A stretch of DNA of 64,000 nucleotides from Pseudomonas sp. RIT288 (GTDB lineage: Bacteria; Pseudomonadota; Gammaproteobacteria; Pseudomonadales; Pseudomonadaceae), in the NCBI RefSeq assembly GCF_000631985.1, contig NZ_JFYN01000041.1, positions 248,001 through 312,000 of the forward strand, written 5' to 3'. The translations under genes and the position numbers were made by a program. How positions within the stretch are numbered: position 1 is the first letter of the stretch; each line of letters starts with the position of its first letter. The notes under the pieces were generated by a model. It ran no database searches, was not told the DNA's origin, and was given only the letters and a program-made list of their open reading frames with translations. Positions 1-64,000 of this stretch are shown in pieces.

Positions 1-557
1 ATTCGCCCTTGATGTGCACGGTCGCACCTTTGATACCGGCGACTTCACCGGCCGACAGCTCCATGATGGTTGCGTCGAAACCGCGTTTGTCCGCCCAGCG
101 CAGGTACATGCGCAGCAGGATGTTGGCCCAGTCCTGAGCCTCGGTGCCGCCGGAGCCGGCCTGGATGTCCAGGTAGGCATTGTTCGGGTCCATCTCGTGG
201 CTGAACATGCGGCGGAATTCAAGCTTGGCGAGGTTTTCCTCGAGACGGGCCAGCTCGGCGACGACATCGCCCACTGCACCTTCGTCGTTTTCCTCGACGG
301 CCATGTCCAGCAGGTCGCGGCAATCGGCCAGACCGCCGTTCAGCTCGTCGAGGGTGTCGACGATCTGCGCCAGCGCCGAGCGCTCGCGGCCCAGTTCCTG
401 GGCGTATTCAGGCTTGTTCCAGACACTCGGATCTTCAAGCTCGCGATTGACTTCAGTCAGACGCTCATGCTTTTGATCGTAGTCAAAGATACCCCCGAAT
501 AGTTTCGGAGCGCTCGGACAGGTCCTTGATGGTGTTCAGGATCGGGTTGATTTCCAT
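1..557 (-). CDS. prfB: Peptide chain release factor 2 (5' part, programmed frameshift)
   Basis: Release factor 2 recognises UGA and UAA stop codons in the ribosome and triggers peptide release. About 185 N-terminal residues are inside the window and the gene runs off the left edge, so the GGQ motif is not visible. The ATG at 557-555 opens [16 protein letters not shown], the family N-terminus. Codon 25 is an in-frame UGA (485-483). The protein continues only in the +1 frame ([16 protein letters not shown]...), and the CUU-UGA-C slippery site is preceded by a G-run that acts as an internal Shine-Dalgarno. This is the known autoregulatory frameshift of prfB, so the gene is not broken. Confidence 0.95.
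480..500 (-). promoter_or_regulatory. prfB +1 programmed frameshift site
   Basis: Read on the minus strand, the site is CGGGGGTATCTTTGAC: a G-rich Shine-Dalgarno-like run, a 3-nt spacer, CTT, then the in-frame TGA at 485-483 and C. The downstream prfB frame is +1 relative to the start. This matches the classical RF2 frameshift signal, in which low RF2 favours frameshifting. Confidence 0.92.
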
Positions 558-674
558 GACGGGCAGCACTCGTTGGCGAACTTTTGAAAGCCGGCGAGTA
601 TAACGTAATCAAGCTGTCACGGCAGCCCGTCTGGCGGCTGTCAGGGCGAATCACTTGACATGCCGCCGATCCAT

Positions 675-764
675 TGTGGGAGCGAGCCTGCTCGCGAAGA
701 CGGTGCATCAGACAACATCACTGTCGCCCGTGCGGCCGCTTTCGCGAGCAGGCTCGCTCCCACA
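675..764. repeat. REP doublet, family A (GCGAGCAGGCTCGCTCCCACA)
   Basis: Two inverted copies of TGTGGGAGCGAGCCTGCTCG flank about 45 bases between prfB and wspR. This is the layout of a REPIN, a hairpin-forming pair of REP sequences. Confidence 0.85.
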
Positions 765-779
765 GTGGGCTTGCGTGGG

Positions 780-1781
780 TTATTCGATGCCGACTTGGTT
801 GCGGCCGTTGTTCTTCGCCAGGTACAGCCCGCGATCCGCCGCCGAAATCAGCAGCCGGCAATCGCTGCCCGACTGCGGCACCATGGTCGCCAGGCCGATG
901 CTGATGGTCAGGCTCGCCCCGTCGCCCGGGGTGTTGTGTGGAATCTTCAGCGCCGCCACGGTCTGGCGCAGTTTCTCCGCCACCAGTCGTGCGCCGCCCG
1001 GCGAGGTGTTCGGCAGCACCAGTGCGAACTCTTCACCGCCATAACGCGCCGGCAGGTCCGACGGTCGCGCGCTGGCGTCGCGGATCGCCGTGGCGACCTT
1101 GCGCAGCGCCTCGTCGCCTTCGACGTGCCCAAAGCTGTCGTTGTAGGACTTGAAGTAATCGACGTCGATCATCAGCAACGACAACTGGCTCTGGTCGCGC
1201 AGCGAGCGGCGCCATTCCAGCTCCAGGTACTCGTCGAAGTGCCGACGGTTGGACAGTCCGGTCAGGCCGTCGGAGTTCATCAGCCGTTGCAGCACCAGGT
1301 TGGTATCGAGCAACTGCTGCTGACTGACGCGCAACGCACGGTACGCCGCATCCCGCTGCAGCAGGGTCATGTAGGAGCGCGAGTGGTAACGGATGCGCGC
1401 CACCAGCTCGATGGTGTCCGGCAGTTTCACCAGATAATCGTTGGCCCCGGCGGAAAACGCCGCGCTCTTGATCAGCGGGTCTTCCTTGGTCGACAGCACG
1501 ATGATCGGAATGTCCTTGGTCGCCGGATGATTGCGGTATTCGCGCACCAGGCTCAGGCCGTCGAGGCCGGGCATCACCAGGTCCTGCAGAATCACCGTCG
1601 GCTTGATCCGTACCGCCTGGGCGATGGCCTGGTGCGGGTCGGAGCAGAAGTGGAAGTCGATGTTCTCTTCATTCGACAGCCCACGGCGCACGGCTTCGCC
1701 GATCATCGCCTGATCGTCCACCAACAACACCATGGCGGCGTTTTCGTCGGTTTTAATGTCGTCGATCTGTAAATCATTCAT
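780..1781 (-). CDS. wspR: WspR, response regulator diguanylate cyclase
   Basis: Output protein of the Wsp system, which makes cyclic di-GMP from two GTP when phosphorylated. It has 333 residues. An N-terminal receiver domain (about 17-135) carries acidic pocket D22/D23, phosphoacceptor D67 and K119. A coiled linker follows (about 140-170). The GGDEF domain has GGEEF at 248-252 and an intact RxxD product-inhibition site (R239-D242) five residues before it. It is the last gene of the wsp operon, 48 bp after wspF. In the family, activation drives clustering, biofilm matrix production and the wrinkly-spreader phenotype. Confidence 0.96.
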
Positions 1782-1829
1782 GGGCGGTCACCTGAGTACT
1801 GCGGGGGCCAGGATTGCGGAATAGCCTGT

Positions 1830-2840
1830 TCATTTGGGGAATACCTCCAGCAATCGTGGCGCTATCTTTTCCAGTGGACGGATTTCGACGGCCGCATCAA
1901 TGGCCGCTGCTGCCTTGGGCATGCCGTACACCGCACTGCTTTGCTGGTCCTGCGCGATGGTCAGATAACCCTGCTGGCGCATGAGCTTAAGCCCTTGGGC
2001 CCCGTCGCGTCCCATCCCGGTCAATAAAACCCCGATGGCATCGCCGTTCCAATAACTGGCGACACTTTCGAAAAACACGTCGATCGAAGGTCGGTAAATC
2101 TCGTTGACCGGCTCGGCGGTATAGGCCAGCGTGCCGTTTTTCAATAAACGAATATGGTGGTTGGTGCCGGCCAGCAGCACCGCGCCGGCCTGCGGTGGCT
2201 CGCCTTCGCGGGCCAGACGTACGTCGAGACCGCTGGCGCTGGCCAGCCATTCGGCCATGCCCGCGGCAAACACCTGATCCACGTGCTGCACCAGCACGAT
2301 GGCTGCCGAGAAATTGCGTGGCAGTCCCTTGAGCAGGACTTCCAGCGCTGCCGGTCCGCCGGCAGACGAGCCGATCGCCACCAGCCGCTTGCACGACGCC
2401 GAACTGCGGTGGGGCGTCGGCACCGGGCGCGAGCGCGGGGTTTTCTCGCCGATCAGCCAGCCGATATTGAGGATCTTGCGCAGCAACGGCGCCGCCGCTT
2501 CCTGCGCGTTCCCCGCACCAATGGCCGGGGTATCGACCACGTCCAGCGCGCCATGGCCCATGGCTTCGAAGACCCGGTGCACGTTCTGCTGGCGGTCGAC
2601 CGTGACGATGACGATGGCGCACGGGGTTTCGGCCATGATCCGCCGGGTCGCCTCGACGCCATCCATCACCGGCATGATCAGGTCCATCAGGATCAGATCC
2701 GGGGTGTTTTCGGCGCACAGACGCACCGCCTCGGCACCGTTGTTGGCGACCCAGACCACCTGATGCGCCGGCTCGAAGGCCAGCGCACGGCGCAAAGCCT
2801 CCACCGCCAGGGGCATGTCGTTGACGATTGCGATTTTCAT
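1830..2840 (-). CDS. wspF: WspF, CheB-like methylesterase
   Basis: Removes methyl groups from the WspA receptor and so resets signalling; loss of WspF is a classical route to constitutive WspR activity. It has 336 residues, with a receiver domain (phosphoacceptor D53 in LMDLIMP) followed by the CheB esterase domain. That domain has IGSSAGG (nucleophile Ser about 159), VLVQHVDQ (catalytic His) and [10 protein letters not shown] (catalytic Asp). The start codon overlaps the stop of wspE by 4 bases (ATGA), so translation is probably coupled. Confidence 0.95.
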
Positions 2841-5131
2841 GTCCGCGCTCCTCCAATGAGCTCAACCACTGCATCAAGCAGGGCGTCGTCATGAAAACTG
2901 GCCTTGGCTAAATAATAGTCGGCGCCGGCGTCCAGTCCACGACGCCGGTCCTCTTCACGATCCTTGTACGAGACCACCATCACCGGCAGCGATTGCAGGC
3001 GGTTGTCGCGGCGCAACAGGGTGACCAGTTCGATGCCATCCATGCGCGGCATGTCGATGTCGGTGATCAGCAAATCGAAGTCCTCCGAACGCAGCGCGTT
3101 CCAGCCGTCCATGCCGTCCACCGCGACCGCGACGTCGTAGCCGCGATTGAGCAGCAGCTTGCGTTGCAACTCGCGCACAGTCAGCGAGTCGTCGACCACC
3201 AGAATCCGTTTGCGCGCCACTTCGGCGGCCTGATTGCCGTGACGCGCGATGCGTTCCAGACGCCCGGTGTTGAGCAGCTTGTCCACCGAACGCAACATGT
3301 CCTCGACATCGACGATCAGCACCACCGAACCATCGTCGAGCAAGGCCCCGGCGGAAATGTCCTGAACCTTGCCCAGCCGCTCATCCAGCGGCAGCACCAC
3401 CAGCGTGCGCTCGCCGACAAACCGCTCGACCGCCACCCCGTAGACCGCGTCGCGCTCGCGGATCACCACGACCTTGAGGGTTTCGCCGCTGCTCTGACTG
3501 GCCGGACGATTCAGCAACTGACTGGCCGCAACCAGCCCGACATGCCGGCCTTCGTGCCAGAAATGCTGGCGTCCTTCGATCTGCACGATGTCCTGTGGCT
3601 CGAGATCGCACATGCGTTCGATATGCGCCAGCGGAAACGCATAAGCCTCCTCGCCGACTTCCACCACCAGACTGCGCACCACCGACAGGGTCAGCGGCAC
3701 CTCCAGATGAAAGCGGCTGCCCTCGCCCGCCGTCTGCTCCAGCACCACCGCGCCGCGCAGTTGCCGGACCATGTGCTGCACCGCATCAAGACCGACGCCA
3801 CGCCCGGACACTTCAGTCACCGTATCGCGCAGGCTGAAACCCGGCAGGAACAGGAACGTCAGCAGTTCCTCTTCGCTCAACTGCGCCGCCGTCTCGGCGG
3901 GCGACAGCTGACGTTCGACAATGCTGCGGCGGACCTTTTCCAGATCGACGCCATTGCCGTCATCACTCAACTCCAACACCAGCAAACCGGCCTGATGCGA
4001 AGCACGCAGGCGGATCAGGCCTTCTGCGGACTTGCCTTTGAGCAGGCGTTGTTCCGGGGTTTCGATGCCATGATCGACCGCGTTGCGCAGCAGATGGGTC
4101 AGCGGCGCTTCGAGTTTTTCCAGCACGTCGCGATCGACCTGGGTCTTCTCGCCTTCGATCTCCAGCCGCACCTGTTTGCCGAGGCTGCGCCCCAGGTCCC
4201 GAACCATGCGCACCTGACCGGTGAGCACGTCGGCGAACGGGCGCATGCGACAGGCCAGCGCGGTGTCGTAGAGCACTTGGGCGCGCTGGCTGGCTTGCCA
4301 GGCGAACTCGTCGAGTTCGGCGTTCTTTTCCGCGAGCAATTGCTGGGATTCAGCCAGCAAGCGCCGCGCGTCTTCAAGGGCTTCCTGGGCCTCAAGGCTC
4401 AGCGCATGTTCCTTGAGGTGCACATTGAGGCTTTCCAATGCCCGCAGGCCATTGTTCTGCATGCGCTTGAGACGCTGCATGGTCGCCAGATGCGGCTTGA
4501 GGCGCTGGGTTTCGACCAGTGATTTACTCGACAGGTCGAGCAGGCTGTTCAAGCGTTCGGCGGTGACCCGTAGCACCCGTTCGCCGCCCTCGGTGGTGCG
4601 CTTGCTCTTGCGCGGGGCCGGGTCGGAGGTTTCCAGCGGTGTATCGATCAATGGCGCCGGGGTTTCAATCGGTGCAGGTGCAGGCGGCGGCGCCTGCATC
4701 TGCAATTCGGCCATGGGCGGCGGCGCGACTGCGTACGGTGCCGAAGGGTCGAGCAGGCGCCCCATCAACGCCACATACGCTTCGATGTCCGGCGCTTGCG
4801 GAGCATTGGCCGGCGTGGCGATGCGCATCAACAGATCGGTGCCCTGCAACAACGCATCGATGTGCTCGGGACGCAGCAACAGCCGCCCTTCCTGCGCGCT
4901 GACCAGGCAATCTTCCATCACGTGGGCGACGCTGACACCGCTGTCGATGCCGACGATCCGCGCCGCGCCCTTGAGCGAGTGCGCCGCGCGCATGCACGAT
5001 TCCAGATAGTCGGCCTGAGTCGGGTTGCGTTCCAGCGCCAGCAGCCCGCTGCTGAGCACCTGGGTCTGGGCTTCGGCTTCAAGGCTGAACAGCTCCAGCA
5101 GCGAGGCGTCGCGCATTTGCTCGGGGGTCAT
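2837..5131 (-). CDS. wspE: WspE, hybrid CheA-type histidine kinase
   Basis: Central kinase of the Wsp pathway, phosphorylating WspR and WspF. It has 764 residues: N-terminal HPt domain with [10 protein letters not shown] (phospho-His 51), Pro/Ala-rich linker (about 135-175), dimerisation and HATPase core with [11 protein letters not shown] (N box) and GRGVGLDAV, CheW-like regulatory domain, and a C-terminal receiver with [12 protein letters not shown]. This CheA-plus-receiver architecture is typical of WspE rather than of flagellar CheA. The gene overlaps wspD and wspF by 4 bases at each end. Confidence 0.95.
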
Positions 5132-5823
5132 GTGAGGCTCCGGGTCACGGCGGACAGCAGCTGTTCTTCATCCAGCCAACGCAGGCTGCGCCCCCGGAAT
5201 TGCAGGACTCCACGGGTGTATTTGGCGCTGGCCGTGCTGTGGTGTTCAGCGCCGGCACGCGAGGCCGCGTCGAGAATGCGTTCGTCGATGGCGTGGATGC
5301 CGTCGACTTCGTCCACCGGCACCACCACCGGCCCACCGTGGGCGGCGATGATCAGCATGCGCGGCATGATTCGCGCGCCAGTGGCCGGTGCGGCGTTGCC
5401 ATCCAGGTCAAGCAATTCGACCAGCGACAGGCACGCCACTAATGCCCCGCGCACGTTCGCCACGCCGAGCAAGGCCCGCGAACGCTGATGCGGCAGCGAG
5501 TGAATCGCCTGCAGCGGCGCTACCTCCACCAGGCTGCGGGTGGCCAGCCCCAGCCATTCTTCGCCGAGACGGAACATCAGCAGCGAACGGGTTTTCACAT
5601 CGGTTTCGACCGCCACGGCGACCGGATCGCGTTCGTCCTGCTGCAACGCATAACGGTCAAGCAGGCGCGTAGCGGCGGCGGAATACACCGCGCAGTTGCG
5701 GCAATGAATATGCTCGGCCAGCAACGGGCACGACTTGTCGCCATGAATGCCGATACGGTTCCAGCAATCATCGATGGCCCGGGCGTCTTCGTGGGTGACG
5801 TTCAAGGTGTCGGACGGGATCAT
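5128..5823 (-). CDS. wspD: WspD, CheW-like coupling protein
   Basis: Scaffold that couples the receptor WspA to kinase WspE at the membrane array. It has 231 residues. The CheW domain occupies about the last 150 residues (LMFRLGEEWLGLATRSLVEV, then GVANVRGALVACLSL). The N-terminal extension contains a Cys/His cluster (SCPLLAEHIHCRNC). This is one of two CheW proteins in the operon, the other being WspB. It overlaps its neighbours by 4 bases on both sides. Confidence 0.93.
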   Translation of the reverse strand: MIPSDTLNVTHEDARAIDDCWNRIGIHGDKSCPLLAEHIHCRNCAVYSAAATRLLDRYALQQDERDPVAVAVETDVKTRSLLMFRLGEEWLGLATRSLVEVAPLQAIHSLPHQRSRALLGVANVRGALVACLSLVELLDLDGNAAPATGARIMPRMLIIAAHGGPVVVPVDEVDGIHAIDERILDAASRAGAEHHSTASAKYTRGVLQFRGRSLRWLDEEQLLSAVTRSLT

Positions 5824-7097
5824 CGTTTACGCTCACTGTCGGCGGTGCGGCCGCTGCGGGCGGCGCGTTCCTGCAATCGTCTGGCACCGGCGCTGTCACC
5901 CTGGGCCTGCAGCAAGGCGGCCAGGTGCATCAACGCTTCGGGATGTTGCGGTTCAAGGTACAAGGCCTTGCGGTAATGACTCTGGGCTTCGAGCGCTGCG
6001 CCGGCCACGTCGCTGAGCAGGCCGAGCCAGTAGAACACCTGCGCCACCGGTTCGTGACTGCGCAGATACTGCTCGCACGCCGCTCGGGCCTCGGCACTCT
6101 TGCCTTCGTTGGCCAGCGCAGCGATGTTGGCGAGCAAGGTCGCCGCGTCCGGGTTGGCGCTTTTGCTGCTGACAGGCAACGGTGCAACGCTGGCAAACGG
6201 ACGTGGACGCACCGGCGGCGGTACTGGCGGCGGACTGCGCAGCGGTTGGCGCACCGGCAAAGGGGTTGGGGTCGGCAATGCCACAGGTTCGGGCATGGGT
6301 TCAGCGTGTCGACTGAAGGCAAACGACTGCGGGATGCCGATGGAGCGCATGCCCAGGCGCCCGAGCAGACTGCCCTCGGCAGGGCCGATGAACAACACGC
6401 CGTCGACGTGCGTCAGGCGCTTGAGCACGGCGAAAACCTGCTGTTGGGTCGGCTGATCGAAATAGATCAACAAGTTGCGGCAGAACACGAAGTCGAACGG
6501 CGGCTCACCCGCCAGCAGCGTCGGATCCAGCACATTGCCGGCCTGCAGGCGCACCTGCTCGCGCACGGCTTCGCTGACTCGATGACCATCCTGCTCGGCC
6601 GTGAAATGACGCTCGCGAAAGTCCAGATCCTGACCCCGAAACGAGTTCTTGCCATAAAGCCCGCGCCGCGCCTTGTCCACCGACAGCGGGCTGACGTCCA
6701 TGCCGTCGACCTTGAACTGATGCGGCTTGAGCCCGGCATCGAGCAGGGCCATGGCAATCGAATAGGGTTCTTCGCCGGTCGAGCACGGCAGGCTGAGGAT
6801 GCGCAGCGCGCGCATGTTGTTCAATTCGTCCAGACGCTTGCGCGCCAGCTTGCCGAGCGTGGCGAAGGATTCCGGATAACGGAAAAACCAGGTTTCGGGG
6901 ACGATTACCGCCTCGATCAACGCCTGCTGTTCGTCCCGCGAACCTTGCAGCAGTTGCCAGTATTCATCGCTGTGCGCCGCTTGCGAGAGCGTGGTGCGTT
7001 GACGCACCGCGCGCTCGATGATCGCCGGCCCCACCGACGTGACATCCAGTCCGATGCGTTCCTTGAGGAAATCGAAAAAACGCTGATCGCTGCTCAT
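5820..7097 (-). CDS. wspC: WspC, CheR-type methyltransferase with TPR tail
   Basis: S-adenosylmethionine-dependent methyltransferase that methylates glutamates on WspA and keeps the pathway active. It has 425 residues. The CheR N-terminal and catalytic domains fill about 1-270, with the SAM-binding segment LSLPCSTGEEPYSIAMAL and the FCRNLLIYFD motif. A proline-rich linker follows, then C-terminal TPR-like helices (about 330-410), as expected for WspC-type CheR proteins. It is translationally coupled to wspB and wspD through 4-base overlaps. Confidence 0.94.
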   Translation of the reverse strand: MSSDQRFFDFLKERIGLDVTSVGPAIIERAVRQRTTLSQAAHSDEYWQLLQGSRDEQQALIEAVIVPETWFFRYPESFATLGKLARKRLDELNNMRALRILSLPCSTGEEPYSIAMALLDAGLKPHQFKVDGMDVSPLSVDKARRGLYGKNSFRGQDLDFRERHFTAEQDGHRVSEAVREQVRLQAGNVLDPTLLAGEPPFDFVFCRNLLIYFDQPTQQQVFAVLKRLTHVDGVLFIGPAEGSLLGRLGMRSIGIPQSFAFSRHAEPMPEPVALPTPTPLPVRQPLRSPPPVPPPVRPRPFASVAPLPVSSKSANPDAATLLANIAALANEGKSAEARAACEQYLRSHEPVAQVFYWLGLLSDVAGAALEAQSHYRKALYLEPQHPEALMHLAALLQAQGDSAGARRLQERAARSGRTADSERKR

Positions 7098-7612
7098 GAC
7101 TGCGCCTCAAGCGGCACCGGAAACAGCAGGCTACGCACGGCGTCATCCAGCAAGTCGTTGACCCGCACCCATTGCACCAGCCCCTGAGCATCTTCGCGCA
7201 CCGGACCGAGGTACGGCGCCTGACGATTGTCCAGACCATACGGCTGAAAATCCTCGGGATTGCAACGCAGGGTGTCGGTCGCCTGCTCAAGGATCAGCCC
7301 GAGCCAGCGCGGCGGCTGCAGTGCATCCGGGCGGTAATGCACCAGCACCAGCCGGGTACTGGTGCGCGCCTCGGCGGGATGACCGAAAGTCAGCGCACTG
7401 AGGTCGATCGCCGGCACCACCGCACCACGATAGGCGAACACCCCGGCGACCCAGTTCGGCGCCTGGGCAATTGGCTTCAACGGCAGGCGCGGCAGCACTT
7501 CCGCCACCTCGGTGGCGCGCAAGGCGTAACGCTCGCTGCCGATGCGAAACAGCAGGAACAACGCCTGCTTCGCCACCGGCGCAGCGCTGCGTTTGGCGGT
7601 AATTTCGCTCAT
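7094..7612 (-). CDS. wspB: WspB, CheW-like coupling protein
   Basis: Second CheW-family adaptor of the Wsp signalling array. It has 172 residues, essentially one CheW domain: LFRIGSERYALRATEVAEVL near the start, then WVAGVFAYRGAVVPAIDL. The start ATG shares one base with the wspA stop codon (TGATG), which implies coupled translation. Cytoplasmic. Confidence 0.93.
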   Translation of the reverse strand: MSEITAKRSAAPVAKQALFLLFRIGSERYALRATEVAEVLPRLPLKPIAQAPNWVAGVFAYRGAVVPAIDLSALTFGHPAEARTSTRLVLVHYRPDALQPPRWLGLILEQATDTLRCNPEDFQPYGLDNRQAPYLGPVREDAQGLVQWVRVNDLLDDAVRSLLFPVPLEAQS

Positions 7613-9234
7613 CAGACTTTGAATCGCGAAACGCCGCTGCGCAGCCCGACGGCCACCTGGCTCAGTTCGTCAATGGCGAAACTGGCCTGACGCAGAGACT
7701 CGACGGTCTGGCTGCTGGCGTCGCCCAACTGCACCAGTGCATGGTTGATCTGTTCGGCACCGGTGGCCTGGGCCTGCATGCCTTCGTTGACCATCAACAC
7801 CCGCGGCGCCAGCGCCTGCACCTGATGGATGATCTGCGACAGCTGCTCGCCGACCTGTTGCACCTCGGCCATGCCCCGGCGCACTTCTTCGGAGAACTTG
7901 TCCATGCCCATCACGCCGGCAGACACCGCCGACTGGATCTCGCGAACCATCTGCTCGATGTCGTAAGTGGCGACGGCGGTCTGATCCGCCAGACGCCGCA
8001 CTTCGGTGGCGACCACGGCAAAACCGCGACCGTATTCGCCAGCCTTCTCGGCCTCGATGGCCGCGTTGAGCGACAGCAGGTTGGTCTGGTCGGCGACCTT
8101 GACGATGGTCACCACCACCTGGTTGATATTGCCGGCCTTCTCGTTGAGGATCGCCAGTTTGGCATTGACCAGATCGGCCGCGCCCATCACCGAGTGCATG
8201 GTGTCTTCCATGCGCGCCAGACCTTGCTGGCCGGAACCGGCAAGTACCGAGGCCTGATCGGCGGCGGTGGACACTTCGGTCATGGTGCGCACCAGATCCC
8301 GCGAAGTCGCGGCAATCTCCCGTGAGGTCGCGCCGATCTCGGTGGTGGTGGCCGCGGTTTCGGTGGCGGTGGCCTGTTGCTGCTTGGAGGTGGCGGCGAT
8401 TTCGGTCACCGAAGTGGTCACCTGCACCGAGGAACGCTGGGCCTGGGACACCAGCGAAGTCAGCTCGGTCATCATGTCGTTGAAGCCGGTTTCCACCGCG
8501 CCGAACTCGTCCTTGCGATCCAGATTGAGACGGCTGCTGAGGTCGCCGGTGCGCATGATTTCGAGGATCTTCACGATGCGGTTCATCGGCGCCATGATCG
8601 CGCGCATCAGCAACAGACCGCAGGCACCGGCTGCGAGCACGGCCACCAACAGCGAGACGAACATGCTGACCTTGGCCGCCGCTACAGCTTCGTCGATGTT
8701 GGCCATGGCCTGATCAGCGACCCGCTTGTTCTCGCCGATGATGTCATTGAGTTTCATACGGCCGGTGTACCAGGCCGGGGTCAGCTTCTCGGTGAACAGC
8801 TTGACCGCTTCGGCTTCCAGGTTGCGCTTGTGCAAGTCGAGCACCTGATCCTGGATCTGCATGTAGGCGTCGTGGTACTTCTCGAACGCGGCGAATTCGG
8901 TACGATCCTCGTCAGTGGCCATGGTTTTGCGATAGTTGGCCATCTGCTCCTGCAAACGCACCTCAAACGACTTGTAGTCCGCCGCATCCTCACTGGAAAC
9001 CCCCTGACCTTCCTTGAGCCCGAGCAGTTCCTGGGTCTGCAGATAGCTGTCGACCCACGCACCGCGAATCATCGAGCTGTAATAGACGCCGGGAATCGCG
9101 TCATCACGCACGCTGTTTTCACTGGCCTCGATCTTCAGCAGCCGCGAATACGAAACGACCACCATCAGCAACATGATGGCGATAATCACCGCAAAGCTCG
9201 CCAAAATGCGTTGGCGCAACGTCCAGTTCTTCAC
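7612..9234 (-). CDS. wspA: WspA, methyl-accepting surface-sensing receptor
   Basis: Membrane receptor that starts the Wsp pathway in response to surface contact or envelope stress. It has 540 residues. TM1 is at about 10-30, a periplasmic four-helix-type sensor domain at about 35-187, TM2 at about 190-210, and a HAMP domain follows. The long cytoplasmic coiled coil has the conserved signalling tip NLLSLNAAIEAEKAGEYGRG and flanking methylation helices. It is the first gene of the seven-gene operon, so the promoter should lie in 9235-9480. Confidence 0.95.
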   Translation of the reverse strand: MKNWTLRQRILASFAVIIAIMLLMVVVSYSRLLKIEASENSVRDDAIPGVYYSSMIRGAWVDSYLQTQELLGLKEGQGVSSEDAADYKSFEVRLQEQMANYRKTMATDEDRTEFAAFEKYHDAYMQIQDQVLDLHKRNLEAEAVKLFTEKLTPAWYTGRMKLNDIIGENKRVADQAMANIDEAVAAAKVSMFVSLLVAVLAAGACGLLLMRAIMAPMNRIVKILEIMRTGDLSSRLNLDRKDEFGAVETGFNDMMTELTSLVSQAQRSSVQVTTSVTEIAATSKQQQATATETAATTTEIGATSREIAATSRDLVRTMTEVSTAADQASVLAGSGQQGLARMEDTMHSVMGAADLVNAKLAILNEKAGNINQVVVTIVKVADQTNLLSLNAAIEAEKAGEYGRGFAVVATEVRRLADQTAVATYDIEQMVREIQSAVSAGVMGMDKFSEEVRRGMAEVQQVGEQLSQIIHQVQALAPRVLMVNEGMQAQATGAEQINHALVQLGDASSQTVESLRQASFAIDELSQVAVGLRSGVSRFKV

Positions 9235-9450
9235 AGTGATTCCTCGTGCCTAAGTCGAAATGCGGGGAGTATAGCCGAGGGCGGTGTTTCATTTATAAGA
9301 CGCTTTTTAACCCTCGAGCCGGCCCGACGTGGTTGGCGGGAAGGCTCTGGGGTGGGACTGTCCGACAATCCGGGGCTGGCGTGCCAGTGATGGAACGGCA
9401 AAAAGGGGCGCTGGATCGGCCATTGCTGTGGATGCGCGGCTGAAAACGCA

Positions 9451-9471
9451 ATCGTGAGCAGGCTCGCTCCC
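9451..9471. repeat. Solo REP, family A
   Basis: A single GTGAGCAGGCTCGCTCCCA element with no inverted partner nearby. It looks like a decayed or unpaired REP. Confidence 0.7.
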
Positions 9472-9500
9472 ATGAATTTCGCCGTCCAGTCCAAAACCTT

Positions 9501-9577
9501 GTAGGAACTGCGGCACGCTGCGATCTTTTGATTTTTAAAGCCAACATCAAAAGATCGCAGCGTGCCGCAGCTCCTAC
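9501..9577. repeat. REP doublet, family B (GTAGGAGCTGC...GATCTTTTG)
   Basis: Inverted arms of about 32 bases (GTAGGAACTGCGGCACGCTG and its near-complement) flank a short AT-rich loop. It lies downstream of the DUF533 gene and upstream of wspA. Confidence 0.85.
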
Positions 9578-9600
9578 ATGAGTACCGGGTTCAGGCAGTT

Positions 9601-10323
9601 TTATAGCGACGCCTGCCGCACCTGTTTCTCCAGTTCTACCTTCAAGCCCGGCTCCAGCTTCAGTTGCTTGGCCAATTCCTCCAGATACGCCTTTTCCATA
9701 AAACTCTCCTCGTCCACCAGCATCACGCTGGCGATGTACATCTCCGCCGCCATTTCCGGCGTACTCGCGGCGCGGGCGACGTCGGAGGGGTCGAGGGGTT
9801 TGTTGAGTTCGGCGTGCAGCCAGTGCTGCAGTTCCTGATCGTTGTCGAGTCTGGTGAACTCGCCTTCGATCAACTGGCGCTCACGGTCATCAATGTGGCC
9901 GTCGGCCTTTGCGGCAGCGACCAGCGCCTTGAGAATCGCCTGGCTGTGTTGCTCGGCTTGCGCCGGTGGCAGTCGATCCAGCGTCTGCGGTTCGGTTTGC
10001 GGGGCGGTGCCTTTCTGGGCGTTCCAGTTGCCGTAGGCCTTGTAAGCCAGCACCCCGAGCGCGGCGAGGCCACCGTATACCGCGACTTTACCGCCGACCT
10101 TACGGGCCTTTTTGCTGCCGAGCAGCAGGCCCATGGCCCCAGCCGCCAGAGCTCCACCGCCCGCCCCCGAGAGCAGGCCGCCCAGCGCCCCGGAGCCAGA
10201 AGACCCACCAAGCAAGCCGCCCAGCCCGCCAGCCGCCGGTTTGTTATGCGAACCGCCAGCCTTGTTCTGCAACAGATCCTGGCCGGATTTGAGTAGTTGA
10301 TCGAGCAATCCACGGGTGTTCAT
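9601..10323 (-). CDS. DUF533 / TerB-like (YebE-type) protein
   Basis: 240 residues. The N-terminal part has MNTRGLLDQLLKSGQDLL and a very Gly/Ala/Leu-rich stretch (about 25-100) that probably includes one membrane segment (VAVYGGLAALGVLAYKAYG). The C-terminal half is a helical TerB-like domain with acidic DGHIDDRERQLIEGEF and IASVMLVDEESFMEKAYLEEL. This matches the YebE/DUF533 family of inner-membrane-associated proteins, whose function is unknown. It is monocistronic and divergent from the LysR gene. Confidence 0.8.
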   Translation of the reverse strand: MNTRGLLDQLLKSGQDLLQNKAGGSHNKPAAGGLGGLLGGSSGSGALGGLLSGAGGGALAAGAMGLLLGSKKARKVGGKVAVYGGLAALGVLAYKAYGNWNAQKGTAPQTEPQTLDRLPPAQAEQHSQAILKALVAAAKADGHIDDRERQLIEGEFTRLDNDQELQHWLHAELNKPLDPSDVARAASTPEMAAEMYIASVMLVDEESFMEKAYLEELAKQLKLEPGLKVELEKQVRQASL

Positions 10324-10519
10324 GTTCCGCCTCCAAAACAGGGGTTATCCGGATCTATCAGGCCCTCAGCCTAGTTGGAAAGTGCCCCGGCCCGGCCTGC
10401 GAGTGTGCTTCCAGATGTTGCTCAGGCTTTGCGTTGCAGCTTGCCGCTCGCGCCCCCATCAAAAAAAACGATATACACTCCAGCCAATCGATAAAAACCG
10501 CCCACCGGGTACCCTCCTC

Positions 10520-11434
10520 ATGATGACCCTGCGTCAGATCCGTCACTTCATTGCGGTGGCCGAGACCGGCTCGATCTCCGCCGCTGCGCAAACCGCGTTC
10601 ATTTCCCAATCGACCCTGACCTTGGCGATCCAGCAACTGGAAGAGGAAATCGGCGTCAGCCTGTTCAGCCGTCACGCCAAGGGCATGACGCTGACTCATC
10701 AGGGTCATCAGTTCCTGCGGCAGGCGCACCTGATACTGGCAACGGTGGATAACGCCAAACGCAGCCTGCAACAAAGCACCGATCAGGTCGCCGGACAGTT
10801 GATCGTCGGCGTAACCAGCCTCGTCGCCGGTTATTACCTGGCCGATTTGCTGACCCGTTTCCAGCGCGCCTATCCCAACGTCGAGATCCGGGTGATGGAG
10901 GACGAGCGGCCGTACATCGAGCATTTGCTGGTCAGCGGCGAAATCGATGTCGGCGTGCTGATCCTCTCCAACCTCGAAGACCGTCACGCCCTGCAGACCG
11001 AAGTGCTGACCCACTCGCCGCATCGTCTGTGGCTGCCAGCCCAGCATCCACTGCTGGAACACGACAGCATCAACCTCGCCGACGTCGCTCGCGAGCCGTT
11101 GATTCAACTGAACGTCGACGAGATGGATCGCAATGCCCAACGCCTGTGGCGCGGCGCCGGGCTGCAACCGAAGATCACCCTGCGCACGGCATCCACCGAA
11201 GCCGTGCGAAGCCTCGTTGCAGCAGGTCTGGGTGTATCAATCCAGCCGGACATGACTTACCGCCCATGGTCGCTCGAAGGCGACATCATCGAAGCGCGGC
11301 CGATTGCCGACCTCAACCAGACCCTCGATGTCGGTCTGGCCTGGCGCCGCGGGACAGCGCGCCCTGCCCTGGTTGATCCATTTCTGACCGTGGCCCGCGA
11401 GCAGCCACACGGCGGACGCAAACCATCTATTTAA
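10520..11434 (+). CDS. LysR-family transcriptional regulator
   Basis: 304 residues from the ATG-ATG pair at 10520/10523. The winged helix-turn-helix is MTLRQIRHFIAVAETGSISA...STLTLAIQQLEEEIGVSLF, followed by the linker helix and a periplasmic-binding-protein-like effector domain (from about 90). An upstream in-frame ATG at 10316 would add a non-conserved extension and is unlikely. The gene is immediately 5' of, and co-oriented with, the aldehyde dehydrogenase and ABC importer genes. It may regulate polyamine or aminoaldehyde catabolism (inference). Confidence 0.88.
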   Translation: MMTLRQIRHFIAVAETGSISAAAQTAFISQSTLTLAIQQLEEEIGVSLFSRHAKGMTLTHQGHQFLRQAHLILATVDNAKRSLQQSTDQVAGQLIVGVTSLVAGYYLADLLTRFQRAYPNVEIRVMEDERPYIEHLLVSGEIDVGVLILSNLEDRHALQTEVLTHSPHRLWLPAQHPLLEHDSINLADVAREPLIQLNVDEMDRNAQRLWRGAGLQPKITLRTASTEAVRSLVAAGLGVSIQPDMTYRPWSLEGDIIEARPIADLNQTLDVGLAWRRGTARPALVDPFLTVAREQPHGGRKPSI

Positions 11435-11534
11435 TCGAATGCCACCTTCAGTATTTAGAATTTGTCGACCTCGGAGCCGCGCACTAGTCTTGCTGCATCT
11501 ATAAGACGGTCGGCTCCCGGGCACGGGAGCCACA

Positions 11535-13022
11535 ATGACCACACAAGAAAAGAGATCGCGGAAAATGGCTGGCGTGCAGACCCCGATGTGTACCGCGTTG
11601 TTGATCGACGGCGAACTGATCGCCGGGCAAGGTTTCGTCGAACCGATCCTCAACCCGGCCAGCGGTGAAATTCTCACCCACATCGCCGAGGCCAGCACCG
11701 AGCAGGTCGAAACCGCGATCCTCGCCGCTCATCGCGCTTTTGGCGAATGGTCACGCACCACGCCGCAACAACGTTCCAGTCTGCTGCTGGACATCGCCAA
11801 CGCCGTCGAAAAACACGCTGATTACCTCGCTCGCCTCGAAGCACTGAATTGCGGTAAGCCGCTGCACCTGGCGCGGCAGGACGATCTGACCGCCACTGTC
11901 GATGTGTTCCGCTTCTTCGCTGGCGCCGTGCGCTGCCAGACCGGTCAGCTCAGCGGCGAATACCTGCCGGGCTACACCAGCATGGTGCGTCGCGATCCGA
12001 TTGGCGTGGTGGCGTCGATCGCGCCGTGGAACTACCCGATCATGATGGCCGCGTGGAAAATCGCCCCGGCCCTCGCCGCCGGCAATACGCTGGTGTTCAA
12101 GCCGTCGGAACACACACCGCTGTCGATCCTCGCGTTGGCGCCAGCACTCGCCGAGATCCTGCCGCGTGGGGTGATCAACATCATCTGCGGTGGCGGCGAA
12201 GGCGTCGGCAGCCATCTGGTCGGGCACGCCAAGGTGCGCATGGTCTCGCTGACCGGCGATATCGTCACCGGGCAGAAGATCCTCCAGGCTGCGGCGAAAA
12301 CCCTGAAACGCACACACCTTGAACTCGGCGGCAAAGCCCCAGTGATTGTCTGCAACGACGCGGATATTCAAGCGGTGGTCGACGGCGTGCGCACCTACGG
12401 TTACTACAACGCCGGGCAGGACTGCACCGCTGCGTGCCGGATCTACGCGCAGGCCGGGATTCACGACAAACTGGTCGCCGAACTTGGTGCGGCAGTCAGC
12501 AGCCTGCGCTTCGCCGGCAAGCGTGATGCCGACAACGAGATCGGCCCGCTGATCAGCACCCGTCAGCGCGACCGCGTCGCCAGTTTCGTCGAGCGCGCCC
12601 TCGGCCAGCCGCACATCGAGCGCGTGACCGGCGCGGCGGTGCATTCCGGCGCCGGGTTCTTCTACCAGCCGACGTTGCTGGCCGGTTGCAAACAGACTGA
12701 TGAAATCGTCCAGCGCGAAGTGTTCGGCCCGGTGGTCACCGTGACCCGTTTCGACGAACTCGCGCAAGCCGTGGACTGGGCCAACGACTCCGAATACGGC
12801 CTCGCCTCATCGGTGTGGACGCAGAATCTGGACAAGGCAATGCAGGTCGCCGCCCGTTTGCAGTACGGCTGCACCTGGATCAACAGCCATTTCATGCTGG
12901 TCAGCGAAATGCCCCACGGCGGGCTGAAACGCTCCGGATACGGCAAAGACTTATCCAGTGATTCGCTGCAGGACTACAGCGTGGTGCGGCACATCATGGC
13001 CCGCCACGGCCAGCATCTCTGA
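11535..13022 (+). CDS. Aldehyde dehydrogenase, PatD-like (4-aminobutyraldehyde)
   Basis: NAD(P)-dependent oxidation of an aminoaldehyde, most likely 4-aminobutyraldehyde from putrescine, to the acid (4-aminobutyrate). Visible family motifs are the APWNYP segment, the LTGDIVTGQ cofactor loop, ELGGKAP with the general-base Glu, the catalytic Cys in [11 protein letters not shown], and EVFGPVV. The start at 11535 has the best Shine-Dalgarno (GGGAG, 6-nt spacing). ATGs at 11565 and 11586 would give lengths closer to E. coli PatD. It is paralogous to the dehydrogenase at 17398-18822, and the two bracket the ABC importer. Confidence 0.88.
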   Translation: MTTQEKRSRKMAGVQTPMCTALLIDGELIAGQGFVEPILNPASGEILTHIAEASTEQVETAILAAHRAFGEWSRTTPQQRSSLLLDIANAVEKHADYLARLEALNCGKPLHLARQDDLTATVDVFRFFAGAVRCQTGQLSGEYLPGYTSMVRRDPIGVVASIAPWNYPIMMAAWKIAPALAAGNTLVFKPSEHTPLSILALAPALAEILPRGVINIICGGGEGVGSHLVGHAKVRMVSLTGDIVTGQKILQAAAKTLKRTHLELGGKAPVIVCNDADIQAVVDGVRTYGYYNAGQDCTAACRIYAQAGIHDKLVAELGAAVSSLRFAGKRDADNEIGPLISTRQRDRVASFVERALGQPHIERVTGAAVHSGAGFFYQPTLLAGCKQTDEIVQREVFGPVVTVTRFDELAQAVDWANDSEYGLASSVWTQNLDKAMQVAARLQYGCTWINSHFMLVSEMPHGGLKRSGYGKDLSSDSLQDYSVVRHIMARHGQHL

Positions 13023-13105
13023 CTACGCTAATAACAAGCCGCCAACGGCATGCTTCACCGCGTTCACAACTGCCCCGACCATAATTTAAAGAAGAGGGTT
13101 CAACC

Positions 13106-14257
13106 ATGTTCGTGCACAAGACCGCACTGCTCAGTGCAATCACCACAGCCTTGCTGGCCAGCGCCAGCCTGCAAGCTGCCGAGCCGTTGAAGGCGGTCGG
13201 CGCCGGCGAGGGTCAGCTGGATATCGTGGCCTGGCCGGGCTACATCGAACGTGGCGAGAGCGACAAGGCCTACGACTGGGTGACCGGTTTCGAGAAGGAA
13301 ACCGGCTGCAAGGTCAACGTCAAGACCGCCGCGACCTCCGACGAGATGGTCAGTCTGATGGCCAAGGGCGGTTACGACCTGGTCACCGCGTCCGGTGATG
13401 CCTCGTTGCGCCTGATCGTGGGCAAGCGCGTGCAACCGATCAACACCGCATTGATCCCGAACTGGAACACCCTCGATCCGCGCCTGAAAGACGCGCCGTG
13501 GTACGTGGTCAACAACCAGACCTACGGCACCCCGTATCAGTGGGGCCCGAACGTGCTGATGTACAACACCAACGTGTTCAAGACGCCGCCGACCAGCTGG
13601 AACGTCCTGTTCGACGCGCAGAATTTCCCCGACGGCAAACCGAACAAGGGCCGCGTACAAGCCTATGACGGCCCGATCTACATCGCCGACGCGGCGCTGT
13701 ACCTGAAGACCGCCAAACCTGAGCTGGGGATCAAGGATCCGTATCAACTGACCGAAGCACAGTACAAGGCTGTGCTCGATCTGTTGCGCGCACAGCAGCC
13801 ATTGATTCACCGCTACTGGCACGACACCACGGTACAGATGAGCGACTTCAAGAACGAAGGTGTGGTGGCGTCGAGCGCGTGGCCGTATCAGGTCAACGGC
13901 CTGATCAACGAGAAACAGCCGATCGCTTCGACCATTCCGAAAGAAGGTGCTACCGGTTGGGCCGACACCACCATGCTGCATGCCGAGGCCAAGCACCCGA
14001 ACTGCGCGTACAAGTGGATGGACTGGTCGCTGCAGCCGAAAGTCCAGGGTGACGTGGCGGCGTGGTTTGGTTCGCTGCCAGCCGTGCCGGCGGCGTGCAA
14101 GGAGAGCGAACTGCTCGGTGCCGAGGGTTGCAAGACCAATGGCTTCGACCAGTTCGACAAGATCGCCTTCTGGAAAACCCCACAGGCTGAGGGCGGAAAA
14201 TTCGTGCCTTATAGCCGCTGGACCCAGGACTACATCGCGATCATGGGCGGCCGCTGA
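13106..14257 (+). CDS. ydcS: Polyamine-type ABC importer, periplasmic binding protein (YdcS-like)
   Basis: Captures the substrate, probably putrescine or a related polyamine, in the periplasm and delivers it to the YdcU/YdcV permease. It has 383 residues with a Sec signal peptide of about 24 residues ending in LQAAEP. The mature part is a type-II binding protein of the PotD/SpuD class (WPGYIERGESDKAYDWV, KAATSDEMVSLM-type region, GVVASSAWPYQVNGL). The GAAGAGG Shine-Dalgarno lies upstream of the ATG. It is the first gene of the transporter set, in the same order as E. coli ydcSTUV-patD. Confidence 0.88.
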   Translation: MFVHKTALLSAITTALLASASLQAAEPLKAVGAGEGQLDIVAWPGYIERGESDKAYDWVTGFEKETGCKVNVKTAATSDEMVSLMAKGGYDLVTASGDASLRLIVGKRVQPINTALIPNWNTLDPRLKDAPWYVVNNQTYGTPYQWGPNVLMYNTNVFKTPPTSWNVLFDAQNFPDGKPNKGRVQAYDGPIYIADAALYLKTAKPELGIKDPYQLTEAQYKAVLDLLRAQQPLIHRYWHDTTVQMSDFKNEGVVASSAWPYQVNGLINEKQPIASTIPKEGATGWADTTMLHAEAKHPNCAYKWMDWSLQPKVQGDVAAWFGSLPAVPAACKESELLGAEGCKTNGFDQFDKIAFWKTPQAEGGKFVPYSRWTQDYIAIMGGR

Positions 14258-14270
14258 CACGCCGCTCACC

Positions 14271-14403
14271 TGTGGCGAGGGAGCTTGCTCCCGCTGGGTG
14301 GCGAAGCCGCCCCAAGACCTGGCAATGCGGTCTGCCATTCAAATCGCATGTGGCCAATTTGGGAGTGCTGCGCACTCCAGCGGGAGCAAGCTCCCTCGCC
14401 ACA
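14271..14403. repeat. REP doublet, family C (GTGGCGAGGGAGCTTGCTCCC)
   Basis: Inverted copies of TGTGGCGAGGGAGCTTGCTC flank about 85 bases between ydcS and ydcT. The element is inside the operon and may form a large hairpin in the mRNA that protects or separates the highly expressed binding-protein message. Confidence 0.85.
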
Positions 14404-14482
14404 AAAGCAACAAGATTCAGCTTTTTCAGAAGTCCAGGCGAGGACCGCTGCGACGGCCCACGCCTTTTTGGAGCACCGCACC

Positions 14483-15520
14483 ATGACGCTTGCAGTCCAG
14501 TTCACCAACGTCTCCCGGCAGTTCGGCGAGGTGAAGGCCGTTGACCGGGTTTCCATCGATATCCAGGACGGCGAGTTCTTTTCCATGCTCGGCCCTTCGG
14601 GCTCGGGCAAGACCACCTGCCTGCGCCTGATCGCCGGTTTCGAACAACCGAGCGCCGGCTCGATCCGCATTCACGGCGCCGAAGCGGCCGGTCTGCCGCC
14701 GTATCAGCGTGATGTAAACACCGTCTTCCAGGATTACGCACTGTTCCCGCACATGAACGTGCTGGACAACGTCGCCTACGGCTTGAAGGTCAAAGGCGTG
14801 AGCAAAACCGAACGCCACAAGCGCGCCGAAGAGGCATTGGACATGGTCGCCCTCGGTGGCTACGGCGCACGCAAACCGGTGCAGTTGTCCGGCGGTCAGC
14901 GCCAGCGGGTCGCCCTCGCCCGCGCCTTGGTCAATCGACCACGGGTGCTGTTGCTCGATGAACCGTTGGGCGCGCTCGACCTGAAACTGCGCGAGCAAAT
15001 GCAGAGCGAACTGAAGAAGCTGCAACGCCAGCTCGGCATCACCTTCATCTTCGTTACCCACGACCAGACAGAAGCATTGTCGATGTCCGACCGCGTGGCG
15101 GTGTTCAACAAGGGCCGCATTGAACAGGTCGACACCCCGCGCAATCTGTACATGAAACCCACCACCACCTTCGTCGCCGAATTCGTCGGCACTTCGAACG
15201 TGATCCGTGGCGATCTGGCGCGCCAGCTCAGCGGCCATCCGCAGCCGTTTTCGATCCGCCCCGAGCACGTGCGTTTCGCCGAAGGCCCCCTCGCCAGCCA
15301 CGAAATCGAAGTCAGCGGTCTGCTCCACGACATCCAGTATCAGGGCAGCGCCACGCGTTATGAACTGACGCTGGAAAACGGCCAGACCCTGAGCATCAGC
15401 CACGCCAACAATCAGTGGATCGACAGCAGCGCACAACACCAGCCCGGCCAGCGCCTGAGCGCGCGCTGGGCGCGGGAAGCAATGATCCCGTTGCACGACA
15501 CCGTGGCCGGCGGGGTGTGA
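14483..15520 (+). CDS. ydcT: Polyamine-type ABC importer ATPase (YdcT-like)
   Basis: ATP-hydrolysing subunit of the importer. It has 345 residues from the ATG at 14483 (GGAG upstream): Walker A GPSGSGKTT, Q-loop VFQDYALFPH, signature LSGGQRQRVALARAL, Walker B VLLLDEPLGALD, H-loop THD, then a C-terminal TOBE domain (RPEHVRF...). Longer in-frame starts run through the REP element and are rejected. It is followed after one base by ydcU. Confidence 0.92.
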   Translation: MTLAVQFTNVSRQFGEVKAVDRVSIDIQDGEFFSMLGPSGSGKTTCLRLIAGFEQPSAGSIRIHGAEAAGLPPYQRDVNTVFQDYALFPHMNVLDNVAYGLKVKGVSKTERHKRAEEALDMVALGGYGARKPVQLSGGQRQRVALARALVNRPRVLLLDEPLGALDLKLREQMQSELKKLQRQLGITFIFVTHDQTEALSMSDRVAVFNKGRIEQVDTPRNLYMKPTTTFVAEFVGTSNVIRGDLARQLSGHPQPFSIRPEHVRFAEGPLASHEIEVSGLLHDIQYQGSATRYELTLENGQTLSISHANNQWIDSSAQHQPGQRLSARWAREAMIPLHDTVAGGV

Positions 15521-15521
15521 A

Positions 15522-16457
15522 ATGAGCACGCTCACGATGACTCAAACAGCGCCCTTGCGCCGGTTTTCCAACCTGCTTTATCGCAAGCCGAATCTGTATC
15601 TGTCGCTGCTGCTGGTGCCGCCACTGCTGTGGTTCGGCGCGATTTATCTCGGCTCGCTGCTGGTGCTGTTGTGGCAGGGTTTCTACACCTTCGACGACTT
15701 CACCATGGCGGTCACCCCTGACCTCACGCTGGCGAATTTCGCTGCGCTGTTTCAGCCGTCGAACTTCGACATCATCCTGCGCACGCTGAGCATGGCCATC
15801 GTCGTGTCGATCGCCAGCGCCATTGTCGCGTTCCCGATTGCCTATTACATGGCGCGCTACACCACCGGCAAGACCAAGGCGTTTTTCTACATCGCGGTGA
15901 TGCTGCCGATGTGGGCCAGTTACATCGTCAAGGCCTATGCGTGGACGTTGTTGCTGGCCAAGGGCGGCGTCGCACAATGGTTCGTCCAGCATCTGGGACT
16001 GGAGCCGGTCCTGCAGTTCATTCTGGGGATTCCCGGTGTCGGCGGCAGCACCCTGTCGACCTCACATCTGGGACGGTTCATGGTGTTCGTCTACATCTGG
16101 CTGCCGTTCATGATCCTGCCGATTCAGGCCTCGCTGGAGCGTCTGCCGCCGTCGCTGTTGCAGGCTTCCGCCGACCTTGGCGCCAAGCCGCGTCAGACCT
16201 TTATGCAGGTGATTCTGCCGCTGTCGATTCCGGGAATTGCTGCCGGATCGATCTTCACGTTCTCGCTGACCCTGGGCGATTTCATCGTGCCGCAACTGGT
16301 CGGGCCGCCCGGCTACTTCGTTGGCAGCATGGTGTACGCGCAGCAAGGTGCGATCGGCAACATGCCGATGGCCGCAGCGTTCACGTTGGTGCCGATTGTC
16401 TTGATCGCGATTTACCTGTCCATCGTCAAACGTCTGGGGGCCTTCGATGCACTCTGA
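15522..16457 (+). CDS. ydcU: ABC importer permease (YdcU-like)
   Basis: Inner-membrane permease subunit, 311 residues with about six membrane helices. An N-terminal helix ([20 protein letters not shown]) is followed by the ABC-type permease core. The EAA loop that docks the ATPase reads [20 protein letters not shown]. It begins one base after the ydcT stop and overlaps ydcV by 11 bases, so the two permeases are probably made together as a heterodimer. Confidence 0.9.
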
Positions 16458-17256
16458 GCGCGCTTCACCGGGCCTGCGCATTGCTGCCTGGGGCGGGTTG
16501 GTGTTTCTGCACTTCCCGATCCTGATCATCTTTCTTTACGCCTTCAACACCGAAGAAGCCGCGTTCAGCTTTCCGCCGAAGGGCTTCACCCTGCACTGGT
16601 TCAGCGTGGCGTTTTCCCGGCCGGATGTGCTGGAGGCGATCAAGCTCTCGCTGCAGATTGCCGCCATCGCCACGTTGATCGCGATGGTGCTCGGCACGCT
16701 GGCTTCAGCGGCGTTGTACCGCCGTGACTTCTTCGGCAAGCAGGGCATTTCGCTGATGCTGATTTTGCCGATCGCGCTGCCGGGGATCATCACCGGGATC
16801 GCGTTGCTGGCGACGTTCAAGACGCTGGGGATCGAGCCGGGGATGTTCACCATCATCGTCGGCCACGCGACCTTCTGTGTGGTGATCGTCTACAACAACG
16901 TCATCGCCCGCCTGCGCCGCACTTCGCACAGCCTGATCGAGGCCTCGATGGATCTGGGTGCCGACGGCTGGCAGACCTTTCGCTACATCATCCTGCCGAA
17001 CCTCGGCTCGGCCTTGCTGGCTGGCGGCATGCTCGCCTTTGCGCTGTCGTTCGACGAAATCATCGTCACCACGTTCACCGCCGGGCATGAGCGCACGTTG
17101 CCGTTGTGGCTGCTCAATCAACTGAGCCGGCCACGGGATGTGCCGGTGACCAATGTCGTCGCCATGCTGGTGATGATGGTGACCATGTTGCCGATCCTTG
17201 GCGCGTACTACCTGACCCGGGGTGGCGAGAGTGTCGCCGGTAGTGGCGGGAAATAA
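16447..17256 (+). CDS. ydcV: ABC importer permease (YdcV-like)
   Basis: Second permease subunit, 269 residues with about six membrane segments. The EAA loop is [21 protein letters not shown] terminal helix lies near [19 protein letters not shown]. It overlaps the end of ydcU by 11 bases. A family-B REP doublet follows, then the second aldehyde dehydrogenase, so the polyamine operon probably continues to 18822. Confidence 0.9.
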
Positions 17257-17265
17257 ATCCCCCCT

Positions 17266-17345
17266 GTAGGAGCTGCCGCAGGCTGCGATCTTCTGATGTT
17301 TTTTTAGATCAAGATCAAAAGATCGCAGCCTGCGGCAGCTCCTAC
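17266..17345. repeat. REP doublet, family B
   Basis: GTAGGAGCTGCCGCAGGCTG and its inverted copy flank a T/A-rich loop between ydcV and the second aldehyde dehydrogenase. Confidence 0.88.
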
Positions 17346-17397
17346 ACGGGATCCGGTTTCTCCAGAGAAAAATAATGGATTCGCAGAGGACAGAACC

Positions 17398-18822
17398 ATG
17401 CAAACCAGACTCTTGATCAACGGCCATCTGGTCAACGGCGAAGGCCCGGCCCAACCGGTGCTCAACCCGGCGCTCGGCAGCGTACTGGTGGAAATCAACG
17501 AAGCCAGCGAGGCCCAGGTTGATGCCGCCGTGCGCGCCGCCGACAGCGCGTTCGCCGAGTGGTCGCAAACCACGCCGAAAGACCGTTCGCTGCTGCTGCT
17601 CAAACTCGCCGACGCCATCGAATCCCATGGCGAGGAACTGGCGAAACTCGAATCCGACAACTGCGGCAAACCCTACAGCGCCGCGCTGAACGACGAGATC
17701 CCGGCGATTGCCGACGTGTTCCGTTTCTTCGCCGGCGCCAGCCGTTGCATGAGCGGTTCGGCCGGCGGCGAATACCTGCCCGGCCACACCTCGATGATCC
17801 GCCGCGACCCGGTGGGCGTGATCGCGTCCATCGCGCCGTGGAATTACCCGCTGATGATGGTCGCCTGGAAAATCGCCCCGGCCCTCGCTGCCGGTAATAC
17901 CGTGGTGCTCAAGCCGTCGGAACAAACCCCGCTGACCGCGCTGCGTCTGGCCGAACTGGCGTCGGAAATCTTCCCGGCGGGTGTACTCAATCTGGTGTTC
18001 GGCCGTGGTCCTACCGTCGGCAGCCCGCTGGTCACGCATCCGAAAGTGCGCATGGTCTCGCTGACCGGCTCCATCGCCACTGGCTCGAACATCATTTCCA
18101 GCACCGCCGACAGCGTCAAACGCATGCACATGGAACTGGGCGGCAAGGCGCCGGTGATCATCTTCGACGACGCCGACATCGATGCCGCCGTCGAAGGCAT
18201 TCGCACCTTCGGGTTCTACAACGCCGGACAGGACTGCACCGCCGCGTGCCGGATCTACGCGCAGCAAGGCATCTACGACCGGTTCGTCGAAAAGCTCGGC
18301 GCAGCGGTCAGCAGCATCAAGTACGGCTTGCAGGATGATCCGTCGACCGAGTTGGGGCCGTTGATCACTGCGCAACATCGCGACCGCGTGGCTGCTTTCG
18401 TCGAACGCGCCGTGGCGCAGTCGCACATTCGCTTGATCACCGGCGGCAAGACTGTGGAAGGCGACGGTTTCTTCTTCGAACCGACGGTGCTGGCCGACGC
18501 GCAGCAGGATGACGAGATCGTCCGCCGCGAAGTGTTCGGGCCGGTAGTGTCGGTGACCAAGTTCACCGATGAAGCGCAGGCGCTGGCGTGGGCCAACGAC
18601 TCCGACTACGGCCTCGCCTCTTCAGTGTGGACGGCGGATGTCGGACGCGCGCATCGCTTGTCGGCGCGGCTGCAGTACGGCTGCACCTGGGTTAACACAC
18701 ACTTCATGCTCGTCAGCGAAATGCCGCATGGCGGTCAGAAATTGTCCGGCTACGGCAAGGACATGTCCATGTACGGGCTGGAGGACTACACCACGGTTCG
18801 GCATGTGATGTTCAAGCACTAA
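17398..18822 (+). CDS. patD: Aldehyde dehydrogenase, PatD/YdcW-like (4-aminobutyraldehyde)
   Basis: Oxidises 4-aminobutyraldehyde (1-pyrroline) to 4-aminobutyrate in putrescine degradation. It has 474 residues, the same length as E. coli PatD, and begins [16 protein letters not shown]. It carries APWNYP, ELGGKAP, catalytic Cys in [11 protein letters not shown] and REVFGPVV. It is downstream of the YdcSTUV-like importer, as in enterobacteria. It shares long identical blocks with the dehydrogenase at 11535-13022, so the cluster carries two copies of this step, perhaps with different substrates or induction (inference). Confidence 0.88.
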
Positions 18823-18826
18823 AAGC

Positions 18827-18905
18827 AAAAAGATCGCAGCCTGCGGCAGCTCCTACAAGATGGACGCCGTGCTCCTGTAGGAGCTGCCGCAGGCTGCGAT
18901 CTTTT
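18827..18905. repeat. REP doublet, family B
   Basis: Here the arms point outward relative to most family-B doublets: AAAAGATCGCAGCCTGCGG...CTCCTAC comes first and GTAGGAG...GATCTTTT second. Confidence 0.87.
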
Positions 18906-19047
18906 CCGCGACACATGGATGATGTCGGCGATTCACCACCAGGCTTAACCGAAACCAAAACAATAACTACCGACCCGGGCGGCGCCCGCAAAGCCCCGCC
19001 ACGGCCTCGGCCATCCGAAATCTGCCGATTTCACGGAGCAAACACCC

Positions 19048-20532
19048 ATGAGTGCCTCACCCGAATTCTCGGCCGCCGTTGCCGACAGCGATGCCGAACA
19101 ACTGCGCAAACTCGGCTACACCTCGAACTTCAACCGCAGCATGAGCCTGTGGGAAAACTTCGCGTTAGGTTTCACCTATCTGTCACCGGTCGTAGGGGTT
19201 TATACCCTGTTCGGCCTGTGCCTCGCCGCGGGTGGGCCACCGATGTTCTGGGCCTACTTGCTGGTCGGCTGCGGGCAGTTGCTGGTGTGTCTGATCTTCG
19301 GCGAAGTGGTTTCGCAGTTCCCGATTTCCGGCGGTGTTTATCCTTGGGCACGACGTCTGGTCGGCAAGAAATGGGCATGGATGGTCGGCTGGATCTACTC
19401 CATCGCTCTGTGTGTGACCATCGCGGCAGTCGCCGTCGGTGCCGGCCCGTATCTGGCGGCGATGCTCGGGTTTGAGCCGAGCAACAACACCAACATCGTC
19501 ATCGCGCTGGTGCTGACCCTGTTCGCCACGCTGGTGAATCTGAGCGGCACCAAAGTACTGGCGCGCATTGCCATGTTCGGCTTCCTCTGCGAACTGGTCG
19601 GCGCGGTGATCGTCGGCGTGTACCTGCTGATCTTCGAGCGCCACCAACCGCTGAGCGTACTGTTCAACACTTTCGACATCAGCGTCGATGGCTCGTACCT
19701 GCCGGCGTTCCTCACCGCTTCGCTGGCGGGGATGTTCCTCTACTACGGCTTCGAGGCTTGCGGCGACGTCGCCGAAGAAACCCCGAACCCCAGCGCGAAA
19801 ATCCCGGTGGCCATGCGCATGACCATCTACATCGGCGGCGTCGCGGCGATGTTCGCCTGCCTGGCGCTGATCCTCGCCGTGCCGGACATGCAAGCGGTGA
19901 TCAACGGCACCGACAAAGACCCGGTCACCACCATCCTCAACAACGCCTTCGGCCCGATCGGCTCGAAAGTGGTGATGGGCGTGGTGATGATTTCCTTCAT
20001 CTCCTGCGTCATCAGCCTGCAGGCCGCAGCGAGTCGTCTGCTGTACTCCTACGCTCGCGATGAAATGGTCATCGGCAGCCGACTGCTGAAAAAGATTTCT
20101 CCTACAACCCAGGTGCCGGTTGCCGCGCTGTTCGTGTCCGGCGTACTGCCCGCCCTGATCATCGCCCTCGGTTTCTTCCTGCAAGACGCCGTCGCCACCA
20201 TCGTCAGCTTCGCCGCCATCGGCATCTACCTCGCGTTCCAGATGATCGTCCTCGCCGCGCTGTACGCCCGCAGCAAAGGCTGGAAACCCAGCGGCAAATT
20301 CACCCTCGGCGCCTGGGGCTGGCCAGTGAACATCGGCGCGCTGGTGTATGGCGTCGGCGCGATCATCAACATGGCCTGGCCACGCACGCCGGATGCGGCT
20401 TGGTATGTGAACTATGCGATGGTGTTGAGCACGGCCATCGTGATTGGACTGGGGTTGGTTTATATGTGGATCGGCAAGCCGTATGACCATGGGAAGGCGC
20501 CGGCTGGGGATGCGTGGAAGGTGAGTCGCTAA
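19048..20532 (+). CDS. APC-family amino acid/polyamine permease
   Basis: Secondary transporter of the amino acid-polyamine-organocation superfamily, 494 residues with about twelve membrane helices. It begins with a short hydrophilic N-terminus (about 40 residues) followed by the first helix GFTYLSPVVGVYTLFGL. The sequence resembles the eukaryote-like ACT/choline-GABA permease branch (FYYGFEACGDVAEE-type segment with a conserved Glu). Its position after two aminobutyraldehyde dehydrogenases suggests import of 4-aminobutyrate, putrescine or a similar amine. The exact substrate cannot be read from sequence. Confidence 0.85.
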   Translation: MSASPEFSAAVADSDAEQLRKLGYTSNFNRSMSLWENFALGFTYLSPVVGVYTLFGLCLAAGGPPMFWAYLLVGCGQLLVCLIFGEVVSQFPISGGVYPWARRLVGKKWAWMVGWIYSIALCVTIAAVAVGAGPYLAAMLGFEPSNNTNIVIALVLTLFATLVNLSGTKVLARIAMFGFLCELVGAVIVGVYLLIFERHQPLSVLFNTFDISVDGSYLPAFLTASLAGMFLYYGFEACGDVAEETPNPSAKIPVAMRMTIYIGGVAAMFACLALILAVPDMQAVINGTDKDPVTTILNNAFGPIGSKVVMGVVMISFISCVISLQAAASRLLYSYARDEMVIGSRLLKKISPTTQVPVAALFVSGVLPALIIALGFFLQDAVATIVSFAAIGIYLAFQMIVLAALYARSKGWKPSGKFTLGAWGWPVNIGALVYGVGAIINMAWPRTPDAAWYVNYAMVLSTAIVIGLGLVYMWIGKPYDHGKAPAGDAWKVSR

Positions 20533-20542
20533 GCGCTTCTGC

Positions 20543-20567
20543 CCCCGGCACCGACAAGGTGTCGGGG
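20543..20567 (+). terminator. Possible terminator after the APC permease
   Basis: A 10-bp stem CCCCGGCACC/GGTGTCGGGG with one G-U pair and a GACAA loop lies 11 bases after the stop codon. The T-tract is weak (TTC). Confidence 0.45.
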
Positions 20568-20590
20568 TTCAGCAAAGACGAAAAAAGTCA

Positions 20591-21148
20591 TCAAAAAGAA
20601 AGCTCTGCCTGATCGTGCTTCAGCAAGGAAATACGATCGAACAACCTGATTTTTTCATTGGCTTTTTGCTTGGCGTGATCGGACATGAATGCAATCAACT
20701 CTTCGAGCTGACTGACGTCTCCGACCACTTTGAATTCCTTTTCCTTGTTGACGAAGACAAGCGACTTCTTCTTTCTCGACAACAGTTCAATGACGTTGCT
20801 GAGCGTGCCGGTGCTCTTTGCATCCCAGATCATCAGGCCGTAATCAGCCGCTTCGGCCATCACCACGTCTTTTTCGGTGAAGAAGGCTCTCGACCCTTTG
20901 GAATGTTTGGAGTCGACTGTTCTGGCGGGCCATTTCCCAAGGTTATTCCTCGGTGCCGAACCGCTGCAGAACACCGTGGTTCTGGATCTCTCAAGACTCA
21001 GCAGATACTCCTGAATGGAAGTGTCGGCCCCCCCTGCATCACCCACCACCACCTCAAAATCGGACGCAACGATATTATTGATACGCTCTTTAACCTTCGG
21101 ATCAAGGTTCTTGATGTTGATAGAGCCGGCAATAAATACAGTGGTCAT
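20591..21148 (-). CDS. SLOG-type (YspA/DUF2493-like) nucleotide-binding protein
   Basis: 185 residues from the ATG at 21148, chosen because GGAAG lies 8 nt upstream; a longer start at 21163 lacks this. I do not recognise a named family with certainty. The N-terminal strand TVFIAGS, the glycine motif VVVGDAGGADTSIQ and the later LMIWDAKSTGTLSNVIE fit the Rossmann-like SLOG fold, which binds or cleaves nucleotides. The C-terminus is a Lys-rich helical tail. It starts 5 bases after the stop of the phosphoribosyltransferase gene, so the two are almost surely co-translated. Base composition is clearly more AT-rich than flanking genes. Confidence 0.65.
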   Translation of the reverse strand: MTTVFIAGSINIKNLDPKVKERINNIVASDFEVVVGDAGGADTSIQEYLLSLERSRTTVFCSGSAPRNNLGKWPARTVDSKHSKGSRAFFTEKDVVMAEAADYGLMIWDAKSTGTLSNVIELLSRKKKSLVFVNKEKEFKVVGDVSQLEELIAFMSDHAKQKANEKIRLFDRISLLKHDQAELSF

Positions 21149-21153
21149 TGAGT

Positions 21154-21735
21154 TCACTTCCAAGTTAGCGCCGCTACGTAAATCTTCCCTACCTTGGGAT
21201 ATTTACGCAAAACAGCGCAGGCCGCGTCCATCGACGCCCCGCTATCAAACAGATCATCTACAACCAATACATTCCAGCGCCCATCCGTGGTGATTTCATC
21301 ATTGACGCTGAAACTGTCCCCAATCGCAGCAATCTTGTCTGCTTTGGAATGCAAATCCTTGAGCGATTTTCCAGTGGCCGCTTTTCGAAGCAAATCAGAG
21401 AAAACCGGCAGCCCAGTAATTTGTCCTAACGCCAGGGCAACCTCGGTTACCGGTTGTCGCTGACGAATATTTGAAGCAGGCATAGGTACCACAAATCCGA
21501 CCTGATCCAGTTTTGGGAACACATTTGTCGCTACCGCTTGGGCGAGTGGGCCGACCTGAGTCCAATCCTTCTGGTATTTGAGCTGGTAGGTCGCTTCGCC
21601 GATCTCGGTGCGCTGGTTATCGAAGCATGGATACCCGCGATCATCGTTGCCAAGAAAGGTACTACTTACCATGTGTTTGTCCAGCACCCAGCCCTGATCC
21701 CAAGGTCCATTGATCTGTTTGAGGGATACCTTCAT
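21154..21735 (-). CDS. ComF-like phosphoribosyltransferase
   Basis: 193 residues from the ATG at 21735 (GGAG with 6-nt spacing; the in-frame ATG at 21747 overlaps that Shine-Dalgarno). The type-I PRPP-binding loop is NVLVVDDLFDSGASMDAAC near residue 160, and VVPMPASNIRQRQPV is a ComF-like substrate-side segment. The family transfers phosphoribosyl from PRPP or releases it, but the substrate here is unknown. The N-terminal 50 residues (WDQGWVLDKHMVSSTFLGND) are not typical of competence ComF. It is the first gene of a two-gene operon with the SLOG-type protein. Confidence 0.75.
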   Translation of the reverse strand: MKVSLKQINGPWDQGWVLDKHMVSSTFLGNDDRGYPCFDNQRTEIGEATYQLKYQKDWTQVGPLAQAVATNVFPKLDQVGFVVPMPASNIRQRQPVTEVALALGQITGLPVFSDLLRKAATGKSLKDLHSKADKIAAIGDSFSVNDEITTDGRWNVLVVDDLFDSGASMDAACAVLRKYPKVGKIYVAALTWK

Positions 21736-22081
21736 TGAATTCTCCATTATTCATAACGATCCTTTGAGCCCTGAAACCAAGGGCCGAGCATCTGAAGCGA
21801 TGCGCGAGATTCAAACAAATAGCGGAAAAAACACTGGTTAGGGGTCGTTTCACTGGCGCCAGTGCAAAAACAGGCATCTCCTACAGACGCAGCCCTCCTG
21901 AAAAAGCTCCGTTTCCTACAGTTAGTGTCGATAGCGCAGACTTGGCGCGGAGAGCATCCGGGAGATAGTCTTCTTTCCGGCTGTGAAATCAGCAGCCCGG
22001 TGTCGAAGCCGGAACAAAATCAACATGGCGCAACCGCGCTCATTTGAGTGGCGGCTCTATTCTGAATATTGGAGTCGACAA
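21736..22081. other. Divergent intergenic region of the accessory patch
   Basis: 346 bases between the phosphoribosyltransferase and the Bro-N gene. It contains a perfect 14-bp palindrome (21851-21864) and must hold promoters for both directions. TTGCAC on the minus strand overlaps the palindrome and could be a -35, but no clear -10 follows. No other gene is supported. Confidence 0.55.
21851..21864. promoter_or_regulatory. 14-bp perfect palindrome, candidate operator
   Basis: CACTGGCGCCAGTG is a perfect palindrome about 116 bases upstream of the phosphoribosyltransferase start, in the divergent region. Its size and symmetry fit a dimeric repressor site. The binding protein is unknown. Confidence 0.4.
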
Positions 22082-22594
22082 ATGCCTAAACAAATCAAAA
22101 ACACCTCTGAAAACTTTCCTCACTTCACCCCCACCGTCTTCACCCGCCACAACCGCTTCCTCCACGCCTTCATGCAGGAACACGAAGCCTGGTTTTGTGT
22201 TCAGGATCTCGGTCGCCTGATGGGCTATCCGCTAAACGAACGCCTCACCCTGAAACTCGATCCCGATCAGCGCCGCCATGTCCTCCTGCGTCGGGATGGC
22301 GAAATTATCGATTGCGCGATGGTCAGCGAATCCGGCCTGTTCGCACTGCTCGTTCATCACTTCGTTCCGGAAAACCGCAACCTGCGCCAATGGCTGAGCC
22401 ATGAAGTGATTCCGATGTTGCGCGAAACCAGCGCGATATCTCTGGAGAACTGCCCGAGCCTGAGTTCGGTGAACTGGGCTGGCGTCACTGTGCCGCTGCT
22501 GCACTGGCAGCAACAGGCGTGGGTCAAATGGCGTGACGTGCCGGAGTTGATGCACGGCCAGCAGCCGTATCCGGTGCTCGGAACCTGTAGCTGA
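22082..22594 (+). CDS. Bro-N domain protein (phage antirepressor-like)
   Basis: 170 residues from the ATG at 22082. The BRO-N fold is visible: FTRHNRFLHAFMQEHEAWFCVQDLGRLMGYPL, later VSESGLFALLVHHFVPENRNLRQWLSHEVIPMLRE. This is the DNA-binding module of phage antirepressors. There is no C-terminal KilA or phage-type extension, only about 60 further residues (SVNWAGVTVPLLHWQQQAWV). No integrase or other phage gene is nearby, so it is probably a domesticated or stand-alone antirepressor. Confidence 0.78.
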   Translation: MPKQIKNTSENFPHFTPTVFTRHNRFLHAFMQEHEAWFCVQDLGRLMGYPLNERLTLKLDPDQRRHVLLRRDGEIIDCAMVSESGLFALLVHHFVPENRNLRQWLSHEVIPMLRETSAISLENCPSLSSVNWAGVTVPLLHWQQQAWVKWRDVPELMHGQQPYPVLGTCS

Positions 22595-22611
22595 AGCCCA
22601 TCTAATAAAAA

Positions 22612-22732
22612 ACCTGTGGCGAGGGAGCTTGTCGAATCGTCGCACCGTCCCGCAGGGTCGCGCAGCGGCCCCTCTACAAAAAGCAGGGGACTGCTGCGCA
22701 GTCCAGCGGGAGCAAGCTCCCTCGCCACAGGT
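22612..22732. repeat. REP doublet, family C
   Basis: ACCTGTGGCGAGGGAGCTTG and GCAAGCTCCCTCGCCACAGGT are inverted arms around about 80 bases downstream of the Bro-N gene. The left arm diverges just after GCTTG (tcgaatcg instead of ctccc). Confidence 0.82.
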
Positions 22733-22788
22733 CCAGCGTTTAAACCTCTAGACGAGTTGTTTTGCAGACGAGATTGCCAATCACTGAA

Positions 22789-22974
22789 ATGCCCCACGTT
22801 CTGGAAGTTATCCCAAGCGATGAGTTCTTCGCAGAGTGTTACCTAAAGCAAATCAGCGTAGCCATGCGCCAGGAAGCAATAAAAGTCGGCATCGCTGATG
22901 CCGACGCAGGCAAGTTGATTGACTTGGCGACCGTAAAAGCCAAATGGCTTTCACGATCGCAATCCCAGCGTTAA
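22789..22974 (+). CDS. Small protein, possible ribbon-helix-helix antitoxin-like remnant
   Basis: 61 residues from the ATG at 22789; a TTG at 22762 would add nine. The core RQEAIKVGIADADAGKLIDLATVKAKWL resembles the C-terminal half of CopG/ParD-type antitoxins, which commonly end with a G-x-x-DxxxG-x-(ILV) segment. No toxin gene lies next to it. The Shine-Dalgarno is poor. It may be an orphan or remnant. It converges on the next small gene with a 4-base overlap. Confidence 0.4.
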   Translation: MPHVLEVIPSDEFFAECYLKQISVAMRQEAIKVGIADADAGKLIDLATVKAKWLSRSQSQR

Positions 22975-23156
22975 AACCGCGAAACACTGCGCATCGCATC
23001 CACCAGATACCGCATCGCAATCCGGTCACTCTCCGACAACTCGCGATAACGTTCCACCAGCTTCAGCTCTTCAGAACTCAAACGACGCCTTCTGCGGCCG
23101 CTGCCGAGGCAGGGAAAGATGCCGAGCATTTCGGCGATGCCTTGAATTTTTGCCAT
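22971..23156 (-). CDS. Small basic helical protein (regulator-tail-like)
   Basis: 61 residues, MAKIQGIAEMLGIFPCLGSG followed by an Arg run (RRRRR) and LSSEELKLVERYRELSESDRIAMRYLVDAM. The C-terminal helix pair resembles the tail of Xre/Cro-type regulators (a LSxxELxLxxRYRxLSExDR pattern), but the helix-turn-helix itself is missing. It could be a small conserved Pseudomonas protein or a regulator fragment; no function is assigned. Confidence 0.5.
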   Translation of the reverse strand: MAKIQGIAEMLGIFPCLGSGRRRRRLSSEELKLVERYRELSESDRIAMRYLVDAMRSVSRF

Positions 23157-23549
23157 GGACGATGTCCTTCTCTGATACTTCGAAGAATTGCTTGATCACC
23201 ACATCGCCCTGCCCCTTACAGCAGCGCCTGTGCCCTGCCGGTCGTGCCGGCCATGCCCATAGAATAGAAATTTAATCGGCGCTGAAAAGCGGTTTTTAGA
23301 GTAATTAGTCGAAAAAAGCAGATATGCCCTGTAAATCAGAAAGTGCCGTCAGACATTTAACCGACATGTCTTGTTTCATTGACACTCTGTCACTGTGTAT
23401 CAACGAATTTTGCTCGGCGAGCGAACCGTTTAAGCTAGCCGGCATCTGTTTATAGTCCGTTGCGTTTGGCCGAAGGCTTGTCCGAACCGTAATTTCTGAT
23501 CCAGCACGTGCCAGGAACGGCGCGGGATTGCTCACGACAGGTTGTAATT
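23157..23549. other. Intergenic region upstream of opgD
   Basis: 393 bases between the small protein gene and opgD. It is AT-richer than the neighbours and holds a small GCCGG hairpin near 23240-23255. It should contain the opgD promoter. No gene, repeat or clear promoter pair is identified. Confidence 0.5.
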
Positions 23550-25178
23550 ATGCACCGCAGGAATTTGCTCAAAGCGTCGATGGCCATTGCGGCTTACACC
23601 GGTCTCTCGGCTTCCGGCCTGCTGGCCGCCCGTGCCTGGGCCGCCAATGGTGGCGCTGCCGATGGTGAAGCGCAGGCCTTCGACTTCGAAGCGCTCAAGC
23701 GTCAGGCCAAGCAACTGGCCGGCTCGGCCTATCAGGACAGCAAACAGGTGCTGCCACCGACTCTGGCGACCATGACCCCGCAGAACTTCAACGCGATCCG
23801 CTACGACGGCGACCATTCGCTGTGGAAGGAAAACAAGGGTCAGCTGGACGTGCAGTTCTTCCACGTCGGCATGGGGTTCCGCCAGCCGGTGCGCATGTAC
23901 AGCGTCGATCCGAAGACCCGTACCGCGCGCGAAGTGCATTTTCGCCCGACGCTGTTCAACTACGAGAACACCTCGGTCGACACCCAGCAGCTCAAAGGCG
24001 ACCTGGGGTTTGCCGGCTTCAAGCTGTTCAAGGCCCCGGAACTGGATCGCCATGACGTGGTGTCGTTCCTCGGTGCCAGCTATTTCCGCGCGGTGGATGC
24101 CACTGGCCAATATGGCCTATCCGCCCGTGGTCTGGCCGTCGACACCTACGCGAAAAAGCGCGAAGAATTCCCCGACTTCACCAAATTCTGGTTCGAGACC
24201 CCGGAACAGAACGCCACGCGCTTCGTGGTCTACGCCCTGCTCGACTCGCCGAGCGCCACCGGTGCCTACCGCTTCGACATCGATTGCCAGGCCGAGCGCG
24301 TGGTGATGGAGATCGACGCCCACATCAACGCGCGTACCGCCATCGAACAACTGGGCATCGCGCCGATGACCAGCATGTTCAGCTGCGGCACCCACGAACG
24401 CCGCATGTGCGACACCATTCACCCGCAGATCCACGACTCTGATCGCCTGGCGATGTGGCGTGGCAATGGCGAGTGGATCTGCCGTCCGCTGAACAACCCG
24501 GCGACCCTGCAGTTCAACGCGTTCGCCGACAAGGATCCGAAGGGTTTTGGTCTGGTGCAGACCGACCACGAATTCGCCAACTATCAGGACACTGTCGACT
24601 GGTACAGCAAGCGCCCGAGCCTGTGGGTCGAACCGACCACCGCGTGGGGCGAAGGCTCGATTGATCTGCTGGAAATTCCTACCACCGGCGAAACCCTCGA
24701 CAACATCGTCGCGTTCTGGACCCCGAAGAAGCCAGTGGCTGCCGGCGACTCGCTGAACTACGGCTATAAGCTTTACTGGAGCGCCCTGCCACCGGTGGGC
24801 ACGCCGCTGGCGCGGGTGCATGCGACACGTTCGGGCATGGGTGGATTCGTCGAAGGCTGGGCACCGGGCGAGCATTACCCGCCGGTCTGGGCCCGTCGTT
24901 TTGCCGTGGACTTTACCGGTGGCGGCCTGGATCGCCTGCCGCAGGGCACCGGGATCGAACCGGTGGTCACTTGCTCCAACGGCAAGGTGCAAGACTTCAG
25001 CGTGCTGGTGCTCGATGACATCAAGGGTTACCGGATCCTGTTCGACTGGTACCCGACCAGCGACAGCGTCGACCCGGTGGAACTGCGGCTGTTCATCCGC
25101 ACCAATGACCGCACGCTGAGCGAGACCTGGTTGTACCAGTACTTCCCGCCGGCGCCGGACAAGCGTAAATACCCTTGA
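23550..25178 (+). CDS. opgD: Periplasmic glucan biosynthesis protein D (OpgD/MdoD)
   Basis: Needed for the synthesis or branching of osmoregulated periplasmic glucans. It has 542 residues from the ATG at 23550. The N-terminus [16 protein letters not shown] is a twin-arginine signal with an [18 protein letters not shown] hydrophobic region, so the folded protein is exported by Tat. The mature part is the MdoG/OpgD domain ([47 protein letters not shown]). The upstream in-frame ATG at 23508 would bury the RR motif and is rejected. Confidence 0.92.
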
Positions 25179-25205
25179 GGGTTATGTAGCGCCTGACCTG
25201 GCCTC

Positions 25206-25297
25206 TTCGCGAGCAGGCTCACTCCTACAGGGGGATCTATCGTTCACAAAATGAGTGTTCGACGCAGATCAACTGTAGGAGTGAGCCTGCTCGCGAT
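25206..25297. repeat. REP doublet, family A
   Basis: TCGCGAGCAGGCTCACTCCTAC and its inverted copy flank about 45 bases downstream of opgD. Confidence 0.85.
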
Positions 25298-25337
25298 AGC
25301 GTCCGACCAGGCAGCGCAACGACAACCAGACCAAACA

Positions 25338-25367
25338 AAGCCCCGGCCATCACTGACCGGGGCTTTT
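25338..25367. terminator. Bidirectional rho-independent terminator
   Basis: AAAGCCCCGG...CCGGGGCTTTTT forms a GC-rich hairpin (stem AGCCCCGG) with A-tract and T-tract on opposite sides, between the convergent opgD (+) and old yellow enzyme (-) genes. Confidence 0.85.
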
Positions 25368-25385
25368 TGCTTTACCGCAACCGAC

Positions 25386-26492
25386 TCAATCGCGCAGGTC
25401 AGACTCGTGAATCGGCTGATCACGATGGGTGGCGCGCTGATATTGCGCCGGCCACACCGCTTTACGCCCACCCAGATCATCGTCGGCATGCAGCGGCCAG
25501 TACGGGTCACGCAACAGCTCGCGGGCGAGGAAGATGATGTCGGCCTGACAGGTGCGCAGAATGTGCTCAGCCTGCGCCGGCTCGGTAATCATGCCGACGG
25601 TGCCGGTAGCGATGCCGGACTCCTTGCGCACCCGTTCGGCGAAGCGTGTCTGATAACCCGGCCCCACGGGAATCTCGGCGTTGGCGGCGGTACCACCGGA
25701 GGAGACGTCGATCAGATCCGCTCCCAGTGCCTTGAGGCGGCGCGCCAGCTCCACGGTTTCATCCGGGTTCCAGCCGTCTTCCACCCAGTCGGTGGCCGAA
25801 ACCCGGACGAACACCGGCAACTCTTGCGGCCAGACCTCACGAACAGCCTCGGTGACCTGCAACACCAGCCGAATACGGTTTTCGAACGAACCACCGTACT
25901 GATCGCGGCGCTGGTTGCTCAATGGCGACAGAAACTGATGCAACAGATAACCGTGGGCGGCATGCACTTCAACCACGCTGAAACCTGCGGTCAATGCGCG
26001 CTTGGCGGCGGCAACGAACGCCTGAATTACGTCGGCGATCTGCGCTTCATCGAGCTGTTTCGGTTGCGTGTGTTGCGGATCGAAAGCAATCGGCGATGGC
26101 CCGACCGGGATCCAGCCGCCATCCTCCGGCTTGACGCTACCGTGTTTGCCGATCCATGGCCGATGGGTGCTGGCCTTGCGCCCGGCGTGGGCCAGTTGAA
26201 TGCCGGCGACAGCGCCCTGAGCCGTGATGAAACGGGTGATGCGTTGCAGCGGTTCGATCTGTTCGTCGTTCCACAAACCGAGGTCTTCGGCGGTGATTCG
26301 CCCGTCGGCGGTGACCGCCGTGGCTTCCGTGAAAATCAGTCCGGCACCGCCCACCGCGCGGCTACCCAGGTGCACCAGATGCCAGTCGTTGGCCAGACCG
26401 TCGACGCTGGAATACTGGCACATCGGCGACACGGCGATGCGGTTGGGCAGGGTCAGTTGGCGAAGGGTAAAGGGTTCGAGCAGCAGACTCAT
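25386..26492 (-). CDS. NADH:flavin oxidoreductase, old yellow enzyme (YqjM/XenA type)
   Basis: FMN-dependent ene-reductase of the OYE family, 368 residues forming a single TIM barrel. Features are LFNRIAV-like start PNRIAVSPMCQYSS (with the Cys that tunes FMN in the YqjM class), IQLAHAGRK, VEVHAAHGYLLHQFLSPLSN (substrate His-x-x-His pair) and RDQYGGSFENRIR. It probably reduces activated C=C bonds of xenobiotics or oxidised metabolites. Physiological substrate unknown. It is a single-gene unit facing the terminator shared with opgD. Confidence 0.88.
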   Translation of the reverse strand: MSLLLEPFTLRQLTLPNRIAVSPMCQYSSVDGLANDWHLVHLGSRAVGGAGLIFTEATAVTADGRITAEDLGLWNDEQIEPLQRITRFITAQGAVAGIQLAHAGRKASTHRPWIGKHGSVKPEDGGWIPVGPSPIAFDPQHTQPKQLDEAQIADVIQAFVAAAKRALTAGFSVVEVHAAHGYLLHQFLSPLSNQRRDQYGGSFENRIRLVLQVTEAVREVWPQELPVFVRVSATDWVEDGWNPDETVELARRLKALGADLIDVSSGGTAANAEIPVGPGYQTRFAERVRKESGIATGTVGMITEPAQAEHILRTCQADIIFLARELLRDPYWPLHADDDLGGRKAVWPAQYQRATHRDQPIHESDLRD

Positions 26493-26693
26493 GGGGCACC
26501 TCTCAAATCAGTGGGCAGGCTCCAGGGTTCTGTTTGAAAAGTCGACGAGTGACAGGAAAAGGTGCAGCACCCGCCCCCGCGGGCAAAAAATTCGACAAGA
26601 CGTCACAAGGCCAATCAAGCAGTGCTTAGAGCCTAGTCGACAACCGGGGATGAGGGAGGGTTCAAGACGTTTTCTGTGAGTGCCACCGAACCT

Positions 26694-26739
26694 GTGGCGA
26701 GGGAGCCTGCTCCCAGCAAGAGCAAGCTCCCTCGCCACA
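26694..26739. repeat. REP pair, family C (compact)
   Basis: TGTGGCGAGGGAGCCTGCTC and AGCAAGCTCCCTCGCCACA are separated by only a few bases, just downstream of recJ. It could act as a transcript-stabilising hairpin. Confidence 0.75.
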
Positions 26740-26753
26740 CAAGCACAAAGGGG

Positions 26754-28463
26754 TCAGCGTGGTTCGATGTGGGCAATCATCAATTGCACCGTCTCGTTGC
26801 CCCGAAACTCGTTAACGTCGAGCTTATAAGCCAGCTCGACCCACTGAATGGTCGGGTTCGGCCAGACATCACGATCGATGCCGAAAGCGATGCCATCCAG
26901 CTTCACCGAACCGCATTCACTTTTCAGCACCACCTTCAGGTGCCGCTCGCCGACCACCCGCTGCTCGACCAACTGGAACACGCCATGGAACAGCGGCTCC
27001 GGGAAGTGCTGGCCCCAAGGCCCCGCATGACGCAGGGCACGGGCCAGTTCCAGATGGAATTCCTCGACCGCCAGCGTGCCATCCGAGAGCATGCGCCCGG
27101 TCAGGTCCTCTTCGCGAAGTTGCCGACGCACTTCAGCGTCAAACGCCTCGGCGAACAGCGGAAAATTCTCTTGCGGCAAGGTCAGACCGGCCGCCATCGC
27201 ATGGCCACCGTACTTGGCGATCAGGTTCGGATGCTGCGCCGCGACCACGCTCAGGGCATCGCGAATGTGGAAACCCTGCACCGAACGTCCCGAACCCTTG
27301 AGCAGGCCGTCACCGGCATCGGCGAAGGCAATGGTCGGACGGAAATAACGTTCTTTCATCCGCGAGGCGAGAATGCCGATCACGCCCTGGTGCCACTCGG
27401 GATCGAACAGGCACAGGCCGAACGGCATCGATTCCACCGGCAAATCCTTGAGCTGGGCCAGCGCCTCGCGCTGCATGCCCTGCTCGATGGATTTGCGATC
27501 CTGGTTCATGCCGTCCAGTTGCGCGGCCATTTCCCGCGCCAGATTGGCGTCGGCGGTGAGCAGGCATTCAATCCCGAGACTCATGTCATCCAGGCGCCCC
27601 GCCGCGTTCAGACGCGGGCCGACGATAAAACCCAGGTCGGTGGAGGTAATCCGCGCGGCGTCACGCTTGGCCACTTCAAGAATCGCCTTGATCCCCGGCC
27701 GTGCGCGCCCGGCACGAATCCGCTCGAGGCCCTGATGCACCAGAATCCGGTTGTTGGCGTCCAGCGGCACCACGTCGGCAACGCTGCCCAGCGCCACCAG
27801 ATCCAGCAGTTCACCGATGTTCGGCTGCGGCTTGCTCTCGTACCAGCCGAGGGTGCGCAGGCGCGCGCGCAAAGCCATCAATACGTAGAAAATCACCCCG
27901 ACCCCGGCCAGCGCCTTGCTCGGAAACTCGCAACCGGGCTGGTTCGGATTGACCAGCGCATCGGCCAGCGGCAGTTCATCGCCGGGCAAGTGGTGGTCGG
28001 TGATCAACACCTTGAGCCCGGCCTTTTTTGCCGCCGCCACGCCTTCGACGCTGGAGATGCCGTTGTCGACGGTGATCAGCAACTGCGGCTCGCGCGTCAG
28101 GGCGACTTCGACAATTTCCGGGGTCAGGCCATAGCCGTATTCGAAGCGGTTCGGCACCAGATAATCGACATGCGCCGCGCCCAGCAGACGCAAGCCGAGC
28201 ACGCCAACCGTACTGGCCGTCGCGCCATCGGCGTCGAAGTCACCGACGATCAGAATCCGTTGACGTTGCTCCAGTGCCGTCACCAGCAGGTCCACTGCCG
28301 CCTCGATGCCCTTGAGCTGCTGGAACGGAATCAGCCGCGCCAGACTTTTATCCAGCTCCGCCTCGGACTGCACACCCCGCGCCGCGTACAAACGGGTCAG
28401 CAAAGGTGGCAGGTCACCGAGAAACGGCAGCGTGGCAGGCAACGGTCGAGGTTCAATACGCAT
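26754..28463 (-). CDS. recJ: Single-stranded-DNA-specific exonuclease RecJ
   Basis: 5'-3' single-strand exonuclease of recombination and mismatch repair. It has 569 residues. The DHH superfamily core shows VGDFDADGATAS (motif I, metal ligands), ITVDNGISS, TDHHLPGDELP (DHH motif) and ALGSVADVVPLDANNR. The DHHA1 domain has KYGGHAMAAGLTL, followed by the C-terminal OB-like domain. It lies 55 bp downstream of yaeQ on the same strand and is probably co-transcribed with it. Confidence 0.95.
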   Translation of the reverse strand: MRIEPRPLPATLPFLGDLPPLLTRLYAARGVQSEAELDKSLARLIPFQQLKGIEAAVDLLVTALEQRQRILIVGDFDADGATASTVGVLGLRLLGAAHVDYLVPNRFEYGYGLTPEIVEVALTREPQLLITVDNGISSVEGVAAAKKAGLKVLITDHHLPGDELPLADALVNPNQPGCEFPSKALAGVGVIFYVLMALRARLRTLGWYESKPQPNIGELLDLVALGSVADVVPLDANNRILVHQGLERIRAGRARPGIKAILEVAKRDAARITSTDLGFIVGPRLNAAGRLDDMSLGIECLLTADANLAREMAAQLDGMNQDRKSIEQGMQREALAQLKDLPVESMPFGLCLFDPEWHQGVIGILASRMKERYFRPTIAFADAGDGLLKGSGRSVQGFHIRDALSVVAAQHPNLIAKYGGHAMAAGLTLPQENFPLFAEAFDAEVRRQLREEDLTGRMLSDGTLAVEEFHLELARALRHAGPWGQHFPEPLFHGVFQLVEQRVVGERHLKVVLKSECGSVKLDGIAFGIDRDVWPNPTIQWVELAYKLDVNEFRGNETVQLMIAHIEPR

Positions 28464-28518
28464 GGGCTAACGGAAACTTCTCTTGAATACGTGGGATTAA
28501 TCAGTGAACGGCGCAGGG

Positions 28519-29061
28519 TCAGCCGCGTTCACCTTGCAGCCATTGCAACTGGACTTCGTGCTGACCACGGTCGTCGGTAACGAAGATCGTGCCTTCGCTG
28601 ATCATCACGTCCCACTTGATGACGCGCGGCATGTCCTTGGCCAGGGTTTCCAGCACTTCCTGCGGGACGGCAGCGATGTTGACGTTTTTCAGGTTCTTGA
28701 TCGCCGGGATCACTTTGGTTTCCCACACGCGCAGGCTGCCGTAGGCCAGCAGGCTGGTGCGTTCGGTGCGACGCGAGCACCAGGTCAGGCGATCAGCGTC
28801 TGGCTGACCGACTTCGATCCAGTGCAGAACGCGGTCATCCAGGCTTTTTTCCCACAGCGCAGGTTCATCCACGTCCGACAGACCACGGCCGAACGACAGC
28901 TGCTCGTTGTACCAGAGCGCGTAGGCCAGCAGCCGCACGGTCATGCGCTCTTCGGTCTCCGAAGGGTGACGGGCGATGGTCTGCTTGACGCTCTCGTAGA
29001 TACTGCGGTCGAGGTCAGTGAGGTTCAGTTCGAATTTGTACGTGGTAGACGGCTGGGCCAT
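28519..29061 (-). CDS. yaeQ: YaeQ family protein
   Basis: 180 residues from the ATG encoding MAQPSTTYKFELNLTDLD, which matches the usual YaeQ start; an in-frame ATG at 29094 would add eleven unconserved residues. Conserved features are LARHPSET-like IARHPSETEERM, GRGLSDVDEPALW and WIEVGQPDADR. The family has a restriction-endonuclease-like (PD-(D/E)XK-related) fold, but its biochemical role is not established. It is upstream of recJ in the same orientation. Confidence 0.9.
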   Translation of the reverse strand: MAQPSTTYKFELNLTDLDRSIYESVKQTIARHPSETEERMTVRLLAYALWYNEQLSFGRGLSDVDEPALWEKSLDDRVLHWIEVGQPDADRLTWCSRRTERTSLLAYGSLRVWETKVIPAIKNLKNVNIAAVPQEVLETLAKDMPRVIKWDVMISEGTIFVTDDRGQHEVQLQWLQGERG

Positions 29062-29207
29062 GAACGGGCTTCTTGATACGAGGAAAGTCGGCAAGTCTAA
29101 CCGATGCCGTAGGCAATCATCGAATTGATGGCGATCAAGCTGCGGCGTCTGACAGCCGGCTATGTTAAAACGCTGTATTCGCTCAGCCTTGTCCTACAGG
29201 ATTCAGT

Positions 29208-30407
29208 ATGCCGTTCGCCAACAAACCGCTCAGCGGTGTGAAAGTCATTGAATTGGGTACGTTGATTGCCGGGCCGTTCGCCTCGCGCATTTGCGGCGAG
29301 TTCGGCGCCGAAGTGATCAAGATCGAATCGCCCGACGGCGGCGATCCGCTGCGCAAATGGCGCAAATTGTATGAAGGCACCTCGCTGTGGTGGTTCGTTC
29401 AGGCGCGCAACAAGAAGTCGCTGACCCTGAACCTCAAGCACCCCGAGGGCTTGGCGATCCTGAAAAAACTGCTGGGCGAAGCCGACATCCTGATCGAGAA
29501 CTTTCGCCCCGGCGTGCTGGAAAAACTCGGGCTGAGCTGGGAAACCCTGCATGCCCTGAACCCGAAACTGGTGATGGTGCGCCTCTCGGGCTTCGGCCAG
29601 ACCGGGCCGATGAAAGATCAACCGGGCTTCGGCGCGGTCGGTGAGTCCATGGGCGGTTTGCGTTACATCACCGGTTTCGAAGACCGGCCACCGGTGCGTA
29701 CCGGGATTTCCATTGGCGACTCGATTGCTGCGCTGTGGGGCGTGATCGGCGCGCTGATGGCGCTGCGTCATCGCGAGGTCAACGGCGGTCTCGGCCAAGT
29801 GGTCGATGTCGCGTTGTACGAGGCGATTTTCGCCATGATGGAAAGCATGGTGCCGGAATTCGACGTGTTCGGCTTCATCCGCGAGCGCACCGGCAACATC
29901 ATGCCGGGCATCACGCCGTCATCGATCCACACCAGCGCCGATGGCAAACATGTGCAGATCGGCGCCAATGGCGACGCGATCTTCAAGCGCTTCATGCTGA
30001 TCATCGGCCGCGAAGATCTGGCCAACGATCCGACGCTGGCGAGCAACGACGGGCGCGACAGTCGCCGTGACGAGTTGTATGGCGTGATCGACCGCTGGGT
30101 CAATTCGCTGCCGCTGCAAAGCGTGCTCGACCTGCTCAATCAGGCGGAAGTACCAGCCAGCCGGATCTTCAGTGCCGAAGACATGTTCAGCGATCCGCAG
30201 TACCTCGCCCGGGAAATGTTCCTGCAGGCAAAACTGCCGGACGGCAAGCCTTTCAAGATGCCGGGCATCGTGCCGAAACTCTCTGAGACACCGGGCACTT
30301 CCGAATGGGTCGGGCCGCAGCTCGGTGAACACAATGCGCAGGTACTGAACGATCTTGGCTACGACGAACAGCAGATCGCCCGGTTGCGCGCAGACGGAGC
30401 TATCTAA
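29208..30407 (+). CDS. CaiB/BaiF family (class III) CoA transferase
   Basis: Transfers CoA between organic acids. It has 399 residues, the normal length. Features are GVKVIELGTLIAGPFASRICGEFGAEVIKIE at the N-terminus, DPLRKWR, QARNKKSLTLNLK, IENFRPGVLEKLG and RLSGFGQTGP, then GGLRYITG and YLAREMF near the C-terminus. The acid substrate cannot be read from the sequence. The gene starts after a short divergent spacer from yaeQ. Confidence 0.9.
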   Translation: MPFANKPLSGVKVIELGTLIAGPFASRICGEFGAEVIKIESPDGGDPLRKWRKLYEGTSLWWFVQARNKKSLTLNLKHPEGLAILKKLLGEADILIENFRPGVLEKLGLSWETLHALNPKLVMVRLSGFGQTGPMKDQPGFGAVGESMGGLRYITGFEDRPPVRTGISIGDSIAALWGVIGALMALRHREVNGGLGQVVDVALYEAIFAMMESMVPEFDVFGFIRERTGNIMPGITPSSIHTSADGKHVQIGANGDAIFKRFMLIIGREDLANDPTLASNDGRDSRRDELYGVIDRWVNSLPLQSVLDLLNQAEVPASRIFSAEDMFSDPQYLAREMFLQAKLPDGKPFKMPGIVPKLSETPGTSEWVGPQLGEHNAQVLNDLGYDEQQIARLRADGAI

Positions 30408-31314
30408 CCTGAAACATCACCGGACATCGGACGCCAACCGCGCCCACCACTGGTGGACGTGGCGGCTGTTCGGCCTGTTGTTTCTGCTCGCCCTGCCCGC
30501 CTGGGCGCAAGCGAAACCCACGCTGGTCTGGCTGTTGCGTGACCTGCCGCCCCTGACCATCTTCGAAGGCCCGAAAAAGGGCCAGGGTGTGATCGATCAA
30601 CTGATGCCGATGCTGATCGCCGGCATGCCGCAATACGAACACACGTTGATGCGGGTCAATCGCGCCCGTGGCATGCAGATGCTGCACGAGCCGTCCTTCA
30701 CCTGCGACCCCTCACTGATCTGGAGCAAGGAGCGCACGCAATGGATCGCGTTCTCTATCCCGGCGTTTCGCGCTGTCAGTAATGGACTGGTGGTGCGTCA
30801 GAAAGATCGCAATGTGCTGGCGCCGTACCTGATCGACGGTGAAGTCGATCTGACGGCATTTCTGGCCAACGGCGAAATCAAGGTCGGAGTCGTCGCCGAG
30901 CGCAGTTACGGCGAGTTTCTCGACACGCTGCTCAAGCAGGCCCCGGACGGTGCGCTGACGCCGCATTATGGCAACGACGCCCTGAGCAGCCTGCTGTCGA
31001 TGCAGCGTCTGGGGCGCCTGCAAGTGGTGTTGGGTTACTCGCCGGAGATCCGCTATCAGGCGCATCAGGCGCAAATTGCCGAAGACGAACTGGTGTTCTA
31101 TCCGATTCGCGGCACCGGCAAGTATCTGTCTGGCTATGTCGGGTGTTCCGATACTCCCCAGGGCCGTCAGGCGATCAGTGAGATCAACCAACTGCTGCGT
31201 ACCCTGCCCCACGAGCAACTGAACCAGTCGTATGCCGACTGGCTGGACCCCGAAATGCGCACGGATTACCTGCACCAGGCGCGGATTTTTTTCGAGCAAC
31301 AGGCTGCGCCATAA
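30355..31314 (+). CDS. Periplasmic solute-binding-like protein (TIGR02285 type)
   Basis: 319 residues if the ATG at 30355 is used, which overlaps the CoA transferase gene by 53 bases. The true start may lie slightly later, because the signal-peptide-like segment (WRLFGLLFLLALPAWAQA) begins about 30 residues in. The remainder looks like an extracellular solute-binding protein family 3 domain (VWLLRDLPPLTIFEG, QLMPMLIAGMPQYEHTLM, FYPIRGTGKYLSGYVGCS). The ligand is unknown. No transporter genes are adjacent. Confidence 0.72.
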   Translation: MATTNSRSPGCAQTELSNLKHHRTSDANRAHHWWTWRLFGLLFLLALPAWAQAKPTLVWLLRDLPPLTIFEGPKKGQGVIDQLMPMLIAGMPQYEHTLMRVNRARGMQMLHEPSFTCDPSLIWSKERTQWIAFSIPAFRAVSNGLVVRQKDRNVLAPYLIDGEVDLTAFLANGEIKVGVVAERSYGEFLDTLLKQAPDGALTPHYGNDALSSLLSMQRLGRLQVVLGYSPEIRYQAHQAQIAEDELVFYPIRGTGKYLSGYVGCSDTPQGRQAISEINQLLRTLPHEQLNQSYADWLDPEMRTDYLHQARIFFEQQAAP

Positions 31315-31332
31315 AACCTGCGGGCAAAAAGA

Positions 31333-31364
31333 AACCCCGAGAAGTGGGGAGACGACTCGGGGTT
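31333..31364. terminator. Possible terminator hairpin
   Basis: AACCCCGAG...CTCGGGGTT, a 9-bp perfect inverted repeat just after the solute-binding-like gene. The T-tract is short (TTAAAC). Confidence 0.5.
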
Positions 31365-31489
31365 AAACGCGGTCTACATAAAGACCCGTAGCAGCAAGCG
31401 ACAAGCACCGGAGCACAATGCTTGATCCTGCTGTTACGGGGTCTGACTGACGGGGATGCAGGAAGGTTCCCACAAAAATTATTTCATCT

Positions 31490-31771
31490 TCACAATGCCG
31501 CGCGCTTATCGAGTGCTGCATTACGCAAGGCCGCGATAACACAGGGCTCCAGTCGCCCTTCGGCGATCAGGACGTCACGGTGCAAACCGTCGACCACATC
31601 TGTCAGCAGGCGTTTGTCGCTCAATTGCGCCTGATTGAATTCGCGCTCCACCACGAGGGCGCCGTTGCTGTTCCTCAAGGTCACCAGGCACTCGCCATGG
31701 GCACCACGGGGGGTCAACGTCACCTGATACGGGCTCAGAGCCTCACCGAGCAATAGACTGATACTTTCCAT
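31490..31771 (-). CDS. DUF3509 domain protein
   Basis: 93 residues from the ATG encoding MESISLLLGEALSPYQVTL; a start four codons earlier (31783) is possible. It matches the DUF3509 family, small Pseudomonas proteins of unknown function (LTPRGAHGECLVTLRN, VEREFNQAQLSDKRLLTDVVDGLHRD). It is soluble with mixed strand and helix. It lies downstream of the receiver gene on the same strand but with a 162-bp gap. Confidence 0.8.
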   Translation of the reverse strand: MESISLLLGEALSPYQVTLTPRGAHGECLVTLRNSNGALVVEREFNQAQLSDKRLLTDVVDGLHRDVLIAEGRLEPCVIAALRNAALDKRAAL

Positions 31772-31933
31772 CTCGATCTCCACTCAATAGTCCGAAAACA
31801 TTGTGCCTGGGGCGTGTTCACAATAAATGACCACCGGCCCGAGAAGAAAGTTCTGAATACCGCGCTGCTCCCGGAGCAGTTAGCGGTCTGTCAGAGCATG
31901 CACGGTGAAGATGACAGAAACATAACCATCGGC

Positions 31934-32341
31934 TCAAGCCCCCGCTGGATGGGCTACCGCTTGCAAGTAGGTGTCCAGCAGCCCGCGCATCAGCACTGCC
32001 GAGACCGGCGTCTGCAGGCGCCCCAGCAGCGTCAACTCCTGTGCTTGCAGCAGGTTTTCCAGATCGCTCAGCAGGCCCGGTGCTACTCGCCCCAGCAGAA
32101 TGAGCGCGCTGGCCTCCCGTTCGGCCGCCAGATGGTGGATCAGCGCCAGGCCCTCTCCGCCACGCAGTTGCGGATCGCAGATCGCGATGTCGACCCGGGT
32201 GCGCCGCTCCAGCGAGCAGCGTGCCGAGGCCAGCGATGGCGCCGTGAGTACGTCATAGATACCGACCGCGTTGAGCATCTGGTGCAACGCCATCATTCGA
32301 TAAGGATCAGGTTCGAGAATCAGGACTTTGAGCGAGCGCAT
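31934..32341 (-). CDS. Stand-alone receiver-like protein (atypical response regulator)
   Basis: 135 residues from the ATG encoding MRSLKVLILEPDPYRMM; the Pro-rich extension from 32362 is unlikely. It is a single receiver fold with no output domain. The acidic pocket is E-P-D (EPDPYR) and the phosphoacceptor-position Asp is in IAICDPQL. The usual conserved Lys of the final strand (K-P) is replaced (LLGRLQTP), so it may be a degenerate receiver. It lies downstream of the kinase-less sensor gene. Confidence 0.75.
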   Translation of the reverse strand: MRSLKVLILEPDPYRMMALHQMLNAVGIYDVLTAPSLASARCSLERRTRVDIAICDPQLRGGEGLALIHHLAAEREASALILLGRVAPGLLSDLENLLQAQELTLLGRLQTPVSAVLMRGLLDTYLQAVAHPAGA

Positions 32342-32440
32342 GGGCGACCTCGGAAACGGCAATCGCGGACTCGTCCGCAGTTGCTGACCACTTTAGGGCA
32401 GCCTCCTTCAGTCCCCCATCGGAAAAAGAGGCGTGTGACA

Positions 32441-32456
32441 TAGGAAATTTCCCTAT
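32441..32456. promoter_or_regulatory. Inverted heptad, BvgA/EvgA-type operator candidate
   Basis: TAGGAAATTTCCCTAT contains two inverted copies of a TTTCCTA-like heptad meeting at AAATTT, a pattern bound by BvgA-class response regulators. It lies about 100 bases upstream of the receiver gene (minus strand). Confidence 0.4.
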
Positions 32457-32469
32457 ATCAATGCGGACG

Positions 32470-33825
32470 TCATCCCGCCGTTGCATCACGCTGGGTGATA
32501 TCCGTCCAGCCCCCGAGCAGGCCGCGCAATTCCCCATTGGCGCTGTAGAACGGGACGGTCCACTGGTAGATTTCCCGATTGCCATCGTTGAATTGCAAAC
32601 GGCGTCTGCTGAAACGGGTTCTGCGCGTTCTCAACTGAATCAGGAACTCATCATGCAGCATGTCGGCGGTGGCTCGCGGTAGCGCATCGACGTCGATCAA
32701 GCGGCATCCCTGCACCTGTTCAAAGCGGAGCGACAACGCCTCTTCATAACTTTTGTTGCACAGGATCAGGCGCCCTTCCAGGTCACGGACAAACACCGGA
32801 TCGGGCATGGCATCAATCAAGGCGCGCTGGAAGACCAACTGATCGCCGAGCTCGCTTTGCACGTCTCGATGCTGCTTGATCACGGCCGCCATTCGCCGAT
32901 TCCATAACAGCGACATCACACAAAAGCCCCCCACCAAAACCACCCCCCAGCAGCTTGAGCGGAGCCAGTGCTGCCAACCGGCGGCGGCCGGTTTCGGCCC
33001 GATGCCGCCCAGCCATTTCAGGCGAATGGCACGCAGCTCGGAGGCCGGGAACGCTTCGAGCGCCTTGTTCAGAATGCTCAGTAATTGCGGCTGGCCTCTG
33101 CGCACTGCCAAAAGATCGGCCTCCCATTTGCCTTCCAGAATTTCGCCGACCTGTAGCAGGCCTGAGGGATAGAGCTGCGCACCGATTTCATTTTCGATGG
33201 TGGCATAGGCCTCACCGCTTTCGACCAGCGCCCGCGCCTCGGCATAGGTTTTCACCGAGCGTAATTCGATGGACGGATAATCGCGTCGGATCACCCCCTC
33301 CAGCGCATGCCGACCCGGCAATACCAGCACCCGTTTGGCCAACTGCTCCAGCGATTGCACTCCCGGCTCGCCGGCGCGGCCGACAAATACCCAGCCGGCA
33401 CCGCCAAAGGCATGACTGAAATCCAGACTCAATCGGCGCTCATCATTCATCGCCAGGGTCGTGCTCATATCGGCGGCACCGGTCTCCAGGCGCTCGAGCA
33501 TCTGCGCGGTGGAAAAGGACTCCCGGTAGATGAACTGCAAGCCGGTCATGGCGCTGATGCGCTTGAGCACATCGCTGTTGAGGCCACTCCAATGACCGTG
33601 CTCATCCAGAAACAGGTACAACGGGTACTGCTCCGCCGCCACGATCACCGTCGGATTGTCGCGAATCCATTGCCGCTCTTCTTCATCCAGCACCACGGTG
33701 CCGATGTTCAACTTCTCTTCATGCACCAGGTGCGCAACCGCGCTCACGCGCCAGCCGTACAACAGGCACAACAGCAGTGCCTGCTTCAGGGTGTGTTTCC
33801 ATCCTCTTTCAAACAGCATTGCCAC
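32470..33825 (-). CDS. EvgS/BvgS-like periplasmic sensor with PAS, lacking a kinase
   Basis: 451 residues. A probable signal or TM at about 12-30 precedes a periplasmic Venus-flytrap domain (family 3 solute-binding: WIRDNPTVIVAAEQYPLYLF, LDFSHAFGGAGWVFVG, about 50-275). TM2 is at about 288-308 (CWGVVLVGGFCVMSLLWNR), and a cytoplasmic PAS domain follows (about 328-445, RALIDAMPDPVFVRDLEGR). The protein stops at GWTDITQRDATAG, where BvgS/EvgS sensors continue into HisKA, HATPase, receiver and HPt domains. No kinase remnant is seen downstream in any frame, only a gap of 128 bp before the receiver gene. Confidence 0.78.
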   Translation of the reverse strand: MAMLFERGWKHTLKQALLLCLLYGWRVSAVAHLVHEEKLNIGTVVLDEEERQWIRDNPTVIVAAEQYPLYLFLDEHGHWSGLNSDVLKRISAMTGLQFIYRESFSTAQMLERLETGAADMSTTLAMNDERRLSLDFSHAFGGAGWVFVGRAGEPGVQSLEQLAKRVLVLPGRHALEGVIRRDYPSIELRSVKTYAEARALVESGEAYATIENEIGAQLYPSGLLQVGEILEGKWEADLLAVRRGQPQLLSILNKALEAFPASELRAIRLKWLGGIGPKPAAAGWQHWLRSSCWGVVLVGGFCVMSLLWNRRMAAVIKQHRDVQSELGDQLVFQRALIDAMPDPVFVRDLEGRLILCNKSYEEALSLRFEQVQGCRLIDVDALPRATADMLHDEFLIQLRTRRTRFSRRRLQFNDGNREIYQWTVPFYSANGELRGLLGGWTDITQRDATAG

Positions 33826-33887
33826 TTCCTTCGAGATCGACTCACCCGTCCTTCATGGGCGAAAACCCGAGCAGTGTGGCAGCAGAA

Positions 33888-33916
33888 ACAAAAAAGCCCG
33901 TCAGGAGACGGGCTTC
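33888..33916 (-). terminator. Rho-independent terminator of thrC
   Basis: On the minus strand, GAAGCCCGTCTCCTGACGGGCTTTTTTG: a GCCCGTC/GACGGGC stem followed by a T-run, 23 bases after the thrC stop. Confidence 0.9.
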
Positions 33917-33938
33917 AAAATGTGACAGCTTTTACGGC

Positions 33939-35348
33939 TTACAGCGGCTTGCCGCGGTTGCCATGCTGGCTGACAAAGGCCTGTACGGCTTTCAGCTCGT
34001 TTGGCAGAACGGTGCAGCGCTCGTTTCGCTCAAACAAATCAGAAAGATGTGCAGGCAGTTCGAGAGCTTTTCCTACACCCGCTTTCTCCACGGCATCCGG
34101 GAATTTCACCGGATGCGCAGTACCCAGGATCACCATCGGGATATCCAGGCTGCGACGGCATTCGCGGGCAGCACGCACGCCGATGGCGGTGTGCGGGTCC
34201 AGCACTTCGCCGCACTGCGCGTAGACTTCAGCGATGGTTTCGCAGGTTTGCGCATCGTCCACGGCCAGCGAGTCGAACAGCTTGCGGGCTTCGGTCCAGC
34301 GCTCTGGCTCGACGCTGAAACCACCGCCCTGCTTGAACGAATCCATCAACCCGGCAATCGCTGCGCCGTTGCGACCGTGCAGGTCGAACAGCAGGCGTTC
34401 GAAGTTCGACGAAACCATGATGTCCATCGACGGCGACAGCGTGGCGTGCAGGGTTTCCTTGACGTACTGGTTGCCGCTCATGAAGCGGTGCAGGATGTCG
34501 TTGCGGTTGGTGGCGACGATCAACTGGTTGATCGGCAGGCCCATGTTGCGCGCCAGGTAACCGGCGAAGATGTCGCCGAAGTTGCCGGTCGGTACCGAGA
34601 ACGACACCGAACGCGCCGGGCCGCCCAGCTGCAGGGCTGCGTGGAAGTAGTAGACGATCTGGGCCATGATCCGCGCCCAGTTGATCGAATTCACCGCTAC
34701 CAGGCGCGTGCCCTTGAGGAAGCTCTGGTCGGCGAAGCTGTTCTTGACCATTTCCTGGCAGTCATCGAAGTTGCCTTCGATGGCGATGTTGTGGATGTTC
34801 TCGCCGAAGATGGTGGTCATCTGCCGACGCTGCACTTCGGACACACGGTTGTGCGGGTGCAGGATGAAGATATCGACGTTTTCGCAGTGTTTGCAGCCTT
34901 CGATGGCGGCCGAACCGGTGTCACCCGAGGTGGCGCCGACGATCACCACGCGTTCGCCGCGTTTTTCCAGCACGTAATCGAGCAGACGACCGAGCAGTTG
35001 CAGGGCGAAGTCTTTGAACGCCAGGGTCGGGCCGTGGAACAGTTCGAGCACCCATTCGTTGCCGTTGAGCTGACGCAGCGGGGCTACGGCGCTGTGCGAG
35101 AACACGCCGTAGGTTTCTTCGAGGATCTTTTTGAAATCGGCGTCCGGGATGCTGCCGGTCACGAACGGGCGCATGACGCGGAAAGCCAGCTCGTGATACG
35201 GCAGGCCGGCCCAGGAAGCGATTTCCTCCTGGGTGAAACGTGGCAGGTTTTCCGGGACGTACAGACCGCCGTCGGTGGCCAGACCGGCCAGCAGGACGTC
35301 TTCGAAATTCAGGGCCGGTGCCTGGCCGCGGGTACTGATATAACGCAT
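33939..35348 (-). CDS. thrC: Threonine synthase
   Basis: PLP enzyme that converts O-phosphohomoserine to threonine. It has 469 residues, typical of the long bacterial form. The N-terminus MRYISTRGQAPALNFEDVLLAGLATDGGLYVPE is diagnostic. The PLP-lysine lies in GPTLAFKDFALQLL. GATSGDTGSAAIEG forms the phosphate-binding loop. It is downstream of hom in the same orientation, completing the threonine branch, and ends before a clear terminator. Confidence 0.96.
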   Translation of the reverse strand: MRYISTRGQAPALNFEDVLLAGLATDGGLYVPENLPRFTQEEIASWAGLPYHELAFRVMRPFVTGSIPDADFKKILEETYGVFSHSAVAPLRQLNGNEWVLELFHGPTLAFKDFALQLLGRLLDYVLEKRGERVVIVGATSGDTGSAAIEGCKHCENVDIFILHPHNRVSEVQRRQMTTIFGENIHNIAIEGNFDDCQEMVKNSFADQSFLKGTRLVAVNSINWARIMAQIVYYFHAALQLGGPARSVSFSVPTGNFGDIFAGYLARNMGLPINQLIVATNRNDILHRFMSGNQYVKETLHATLSPSMDIMVSSNFERLLFDLHGRNGAAIAGLMDSFKQGGGFSVEPERWTEARKLFDSLAVDDAQTCETIAEVYAQCGEVLDPHTAIGVRAARECRRSLDIPMVILGTAHPVKFPDAVEKAGVGKALELPAHLSDLFERNERCTVLPNELKAVQAFVSQHGNRGKPL

Positions 35349-35367
35349 AAGGGCAAACCTTCGGTTT

Positions 35368-35455
35368 GAGCTTCAAGCTACGCGCTACAAGCTGCAAGTA
35401 AAAGCCAGACCGCTTTTCTCTTGCCGCTTGCAGCTCGACGCTTGCAGCTGCTTCT
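35368..35455. repeat. Inverted repeat between hom and thrC
   Basis: AGCTGCAAG (35390-35398) is answered by CTTGCAGCT (35427-35435) and a second CTTGCAGCTG, within a stretch of CAAGCT/AGCTTG words. It looks like a separate family of Pseudomonas intergenic palindromes. Confidence 0.5.
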
Positions 35456-35457
35456 GC

Positions 35458-36762
35458 TTAGTTAAGGTGCTCGACGCGGATCCGCACAACCGGACCGTTG
35501 ACGCCGGCCAATGCTTCCAGAGCGGCAATCGCATCGTTCATGTGCTGTTCCAGCACGCGGTGGGTCAGCAGGATCATCGGCACCAGGCCGTCGTGTTCCT
35601 CGACTTCCTTCTGCATGATCGACTCGATGTTGATGCCGCGCTCCGAGAGAATGCTCGCCACCTGAGCCAGTACGCCCGGATGATCCTTGGCCTGGATGCG
35701 CAGGTAGTAAGCGCTTTCGCAGGCTTCGATCGGCAGAATCGGATGCGCCGACAGCGAGTCCGGCTGGAAGGCCAGGTGCGGCACACGGTTTTCCGGATCG
35801 GAAGTCATGGCGCGAACCACGTCCACCAGATCAGCGATCACCGACGAAGCGGTCGGCTCCATGCCGGCACCGGCGCCGTAGAACAGCGTCGAACCGGCGG
35901 CATCACCGTTGACCATTACTGCGTTCATCACCCCGTTGACGTTGGCGATCAGACGATCGGCCGGGATCAGCGTCGGGTGCACGCGCAGCTCGATGCCGGC
36001 AGCGGTGCTGCGCGCCACACCGAGGTGCTTGATGCGGTAGCCCAGCGCTTCGGCGTAGTTCACGTCAGCGGTGGTCAGCTTGGTGATGCCTTCGGTGTAA
36101 GCCTTGTCGAACTGCAGCGGAATGCCGAACGCGATCGACGCCAGAATCGTCAGCTTGTGCGCCGCGTCGATGCCTTCAACGTCGAAGGTCGGGTCGGCTT
36201 CGGCGTAGCCCAGCGCTTGCGCTTCGGCCAGCACGTCTTCGAAGGTGCGACCCTTCTCGCGCATTTCGGTGAGGATGAAGTTACCGGTACCGTTGATGAT
36301 CCCGGCGACCCAGTTGATGCGGTTGGCGGACAGGCCTTCACGGATCGCCTTGATCACCGGAATGCCACCGGCCACGGCCGCTTCGAACGCCACGATCACG
36401 CCTTTCTCGCGTGCCTTGGCGAAAATCTCATTACCGTGAACGGCAATCAGTGCCTTGTTCGCGGTGACCACATGCTTGCCATTCTCGATGGCCTTGAGTA
36501 CCAGCTCGCGGGCAACGGTGTAGCCGCCCATCAGCTCTATGACGATGTCGATCTCAGGGTTCGTGGCCACTTCGAAGACATCGTTGGTAATCGCAATACC
36601 GGTCGTCTGGAACTGAGGCTTTGGCGTGCGCGTGGCAATTTGTGCCACTTCGATCCCACGCCCGGCACGACGAGCAATTTCCTCGGCGTTGCGCTGAAGT
36701 ACGTTGAAGGTACCGCCACCGACGGTCCCTAACCCACAGATGCCTACTTTGACCGGATTCAC
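35458..36762 (-). CDS. hom: Homoserine dehydrogenase
   Basis: NAD(P)H-dependent reduction of aspartate semialdehyde to homoserine. It has 434 residues if it starts at the GTG encoding MNPVKVGICGLGTVGGGTFNVL. This start has GGGGAG 6 nt upstream and gives the usual Pseudomonas length; an ATG 30 bases upstream lies in the Shine-Dalgarno area and is rejected. The Rossmann NAD motif is GLGTVGGG. The catalytic core includes GGIPVIKAIREGLSANRINWVAGIINGTGNFILTEM, and a C-terminal ACT domain starts near residue 350. First gene of hom-thrC. Confidence 0.95.
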   Translation of the reverse strand: MNPVKVGICGLGTVGGGTFNVLQRNAEEIARRAGRGIEVAQIATRTPKPQFQTTGIAITNDVFEVATNPEIDIVIELMGGYTVARELVLKAIENGKHVVTANKALIAVHGNEIFAKAREKGVIVAFEAAVAGGIPVIKAIREGLSANRINWVAGIINGTGNFILTEMREKGRTFEDVLAEAQALGYAEADPTFDVEGIDAAHKLTILASIAFGIPLQFDKAYTEGITKLTTADVNYAEALGYRIKHLGVARSTAAGIELRVHPTLIPADRLIANVNGVMNAVMVNGDAAGSTLFYGAGAGMEPTASSVIADLVDVVRAMTSDPENRVPHLAFQPDSLSAHPILPIEACESAYYLRIQAKDHPGVLAQVASILSERGINIESIMQKEVEEHDGLVPMILLTHRVLEQHMNDAIAALEALAGVNGPVVRIRVEHLN

Positions 36763-36780
36763 TGTGAACTCCCCATGAAA

Positions 36781-36802
36781 CGGCCGACGCAAGGTCGGCC
36801 GG
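36781..36802 (-). promoter_or_regulatory. Hairpin immediately 5' of hom
   Basis: CGGCCGAC-CTTGC-GTCGGCCG (8-bp stem) followed by TTTC lies between the dsbC stop and the hom Shine-Dalgarno. It may terminate dsbC transcripts or attenuate hom expression. Confidence 0.5.
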
Positions 36803-36893
36803 AAAACAACCGCGTGTTCGCGGCTCTCTATTAATGGCCCGGCGAGATTACCACCGGACCATGATCGTCAAAGGCTGACCGTGACGATGCGAA

Positions 36894-37625
36894 TTACTTG
36901 GCGCCCAGCGCCAGTTTGGCGACTTGTGGCGCCGGCTGGTAGCCCGGAATGACTTGTCCGTCGGCCAAAACGATGGCCGGTGTACCGTTCACGCCGATCG
37001 ACTGACCGAGGGCGAACTGTTTGGAGACCGGGTTCGCGCACTTGGCGGCCTTGATTTCCTTGCCATCGACCATTTTGTCCATGGCGGCTTTCTTGTCGGT
37101 CGAGCACCACACGGCTTGCAGTTGTTCGTCACCCGGCGAGCCGAGGCCCTGACGCGGGAACGCCACGTAACGCACTTCGATGCCGCGCTTGTTCAGCTCA
37201 GGCACTTCGGCGTGCAGCTTGTGGCAGTACGGGCAGGTGGTGTCGGTGAACACGGTGATGTGCGATTTGGTCTCGCCCACGGCCGGGTAAACCACGGTTT
37301 CGGCCACCGGAATGGCATTGATCAGTTTGGAGATGCCCAGGCGTTCGGTCTTCTCGGTCAGGTTGACCGGTTTGCCGTCCTTGAGCTGAAACAGGTAGCC
37401 CTGAACGATGTACTGGCCGTCAGCGCTGGCGTACAGCACGCGGCTGCCCTTGAGCTTGACTTCATACATGCCCGGCAACGGGCTGGTGCTGATGCTTTCT
37501 ACCGGAACCTCGAGTTCGAGTTTTTCCAGGCTTTGACGAATGGCTTTGTCGGCCGCGTCATCGGCGACGGCAAAGGTGCTGACCAACGCAATGGCTGCGG
37601 CGGCGAAAATCTGGGTCAGACGCAT
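36894..37625 (-). CDS. dsbC: Periplasmic disulfide isomerase DsbC
   Basis: Isomerises wrong disulfides in periplasmic proteins. It has 243 residues from the ATG encoding MRLTQIFAAAAIALVSTFAVADD, a clean Sec signal; the longer ATG start at 37712 has no signal. The thioredoxin active site is TTCPYCHKLH. The N-terminal dimerisation domain precedes it, and cis-Pro follows in GVNGTPAIVL. It sits between xerD and hom, as in other pseudomonads. Confidence 0.95.
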   Translation of the reverse strand: MRLTQIFAAAAIALVSTFAVADDAADKAIRQSLEKLELEVPVESISTSPLPGMYEVKLKGSRVLYASADGQYIVQGYLFQLKDGKPVNLTEKTERLGISKLINAIPVAETVVYPAVGETKSHITVFTDTTCPYCHKLHAEVPELNKRGIEVRYVAFPRQGLGSPGDEQLQAVWCSTDKKAAMDKMVDGKEIKAAKCANPVSKQFALGQSIGVNGTPAIVLADGQVIPGYQPAPQVAKLALGAK

Positions 37626-37763
37626 GAGAACTCCTGAAGGCGGACAAATGAAACGGTCAGAACGCCCGTGCCGGAACACCGGGTCATAACCGTCCATCGT
37701 GCAAACCGGCAAAGCCTACCACATAAGGCTCGCATGGCCGAATGCGCCTGACACAAGACATGC

Positions 37764-37849
37764 AGGCGCTGCCGAGGGCTGCGATCCTTTGATCCTGCTT
37801 GTTATTCCAAAAGCAAAGTCAAAAGATCGCAGCCTTCGGCAGCTCCTAC
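37764..37849. repeat. REP doublet, family B (imperfect)
   Basis: CAGGCGCTGCCGAGGGCTGC and the inverted GCAGCCTTCGGCAGCTCCTA lie between xerD and dsbC. The left arm is mutated. Confidence 0.78.
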
Positions 37850-37858
37850 AGGGGGGCA

Positions 37859-38755
37859 TCAGCCGCGCGGGTGATGTTTGGCGTGCAGGTCTTGCAGGCG
37901 GGCACGTGCCACATGGGTGTAGATCTGCGTTGTCGACAGATCACTGTGGCCGAGCAGCATCTGCACTACCCGCAGATCGGCGCCGTGGTTGAGCAGGTGC
38001 GTGGCGAAGGCGTGACGCAAAGTGTGCGGCGACAGCGATTTGCCGATCCCGGCGACCTTGGCCCAATGCTTGATCCGGTGCCAGAAGGTCTGGCGGGTCA
38101 TCTGCTCGCCGCGCTGGCTGGGGAACAGCACATCGCTGGGGCGCCCGCCCAGCAGCTCGCTGCGACCATCGCGCATGTAGCGTTCGATCCAGACAATCGC
38201 CTCCTCGCCCATCGGCACCAGCCGCTCCTTGCTGCCCTTGCCCATCACCCGCAACACGCCCTGACGCAGGTTGACCTGCTCCAGCGTCAGGCTGACCAGT
38301 TCGGTCACGCGCAGCCCGCAGGCGTACAGCACTTCAAGCATGGCGCGATCACGCTGACCGATGGCTTCACTCAGATCCGGCGCCTTGAGCAGCGCTTCGA
38401 CGTCGGCTTCCGACAACGATTTGGGCAGCGGCCTGCCCAGTTGCGGCATGTCGACGCGCAAGGTCGGATCGACCGTAATCAGCTTCTCCCGCAGCAAATA
38501 GCGGTAAAAGCCACGCACACCGGAAAGAAATCTGGCGGTGGAACGCGGTTTGTAATTCTGCTCCAGGCGCCAGGACAGGTGATCGAGGATCAACTCGCGA
38601 CCGGCATTGATCAGCTCCAGGTTTTTCTCCTGCAGCCAGCCGTTGAACAGCGCCAGATCGCTGCGGTAGGCGCCGCGGGTGTTGTCGGACAGGCCTTTTT
38701 CCAGCCACAGGGCGTCGAGGAATTGGTCAATCAGTGGATGGTCGATGGCAGGCAT
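37859..38755 (-). CDS. xerD: Site-specific tyrosine recombinase XerD
   Basis: Resolves chromosome dimers at dif with XerC under FtsK control. It has 298 residues. The N-terminal SAM-like core-binding domain is DQFLDALWLEKGLSDNTRGAYRSDL. The catalytic domain has Arg in YACGLRVTELV, Lys in GKGSKERLVP, HTLRHAFATHLL, LGHSDLSTTQIYTH with the nucleophilic Tyr. It is the first gene of the xerD-dsbC-hom-thrC run, although a REP doublet separates it from dsbC. Confidence 0.96.
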   Translation of the reverse strand: MPAIDHPLIDQFLDALWLEKGLSDNTRGAYRSDLALFNGWLQEKNLELINAGRELILDHLSWRLEQNYKPRSTARFLSGVRGFYRYLLREKLITVDPTLRVDMPQLGRPLPKSLSEADVEALLKAPDLSEAIGQRDRAMLEVLYACGLRVTELVSLTLEQVNLRQGVLRVMGKGSKERLVPMGEEAIVWIERYMRDGRSELLGGRPSDVLFPSQRGEQMTRQTFWHRIKHWAKVAGIGKSLSPHTLRHAFATHLLNHGADLRVVQMLLGHSDLSTTQIYTHVARARLQDLHAKHHPRG

Positions 38756-38863
38756 GGGCGCTCAAGACACACAACCTCCTGGGCTGTGCGCAAATGTAGA
38801 GTGAACTGTAGGAATGGCCGCTAGTCTTTCATAGCCCGCTAATTCAAGGAACAGGGAGCATCA

Positions 38864-40672
38864 ATGAACGAGCAGCAAATTCTCTTGGCATTTGGCGGGA
38901 TTGGGGCCGCGGCGCTGGGTTGCCAGTGGCTGGCGTGGCGCCTGAAGCTGCCGGCGATTCTGTTTCTGTTGCTGACCGGGATTCTCGCCGGACCGGTACT
39001 CGGCTGGCTCGACCCGCAGGAAATGTTCGGCCCGTTGCTGATGCCGCTGGTGTCGCTGGCGGTAGCGTTGATCCTGTTTGAGGGCAGTCTGACCTTGCAC
39101 CTGTCGGAATGGCGCGAGATCGGCAGCGTCGTGCATCGGCTGGTGACCCTCGGCGCCCTCACGACCTGGGTGGTGATTGCCGTCGCGACCCACTTCTTGC
39201 TCGGCTTCGACTGGCTGCTGGCGATCCTGTTCGGCAGCCTGACGCTGGTGACCGGCCCGACGGTGATCGTGCCGATGCTGCGAGTGGTGCGACCGAAAGC
39301 CTCGATCGCCAACATTCTGCGCTGGGAAGGCATCGTCATTGACCCGATCGGCGCCCTGCTCGCGGTGGTGGTCTACAGCTTCATCATCGCCCGCTCCGAG
39401 GGCAACGGCCTCGAACAGAGTCTGTTGACCTTCGGCGGCGTGATTGTCTGCGGCAGTGTATTCGGGATTATCGGCGGCTGGGTGCTGGGCACCGTCATCC
39501 GTCGCCAATGGTTGCCGGAATACCTGCACAACCTCGCCTCGCTGGCGGCGGTGCTGGGGATTTTCATTGCGTCCAATCAGGTGATGCATGAGTCCGGCCT
39601 GCTCGCGGTGACACTGATGGGCATGTGGCTGGCGAACATGAAGGGCGTGGATGTTCGGCACATCCTGCACTTCAAGGAAAACCTCAGCGTGCTGCTGATT
39701 TCCGGACTGTTCATCCTGCTGGCGGCGCGACTGGATCTGCATGCCTTGATCGGCCTCGGGCCGTTGGTGCTGATTCTGCTGCTGGTGATTCAACTGGTCG
39801 CGCGCCCGCTGAACGTACTGTTGAGCACCGCAGGTTCCAGCCTGAGCTGGCGTGAACGCGCCCTGCTGTGCTGGATCGCCCCGCGCGGGATCGTGGCGGC
39901 GGCGGTGTCGGCGATTTTCGCAATTCGCCTTGATCAGGCCGGACACGAAGGCGCGCTGTTGTTGGTGCCCCTGACCTTCGCGGTGATCATCGGCACTGTG
40001 GTGCTGCAAAGTGCAACCGCTCGGCCACTGGCACGCTTGCTGAACGTCGCCGAACCGGCGCCGAGCGGCTTCCTGATCGTCGGCGCCAACGGCCCGGCGC
40101 GCCTGCTGGGCAAATCGTTGCAACAACTGGGCAGCCGCGTGCTGTTGACCGATTCGAGCTGGGAAAATATTCGTGCGGCGCGCATGGAGGGGTTGCCGAC
40201 GTACTTTGGCAACCCGGCTTCGCAGCATGCCGATGCGCATCTGGACCTGGTCGGGCTGGGGCATCTATTGGCGTTGTCGCCCTCGGGTGAGCTGAATACC
40301 CTGGCGGCGATGCGTTTTCGACACGACTTTGGTCATCAACGCCTGTTCGGCCTGGCCAGTGGTCAGGAAAGTCGTCGCAGCGACAAGCACCGGGCAAGCC
40401 TGGAACATCGCGGCAATCAGCTGGGGAGCGAGGCGCTGACCTATGCCAAGCTGGCCAGCCTGATCAGCAACGGCGCCGAGCTTTACAGCACGACGCTGAC
40501 CGACGGGTTCGGTTGGGAGGATTACCAGGCATTGCATGGCAATCGGGCGACCCTGCTGTTCATGCGCGATGACAGTGGCTGGGTGCATGTGGTGACGCCG
40601 GAGACCGTTTTGAAACCGGGATCCGGGTGGACGTTGCTGGCGTTGATTCAGCCGGAGGCCAGCGGCGCCTGA
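38864..40672 (+). CDS. Cation:proton antiporter (CPA family) with cytoplasmic domain
   Basis: 602 residues. About twelve membrane helices (residues about 1-400) include the antiporter core GPTVIVPMLRVVRPK and a later Asp pair region EGIVIDPIGALLAVVVY. The C-terminal 200 residues contain a Rossmann-like unit (FLIVGANGPARLLGKSLQQLGSRVLLTD) with nucleotide-binding features, resembling TrkA/RCK regulation. It probably exchanges Na+ or K+ for protons. It is divergent from xerD, as a single gene. Confidence 0.85.
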   Translation: MNEQQILLAFGGIGAAALGCQWLAWRLKLPAILFLLLTGILAGPVLGWLDPQEMFGPLLMPLVSLAVALILFEGSLTLHLSEWREIGSVVHRLVTLGALTTWVVIAVATHFLLGFDWLLAILFGSLTLVTGPTVIVPMLRVVRPKASIANILRWEGIVIDPIGALLAVVVYSFIIARSEGNGLEQSLLTFGGVIVCGSVFGIIGGWVLGTVIRRQWLPEYLHNLASLAAVLGIFIASNQVMHESGLLAVTLMGMWLANMKGVDVRHILHFKENLSVLLISGLFILLAARLDLHALIGLGPLVLILLLVIQLVARPLNVLLSTAGSSLSWRERALLCWIAPRGIVAAAVSAIFAIRLDQAGHEGALLLVPLTFAVIIGTVVLQSATARPLARLLNVAEPAPSGFLIVGANGPARLLGKSLQQLGSRVLLTDSSWENIRAARMEGLPTYFGNPASQHADAHLDLVGLGHLLALSPSGELNTLAAMRFRHDFGHQRLFGLASGQESRRSDKHRASLEHRGNQLGSEALTYAKLASLISNGAELYSTTLTDGFGWEDYQALHGNRATLLFMRDDSGWVHVVTPETVLKPGSGWTLLALIQPEASGA

Positions 40673-40680
40673 TAAGTCGA

Positions 40681-40770
40681 ATCGCGAGCAGGCTCACTCC
40701 TACAGTGTCCGTGTCGTTCACACCTTTTATATACGACACGGACACTGTAGGAGTGAGCCTGATCGCGATA
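40681..40770. repeat. REP doublet, family A
   Basis: ATCGCGAGCAGGCTCACTCC and the inverted GGAGTGAGCCTGATCGCGAT flank an AT-rich centre. The centre also contains its own inverted repeat GTGTCCGTGTCGT/ATACGACACGGACAC. Confidence 0.85.
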
Positions 40771-40789
40771 GCCGCGACTCGGTTCCGGA

Positions 40790-41203
40790 TCAGGCTGCAA
40801 ATCCGGGCAGCACCGGCACCGGCCGCTTGTCATCATCAATCGCCACAAAGCTGAACTGCCCGTGGATCGCCTTCTCTCGCCCGTCACAGCTCATGCTCTC
40901 GACGAACACCTCTACCTCGACCTTGAGACTGGTGTTGCCGACCTTGATCACTTTCCCGACCAGCTCGACGATGGATCCGGCCGGGATCGCATGATTGAAG
41001 TCGATGCGGTCGGTTGAAACAGTCACCAGCGGCAGGCGGCAGAAGCGCGTGGCGGTGATGAATGACACTTCGTCCATCCACGCTAGCGCGGTACCGCCGA
41101 ACAGGGTGTTGTGGTGGTTGGTGGTTGGCGGAAAGACGGCTTTGGTCACGCGGGTCACCGAGAGTTCGGTGCGGCGTTGGATTTCCTGGTCGCGGGTGGT
41201 CAT
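40790..41203 (-). CDS. Acyl-CoA thioesterase (hotdog fold)
   Basis: 137 residues of the YciA/acyl-CoA hydrolase type: THRVTKAVFPPTTNHHNTLFGGTALAWMDE with the catalytic Asp/Asn region of hexameric hotdog thioesterases, then VELVGKVIKVGNTSLKVEVEVF. It hydrolyses acyl-CoA to free acid and CoA; chain-length preference is unknown. It is downstream of rplS on the same strand but separated by the rplS terminator, so it is probably an independent unit. Confidence 0.88.
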   Translation of the reverse strand: MTTRDQEIQRRTELSVTRVTKAVFPPTTNHHNTLFGGTALAWMDEVSFITATRFCRLPLVTVSTDRIDFNHAIPAGSIVELVGKVIKVGNTSLKVEVEVFVESMSCDGREKAIHGQFSFVAIDDDKRPVPVLPGFAA

Positions 41204-41243
41204 GGGTTATTGCTCGTAAATCAGGGGCTCCCGAAAACAGCAA

Positions 41244-41278
41244 GATCAAAAGATCGCAGCCTTCGGCAGCTCCTACAT
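41244..41278. repeat. Solo REP, family B
   Basis: A single AAAAGATCGCAGCCTTCGGC...CTCCTAC half with no inverted partner, between the thioesterase and rplS. Confidence 0.75.
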
Positions 41279-41303
41279 AGTGGGGGCAGTTTATTGCAGG
41301 CAA

Positions 41304-41333
41304 CAAAAAAGCAGCCCGTAGGCTGCTTTTTTC
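41304..41333 (-). terminator. Rho-independent terminator of rplS operon
   Basis: AAAAAAGCAGCC-CGTA-GGCTGCTTTTTT: a 6-bp GC-rich stem (GCAGCC) with A and T runs either side, 18 bases downstream of the rplS stop. Confidence 0.93.
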
Positions 41334-41350
41334 TGCATCGGAAGCTGGAC

Positions 41351-41701
41351 TTAAGCCAGTTTTTCCTTGATGCGAGCTGCTTTACCCGACAGGTCGCGCA
41401 GGTAGTACAGCTTGGCTTTACGTACGTCACCGCGACGTTTGACAGCCATGCTGTCGATCTGCGGGGAGTAGGTCTGGAAAGTACGTTCTACGCCAACACC
41501 GTTGGAGATTTTACGAACGGTGAACGCACTGTTCACGCCGCGGTTACGCTTGGCGATTACAACGCCTTCGAACGCTTGCAGACGGGAACGATCGCCTTCC
41601 TTCACTTTCACCTGAACGACAATGGTGTCGCCTGGGGCAAAGGTAGGGATTTCTTTGGTCATCTGCTCTGCTTCGAGTGCAAGGATGATTTTGTTGGTCA
41701 T
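41351..41701 (-). CDS. rplS: 50S ribosomal protein L19
   Basis: Large-subunit protein at the 30S-50S interface. It has 116 residues, of normal length. Family features are [46 protein letters not shown] and the C-terminal [19 protein letters not shown]. It is the last gene of rpsP-rimM-trmD-rplS, starting 45 bp after trmD and ending in a strong terminator. Confidence 0.98.
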
Positions 41702-41746
41702 GCTGTGCTCCTAAGGTAAATCAACTGATCTACCATCGATACGTTG

Positions 41747-42499
41747 TTAACTATCGTCCCGCTCGCGGATGTATTCCTCGAGCAGCTTCTTCTCTTCTCC
41801 AGAAAGCGAGCGGCTTTCCAGAAGATCGGCGCGTCGTTCATAGGTCCGACCAAGGGACTGCTGTAAACGCCAACGCCGGATATGCGCGTGATTGCCACTT
41901 AGCAACACGTCGGGAACACGCTGATCCGCATACACCTCAGGTCGGGTGTAGTGCGGGCAATCCAGCAGACCATCCGTAAAGGAATCTTCCTCAGCGGAAT
42001 CCGCATGCCCTAAAGCTCCGGGCAGCAGTCGTGTAACCGCATCGATCATGACCATGGCCGGCAGCTCGCCGCCAGACAGTACATAGTCACCAATCGACCA
42101 CTCTTCATCGACATGAGCCTCAATAAAGCGCTCGTCAATGCCTTCATAGCGGCCGGCAATCAGGATCAATGCATCCGATTTTGCCAACTCGCGTACCGCC
42201 GACTGAGTCAGTTGACGGCCTTGGGGGGACAGGTAAATCACCTTCGCCGCCTCCCCGGCTGCTGCCTTGGCCTGAACCAGAGCATCTTCCAGGGGCTTGA
42301 TCTTCATCACCATGCCCGGACCACCGCCAAACGGGCGATCGTCCACAGTGTGATGCCGATCCGTCGTGTAATCCCGCGGATTCCAACAGGTCAGCTGCAA
42401 CAGCCCCTGTTTGACCGCACGACTGGTAATGCCGTACTCACTGATGGCCGAGAACATCTCGGGGAACAACGTTATGACGTCTACGCGCAGGCTGGCCAT
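41747..42499 (-). CDS. trmD: tRNA (guanine-N1-37) methyltransferase
   Basis: Methylates G37 of tRNAs reading CNN codons and so prevents +1 frameshifting. It has 250 residues. The SPOUT knot is visible in [40 protein letters not shown] and [14 protein letters not shown]. The C-terminal helical domain has HYTRPEVY and [17 protein letters not shown]. It begins 3 bases after the rimM stop, in the conserved ribosomal operon. Confidence 0.98.
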
Positions 42500-42502
42500 T
42501 GC

Positions 42503-43039
42503 TTAGAAGTCCGCATCCCATTCCACCCTCATCACGCCTGCTTCCAGGTCGATTGCCAGCACGCATTGCTCTGTGTAGGGCAACAACCGCTCGCGATCAT
42601 CCAGGCTGCCCGCGCAGGGCTTGACCACCAATACATCGTTCGCGCCGGTCTCCAACAGGTGATCAACCTTGCCGAACAATTGCTCGTCCTGGTTGATGAC
42701 GCTCAGACCCTGCAACTGGTACCAGTAGTACTCGTCGCCTGTCAGGTTGGGCAAAAGGCTTCGCGAGATGCAAATCTCATAACCGCTCAGAAGCCGGGCT
42801 TCATCGCGATCGTCGAGGCCTTTGAGCTTGGCAACCAGATCCTTTTGAGTGGATCGGCCGCTGACCAGCTCGACCTGTTTCACCACGCCTTCGCGCCGAA
42901 GCGTCCAGTTGCGGTAGTCCAACAGGTTTTCAATCGGATCGGTAAAGGAAAAGACCTTCACCTCGCCGCGAACGCCGTGAACCGAAAAAATCTTGCCGAC
43001 AACGATCAGGTCATCAGCTTTTTCTGGCGTCGCGCTCAT
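42503..43039 (-). CDS. rimM: 16S rRNA processing protein RimM
   Basis: Assists 30S subunit maturation around the 3' head domain with S19. It has 178 residues. The N-terminal RimM barrel has VVGKIFSVHGVRGEVKVFSFTD, and the PRC-barrel domain has GDEYYWYQLQGLSVINQ and LLETGANDVLVVKP. It lies 5 bp downstream of rpsP and 3 bp upstream of trmD. Confidence 0.97.
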   Translation of the reverse strand: MSATPEKADDLIVVGKIFSVHGVRGEVKVFSFTDPIENLLDYRNWTLRREGVVKQVELVSGRSTQKDLVAKLKGLDDRDEARLLSGYEICISRSLLPNLTGDEYYWYQLQGLSVINQDEQLFGKVDHLLETGANDVLVVKPCAGSLDDRERLLPYTEQCVLAIDLEAGVMRVEWDADF

Positions 43040-43044
43040 ACTGC

Positions 43045-43296
43045 TCAGGCTGCAGCCTTGGCAGATTCCTTCAGCAACTGAGCTACACGCTCAGAAGGCT
43101 GTGCACCAACGCTCAGCCAGTAGGCTACGCGCTCTTGGTTCACGGACAGACGGATTTCCTGACCACGGGCAACAGGGTTGAAGAAGCCAACCTGTTCTTT
43201 GTGGGAGCCGTCACGCGGGTTACGCGAGTCGGTTACGGTCAGGTGGTAAAACGGGCGCTTTTTGGAGCCGCCAAGGGCAAGACGGATTGTTAGCAT
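43045..43296 (-). CDS. rpsP: 30S ribosomal protein S16
   Basis: 83 residues, beginning [25 protein letters not shown] with a canonical S16 core and the C-terminal helix [17 protein letters not shown]-like segment. It is the first gene of the rpsP operon, so its promoter lies in 43297-43557. Confidence 0.98.
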
Positions 43297-43557
43297 GTGA
43301 ACATCGTTCCTGTAGTCGGTGCTGCAAATCTAAATGCACAGCGGGCATGGGTGCCCGAAAGGCCGCATATTCTAAGGAATATCCGGACTTTTGCAAATGA
43401 CTTTTTCCGGCGCCTATGGCATGCCGTGCGGATTTGCATATAGAGCCGTCGATGAAAACGGCCAGTCAGCTCCCGCCGAGTGCGGGTTTGCTGTTGATCC
43501 TGCGTCCTTGCAGGGTCTGCGCCGGTGCGACGACCGGCGAAGTCTTGGTGTCCTGTA
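43297..43557. other. Spacer between ffh and rpsP
   Basis: 261 bases holding the rpsP promoter. A 7-bp hairpin CGCCGGT/ACCGGCG lies at about 43521-43540, close to the ffh stop, but it has no T-run, so it is only a weak terminator candidate. Confidence 0.5.
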
Positions 43558-44934
43558 TCACATTTTTGGCATGCCGCCGCCGGGCAACATACCGCCCATG
43601 CCGCGCATCATTTTCGCCATTCCGCCTTTGGCGGTGAATTTCTTCATCATCTTCTGCATTTGCTTGTGCTGCTTGATCAAGCGGCCGATGTCCTGCACCT
43701 GGGTGCCGGAACCCATGGCGATCCGGCGCTTGCGCGAACCGCTGATCAGCTCAGGGTCGCGGCGCTCGGCCGGGGTCATGGAGTTGATGATGGCTTCCAT
43801 CTGTTTGAACTGCTTCTCTGCCGCGTTCTGGGCATTGCCCATTTGCGACAGGTTGACGCCGCCGATGCTCGGCAGCTTGTCCATGAGCCCGCCGAGGCCG
43901 CCCATGTTCTTCATCTGTTGCAGCTGATCGCGGAAGTCTTCGAGGTCGAAGCCCTTGCCCTTCTTCAGCTTCTTGGCCAGTTTGTCGGCCTTGTCCTTGT
44001 CGAGGGTCGCTTCAGCCTGTTCGATCAGACTGAGCACGTCGCCCATGCCGAGGATCCGCGAAGCGATACGCTCAGGGTGGAACGGATCGAGCGCTTCGCT
44101 CTTCTCGCCCATACCGATGAACTTGATCGGCTTGCCGGTGATTGCGCGGACCGAAAGTGCAGCACCGCCACGGGCGTCGCCGTCGACCTTGGTCAGGATC
44201 ACACCGGTCAGCGGCAGCGCATCACCGAAGGCCTTGGCCGTATTGGCGGCGTCCTGACCGGTCATGGCGTCAACCACAAACAGGGTTTCCACCGGGTTGA
44301 TCGCGGCGTGCAGCGCCTTGATCTCGCCCATCATCTCTTCGTCGATGTGCAGACGACCGGCGGTGTCGACGATGACCACGTCGATGAATTTCAGTTTTGC
44401 TTCTTTAATAGCCGCGTTGGCGATGTCGACCGGCTTCTGGCTCAGATCGGACGGGAAGAACGTCACGCCGATGTCGTTGGCCAGGGTTTCCAGCTGTTTG
44501 ATAGCAGCCGGACGGTAGATGTCCGCCGACACGACCATCACCGACTTCTTCTTGCGCTCTTTAAGGAAGCGCGCGAGTTTGCCGGCGGTGGTGGTTTTAC
44601 CGGCACCCTGCAGACCGGCCATCAGAATGACAGCGGGCGGCACGGCGCTCAGGTTCAAGTCTTCGTTGGCCGCGCCCATCAGGCTTTCGAGTTCGGCCTG
44701 GACGATCTTCACGAACGCCTGGCCCGGCGTCAGGCTGCGCGACACCTCGGTGCCGACAGCGCGCTCCTTGACCGAATTGACGAAGTCCTTGACCACCGGC
44801 AGGGCGACGTCGGCTTCGAGCAACGCCATGCGCACTTCGCGCAGGGTGTCTTTGATATTGTCTTCAGTCAGCTTCGCCTTGCCGGTGACATGGCGCAGCG
44901 TCTGCGAGAGACGGTCGGTTAAGTTTTCAAACAT
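43558..44934 (-). CDS. ffh: Signal recognition particle protein Ffh
   Basis: SRP54-type GTPase that binds 4.5S RNA and delivers nascent membrane proteins to FtsY. It has 458 residues: N domain helices, G domain with GLQGAGKTTTAGKLA (P-loop), DTAGRLHID and TKVDGDARGG, then the Met-rich M domain ending in MMRGMGGMLPGGGMPKM. Single gene, divergent from the ypjD-like gene. Confidence 0.97.
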   Translation of the reverse strand: MFENLTDRLSQTLRHVTGKAKLTEDNIKDTLREVRMALLEADVALPVVKDFVNSVKERAVGTEVSRSLTPGQAFVKIVQAELESLMGAANEDLNLSAVPPAVILMAGLQGAGKTTTAGKLARFLKERKKKSVMVVSADIYRPAAIKQLETLANDIGVTFFPSDLSQKPVDIANAAIKEAKLKFIDVVIVDTAGRLHIDEEMMGEIKALHAAINPVETLFVVDAMTGQDAANTAKAFGDALPLTGVILTKVDGDARGGAALSVRAITGKPIKFIGMGEKSEALDPFHPERIASRILGMGDVLSLIEQAEATLDKDKADKLAKKLKKGKGFDLEDFRDQLQQMKNMGGLGGLMDKLPSIGGVNLSQMGNAQNAAEKQFKQMEAIINSMTPAERRDPELISGSRKRRIAMGSGTQVQDIGRLIKQHKQMQKMMKKFTAKGGMAKMMRGMGGMLPGGGMPKM

Positions 44935-45129
44935 TGCGCGATCCTTTCAGGCCCTGTGTAGACCGGGATAATGGCGGCCCAGACCGGATTCAACATGTGC
45001 TCGGCGAGCCTGCGGCGTGGGCAGGTCGCGGATTATAGCGAAGACTGCGTCGGGCGGACACCTCGCACTTTCGTGGTGTGGCGGTTCTATGCCAAACTCA
45101 GCGCCTTTCGGGCCTGCCTAACAGGATTT

Positions 45130-45942
45130 ATGCTCCCCTTGTCACCCAGTTTGCTGACTACCATCGCCGCCGCTCTTCTTTATGCCGCTGCGACCCTTTA
45201 TCAGGGCACCCGCCTGGCCTCCGGCGCCAAGGCGAACAAGCGCCTGCTGGTTACGCTCGGCATCCTCGCCGTGCTCGCTCACAGCGCCAGCCTGCTCACT
45301 CACCTGCTGACGCCGATCGGCCTGGGCCTGGATTTCTTCAGCGCCGCCAGCCTGATCGCCGCGGCCGTCATCGCCCTGACGCTGCTGGCCTGCTCGCGGA
45401 TCCCGGTGGAAAACCTCCTGGTGCTGCTGTTCCCGCTCGGCGCGGCGACGGTGCTGCTGGCGCAGTTCGCCCCGGCCGGCACGGTGCAGATCATCGACGA
45501 AGAGCCGGGCATCCTCGCCCACATTCTGCTGTCGATCCTCGCCTACGGCATGTTCACCATCGCGGTATTCCAGGCCTTGTTGCTGCTGGTGCAGGATCAC
45601 CAGCTCAAGCACAAGCACCCGTCGGGCCTGATCAAGAACTTCCCGCCGCTGCAAACCATGGAAAGCCTGTTGTTCGGCTTCCTCTGGGCTGGCTGGACGC
45701 TGCTGTCGCTGTCGCTGATCTCCGGCTGGCTGTTCGTCGAGAACCTGTTCGCCCAGCATCTGGTGCACAAGACCTTGCTGGCGTGCCTGGCCTGGATCGT
45801 GTTCAGCGTGCTGCTGTGGGGCCGCAATCGCCTCGGCTGGCGCGGCCACAAGGCAATTCGCTGGACCCTCGCCGGTTTCTGCCTGCTGATGTTGGCGTAT
45901 TTCGGCAGCAAACTGGTTCGTGAATACATCCTGCACATCTGA
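45130..45942 (+). CDS. Inner-membrane CcsA/YpjD-like protein
   Basis: 270 residues from the ATG at 45130, MLPLSPSLLTTIAAALLYAAATLYQG; the ATG at 44971 is far longer than the family. About eight membrane helices. The cytochrome c assembly (CcsA/HemX) domain appears in LAYGMFTIAVFQALLLLVQ and FLWAGWTLLSLSLISGWLF. Members are associated with haem handling, but the role of YpjD in pseudomonads is unproven. It is followed by the CorC-like gene after 12 bp. Confidence 0.85.
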   Translation: MLPLSPSLLTTIAAALLYAAATLYQGTRLASGAKANKRLLVTLGILAVLAHSASLLTHLLTPIGLGLDFFSAASLIAAAVIALTLLACSRIPVENLLVLLFPLGAATVLLAQFAPAGTVQIIDEEPGILAHILLSILAYGMFTIAVFQALLLLVQDHQLKHKHPSGLIKNFPPLQTMESLLFGFLWAGWTLLSLSLISGWLFVENLFAQHLVHKTLLACLAWIVFSVLLWGRNRLGWRGHKAIRWTLAGFCLLMLAYFGSKLVREYILHI

Positions 45943-45954
45943 CGGGCGGCATAA

Positions 45955-47187
45955 ATGGACGGTTTGCCCTTAGGGCCGATGCTCGCGGTATTTGTCCTGC
46001 TGATTTTATGGTCGGGGCTGTTTACCGCCGTCGAAATCGCGCAGCAACACTTGCTCGCGCAACGCACCGCCTCGCGCGCCAGCGATAAACCGCTGGCGAA
46101 GCTGAGCTTCCCGCTCGACAGCCTGATCCTGTGCAACACCCTGTGCCGCGCCCTCGCGGTGGTCATTGCCACATTGCTGGCAATCTTTCTTTGCGAAGAG
46201 AACGGCCCGTGGGCCGCCTGCCTCGTCGCCGGTGCCGTATTGCTGGTGTTTGCCGATTACTTTCCGCGCACCGTGGCCCAGCGCTACCCGGATGCGGTGC
46301 TGTCGTTTGGTAATAACCTGCTGGCCGTACCGCTGAAAATCCTTTACCCGCTGGCCTGGCCGCTGAGCCGCATCAGCGGTTTGCTGCTGCGTCCCTTCGC
46401 GCGCAAACCCCAGGTGGTGCAGAAAAGTGAAGACGAAGAAACTGCCGACCCTGACGACGACCCGGAACATCCGTCTCACACCCACCCGGTTTCCGGGATC
46501 CACGCGCTCGACAACATCACGGTCAACGACATTCTGGTACCACGCAGCGATGTCGACGGCATCAACCTCGACGACTCGATCGAAGCGATCATCGAACAAC
46601 TGCGCCAGAACAAACGCACACGCCTGCCCGTGTTCCACAGCGACATCAACCAGGTCGAAGCGGTGCTCAACACCCGGCAGATCCGCCATCTGCTCAACGA
46701 TGGCCATCTGACCCGCGAAGCGCTGCTGGCCGCCAGCTACGAACCGTACTTCGTCCCGGAAAGCACGCCGCTGCAACTGCAACTGCTGAACTTCCACAAG
46801 CAGCAGCGTCGCCTGGGCATGGTGGTGGACGAGTACGGCGAAGTGCTGGGCATCGTTACCCTGGAAGATATTCTCGAAGAAATCGTCGGCGAATTCGAAA
46901 GCGAGCACAGCCTCGACAACCCGCACATCCATCCGCAACCTGACGGGCGCATGGTGATCGATGGCACCGCGTCGATCCGCGAGTTGAACAAATGCCTGGG
47001 CTGGCACTTGCCGAGCGACGGTCCGAAAACCCTCAACGGTCTGGTGACCGAGGCGCTGGAGACCATTCCGGACAGCGCGGTGTGCTTGAAGATCGGGCGT
47101 TATCGGTTGGAGATTCTCGAGACCGAGGACAACCGGGTGAGCAAGGTGTTGATCTGGCATACGAGCTCGGTGCCTGCCAAGGTCTAA
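45955..47187 (+). CDS. HlyC/CorC family (DUF21-CBS) membrane protein
   Basis: 410 residues. The N-terminal DUF21 membrane domain (about 1-140) has three or four helices. Tandem CBS domains follow (HALDNITVNDILVPRSDVDGINL, DEYGEVLGIVTLEDILEEIVGEFESEH). The C-terminal transporter-associated CorC_HlyC domain begins at about 325 (GTASIRELNKCLGWHLPSDGPKTLNGLV). These proteins function in Mg2+/Co2+ efflux or haemolysin-like membrane transport. It is probably co-transcribed with the ypjD-like gene. Confidence 0.88.
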   Translation: MDGLPLGPMLAVFVLLILWSGLFTAVEIAQQHLLAQRTASRASDKPLAKLSFPLDSLILCNTLCRALAVVIATLLAIFLCEENGPWAACLVAGAVLLVFADYFPRTVAQRYPDAVLSFGNNLLAVPLKILYPLAWPLSRISGLLLRPFARKPQVVQKSEDEETADPDDDPEHPSHTHPVSGIHALDNITVNDILVPRSDVDGINLDDSIEAIIEQLRQNKRTRLPVFHSDINQVEAVLNTRQIRHLLNDGHLTREALLAASYEPYFVPESTPLQLQLLNFHKQQRRLGMVVDEYGEVLGIVTLEDILEEIVGEFESEHSLDNPHIHPQPDGRMVIDGTASIRELNKCLGWHLPSDGPKTLNGLVTEALETIPDSAVCLKIGRYRLEILETEDNRVSKVLIWHTSSVPAKV

Positions 47188-47549
47188 GAGCTGTTGTGGC
47201 GAGGGAGCTTGCTCCCGCTGGGTTGCGAAGCAGCCCTGGCTCTTGATTTACCCACCGACTCATGCGGCCGCTTCGCGCCCGAGCGGTAGCAAGCTCCCTC
47301 GCCACAGAAAGCCCGACAGCAGCGATCTTTGCTCTTGTTCATTCGTTAGCCCCCTTCCTATAATCGATTCGGCTTACCCAAGCCCCGCCAAGCCGCGTGC
47401 TTATCCCGCACTAGACCGGTTTCGGCCATTTCCGCTACACCCCGGCGACTGTTCCTACCTGAAACAGCGACCGCGCCTCATCCCACATCCCTGGGTGTTC
47501 GACCATAATAATTCGCTCCAACGGAGCCATGACTGTCAGGGATCACCGC
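47188..47549. other. Intergenic region before the MHS transporter
   Basis: 362 bases. The first third is a family-C REP doublet. The remainder should include the transporter promoter, but no clear pair is seen. No gene. Confidence 0.5.
47195..47306. repeat. REP doublet, family C
   Basis: TGTGGCGAGGGAGCTTGCTC and AGCAAGCTCCCTCGCCACA flank about 70 bases that include CTGGGTTGCGAAGC/GCTTCGC-like inner arms. Confidence 0.85.
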
Positions 47550-48866
47550 ATGACAACCAGTACCGCTTACAGCGCCACCGCGCCTGCCCAGCCGACCAAC
47601 TCCGCCACCCGCGTGGCGACGGCGAGTTTCATCGGCACCGCCATCGAGTTTTACGACTTCTATGTCTACGCCACAGCCGCCGCGCTGGTGATCGGGCCGG
47701 TATTCTTTCCGCAGACCTCCGGCACGGCGCAGATGCTCTCGGCGTTTCTCACCTTCGGCATCGCCTTCCTCGCCCGACCGCTGGGCTCGGCATTGTTCGG
47801 CCACTTCGGCGACCGCATCGGACGCAAGTCGACGCTGGTGGCCTCGCTGCTGCTGATGGGCGTGTGCACCACGTTGATTGGTGTGCTGCCGGGTTACGAC
47901 AGCATCGGCGCCTGGGCCCCGATCCTGCTGTGCGTGTTGCGTTTTGGCCAGGGGTTGGGGCTAGGCGGTGAATGGGGTGGCGCGGCGTTGCTGGCCACGG
48001 AGAATGCGCCCAAGGGCAAACGGGCGTGGTTCGGCATGTTCCCGCAGCTTGGGCCGTCGATCGGCTTTCTCGCGGCCAATGGCCTGTTCCTGACCCTGGC
48101 CATGACCCTCGATGACGAGCAGTTCCGCAGCTGGGGCTGGCGAATTCCGTTTCTGCTCAGCGCGGCACTGGTGATGGTCGGCCTGTATGTGCGCTTGAAA
48201 CTCCACGAAACGCCGGTATTCGCCAACGCCATTGCCCGTCAGGAGCGGGTAAAAGTGCCGCTGGTCGAGCTGTTCAGCCAATACTGGGCGCCCACCCTGC
48301 TCGGCGCGGCGGCGATGGTGGTGTGCTATGCGCTGTTTTACATCTCGACGGTGTTTTCCCTGAGCTACGGCGTGTCCACCCTCGGCTACAGCCGTGAGAC
48401 GTTCCTTGGACTGCTGTGTTTTGCCGTGCTGTTCATGGCCGCGGCAACACCGTTGTCCGCCTGGGCGAGTGACCGTTACGGGCGCAAACCGGTGCTGATC
48501 GTCGGCGGTGTGCTGGCGATTCTGTCCGGGTTCCTGATGGAGCCGTTGCTGACGCAGGGCTCGACCTGGGGCGTGGCGCTGTTCCTGTGCATCGAGCTGT
48601 TCCTGATGGGCGTGACGTTTGCCCCGATGGGCGCGCTGCTACCGGAGCTGTTTCCGACGCACGTGCGCTACACCGGCGCATCGGCGGCCTACAACCTCGG
48701 CGGCATCGTCGGCGCCTCGGCGGCTCCGTTCTTTGCGCAGAAACTGGTGGCGATGGGTGGTTTGAGTTATGTCGGCGGGTATGTGTCGGCGGCAGCGGTG
48801 CTCAGCCTGATTGCTGTGCTGTGCCTGAAGGAAACGCGCAATAACGATCTGAATCAGGTGGCCTGA
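47550..48866 (+). CDS. MFS transporter, metabolite:H+ symporter (MHS) family
   Basis: 438 residues from the ATG at 47550, preferred because AGG lies 9 nt upstream; an ATG at 47529 has its GGAG only 2 nt away. About twelve membrane helices. Motifs are TASFIGTAIEFYDFYVYATAAALV near the start and GHFGDRIGRKSTLVASLLLMG (MFS loop 2-3), with a second loop SDRYGRKPVLIVGG. This is the ShiA/ProP-like branch, which imports organic acids or osmolytes. Substrate unknown. Confidence 0.88.
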   Translation: MTTSTAYSATAPAQPTNSATRVATASFIGTAIEFYDFYVYATAAALVIGPVFFPQTSGTAQMLSAFLTFGIAFLARPLGSALFGHFGDRIGRKSTLVASLLLMGVCTTLIGVLPGYDSIGAWAPILLCVLRFGQGLGLGGEWGGAALLATENAPKGKRAWFGMFPQLGPSIGFLAANGLFLTLAMTLDDEQFRSWGWRIPFLLSAALVMVGLYVRLKLHETPVFANAIARQERVKVPLVELFSQYWAPTLLGAAAMVVCYALFYISTVFSLSYGVSTLGYSRETFLGLLCFAVLFMAAATPLSAWASDRYGRKPVLIVGGVLAILSGFLMEPLLTQGSTWGVALFLCIELFLMGVTFAPMGALLPELFPTHVRYTGASAAYNLGGIVGASAAPFFAQKLVAMGGLSYVGGYVSAAAVLSLIAVLCLKETRNNDLNQVA

Positions 48867-48881
48867 TAGAAGATCAAAAGC

Positions 48882-48947
48882 TTCGCGAGCAGGCTCGCTC
48901 CTACAGGGGAACGCATTCCAATTGTAGGAGTGAGCCTGCTCGCGATA
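48882..48947. repeat. REP doublet, family A
   Basis: TTCGCGAGCAGGCTCGCTCC and the inverted TAGGAGTGAGCCTGCTCGCG lie between two convergent genes (the MHS transporter and purT). Confidence 0.83.
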
Positions 48948-48960
48948 GGGGCGCCTCGGT

Positions 48961-50142
48961 TTACAGTTCTACAACGACAGCCTGGGCAGCCCGGGTCGCT
49001 TTCGCACGAGCCGCCTCAATCGACTCATCCCGCGCCAATGCCACGCCCATGCGGCGCTGACCGTTGACTTCAGGCTTGCCGAACAGACGCAACGCCGTAT
49101 CCGGCTCGCTCAGCGCTGCGCCAAGGTTGGCAAACGCGGTCTGGGTCGACTGCCCTTCCACCAGAATCACCGCCGAAGCGGATGGGCCGAACTGACGGAT
49201 CAGCGGCACCGGCAGACCGAGAATGGCGCGGGCGTGCAGGGCGAACTGCGACAGATCCTGAGAAATCAGGGTCACCAGACCGGTGTCATGCGGGCGTGGC
49301 GAAACTTCGCTGAACCACACCTGATCACCCTTGATGAACAGCTCGACGCCGAACAGCCCGCGACCACCCAGGGCCTCGGTCACGGCTTTGGCCACGCGCT
49401 CGGACTCAGCCAGGGCAATCGGGCTCATGGCCTGCGGCTGCCAGGATTCCTGATAGTCGCCCTTCTCCTGACGGTGACCAACCGGTGCGCAGAACGTGGT
49501 GCCGCCGATGTGGCGCACGGTCAGCAGGGTGATTTCGTAGTCGAAATCGATGAAGCCTTCGATGATCACCCGACCTTTGCCGGCGCGACCGCCCTCTTGC
49601 GCGTAATCCCAGGCTTTCTGCACGTCATCGGCGCTGCGTAGCAGGCTCTGGCCTTTGCCCGACGAGCTCATGACTGGTTTGACCACGCACGGGAAGCCCA
49701 GATCCTGCACGGCTTTGCTGTAGTCCTCGAAGGTGTCGGCAAAGTGGTACGGCGACGTTGGCAGGTCCAGCTCTTCAGCGGCCAGACGGCGGATGCCTTC
49801 GCGGTTCATGGTCAGTTGCGCGGCGCGGGCCGTCGGGATCACGGTGAAGCCTTCGGCTTCCAGCTCGACCAGCGTGGCGGTGGCGATGGCTTCGATTTCC
49901 GGCACGATGAAGTGCGGCTTCTCGGCTTCGATCACTGCACGCAGGGCGGCGCCGTCGAGCATGTTGATCACGTGGCTGCGGTGCGCAACCTGCATGGCCG
50001 GCGCGTTGGCGTAACGGTCGACGGCAATCACTTCAACGCCCAGGCGTTGCAGCTCGATCACCACTTCCTTGCCCAACTCACCACAGCCACACAGCAATAC
50101 GCGGGTCGCGGTCGGCGACAATGGAGTTCCGATACGGGTCAT
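48961..50142 (-). CDS. purT: Formate-dependent GAR transformylase PurT
   Basis: Converts glycinamide ribonucleotide, formate and ATP to formyl-GAR in purine synthesis. It has 393 residues of ATP-grasp fold. The Rossmann-type start [23 protein letters not shown] is followed by [17 protein letters not shown] (nucleotide loop) and the central [31 protein letters not shown]. Single gene, upstream of nothing obvious on its strand except the MHS transporter in convergence. Confidence 0.96.
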
Positions 50143-50241
50143 CTCAGGTCCTCAAAGAAGCGGATCATCGAGGAAAGCAACGCCAGACGCGCTTTCCATG
50201 GGGAGAAAGCGCGGCATTTTACATGAACCGCAGGGTTTGGC

Positions 50242-50709
50242 TCAGCTGGCGACAGCCTGTTTGCGCTCGCGCCAGGCCATGATCAGCCAAACGGCAGTGA
50301 CGCCGGCAAACTTCGAGACCAGTGCGGTGATGATCACCGGTGGCGTCATCAGGTCGATCATGCCGAAAAAGATGAAGGTATCGAGCGGAATGCTCAGCGC
50401 CGAGCTGATCCACAGGCGGTCGCGCAACGGCCGTTTGGTGACGCTGAACACCAGCCAGTCAATACATTCGGAGATCGCGAACGCCGTGGCGCTGGCCAGG
50501 GCGATGGAAGGATCCGAGGTGACGTAGGACAACACCAGCGCCGCCAGCATCGCCACGATGGCACCGTGACCGAAACGGGTCTGCACCATGTCGCGCAACA
50601 CGAACACCAACCCGCCCCAGGCCGACCAGATAATGTCCAGGTGTGGCGCGGTGGAGAAAGCGAAGTTGATCAGCACGACGCTGCCGATGTAGGCGATGAG
50701 GAAAATCAT
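50242..50709 (-). CDS. VUT family transporter
   Basis: 155 residues from the ATG encoding MIFLIAYIGSVVLINFAF; the longer frame start adds 14 uncharacterised residues. About five or six membrane helices, with WSAWGGLVFVLRDMVQTRFG and ASATAFAISECIDWLVFSVT. This is the Vut_1 family, which includes queuosine-precursor (preQ0/preQ1) importers such as YhhQ. It is shorter than E. coli YhhQ, so the substrate assignment is not certain. Confidence 0.75.
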   Translation of the reverse strand: MIFLIAYIGSVVLINFAFSTAPHLDIIWSAWGGLVFVLRDMVQTRFGHGAIVAMLAALVLSYVTSDPSIALASATAFAISECIDWLVFSVTKRPLRDRLWISSALSIPLDTFIFFGMIDLMTPPVIITALVSKFAGVTAVWLIMAWRERKQAVAS

Positions 50710-50713
50710 GGCG

Positions 50714-50742
50714 GTGACCTGGGAAATTGGCGCACAGGTTAC
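50714..50742 (-). promoter_or_regulatory. Hairpin covering the Shine-Dalgarno of the VUT gene
   Basis: On the minus strand, GTAACCTG and CAGGTCAC form an 8-bp stem with one mismatch and a 13-nt loop, ending 5 nt before the ATG and containing the AGG ribosome site. Possible translational control. It does not match preQ1 riboswitch consensus sequences I know. Confidence 0.35.
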
Positions 50743-50757
50743 TTCAGCCAAAGCAGA

Positions 50758-50832
50758 ATCAAAAGATCGCAGCCTGCGGCAGCGCCTACACCGATCCCTG
50801 TAGGCGCTGCCGCAGGCTGCGATCTTTTGATC
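50758..50832. repeat. REP doublet, family B
   Basis: AAAAGATCGCAGCCTGCGGC...CCTACA and TGTAGG...CGATCTTTTG form outward-oriented arms, between the DUF1289 and VUT genes. Confidence 0.85.
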
Positions 50833-50836
50833 TTCG

Positions 50837-51052
50837 TTACTTGTTTGGCGTCGACCCGATCATCCACACCAACCCACTCGCCTTCGCCCGCTCATGACAC
50901 AAGCCGAGCACCACCCGCCGCTCGTCATTGGTCATCCGGCCCCAGCGCGTGATCTCCGCGACCGTGCGCTGGCAACCGGTACAAATATCGTCTTCATCCA
51001 GTGCGCAGATATTCACGCACGGCGAGGCAACGGGTCTTTCCGGTGTGCTCAT
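50837..51052 (-). CDS. DUF1289 domain protein
   Basis: 71 residues with a four-Cys arrangement typical of DUF1289 ([25 protein letters not shown], later GLCHERAK). The family has probable metal-binding Cys residues, but its role is unknown. The gene overlaps the 3' end of the gamma-carbonic anhydrase gene by 4 bases and is probably co-transcribed and coupled with it. Confidence 0.85.
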
Positions 51053-51573
51053 TGTTCCTGCTCGACCAGATCACGCGCATAGCGCTGCGAGTTATGCACA
51101 TAGTGCGCAGCGCTCGCCTCGAGCATCTTCTTCTGCGGCTCGGTCAGTTCACGCACGACCTTGCCCGGCGAACCCATCACCAGCGAGCCATCGGGAATTT
51201 CCTTGCCTTCGCCGATCAGCGAATTGGCGCCGATGATGCAGTTCTTGCCGATTTTCGCGCCGTTGAGGATCACCGCGTTGATGCCGATCAGGCTGTAGTC
51301 ACCCACGGTGCAGCCATGCAGCATGGCGTTGTGACCGATGGTCACCCCGGTGCCGATGGTCAGCGGATAGCCCATGTCGGTGTGCATCACCGTGCCGTCC
51401 TGGACGTTGCTGTTCTTGCCGATCAGGATCAGTTCGTTGTCACCGCGCAGCACGGCGTTGAACCAGACGTTGGCGCCCTCTTCGAGTTTGACCTTGCCCA
51501 CCAGCACGGCATTGGGTGCAACCCAGCTCTGTGGATGGGTGTCGACGCGGGCGTCGCCCAGGCGGTATTTCAT
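51049..51573 (-). CDS. Gamma-carbonic anhydrase-like hexapeptide protein
   Basis: 174 residues from the ATG encoding [10 protein letters not shown]; the start seven codons earlier is not conserved. A left-handed beta-helix built of hexapeptide repeats is seen in [49 protein letters not shown] and [19 protein letters not shown]-like repeats, with His ligands ([13 protein letters not shown]) as in gamma-class carbonic anhydrases (PaaY/YrdA type). Activity is not guaranteed. Confidence 0.88.
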
Positions 51574-51618
51574 CTTGTTTTCCTCAGGGCTCACGAACGG
51601 GCCATTCGAGCGATGGCT

Positions 51619-52218
51619 TCAGGTATTGATATAGCTTTTGGGCGGGTGATGCAGACTGATCTGTTCGTCATAGAGCAGATTGATCAGCTCGACAATCATG
51701 ATAGCGGTCAAACCCCAGATCTTGAATTCGCCATAACGATAACTCGGCACATACCAGCTGCGGCCCTGGTAATCGATACGGTGCGTGTGTTCGCGCGGGT
51801 CTTTGCGGAAGAATTCCAGCGGCACGTTGAATACCGCTGCGATCTCGGCATCGTTGGCCTGGTATTCGACAAAGTCCGGGATCACCCCGACATACGGTGT
51901 GACCTTGATGCCATGCAGGGAGATCAGCGGGCTGAGCGGGCCGATGACCTCGACCAGCCCCGGTGGCAGGCCGATTTCTTCTTCGGCTTCGCGCAGGGCG
52001 GTGAAAATCAGGTCGGGGTCTTCCGGATCCCGGCGTCCGCCGGGAAAAGCCACTTCGCCGCCATGGGTCGAGAGGCCGCTGGCGCGCAGGGTCAGCACCA
52101 GCTCGGGTTCGTCACTGCGGGTGATCGGCACCAGAACAGCGGCCTCGGGGAAACGTTTATCGGTCTCCAGCGTGCGCGGTGTGTGGTTGCTTACCCTATG
52201 CAGTAGCTCGTCCAGCAT
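51619..52218 (-). CDS. Nudix CoA pyrophosphatase (NudL/YeaB-like)
   Basis: 199 residues. The Nudix box is GGRRDPEDPDLIFTALREAEEEIGL and the upstream LRASGLSTHGGEVAFPGG is the CoA pyrophosphatase signature. It probably hydrolyses coenzyme A or its oxidised forms to 3',5'-ADP and phosphopantetheine. It is separated by 45 bp from the gamma-carbonic anhydrase gene on the same strand, giving a small minus-strand cluster with DUF1289. Confidence 0.9.
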   Translation of the reverse strand: MLDELLHRVSNHTPRTLETDKRFPEAAVLVPITRSDEPELVLTLRASGLSTHGGEVAFPGGRRDPEDPDLIFTALREAEEEIGLPPGLVEVIGPLSPLISLHGIKVTPYVGVIPDFVEYQANDAEIAAVFNVPLEFFRKDPREHTHRIDYQGRSWYVPSYRYGEFKIWGLTAIMIVELINLLYDEQISLHHPPKSYINT

Positions 52219-52364
52219 GAGTGTTCTCGATCTGTGCCTTACCCTGCATCATGCACCAATCATTGCAGCCGCCCAAGCCCCTCGCCGGGCCATGTCGCGA
52301 AACGACAACTTGCCGACCGGCACCGCTGCACGCCAAGATAGGCGCAGCATTCAGGAACCCCAGC

Positions 52365-52916
52365 ATGAAATTTTGCAGCCAGTGCGGCAACCCGGTGACC
52401 CAGCGCATTCCCGAAGGCGACTCGCGGCTGCGATTTGTCTGTGACAGCTGTCAGACCATTCATTATCAAAACCCCAATATCGTTGCCGGTTGCGTCGCGA
52501 CCTGGGGCAGTAAAGTGCTGCTCTGCCGCCGCGCAATCGAACCACGGCTCGGTTACTGGACACTGCCTGCCGGTTTCATGGAAAACGGCGAAACCATCGA
52601 GCAGGCCGCGATCCGCGAAACCGCCGAGGAAGCCTGCGCCCGGGTACGCAACCTGAGCATCTATACGCTGATCGACGTGCCGCATATCAGCCAGGTACAC
52701 GTGTTCTTTCGCGCCGAACTGGCCGATCTGGACTTTGCCGCCGGGCCCGAGAGCCTCGAAGTGCAACTATTCGACGAAGCCGACATCCCGTGGGACGAGC
52801 TGGCTTTCCGCACGGTGGGGCGTACCTTAGAATGCTTCTTCGCGGATCGTCGGGTCGAGGCGTATCCGGTTCGTTCGGAATCGATTCCGCCGTTGGTCCA
52901 GCCTGCCATTAGCTGA
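52365..52916 (+). CDS. Nudix hydrolase with N-terminal zinc ribbon
   Basis: 183 residues from the ATG at 52365. The N-terminal Cys4 zinc ribbon is MKFCSQCGNPVT...FVCDSCQTIHY. The Nudix box is GFMENGETIEQAAIRETAEEACA (G5x-E7x-REUxEE pattern). It resembles NADH pyrophosphatase-related or general dinucleoside hydrolases; the exact substrate is unclear. It is divergent from the NudL-like gene. Confidence 0.86.
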   Translation: MKFCSQCGNPVTQRIPEGDSRLRFVCDSCQTIHYQNPNIVAGCVATWGSKVLLCRRAIEPRLGYWTLPAGFMENGETIEQAAIRETAEEACARVRNLSIYTLIDVPHISQVHVFFRAELADLDFAAGPESLEVQLFDEADIPWDELAFRTVGRTLECFFADRRVEAYPVRSESIPPLVQPAIS

Positions 52917-52930
52917 CTCAAAAAATCTAA

Positions 52931-52965
52931 AGATCAAAAGATCGCAGCCTGCGGCAGCTCCTACA
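52931..52965. repeat. Solo REP, family B
   Basis: A single AAAAGATCGCAGCCTGCGGC...CTCCTAC half between the Nudix gene and the L,D-transpeptidase. Confidence 0.75.
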
Positions 52966-52999
52966 CTTAACTTTGCGTCACTCTTGGGGAATCGTTTCA

Positions 53000-53515
53000 A
53001 TGCGCTGGTTGCTTGCCCTGTTTTGCCTGTCGTTCGTCACCGTGTCCCAAGCGTCATTCGTGACCACCGTGACGCCATCGAATACGCCGATGATCGAAAA
53101 AATACTGGTGCTCAAATCGGCTCATCAACTGCAATTGATCGCCGACGGCAAGCCGATCAAGACCTATCGAATTTCCCTGGGCAAGGGCGCAAAAAAAGGT
53201 CCGAAACTGATTGAAGGCGACAAACGCACGCCCGAAGGTTTCTATTGGATCGACTGGCGCAAGGTCAGCGAGAAATTCAATCTGGCGATGCACATCTCTT
53301 ACCCGAACATCAGCGATTCGGCCCGTGCCCGCCGCGAAGGCGTCGAGCCTGGCGGAATGATCATGATCCACGGCACACCGGATTCGGAAGAAACCCCGGA
53401 AGACCTGTTCCACACCCTGGACTGGACCGATGGCTGCATCGCCATGCGCAACATGGACATGCGTGAAGTCTGGGGTCTGGTGCCGGACGGAACGATGATC
53501 GAGATTCGCCCTTAA
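53000..53515 (+). CDS. L,D-transpeptidase (YkuD domain)
   Basis: 171 residues from the ATG at 53000. The Sec signal MRWLLALFCLSFVTVSQA ends at about residue 18, then the YkuD domain follows (MIEKILVLKSAHQLQLIADGKPIKTYRISLG). The catalytic Cys and His are in DWTDGCIAMRN and MIHGTPDSEE. It makes or trims 3-3 peptidoglycan crosslinks or anchors envelope proteins in the periplasm. A REP doublet follows. Confidence 0.88.
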   Translation: MRWLLALFCLSFVTVSQASFVTTVTPSNTPMIEKILVLKSAHQLQLIADGKPIKTYRISLGKGAKKGPKLIEGDKRTPEGFYWIDWRKVSEKFNLAMHISYPNISDSARARREGVEPGGMIMIHGTPDSEETPEDLFHTLDWTDGCIAMRNMDMREVWGLVPDGTMIEIRP

Positions 53516-53547
53516 TCAGCGACCACCGGTCACCCACAAAAAAATAA

Positions 53548-53631
53548 ATCAAAAGATCGCAGCCTGCGGCAGCTCCTACAGGGTTGATACCACTTCCCAC
53601 TGCAGGAGCTGCCGCAGGCTGCGATCTTTTG
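53548..53631. repeat. REP doublet, family B
   Basis: AAAAGATCGCAGCCTGCGGC...CTCCTACA and TGCAGGAG...GATCTTTTGC arms flank about 25 bases after the L,D-transpeptidase. Confidence 0.87.
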
Positions 53632-53650
53632 CATTTTACAGCCCACCACT

Positions 53651-53740
53651 AATACCACTTGAAACCACACCCGCTATAACCCGCCATTTCATTGGGCTAC
53701 ACGCCAATTCACTGCGTTGACATGGTATTCAAGTGGTATT
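53651..53740. promoter_or_regulatory. Candidate NagR operator pair and promoter
   Basis: AATACCACTTGAA (53651-53663) and its exact inverted copy TTCAAGTGGTATT (53728-53740) frame 64 bases containing TTGACA (53717-53722). The right copy is itself a direct pair TGGTATT-11-TGGTATT. The layout fits binding by the downstream GntR-type regulator. Confidence 0.55.
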
Positions 53741-53789
53741 AATTTCCGCCCCACAAGCGAGCCACAACAATCCTATACTCGCGTCGGAA

Positions 53790-54530
53790 ATGACCTACAT
53801 GAACGACCTCCAGGCCCTACGCCCAGATGACTCCCAGCCGACGCCGCTGTACCTGCAGCTGGCGCGTAATCTGGAATCGGCGATCCATTCCGGGCAGTGG
53901 AAGGCCGAGCAGGCGATGCCGTCCGAGCGCAACCTCAGCGAGCAACTGGGTATCTCCCGGGTCACCGCGCGCAAGGCGCTGGAAGTGTTGCTCGATCAAG
54001 GTCTGATCCGCCGCCTGCAAGGTTCCGGCACCTTCATCACCCCCCGTCTGGAACAACCGCTGTCACGCCTCTCGGGCTTCAGCGAAATGCTCCGCCTCAA
54101 GGGTTTCGTCCCCAGCTCGCAGTGGCTGGAGCGCGAAATCACCCTGCCGACTCACGAAGAACTGATCCGCCTGAGCCTGTCGCCGAACGACAAGGTCGCG
54201 CGCATGAAACGCCTGCGCAAGGCCGACGACACCGTGATGGCCATCGAGATGAGCACCCTGCCCGCCTCGATCATGCCCAAGCCGCAATTGGTCGGCGATT
54301 CGCTCTACGAATACCTCGATGGCATCGGCAAACCGATCGTCCGCGCCCTGCAGCACATTCAGGCGATCAACGCCTCGGACGAGTTCGCCGCGCTGGTCGG
54401 CATCGCCCCCGGCACCGCCATGCTGCTGATGACCCGGGTCGGCTATCTGGAGGACAACACGCCGATCGAAGTCACCGACACCTATTGCCGCAACGACTAC
54501 TACGACTTTGTTGCAGAGCTTCGTAGATAA
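53790..54530 (+). CDS. nagR: GntR/HutC-family regulator (NagR-like)
   Basis: 246 residues from the ATG at 53790; a second in-frame ATG at 53799 is possible. The winged helix is PLYLQLARNLESAIHSGQWK...ISRVTARKALEVLL, followed by the UTRA effector domain of the HutC subfamily (FVPSSQWLEREITLP...). Its position immediately 5' of nagA suggests it senses glucosamine-6-phosphate or N-acetylglucosamine-6-phosphate and represses the nag operon (inference from family and context). Confidence 0.85.
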   Translation: MTYMNDLQALRPDDSQPTPLYLQLARNLESAIHSGQWKAEQAMPSERNLSEQLGISRVTARKALEVLLDQGLIRRLQGSGTFITPRLEQPLSRLSGFSEMLRLKGFVPSSQWLEREITLPTHEELIRLSLSPNDKVARMKRLRKADDTVMAIEMSTLPASIMPKPQLVGDSLYEYLDGIGKPIVRALQHIQAINASDEFAALVGIAPGTAMLLMTRVGYLEDNTPIEVTDTYCRNDYYDFVAELRR

Positions 54531-54569
54531 AGAGCTGCGCCGCTGAGGCGGCCCAAAGCGAGAACCGAC

Positions 54570-55676
54570 ATGTCCGAAGACAACATCCTCACCGCTCACG
54601 GCTGGGTTCGCGGCCGGCTGATCCACGAACACGGCAAAGTCGTGTCGATCGAAGGCGTGCCCTGCGATCCGGCCGACAATGACCTGCCGTATCTGCTGCC
54701 GGGCTTCATCGACCTGCACGTGCACGGCGGTGGCGGCAAAGACATCATGGAAGGCGCCAGCGCCTTCGAAACCATCACCCGCACCCACGTGCGTTTCGGC
54801 ACCACCTCGCTGCTGGCCACCACCATGACCGCGCCGAGTGCCGAGATTTCCAGCGTGCTGAAAGAGCTCGGCGAGTTCTGCGAACAGCGTCCGCAAGGTG
54901 CCGCCCGCGTCCTCGGTGTGCATCTCGAAGGCCCTTACATCAATCCCGGCAAACTCGGCGCGCAACCGAATTTCGCCCACACAGCGTTGATGGCCGAGGT
55001 CGAGGAATACCTGGCGCTGGCGCCGATCCGGGTGATCACCATCGCCCCGGAAATCGCCGGTCACGACGGGTTGATTCGTGAACTGAGCAGCCGCGGCATC
55101 CGCATGCAGATCGGCCATACCCTCGGCAGCTATGAGGAAGGCGTCGCCGCCCTGGATGCCGGCGCCACCAGTTTCACCCATTTGTACAACGCCATGAGCC
55201 CGCTGCATCACCGTGAGCCGGGGATCGTCGGCGCCGCGCTGGCCCACGCCAAATTCGCCGAACTGATTCCGGACTTGCTGCACGTGCACCCCGGCGCGAT
55301 CCGCGTGGCCCTGCGTTCGATCCCGTGCCTGTACTGCGTCACCGATTCGACCGCCGCCGCCGGCATGCCCGACGGTGAATACAAGCTCGGCAGCCACACC
55401 GTGACCAAATGCCTGGGCGGCGTGCGCCTGCCCGACGGCACGCTGGCCGGCAGCACCCTGACCATGGATCAGGCCCTGCGCAACCTGGTGAAGATCGGAT
55501 TGCCGATCGCCGAGGCCTCACAGCGTCTGTCGCAATTTCCCGCCGACTACCTCGGCATCACTGAACGCGGGCGCCTGCAACCGGGGGCCTGGGCCGACTG
55601 CGTGCGGCTGGATCGCTCACTCACACTGACCGCCGTCATGGTCGAAGGAGAAGACATTGACTTCAAAAATGCTTGA
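54570..55676 (+). CDS. nagA: N-acetylglucosamine-6-phosphate deacetylase
   Basis: Converts GlcNAc-6-P to glucosamine-6-P and acetate. It has 368 residues of the amidohydrolase fold. Features are LLPGFIDLHVHGGGG (metal motif HxH), GVHLEGPYINPGKLGAQ (conserved Glu), IGHTLGSYEEG (metal His), FTHLYNAMSPLHHREPG and VTDSTAAAGMPDG (catalytic Asp). It overlaps the SIS gene by 20 bases. Confidence 0.95.
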   Translation: MSEDNILTAHGWVRGRLIHEHGKVVSIEGVPCDPADNDLPYLLPGFIDLHVHGGGGKDIMEGASAFETITRTHVRFGTTSLLATTMTAPSAEISSVLKELGEFCEQRPQGAARVLGVHLEGPYINPGKLGAQPNFAHTALMAEVEEYLALAPIRVITIAPEIAGHDGLIRELSSRGIRMQIGHTLGSYEEGVAALDAGATSFTHLYNAMSPLHHREPGIVGAALAHAKFAELIPDLLHVHPGAIRVALRSIPCLYCVTDSTAAAGMPDGEYKLGSHTVTKCLGGVRLPDGTLAGSTLTMDQALRNLVKIGLPIAEASQRLSQFPADYLGITERGRLQPGAWADCVRLDRSLTLTAVMVEGEDIDFKNA

Positions 55677-56679
55677 AGAGGCGCTGTCCTCGTTCGAGGC
55701 CGTGCAAGCCCAACTGCAGCAGCTCGACCCGCCAATGATCGAGATCGCCGGGCGCCTGCGCCGTCAGCCGCCACAAGTGGCAATGACCGTCGCGCGCGGC
55801 AGTTCCGATCACGCGGCGAGCTACTTCGCCTACCTGACCATGCAGCAACTGGGGGTGCCGGTGGCGTCGTTGCCGATGTCGGTGGTGACCATGCAGCAGG
55901 CGCCGTTGAAGGTCAGCGGTCAGGTCGCGTTCGCGTTCTCGCAATCGGGCCAGAGCCCGGATCTGGTCAACAGCCTGCGTCTGCTGCGCAAGCGTGGCGC
56001 CCTCAGTGTGTCGATGGTCAACGCCGCCGATTCGCCACTGGAAGCGGCCTGCGAATTCAGCCTGCCGTTGCTCGCCGGCACCGAAAGCAGCGTCGCCGCG
56101 ACCAAGAGTTTCATCGCCACCCTCAGCGCCAGCGCCCGCCTGATCGCGCACTGGAAAGAAGACCGCGAACTGCTGGAAGCGCACAACGCCCTGCCCGAAG
56201 GCCTGCGCGAAGCGGCGCAACAGGACTGGAGCGCAGCCATCGACGCCTTGCGCGACTGTGAACGCCTGATGGTGATTGGCCGTGGCGCCGGTTTCGCCAT
56301 CGCCCAGGAAGCCGCACTGAAGTTCAAGGAAACCTCGGCGATCCAGGCCGAAGCCTTCAGCAGTGCCGAAGTCCGTCACGGCCCGATGGCGCTGATCGAC
56401 GAGCACTACCCGCTGCTGGTGTTCGCTCCGCGCGGTGCCGAACAGGCGGGTCTGATCAGTCTCGCGGCAGAGATGCGTCAACGCGGTGCCCGCGTGCTGC
56501 TGGCCGCGCCGGACGACATCCTCGAACGCGACCTGACCCTGAGCCGCGCCGAGCACCCGGCCCTCGATCCGATCCTGGCGATCCAGAGTTTCTACGTGAT
56601 GGCCGCCGGCCTGGCCGTGGCCCGCGGCATGGACCCGGATCAGCCGCGCCACCTGAGCAAAGTGACCCGTACACACTGA
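55657..56679 (+). CDS. SIS-domain glucosamine-6-phosphate deaminase (NagB-II type)
   Basis: 340 residues with two SIS sugar isomerase domains (about 25-160 and 195-325). Motifs are ARGSSDHAASYFAYLTMQQLG, FSQSGQSPDLVNSLRLLRKRGA, GTESSVAATKSFIATL and IGRGAGFAIAQEAALKFKET. No glutaminase domain is present, so it is not GlmS. In this operon the expected step is glucosamine-6-P to fructose-6-P plus ammonia, or a related GlmS-like isomerase step. It overlaps nagA by 20 bases. Confidence 0.85.
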   Translation: MTSKMLEEALSSFEAVQAQLQQLDPPMIEIAGRLRRQPPQVAMTVARGSSDHAASYFAYLTMQQLGVPVASLPMSVVTMQQAPLKVSGQVAFAFSQSGQSPDLVNSLRLLRKRGALSVSMVNAADSPLEAACEFSLPLLAGTESSVAATKSFIATLSASARLIAHWKEDRELLEAHNALPEGLREAAQQDWSAAIDALRDCERLMVIGRGAGFAIAQEAALKFKETSAIQAEAFSSAEVRHGPMALIDEHYPLLVFAPRGAEQAGLISLAAEMRQRGARVLLAAPDDILERDLTLSRAEHPALDPILAIQSFYVMAAGLAVARGMDPDQPRHLSKVTRTH

Positions 56680-56743
56680 AACCTGCTGATCGTTGCACAA
56701 CCCTGTCGGCGGACGCGAAAACCGTTGATTGATGCACAACCCT

Positions 56744-56829
56744 GTAGGAGCTGCCGCAGGCTGCGATCTTTTGATTTTGACGTTGAAAAAAACAAGATCA
56801 ACAGATCGCAGCCTGCGGCAGCTCCTACA
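56744..56829. repeat. REP doublet, family B inside the nag operon
   Basis: GTAGGAGCTGCCGCAGGCTG and its inverted copy flank a short AT-rich loop between the SIS gene and the PTS fusion gene. Confidence 0.87.
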
Positions 56830-56861
56830 GGGGAAAGCGAAATTACTGATGAGACCGAGCC

Positions 56862-59375
56862 ATGCACAACAACAATAAAGAGCTGACCCTCAGCGCCCCG
56901 CTCAGCGGCCCGGTGCTCACGCTCGCCAAAGTCCCGGACGCGGTGTTCGCCAGCGGCGCGATGGGTGACGGCATTGCCATCGACCCGCTGAATGACACCC
57001 TGTATTCGCCCTGCGCCGGGGTGATCATCCACGTCGCCCGCACCGGCCATGCCCTGACCGTGCGCGCCGACAACGGCGCGGAAATCCTCCTGCATCTGGG
57101 CCTCGACACCGTTGAACTGAACGGCGAAGGCTTCTTGATGCTGGTCAAGGAAGGCACGCGGGTCAGCAACGGCCAGCCGTTGTTGCGCTACGACCTGGAC
57201 AAGGTCGGCCAGCAGTGCAAAAGCCTGGTCAGCCTGCTGATCCTGACCAACAGCCAGGATTTCCAGGTGCGCCCGATCACACTCAAAGCGGTGAAGGTCG
57301 GCGAGCCGTTGCTGCACATTATTGCCCGCAGCAGCTCTGCGGCGACCGCCGAAGCCGTTGGCGGGCCAGAGGTTCATGGTCAGGTCTTGGTGGCGCATCG
57401 CGGCGGCTTGCATGCGCGCCCGGCCGCGCTGATTCGCCAGACCGCGCAAGGCTTCAAGAGCCAGTCGCAGCTGCACTTCGCCGGCAAATCGGCGCCGTGC
57501 AACAGCCTGATCGGCCTGATGGGCCTGACAATCGGCGAGCAGGATGAAGTGCAGGTCAGCTGTCAGGGGCCAGACGCCGAAGCTGCGCTGCAAGCATTGC
57601 TGAATGCGTTGGCGACCGCCCTGCCCGATGATCATCACGCCGCAGCACCGGTCAGCGCCGCACCGCGCAAGCGCCCGGCCGAAGCTGGCGTGCTGCAGGG
57701 TGTGTGCGCCGCGCCGGGACTGGTCGGCGGGCCGCTGTTTCGCCTGAACGCGATCAATCTGCCGGCGGATGCGGGCAAGCATGATCCGCTGGCGCAACAA
57801 CAGGTGCTTGAGTCGGCGCTGAGTCAGGTTCGCGGCGAAATCAACGATACCCTCGCCCAAGCGAAAAAGCACAAGAGCACCGACGAAGAAGCGATCTTCG
57901 CCGCGCATCTGGCACTGCTCGAAGACCCGGCCCTGCTCGACGCCGCGCAGCATGCTATCGACCAAGGCACAGCGGCGACCCACGCGTGGAGCCAATCGAT
58001 CGATGTGCAGTGCGAGATGCTGCAACACACCGGCAGCGCGCTGCTGACCGAACGCGCCAACGACCTGCGCGACCTCAAGCAACGGGTGCTGCGCGCCCTG
58101 CTCGGTGAAGCCTGGCATTACGACGTGCCGGCCGGCGCCATTATCGCTGCGCATGAACTGACGCCGTCGGATCTGCTGCAACTCAGCGCGCAAGGTGTTG
58201 CCGGGTTGTGCATGGCCGAGGGCGGCGCGACCTCGCACGTCGCGATTCTGGCGCGCGGCAAAGGTCTGCCTTGCCTGGTCGCACTGGGCGCCGCGTTGCT
58301 CGATCAGCCGCAAGGTCAGTCGGTGGTGCTGGATGCCGATGGCGGCCGCCTCGAACTGACGCCGAACGTCGAACGCCTGGCCGAAGTGCAACAGGCGCAA
58401 ATCGACCGTCAGCAACGCCGCGATGCGCAACAGGCCAAGGCCCACCTGCCCGCCGAAACCCGCAATGGCGTGGCCATCGAAGTGGTCGCCAATGTTGCGT
58501 CCAGCCATGAAGCGGCAGACGCCTTTGCCAACGGCGCCGATGGCGTCGGCCTGCTGCGCACCGAGTTTCTGTTCGTCGAGCGACAGACCGCGCCGGACGT
58601 CGACGAGCAGCGCGCCGCCTATCAAGCCGTACTCGATGCCATGGGCGAGCACTCGGTGATCATCCGCACCATCGACGTCGGCGGCGACAAGCAACTGGAC
58701 TACCTGCCGCTGCCCGCTGAAGCCAATCCGGTCTTGGGCTTGCGTGGCATTCGTCTGGCCCAGGCCCGCCCGGAAATCCTCGATCAGCAATTGCGCGCAC
58801 TGCTGCAAGTCAGCCCGCTGCGCCGTTGCCGGATCCTGTTGCCGATGGTCACCGAAGTCGACGAACTGCTGCACATCCGCCAACGGGTCGATGCGCTGTG
58901 CCTGGAACTGAACATCAGCCAGCGCCCGGAAATCGGCGTGATGATCGAAGTCCCCGCCGCTGCGTTGCAGGCCGAGCAACTGGCTGAACACGCCGACTTC
59001 CTGTCGGTCGGCACCAACGACCTGTCGCAATACACCTTGGCCATGGACCGCGACCACGCCGGCCTCGCCGCTCGCGTCGATGCCCTGCACCCGGCGCTGC
59101 TGCGGCTGATTGCCATGACCTGCGCAGGCGCGGCGGTGCACAAACGCTGGGTCGGCGTCTGCGGCGCTCTCGCCTCCGATCCACTGGCGACACCGGTGCT
59201 GATCGGCCTCGGCGTGACCGAACTGTCGGTGAGCCCGGTGCAGATCGGTGAAATCAAGGATCGCGTGCGCCAGTTGCACGAGGCCGAATGCCAACGCCTC
59301 AGCCTCGACCTGTTGAAACTGAACAGTGCCACTGCGGTACGTCAGGCCTGCCATCTGCATTGGCCTCTGCACTAA
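56862..59375 (+). CDS. nagF: PTS EIIA-HPr-EI fusion for N-acetylglucosamine
   Basis: Carries phosphate from PEP to the GlcNAc transporter. It has 837 residues. The EIIA(Glc)-type domain (about 1-150) has phospho-His 78 in ILLHLGLDTVEL. The HPr domain (about 170-255) has phospho-His in AHRGGLHARPAAL. Enzyme I (about 275-837) has TSHVAILARG (phospho-His), GLLRTEFLF and GVCGALASDP (C-terminal Cys). Pseudomonas GlcNAc systems use such a private fusion, and the partner EIIBC gene follows at 36 bp. Confidence 0.93.
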   Translation: MHNNNKELTLSAPLSGPVLTLAKVPDAVFASGAMGDGIAIDPLNDTLYSPCAGVIIHVARTGHALTVRADNGAEILLHLGLDTVELNGEGFLMLVKEGTRVSNGQPLLRYDLDKVGQQCKSLVSLLILTNSQDFQVRPITLKAVKVGEPLLHIIARSSSAATAEAVGGPEVHGQVLVAHRGGLHARPAALIRQTAQGFKSQSQLHFAGKSAPCNSLIGLMGLTIGEQDEVQVSCQGPDAEAALQALLNALATALPDDHHAAAPVSAAPRKRPAEAGVLQGVCAAPGLVGGPLFRLNAINLPADAGKHDPLAQQQVLESALSQVRGEINDTLAQAKKHKSTDEEAIFAAHLALLEDPALLDAAQHAIDQGTAATHAWSQSIDVQCEMLQHTGSALLTERANDLRDLKQRVLRALLGEAWHYDVPAGAIIAAHELTPSDLLQLSAQGVAGLCMAEGGATSHVAILARGKGLPCLVALGAALLDQPQGQSVVLDADGGRLELTPNVERLAEVQQAQIDRQQRRDAQQAKAHLPAETRNGVAIEVVANVASSHEAADAFANGADGVGLLRTEFLFVERQTAPDVDEQRAAYQAVLDAMGEHSVIIRTIDVGGDKQLDYLPLPAEANPVLGLRGIRLAQARPEILDQQLRALLQVSPLRRCRILLPMVTEVDELLHIRQRVDALCLELNISQRPEIGVMIEVPAAALQAEQLAEHADFLSVGTNDLSQYTLAMDRDHAGLAARVDALHPALLRLIAMTCAGAAVHKRWVGVCGALASDPLATPVLIGLGVTELSVSPVQIGEIKDRVRQLHEAECQRLSLDLLKLNSATAVRQACHLHWPLH

Positions 59376-59410
59376 CAACAAGCTCTCTATAAAGAGCAGG
59401 GAGAACCACC

Positions 59411-61126
59411 ATGTACCAACTCTTCATCGAAGGCCTGCAACGCCTCGGCCGTGCGTTGATGCTGCCGATCGCGATCCTGCCGATCGCCGGCCTGCTGCTG
59501 CGTCTGGGTGACACCGACCTGCTGAACATCGCGATCATCCACGATGCCGGGCAAGTGATCTTCGCCAACCTGGCCATGATCTTCGCCATCGGCATCGCCG
59601 TCGGATTCGCCAAGGACAACAACGGCACCGCAGGCCTGGCCGGGGTGATCGGTTACCTGGTGATGATCTCCACGCTCAAGGTGCTCGACCCGAGCATCAA
59701 CATGGGCATGCTCGCCGGGATTGTCAGCGGCCTGATGGCCGGCGCGCTGTACAACCGCTTCAAGGACATCAAGCTGCCGGAGTATCTGGCGTTCTTCGGC
59801 GGCCGGCGCTTCGTGCCGATCGTCACCGGGTTCGCCGCAGTCGGTCTGGGCGTGGTGTTCGGCTACATCTGGCCGCCGATTCAGCACGGCATCAACAGCT
59901 TCGGCAGCCTGATGATGGAAAGCGGCAGCTTCGGCGCCTTCGTCTTCGGCGTGTTCAACCGCCTGCTGATCGTTACCGGCCTGCACCACATCCTCAACAA
60001 CATGGCGTGGTTCGTGTTCGGCAACTTCACCGACCCGACCACCGGAGCACTCGTCACCGGCGACCTGTCACGCTATTTCGCCGGCGATCCGAAGGGCGGC
60101 CAGTTCATGACCGGCATGTTCCCGATGATGATCTTCGGCCTGCCCGCCGCATGCCTGGCGATGTACCGCAACGCGTTGCCAGAGCGGCGCAAGGTCATGG
60201 GCGGGATCTTTCTGTCGATGGCCCTGACGTCTTTTTTGACCGGGGTGACCGAACCGATTGAATTCGCCTTCATGTTCCTCGCCCCGCTGCTGTATCTGTT
60301 GCATGCGCTGCTGACCGGGTTGTCGATGGCGATCACCAATGCGCTGAACATTCACTTGGGTTTCACCTTCTCCGGCGGCTTCATCGACATGGTGCTGGGT
60401 TGGGGGCGTTCGACCAATGGCTGGCTGGTGATTCCGGTCGGGCTGGCCTATGCCGTGGTGTATTACGCGGTGTTTGATTTCTGTATCCGTCGCTTCAATT
60501 TGAAGACGCCGGGGCGGGAGGATGTTGCTGTCAGTGAAAAAGCCGTACTGACTGAAAACGAGCGCGCCAGTGCTTACATCAAGGCACTGGGCGGCGCTGA
60601 AAACCTGCTGACGGTTGGCGCTTGCACCACGCGGCTGCGCCTGGAAATGGTCGATCGCAACAAGGCTTCCGACGCTGACTTGAAGGCACTGGGTGCGATG
60701 GCCGTGGTACGCCCGGGCAAGGGCGGCAGCTTGCAGGTGGTGGTCGGGCCATTGGCCGACAGCATCGCCGACGAAATCCGCCTCGCCATGCCGGCGCTGG
60801 GTCGTGCGTTGGTGGCTCCGCCTGCGGTGGTGGTCGAGGAATCGAAAGCTGCATTGGTCGCAGCACCGGAAGCCCAACAATGGCTGACCGCATTGGGCGG
60901 TAGCGAGAATGTGCTGCAGCTGGAATGCATCGCCCTGACGCGCCTTCGTTTACAACTGGCCAATGGAAAAGCGTTGTCCGAGGCTCAGCTGAAAGCGCTG
61001 GGTTGCCAGGGTGTCAGCCCGTTGGACGGTGGGGTCTGGCATTTGTTGATTGGTGAGAAAGCGGCGAGTTTGAGTGGGGCGATTGAGGCGTTGGTGAACC
61101 GGACGGAGGTCAGCGCCAAGGTCTGA
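59411..61126 (+). CDS. nagE: PTS N-acetylglucosamine EIIBC (NagE-like) with second IIB-like domain
   Basis: 571 residues. The IIC membrane domain (about 1-365) has about ten helices, including RLGRALMLPIAILPIAGLLLR and GLHHILNNMAWFVFG. A first IIB domain (about 385-460) keeps the phosphocysteine in VGACTTRLRLEM. A second IIB-like domain (about 490-560) reads ECIALTRLRLQL, where the Cys position is Ala, so it is probably catalytically dead. EIIA is on the fusion protein. Last gene of the operon; a REP doublet follows. Confidence 0.9.
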   Translation: MYQLFIEGLQRLGRALMLPIAILPIAGLLLRLGDTDLLNIAIIHDAGQVIFANLAMIFAIGIAVGFAKDNNGTAGLAGVIGYLVMISTLKVLDPSINMGMLAGIVSGLMAGALYNRFKDIKLPEYLAFFGGRRFVPIVTGFAAVGLGVVFGYIWPPIQHGINSFGSLMMESGSFGAFVFGVFNRLLIVTGLHHILNNMAWFVFGNFTDPTTGALVTGDLSRYFAGDPKGGQFMTGMFPMMIFGLPAACLAMYRNALPERRKVMGGIFLSMALTSFLTGVTEPIEFAFMFLAPLLYLLHALLTGLSMAITNALNIHLGFTFSGGFIDMVLGWGRSTNGWLVIPVGLAYAVVYYAVFDFCIRRFNLKTPGREDVAVSEKAVLTENERASAYIKALGGAENLLTVGACTTRLRLEMVDRNKASDADLKALGAMAVVRPGKGGSLQVVVGPLADSIADEIRLAMPALGRALVAPPAVVVEESKAALVAAPEAQQWLTALGGSENVLQLECIALTRLRLQLANGKALSEAQLKALGCQGVSPLDGGVWHLLIGEKAASLSGAIEALVNRTEVSAKV

Positions 61127-61136
61127 ACCGTCCACT

Positions 61137-61227
61137 GTAGGAGCTGCCGAAGGCTGCGATCTTTTGACTTTGGTTTCTCACCATCAGAAACAAAATCAAA
61201 AGATCGCAGCCTTCGGCAGCTCCTACA
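61137..61227. repeat. REP doublet, family B
   Basis: GTAGGAGCTGCCGAAGGCTG and its inverted copy flank about 30 bases between nagE and the DUF6124 gene. Confidence 0.87.
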
Positions 61228-61248
61228 AAGTATCCAGCCTGGCGGTGG

Positions 61249-61590
61249 TCAGGCTTGTGGATCGACCCTGTCCAGCGCGCGGTTTACCGCCAGTTCGGCG
61301 AGCATGACGATTTGCTGGATCGCCAGTGCGGTGCTGCGTTGCAGGCCGCTGAGTTCGTTGGCGAAGTTGCTGGCCATGGCACTGGCGCAGGCCAACGATT
61401 CGTAGGCGTGGGCTAGCAGGGTTTCGGGGTCGATGCTTGGGTTGACCAGGAACATCGTGCCGGGGTGATGCGCCTGAGCGGGTTGCGGGGTGAAGTAGAA
61501 ATCGACAGCGCGCTTGATGGCTTCGCGGTCTTTCGTCAGGTCTTCAACCCGGATGGCGTCGGCGGGTGGGTCGGGTATCAGTTTGTCCAT
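61249..61590 (-). CDS. DUF6124 (DUF3077-like) protein
   Basis: 113 residues from the ATG at 61590, with AGGAC 8 nt upstream. MDKLIPDPPADAIRVEDLTKDREAIKRAVDFYF is followed by FLVNPSIDPETLLAHAYESLACASAMASNFANELSGLQRSTALAIQQIVMLAELAVNRAL, a helical pattern repeated in many Pseudomonas DUF6124 proteins. Function is unknown. The extension upstream of this ATG (up to 61659) lies in the structured leader and is rejected. The gene is remarkable for its 5' leader. Confidence 0.8.
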   Translation of the reverse strand: MDKLIPDPPADAIRVEDLTKDREAIKRAVDFYFTPQPAQAHHPGTMFLVNPSIDPETLLAHAYESLACASAMASNFANELSGLQRSTALAIQQIVMLAELAVNRALDRVDPQA

Positions 61591-61920
61591 CGAACAAGTC
61601 CTTTTTAAGTGTTGCGGCCACTTGCTCCCGATCTCACTCGGAGAAGAGGTGGCAGCCATGTACGGAGTGAGATTACCGGTAAGGACCCCAAATCCGGCCG
61701 GACCGAAGTCCGCCCGTACATAGCCGCCATAAGGAATTGCTGACAGCGAAAGCTGGCCACAATTATGGGGGCACTTGTCTGGGGATCCAAATCGGGTATC
61801 TCACCTCCCGGTCGCTGAATTGGCAGCGACAGACAAAGCCTAGAGACCGGACGTCCGAGGGACAACCTGAAAACCTTGTGGGAAGGTTCTTCTGATTCCA
61901 CACATTTTTAAACACAAAAC
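61591..61920 (-). promoter_or_regulatory. Structured 5' leader of the DUF6124 gene (candidate riboregulator)
   Basis: On the minus strand the leader contains: a 15-bp stem between 61728-61714 and 61665-61651 with two G-U pairs; inside it a 5-bp CGGAC-UUCG-GUCCG hairpin (61712-61699) and a CCGG/CCGG stem; a 9-bp helix ATCTCACTC/GAGTGAGAT (61673-61665 with 61639-61631) that is pseudoknotted with, or competes with, the 15-bp stem; an upstream hairpin GTCGCTG-6-CAGCGAC (61830-61811); and an AACCTT/AAGGTT hairpin near 61885. The Shine-Dalgarno is at 61602-61598. G-U pairs point to RNA rather than DNA structure. Confidence 0.6.
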
Positions 61921-61928
61921 ATCCCACT

Positions 61929-62019
61929 GTAGGAGCTGCCGAAGGCTGCGATCTTTTGACTTTGGCTTTCCACAATCAAAGGCAAGATCAAAAGATCGCA
62001 GCCTTCGGCAGCTCCTACA
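61929..62019. repeat. REP doublet, family B
   Basis: GTAGGAGCTGCCGAAGGCTG and its inverted copy. It is nearly identical in loop style to the doublet at 61137-61227. Confidence 0.87.
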
Positions 62020-62061
62020 GGTGAGTACTGCATCAGCTAGAGATTGGTCGGCTGTCAGGCC

Positions 62062-62160
62062 GCCATCGCTGGCAAGCCAGGCTCCCACAGGGGTTGTGGG
62101 CATCTGCAAGAGTCAGGTTGTCTGTCAGATTGCCTTCGCGAGCAGGCTCGCTCCCACAGA
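62062..62160. repeat. Loose family-A REP elements
   Basis: CGCTGGCAAGCCAGGCTCCCACAG (62062-62091) is a variant arm and CGCGAGCAGGCTCGCTCCCACAG (62135-62160) is a standard arm. Both are in the same direction and so do not form a doublet. Confidence 0.6.
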
Positions 62161-62283
62161 AAAGCAAAAGAAAAAACGGCGCTGCCCCGCTTCGCTCCTC
62201 ACCACTCAACAGGATGAGCGTTAGCTCGGCTGCAGCTCTTGATCTTGATCTTGATCCACGGGCGACATCGGAAGGCTGAGTGC

Positions 62284-62500
62284 AGGGATTGATCCGGGTG
62301 TGGGAGCGCAGCGACCGTTTGGCGAAGCCAAACACAGCGAGAGGAGGTGCAGCGAAGCAAACCGGAGGCGCTGCGCCCGGATCAATCCCGCAGCGAAGGA
62401 ACCCCGAGCCCCAGCGAGCGGGCCGAACGCAGGAGCAAGCGTTTTTTTGCTTACTTTTTTTAGGCGCTTGTAAAAAAAGTGAGTCGCCGTAAGGGCGAAA
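62284..62500. repeat. Composite palindromic block
   Basis: A 14-bp perfect inverted repeat GGGATTGATCCGGG (62284-62297) / CCCGGATCAATCCC (62377-62390) encloses GCGCAGCG/CGCTGCGC and GTTTGGC-GAA-GCCAAAC hairpins. It is followed by ACTTTTTTTA-8-TAAAAAAAGT (62453-62480). This resembles a larger dispersed Pseudomonas intergenic element rather than a gene. Confidence 0.6.
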
Positions 62501-62571
62501 CCGCCAGCGGCAGCACCCGAAGAATCGGATATTCACACAGTCAGGCAGAGCATGGTCGCCTGTCAGGGCGC

Positions 62572-62600
62572 CATCGCGAGCAGGCTCACTCCTACAGAAA
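62572..62600. repeat. Solo REP, family A
   Basis: ATCGCGAGCAGGCTCACTCC followed by TACAG, without an inverted partner. Confidence 0.7.
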
Positions 62601-62617
62601 AGCAAATCGCAGGCAAC

Positions 62618-62653
62618 AAAAAACCCGCAGACAATCACTCATCTGCGGGTTTC
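62618..62653 (-). terminator. Rho-independent terminator of the NIF3-like gene
   Basis: On the minus strand, AACCCGCAG...CTGCGGGTTTTTTG: an AACCCGCAG/CTGCGGGTT stem with a T-run, 20 bases beyond the stop codon. Confidence 0.9.
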
Positions 62654-62673
62654 TCGTTCCAGCGGCAGAAAGA

Positions 62674-62985
62674 TCAGAAATCCTCCAACCGCCACACCTC
62701 ATAAGCCGGCGTCTCGTAAGGGTGGCTCAACTTGAGAGCAGCCACCACATCACGAATCAACGCGTCACAAACGACAAGCTCAACCTTCCATTCCTCAACC
62801 CGCTCAACCTGCCCCGCCTCACCAATAAACGGCTGACTGCCGTCCAGAGGTCGAAACTGACCCAAGCCAAGCACCTGCCACGCACAGTGGTCATAGTCCC
62901 CGATCCGCCCACCACCGGCAGCGAATACAGCGTCCTTGACCACCTCGACATGACTGTCAGGAACAAAAAACCCAAGCTTGTACAC
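62674..62985 (-). CDS. NIF3/YqfO-type small protein (PII-like)
   Basis: 103 residues, MYKLGFFVPDSHVEVVKDAVFAAGGGRIGDYDHCAWQVLG...GQFRPLDGSQPFIG, ending in KLSHPYETPAYEVWRL. This is the stand-alone form of the CutA/PII-like insert domain found in NIF3/YqfO proteins (GGGRIGDYDHC signature). The function of the short form is unknown. It follows purL by 5 bases on the same strand and ends in a strong terminator, so the two are co-transcribed. Confidence 0.82.
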   Translation of the reverse strand: MYKLGFFVPDSHVEVVKDAVFAAGGGRIGDYDHCAWQVLGLGQFRPLDGSQPFIGEAGQVERVEEWKVELVVCDALIRDVVAALKLSHPYETPAYEVWRLEDF

Positions 62986-62990
62986 AGGCC

Positions 62991-64000
62991 TTAGTTCACC
63001 CAGACGCGCGCGTTACGGAACATGCGCATCCAAGGTGCATCCTCGGTCCAGTCTTCCGAACGCCACGAGTTCTGCACCGCGCGGAACACTCGCTCCGGGT
63101 GCGGCATCATGATCGTCACGCGACCGTCGCGACTGGTGAGACCGGTGATCCCGCGCGGCGAACCGTTCGGGTTGGCCGGGTAGGCTTCGGTGACCTTGCC
63201 GTGGTTGTCGACGAAACGCATCGCCACGCAACCCGACAGATCGGCTTCCAGCAGGGCTTCTTCGCTGGAGAACTCGGCATGACCTTCACCGTGAGCGATG
63301 GCGATCGGCATACGCGAACCGGCCATGCCCTGCAGGAAGATCGAGTTCGATTCCTGGATCTGCACCATTGCCACGCGCGCTTCGAACTGCTCGGAGCGGT
63401 TGCGTACGAAGTGCGGCCAGAACTCGCTGCCCGGGATCAGCTCGTGCAGGTTGGACATCATCTGGCAACCGTTGCACACGCCGAGGGTGAAGCTGTCGTT
63501 ACGCTCGAAGAAACCCTGGAACGCATCGCGGGCGCGACTGTTGAAGAGCGCCGACTTGGCCCAGCCCTCACCGGCACCGAGGACGTCGCCGTAGGAGAAA
63601 CCACCGCAGGCCACCAGGCCTTTGAACTCGTTCAGGTCGACGCGGCCGGCGAGAATGTCGCTCATGTGCACGTCGATCGCGTTGAAACCGGCGCGGTCGA
63701 AGGCGGCGGCCATTTCCACCTGACCGTTGACGCCCTGCTCACGCAGCACGGCAACCTGTGGGCGAATGCCTTTCTTGATGTAAGGCGCCGCGATGTTCTG
63801 GTTGACGTCGTAGCTCAGCTTGACGCTCAGGCCCGGGTTGTCTTCTTCCAGCAGCGCGTCGAACTCTTGCTCGGCACAGTCGGCGTTGTCACGCAGACGC
63901 TGGATCTGGTAGCTGGTCTCGGCCCACTGACGTTGCAGCAGGCGACGCTGGCCTTCGAACACAGTGTCACCGTTGAAGGTGATGTTGATCTGACCGTTGT
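62991..64000 (-). CDS. purL: Phosphoribosylformylglycinamidine synthase (3' part)
   Basis: Converts FGAR, glutamine and ATP to FGAM in purine synthesis. Only the C-terminal part (about 336 residues) lies in the window and the gene continues off the right edge. It shows the class I glutamine amidotransferase domain: [32 protein letters not shown] (catalytic Cys), and a C-terminal His/Glu region [15 protein letters not shown]. This is the long single-chain proteobacterial PurL. The NIF3-like gene follows. Confidence 0.95.

Follow-up and report, generated by a model that had tools for sequence, protein, structure and literature searches.

As an RNA of phage immunity, C4 has been known from P1 and P7 since 1990; the positions of its target copies in P1 are part of that established picture. 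The P1 model followed here draws on the accessible text of two accounts (PMC8198154, PMC12197685) and on that of Weiss 2016; the defining features of the P1/P7 system (RF01695 together with RF03163) are a three-stem fold, the antisense segments a′ and b′, paired target copies a1b1 and a2b2, and a target at the ribosome binding site. The lettering follows the P1 literature as presented in the available part of Weiss 2016, with a′ as the specificity segment and b′ covering the ribosome binding site. C4 is placed in Proteobacteria and phages in the accessible portion of Weinberg 2010. The closest chromosomal counterparts in the literature are the Group 1 sRNAs of Acinetobacter baumannii, which the accessible text of Weiss 2016 (PMC5320573) describes as 21 similar C4-like sequences with a variable a′ segment; RNA-seq gave signs of RNase P-like processing, and the same text leaves the targets of these RNAs open. 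In the parts of two further reports that were available (PMC4603805, PMC12189769), C4 adjoins the RNA element isrK in Burkholderia cenocepacia and Xylella.

The locus studied here lies in a 64,000-nt stretch of Pseudomonas sp. RIT288 DNA, referred to as the window. An Rfam scan of the whole window returned only C4 (RF01695) and c4-a1b1 (RF03163) above cut-off, both on the minus strand, and no described riboswitch family was matched above the Rfam cut-off in the window, although a new riboswitch class could escape such a scan. The region in front of the DUF6124 gene is very probably a C4 antisense RNA module of the P1/P7 type, together with its target sites (Table 1). It has the three-stem fold, a′ and b′, both target copies and a target at the ribosome binding site, and the order of its elements is that of the P1 immI or c4-icd-ant operon, with DUF6124 in place of icd and ant; the genes icd and ant do not follow here. 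The c4-a1b1 block lies 54 nt upstream of C4. As in the Burkholderia cenocepacia and Xylella units, C4 may have isrK as a neighbor: an isrK match below threshold (18.4 bits against a cut-off of 50) lies at 61759-61830 on the minus strand, overlapping a1b1. Those units differ in having, in the accessible text, one or two C4, and DUF6124 is not named there. Two long inverted repeats of the type CTGTAGGAGCTGCCGAAGGCTGCGATC, which we take to be REP-like, lie at 61139-61225 and 61926-62020, one on each side of the C4-DUF6124 unit.

Table 1. Positions of the C4 module, its candidate target sites and the adjoining gene within the window.
Feature	Position	Strand	Evidence
C4 antisense RNA (RF01695), whole model 1-87	61645..61734	-	65.6 bits, cut-off 45; fold z -4.8
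C4 closing stem P1, 5′ strand (helix A)	61714..61728	-	covariation
C4 closing stem P1, 3′ strand	61651..61665	-	covariation
P2 hairpin CGGAC-UUCG-GUCCG	61699..61712	-	5/5 pairs with changes on both sides
P3 hairpin CCGG...CCGG, b′ in loop	61676..61697	-	Rfam alignment
b′ (GGGUCCUU), complement of the Shine-Dalgarno region (two G-U pairs)	61681..61688	-	sequence; window test on 22 loci
a′ (AUCUCACUC), C4 specificity segment	61665..61673	-	covariation with a1 and a2
a2 target (GAGUGAGAU), partner of a′ in helix B	61631..61639	-	covariation
b2 target including the Shine-Dalgarno (AAGGACUU)	61596..61603	-	sequence; complementarity test on 22 loci
c4-a1b1 target block (RF03163)	61789..61843	-	47.4 bits, cut-off 46.7
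a1 target (GUGAGAU), loop of CGGG/CCCG hairpin	61798..61804	-	covariation
b1 target (UUGGAUCCCC), complements b′ with one bulge (by eye)	61781..61790	-	sequence
GTTTAA box, 5′ edge of unit, 179 nt before C4	61908..61913	-	motif count
DUF6124 gene (PF19619), 113 aa	61249..61590	-	89.1 bits, cut-off 27

The helices on which the original prediction was built can be read directly from the minus strand. GGCGGCUAUGUACGG and CCGUACAUGGCUGCC make up a stem of 15 bp, two of them G-U, that encloses the UUCG hairpin, and AUCUCACUC is the exact complement of GAGUGAGAU, giving a perfect 9-bp helix. The distance from this second helix to the likely Shine-Dalgarno, AAGGA at 61603-61599, had been put at about 30 nt and measures 27 nt; the ATG of the DUF6124 gene starts at 61590. 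The structured leader exceeds chance expectation: the predicted fold of the 90-nt C4 core has -44.7 kcal/mol, whereas its shuffles average -29.5 (z -4.8), and none of 200 shuffles was equally stable. The a1b1 stretch alone folds no better than its shuffles (z -0.30). A scan of 61200-62060 found neither a sigma-70-like promoter nor an intrinsic terminator.

The same structure had been taken for a riboswitch-like or protein-binding leader, and this part of the prediction gives way. Helix A is the C4 closing stem and helix B is a′ paired with its target a2, and for that reason the element reads as an antisense module and not as a riboswitch. A ligand-driven riboswitch, a protein-binding leader or a cis pseudoknot switch gating DUF6124 would be in keeping with the very stable fold (z -4.8) and with the place of helix B between the core and the Shine-Dalgarno, where a′ and a2 could pair in cis. 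However, both matches above the Rfam cut-offs are to C4 families; the antisense segments are the variable parts of the RNA, whereas a ligand pocket should be conserved; and a′ also matches a second target upstream, a1, which covaries with it. A riboswitch or pseudoknot does not predict this second target. On the C4 match and the double target we rejected the riboswitch or protein-binding leader, and regard a switch of any of these three kinds as highly improbable. The two helices had further been described as either a pseudoknot or mutually exclusive states. They could coexist, because the fold of the C4 core leaves a′ free except for its last one or two bases; a′ and a2 may also pair in cis, as a pseudoknot, before processing.

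Support for the individual helices came from a comparison of 64 leaders, aligned with MAFFT without use of structure. They were picked from 96, leaving out the damaged leader L020 and any whose C4 was more than 93% like one already chosen. The closing stem is paired in 98.8% of cases, and eight of its 15 pairs changed on both sides. P2 is 97.8% paired in the same alignment, and P3 is paired in 67.2% of cells, its 3′ strand looking shifted in some rows. For helix B (a′:a2), six of the nine pairs changed on both sides. Its double-change cells number 129, compared with 39.7 in shuffled and 4-14 in slid controls, and its covariation score is 0.577, compared with 0.184 for shuffled and at most 0.144 for slid controls. 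The counts of a′:a2 double-change pairs and of pair types were not above shuffles (308 and 289 of 500), and the U-A pair of helix B at alignment column 247 occurs in only 4/64 leaders, this locus included. For the a1:a′ helix, pairing stands at 95.8% and four pairs carry double changes; its shuffle and slide controls counted the helix jointly with two hairpins. Among the 22 C4 copies of the genome itself, double changes occur in 14/22 predicted pairs. Both predicted helices thus covary across related leaders, as expected for the conserved RNA leader of a DUF6124 gene that had been proposed, and base pairing of a′ with a2 and a1 is supported by this covariation. The pattern of change indicates that a1, a′ and a2 are altered together, as one code written in three places. 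A coding leader was also considered and rejected: the 98-aa frame at 61605-61901 has no Pfam match at E 1, and the covariation is of the RNA type, so translation of the region as protein, which the original prediction had named as a challenge to itself, is not supported.

The P1 model suggests how such a module could work. One transcript would carry a1b1, C4, a2b2 and DUF6124 in this order. RNase P would then cut C4 from the transcript at the start of the closing stem; the stem begins here with GG, as it does in P1/P7 and, in the accessible text of Weiss 2016, in the A. baumannii RNAs, and by analogy with these the GG is the expected cleavage point. Once folded as a three-stem RNA, the freed C4 would act in cis or in trans on the same mRNA: a′ would pair with a2 and b′ with the Shine-Dalgarno region, and translation of DUF6124 would be blocked. 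The a1b1 copy could also take up this C4, and may set the free amount or act as a buffer for it. DUF6124 is thus the predicted target of C4 repression by analogy with P1, and b′ is complementary to the Shine-Dalgarno region of the next gene, as the C4 model calls for at the level of sequence.

While the elements correspond to those of P1/P7, the genomic setting differs: here C4 is chromosomal and present in 22 copies, no two of which share a b′ loop, with 17 distinct a′ 8-mers among them, and the targets are DUF6124, DUF3077 or other small frames rather than icd/ant. All 22 C4 matches in the 6.27-Mb genome are above cut-off. There are 19 c4-a1b1 matches, each adjoining one C4, and 12 of these exceed their cut-off. 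The genome likewise holds 22 DUF6124 matches. By coordinates, 17/22 C4 stand directly before a DUF6124 gene; 18/22 DUF6124 genes lie behind a C4, one of them as a tandem second copy, and 4/22 are without C4. Two C4 lead into DUF3077, at L004 and, after a 52-aa frame, at L001, and the C4 at L019, L021 and L022 precede open frames of 98-105 aa with no Pfam family above cut-off. At least three of the 17 C4-led DUF6124 copies look broken. The copy at L020 is truncated at its 5′ end, and that at L009 changes frame. At L006 (C12:24287), 14 consecutive C close to the start of DUF6124 leave the ATG out of frame with the domain, which would fit a pseudogene, phase variation or an assembly error.

If each copy carries its own code, every C4 should match its own targets best. 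We scored ungapped complementarity with G-U allowed, in a′, b′ and target windows that were set after the sequences were known. By the joint a′+b′ score, 21/22 C4 score strictly highest with their own a2+b2, and 20/22 targets with their own C4; by longest run, the figure is 19/22 in both directions. When the letters of a′ and b′ were shuffled, the own target was best in 1.16/22 cases on average, with a maximum of 4 over 50 repeats, and other C4 segments used as a control found their own target best in 2/22. The upstream targets discriminate less than the downstream ones: for a1+b1 the own partner is best in 16 and 13 of 22 by score in the same two directions, and in 12 and 10 by longest run. 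For b′ against the Shine-Dalgarno window at the 22 loci, the cognate run is 6.55 and the non-cognate run 4.15 (p 0.0002). Across the whole genome, a pattern made up of a2 and b2 from this locus is matched twice, once at the locus itself. When 74 named loci from many genomes were pooled, the own target ranked first or tied for first in 39, and 58 had it among the top three. A matrix of RNAduplex free energies was dropped as a proof of orthogonality: cognate and non-cognate means differ (p 1e-4 in each of four comparisons), but the cognate downstream target ranks best for only 6/22 C4, and the claim of insulation therefore rests on ungapped complementarity with its shuffled controls. Taken as sequence evidence, the pairing-code data argue strongly for coevolution and moderately for working insulation, and we conclude that a P1-type antisense circuit has become a large, probably mostly insulated chromosomal family that is predicted to control small proteins. 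In one pair of loci, L082 and L084, the DUF6124 proteins are near-identical (dN 0.015) and the a′ segments differ, as if the leaders had been swapped or recoded; codes can change faster than the DUF6124 protein.

The association of C4 with DUF6124 extends across the genus. C4 was found in 92 of 99 sampled genomes, that of this strain included, with a median of 13 copies and a range from 0 to at least 39 (eight genomes stand at a count of at least 39). DUF6124 was found in 78/99, and the two counts correlate (rho 0.886, 99 genomes). None of the 99 has DUF6124 without any C4 match, the match in G037 being weak (E 1.4e-4), and 14 have C4 with DUF6124 not found. In an order-level sample of 145 genomes, C4 was present in 20, namely this genome and 19 of other genera, the latter with at most six copies. 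Absence of the helices before other DUF6124 genes, which would have told against a leader of this gene family, is not what was observed: in a search with a model built from the 22 C4 of this genome, C4 lies 49-114 nt before the DUF6124 match in 74 of 80 named loci, the best 80 of 498 confirmed stretches. As for the six loci in which C4 was not found, L129 begins at the gene, and an unfiltered search of the other five returned nothing above 16.7 bits. DUF3077 shows a similar linkage: in 28 of the 30 loci listed (59 genomes), a same-strand C4 lies upstream, at 46-506 nt from the match.

A short motif, GTTTAA, recurs at the 5′ edge of the unit. It lies 179-204 nt before C4 in 13/22 loci of this genome and 168-224 nt before C4 in 54/73 named loci, and it is absent from four other windows tested at these 22 and 73 loci. 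In a set of 30 genus loci, those with the highest C4 scores, the box is present in three, compared with 0 or 1 in other windows. The box is perhaps part of the unit's promoter.

Comparison of the chromosomal site gives a view of the history of the unit. Among 22 genus loci compared at the PTS-YqfO-purL site, this one included and two matches from other genera left out, C4 is present only here. In six relatives the PTS end and YqfO are both on the locus with no DUF6124 between them, and one of the six, L191, retains a 50-bp leader remnant at 80% identity; the other 15 genus loci have no PTS match in reach and are less informative. The C4-DUF6124 unit thus appears to move or to be lost. One reading of such data is a proliferating selfish or decaying repeat with no current function for the cell, which would account for the empty sites, the remnant, the range of copy number and the broken copies in this genome. 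It conflicts, however, with purifying selection on the protein and with compensatory change at three places of the RNA, and we consider it improbable. Over 930 DUF6124 pairs with dS of 0.1-2, paralogues included, the median dN/dS is 0.22, and the value between the window's gene and its most similar named relative, L075, is 0.14; these ratios indicate that DUF6124 is under purifying selection.

The locus is a member of the C4 family, and what sets it apart is the chromosomal, many-copy and individually coded arrangement with DUF6124 and DUF3077. The A. baumannii Group 1 sRNAs, as far as the accessible text of Weiss 2016 describes them, share the many chromosomal copies and the variable a′; they differ in that target and gene are linked here and a′, a1 and a2 covary. 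The target and gene of a chromosomal C4 can thus be identified by linkage and three-way compensatory change. In the portions of the literature that we could consult, we found no link of C4 with DUF6124 or DUF3077. The set of roughly 20 predicted antisense switches in a single genome, for the most part probably insulated from each other, is a natural resource for studying the evolution of antisense specificity, and DUF6124 and DUF3077 gain a regulatory context and a testable role.

The DUF6124 protein is modeled as a helical hairpin (mean pLDDT 77.2), and neither PDB nor viral models gave a structural match at E 0.001. Against PADLOC models it matched 0 families at E 0.01 and so was not matched to a known anti-phage defense gene. 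As to whether DUF6124 and DUF3077 may belong to one superfamily, their alignment gave an hhalign probability of 27%, and two of seven proteins scanned matched the Pfam models of both, DUF3077 below its cut-off. Our literature search returned nothing on DUF6124 and, for DUF3077, in the text available, a mutation in a DUF3077 pseudogene.

Two proposals for function, each compatible with C4 identity, were ranked about equally. In the first, the unit resembles a type I toxin-antitoxin pair: DUF6124 would be harmful and C4 its RNA antitoxin, and copies would persist because loss of C4 frees the toxin. The small protein, the predicted antisense control and the many copies with codes of their own are consistent with this. 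However, RNA and protein are predicted to share one transcript here, unlike in classic type I pairs; a helical hairpin model of 113 aa does not have the look of a membrane peptide; and DUF6124 has no PADLOC match and stands without C4 in the four copies noted above. A precedent for a harmful product exists in P1, where the C4-controlled operon holds icd, a cell-division inhibitor according to the accessible text of PMC8198154. On balance we judge a harmful, silenced effector to be rather unlikely as an account of the unit.

The second proposal is a phage-facing module, in which chromosomal C4 would silence incoming phages of the same code or DUF6124 would act on phage development. The origin of C4 in phage immunity favors it, as do the loci L053, L054, L057 and L060, where inspection by eye, and for L053 a scan of the protein, showed chromosomal C4 directly before a Bro-N antirepressor-like gene; this arrangement is the one nearest to ant in phage P1. 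In viral contigs, too, a covariance model placed C4 ahead of the match at 41 of 48 DUF6124 loci, at a distance of 47-604 nt. Because of these 41 loci, the 0 matches of the C4 core pattern in viral contigs carry little weight. Many viral contigs end near the DUF6124 gene, and these may be chromosome flanks of prophages. PADLOC matches lie near C4-DUF6124 in six of eight viral-contig loci (L216, L253, L207, L217, L222 and L206), five of them strong (Dsr1, PifA, PDC-S31, PDC-S51 and an HNH effector) and one weak (MBL), but the neighbor genes were selected by eye, with no control set, and L206 and L253 sit on the same contig; for the neighbor genes so chosen at L211 and L220, a PADLOC match was not found. 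Defense genes beside C4-DUF6124 in viral contigs are thus an impression. The window's DUF6124, moreover, occurs in only 1 of 50,697 phage records and in 0 of 72,556 plasmids, and a phage-facing role is likewise somewhat unlikely in our estimate.

A broader picture, which we put forward tentatively as a possibility, is one of multi-channel RNA control. Tens of C4-DUF6124 and C4-DUF3077 units per genome, each with its own a′/b′ code written three times (in a1b1, C4 and a2b2) and insulated from the others, would spread by dispersal and with prophages, and effectors of the DUF6124 type would stay silent until C4 is titrated by a transcript that matches it, such as one made by an incoming phage.

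Some viral-contig loci have a more complex organization. In 11/48 of them (L207, L211, L215, L216, L217, L218, L219, L220, L222, L241 and L242), the main C4 is preceded by a second, in most cases weaker one whose start lies 511-543 nt ahead of it, and in L207, L211, L215, L216 and L217 two DUF6124-like genes follow the C4 pair (by eye). A gene at L207 encodes a minor tail protein (91.9 bits), and in several viral contigs among the loci listed, a similar tail gene was seen by eye within about 2 kb downstream.
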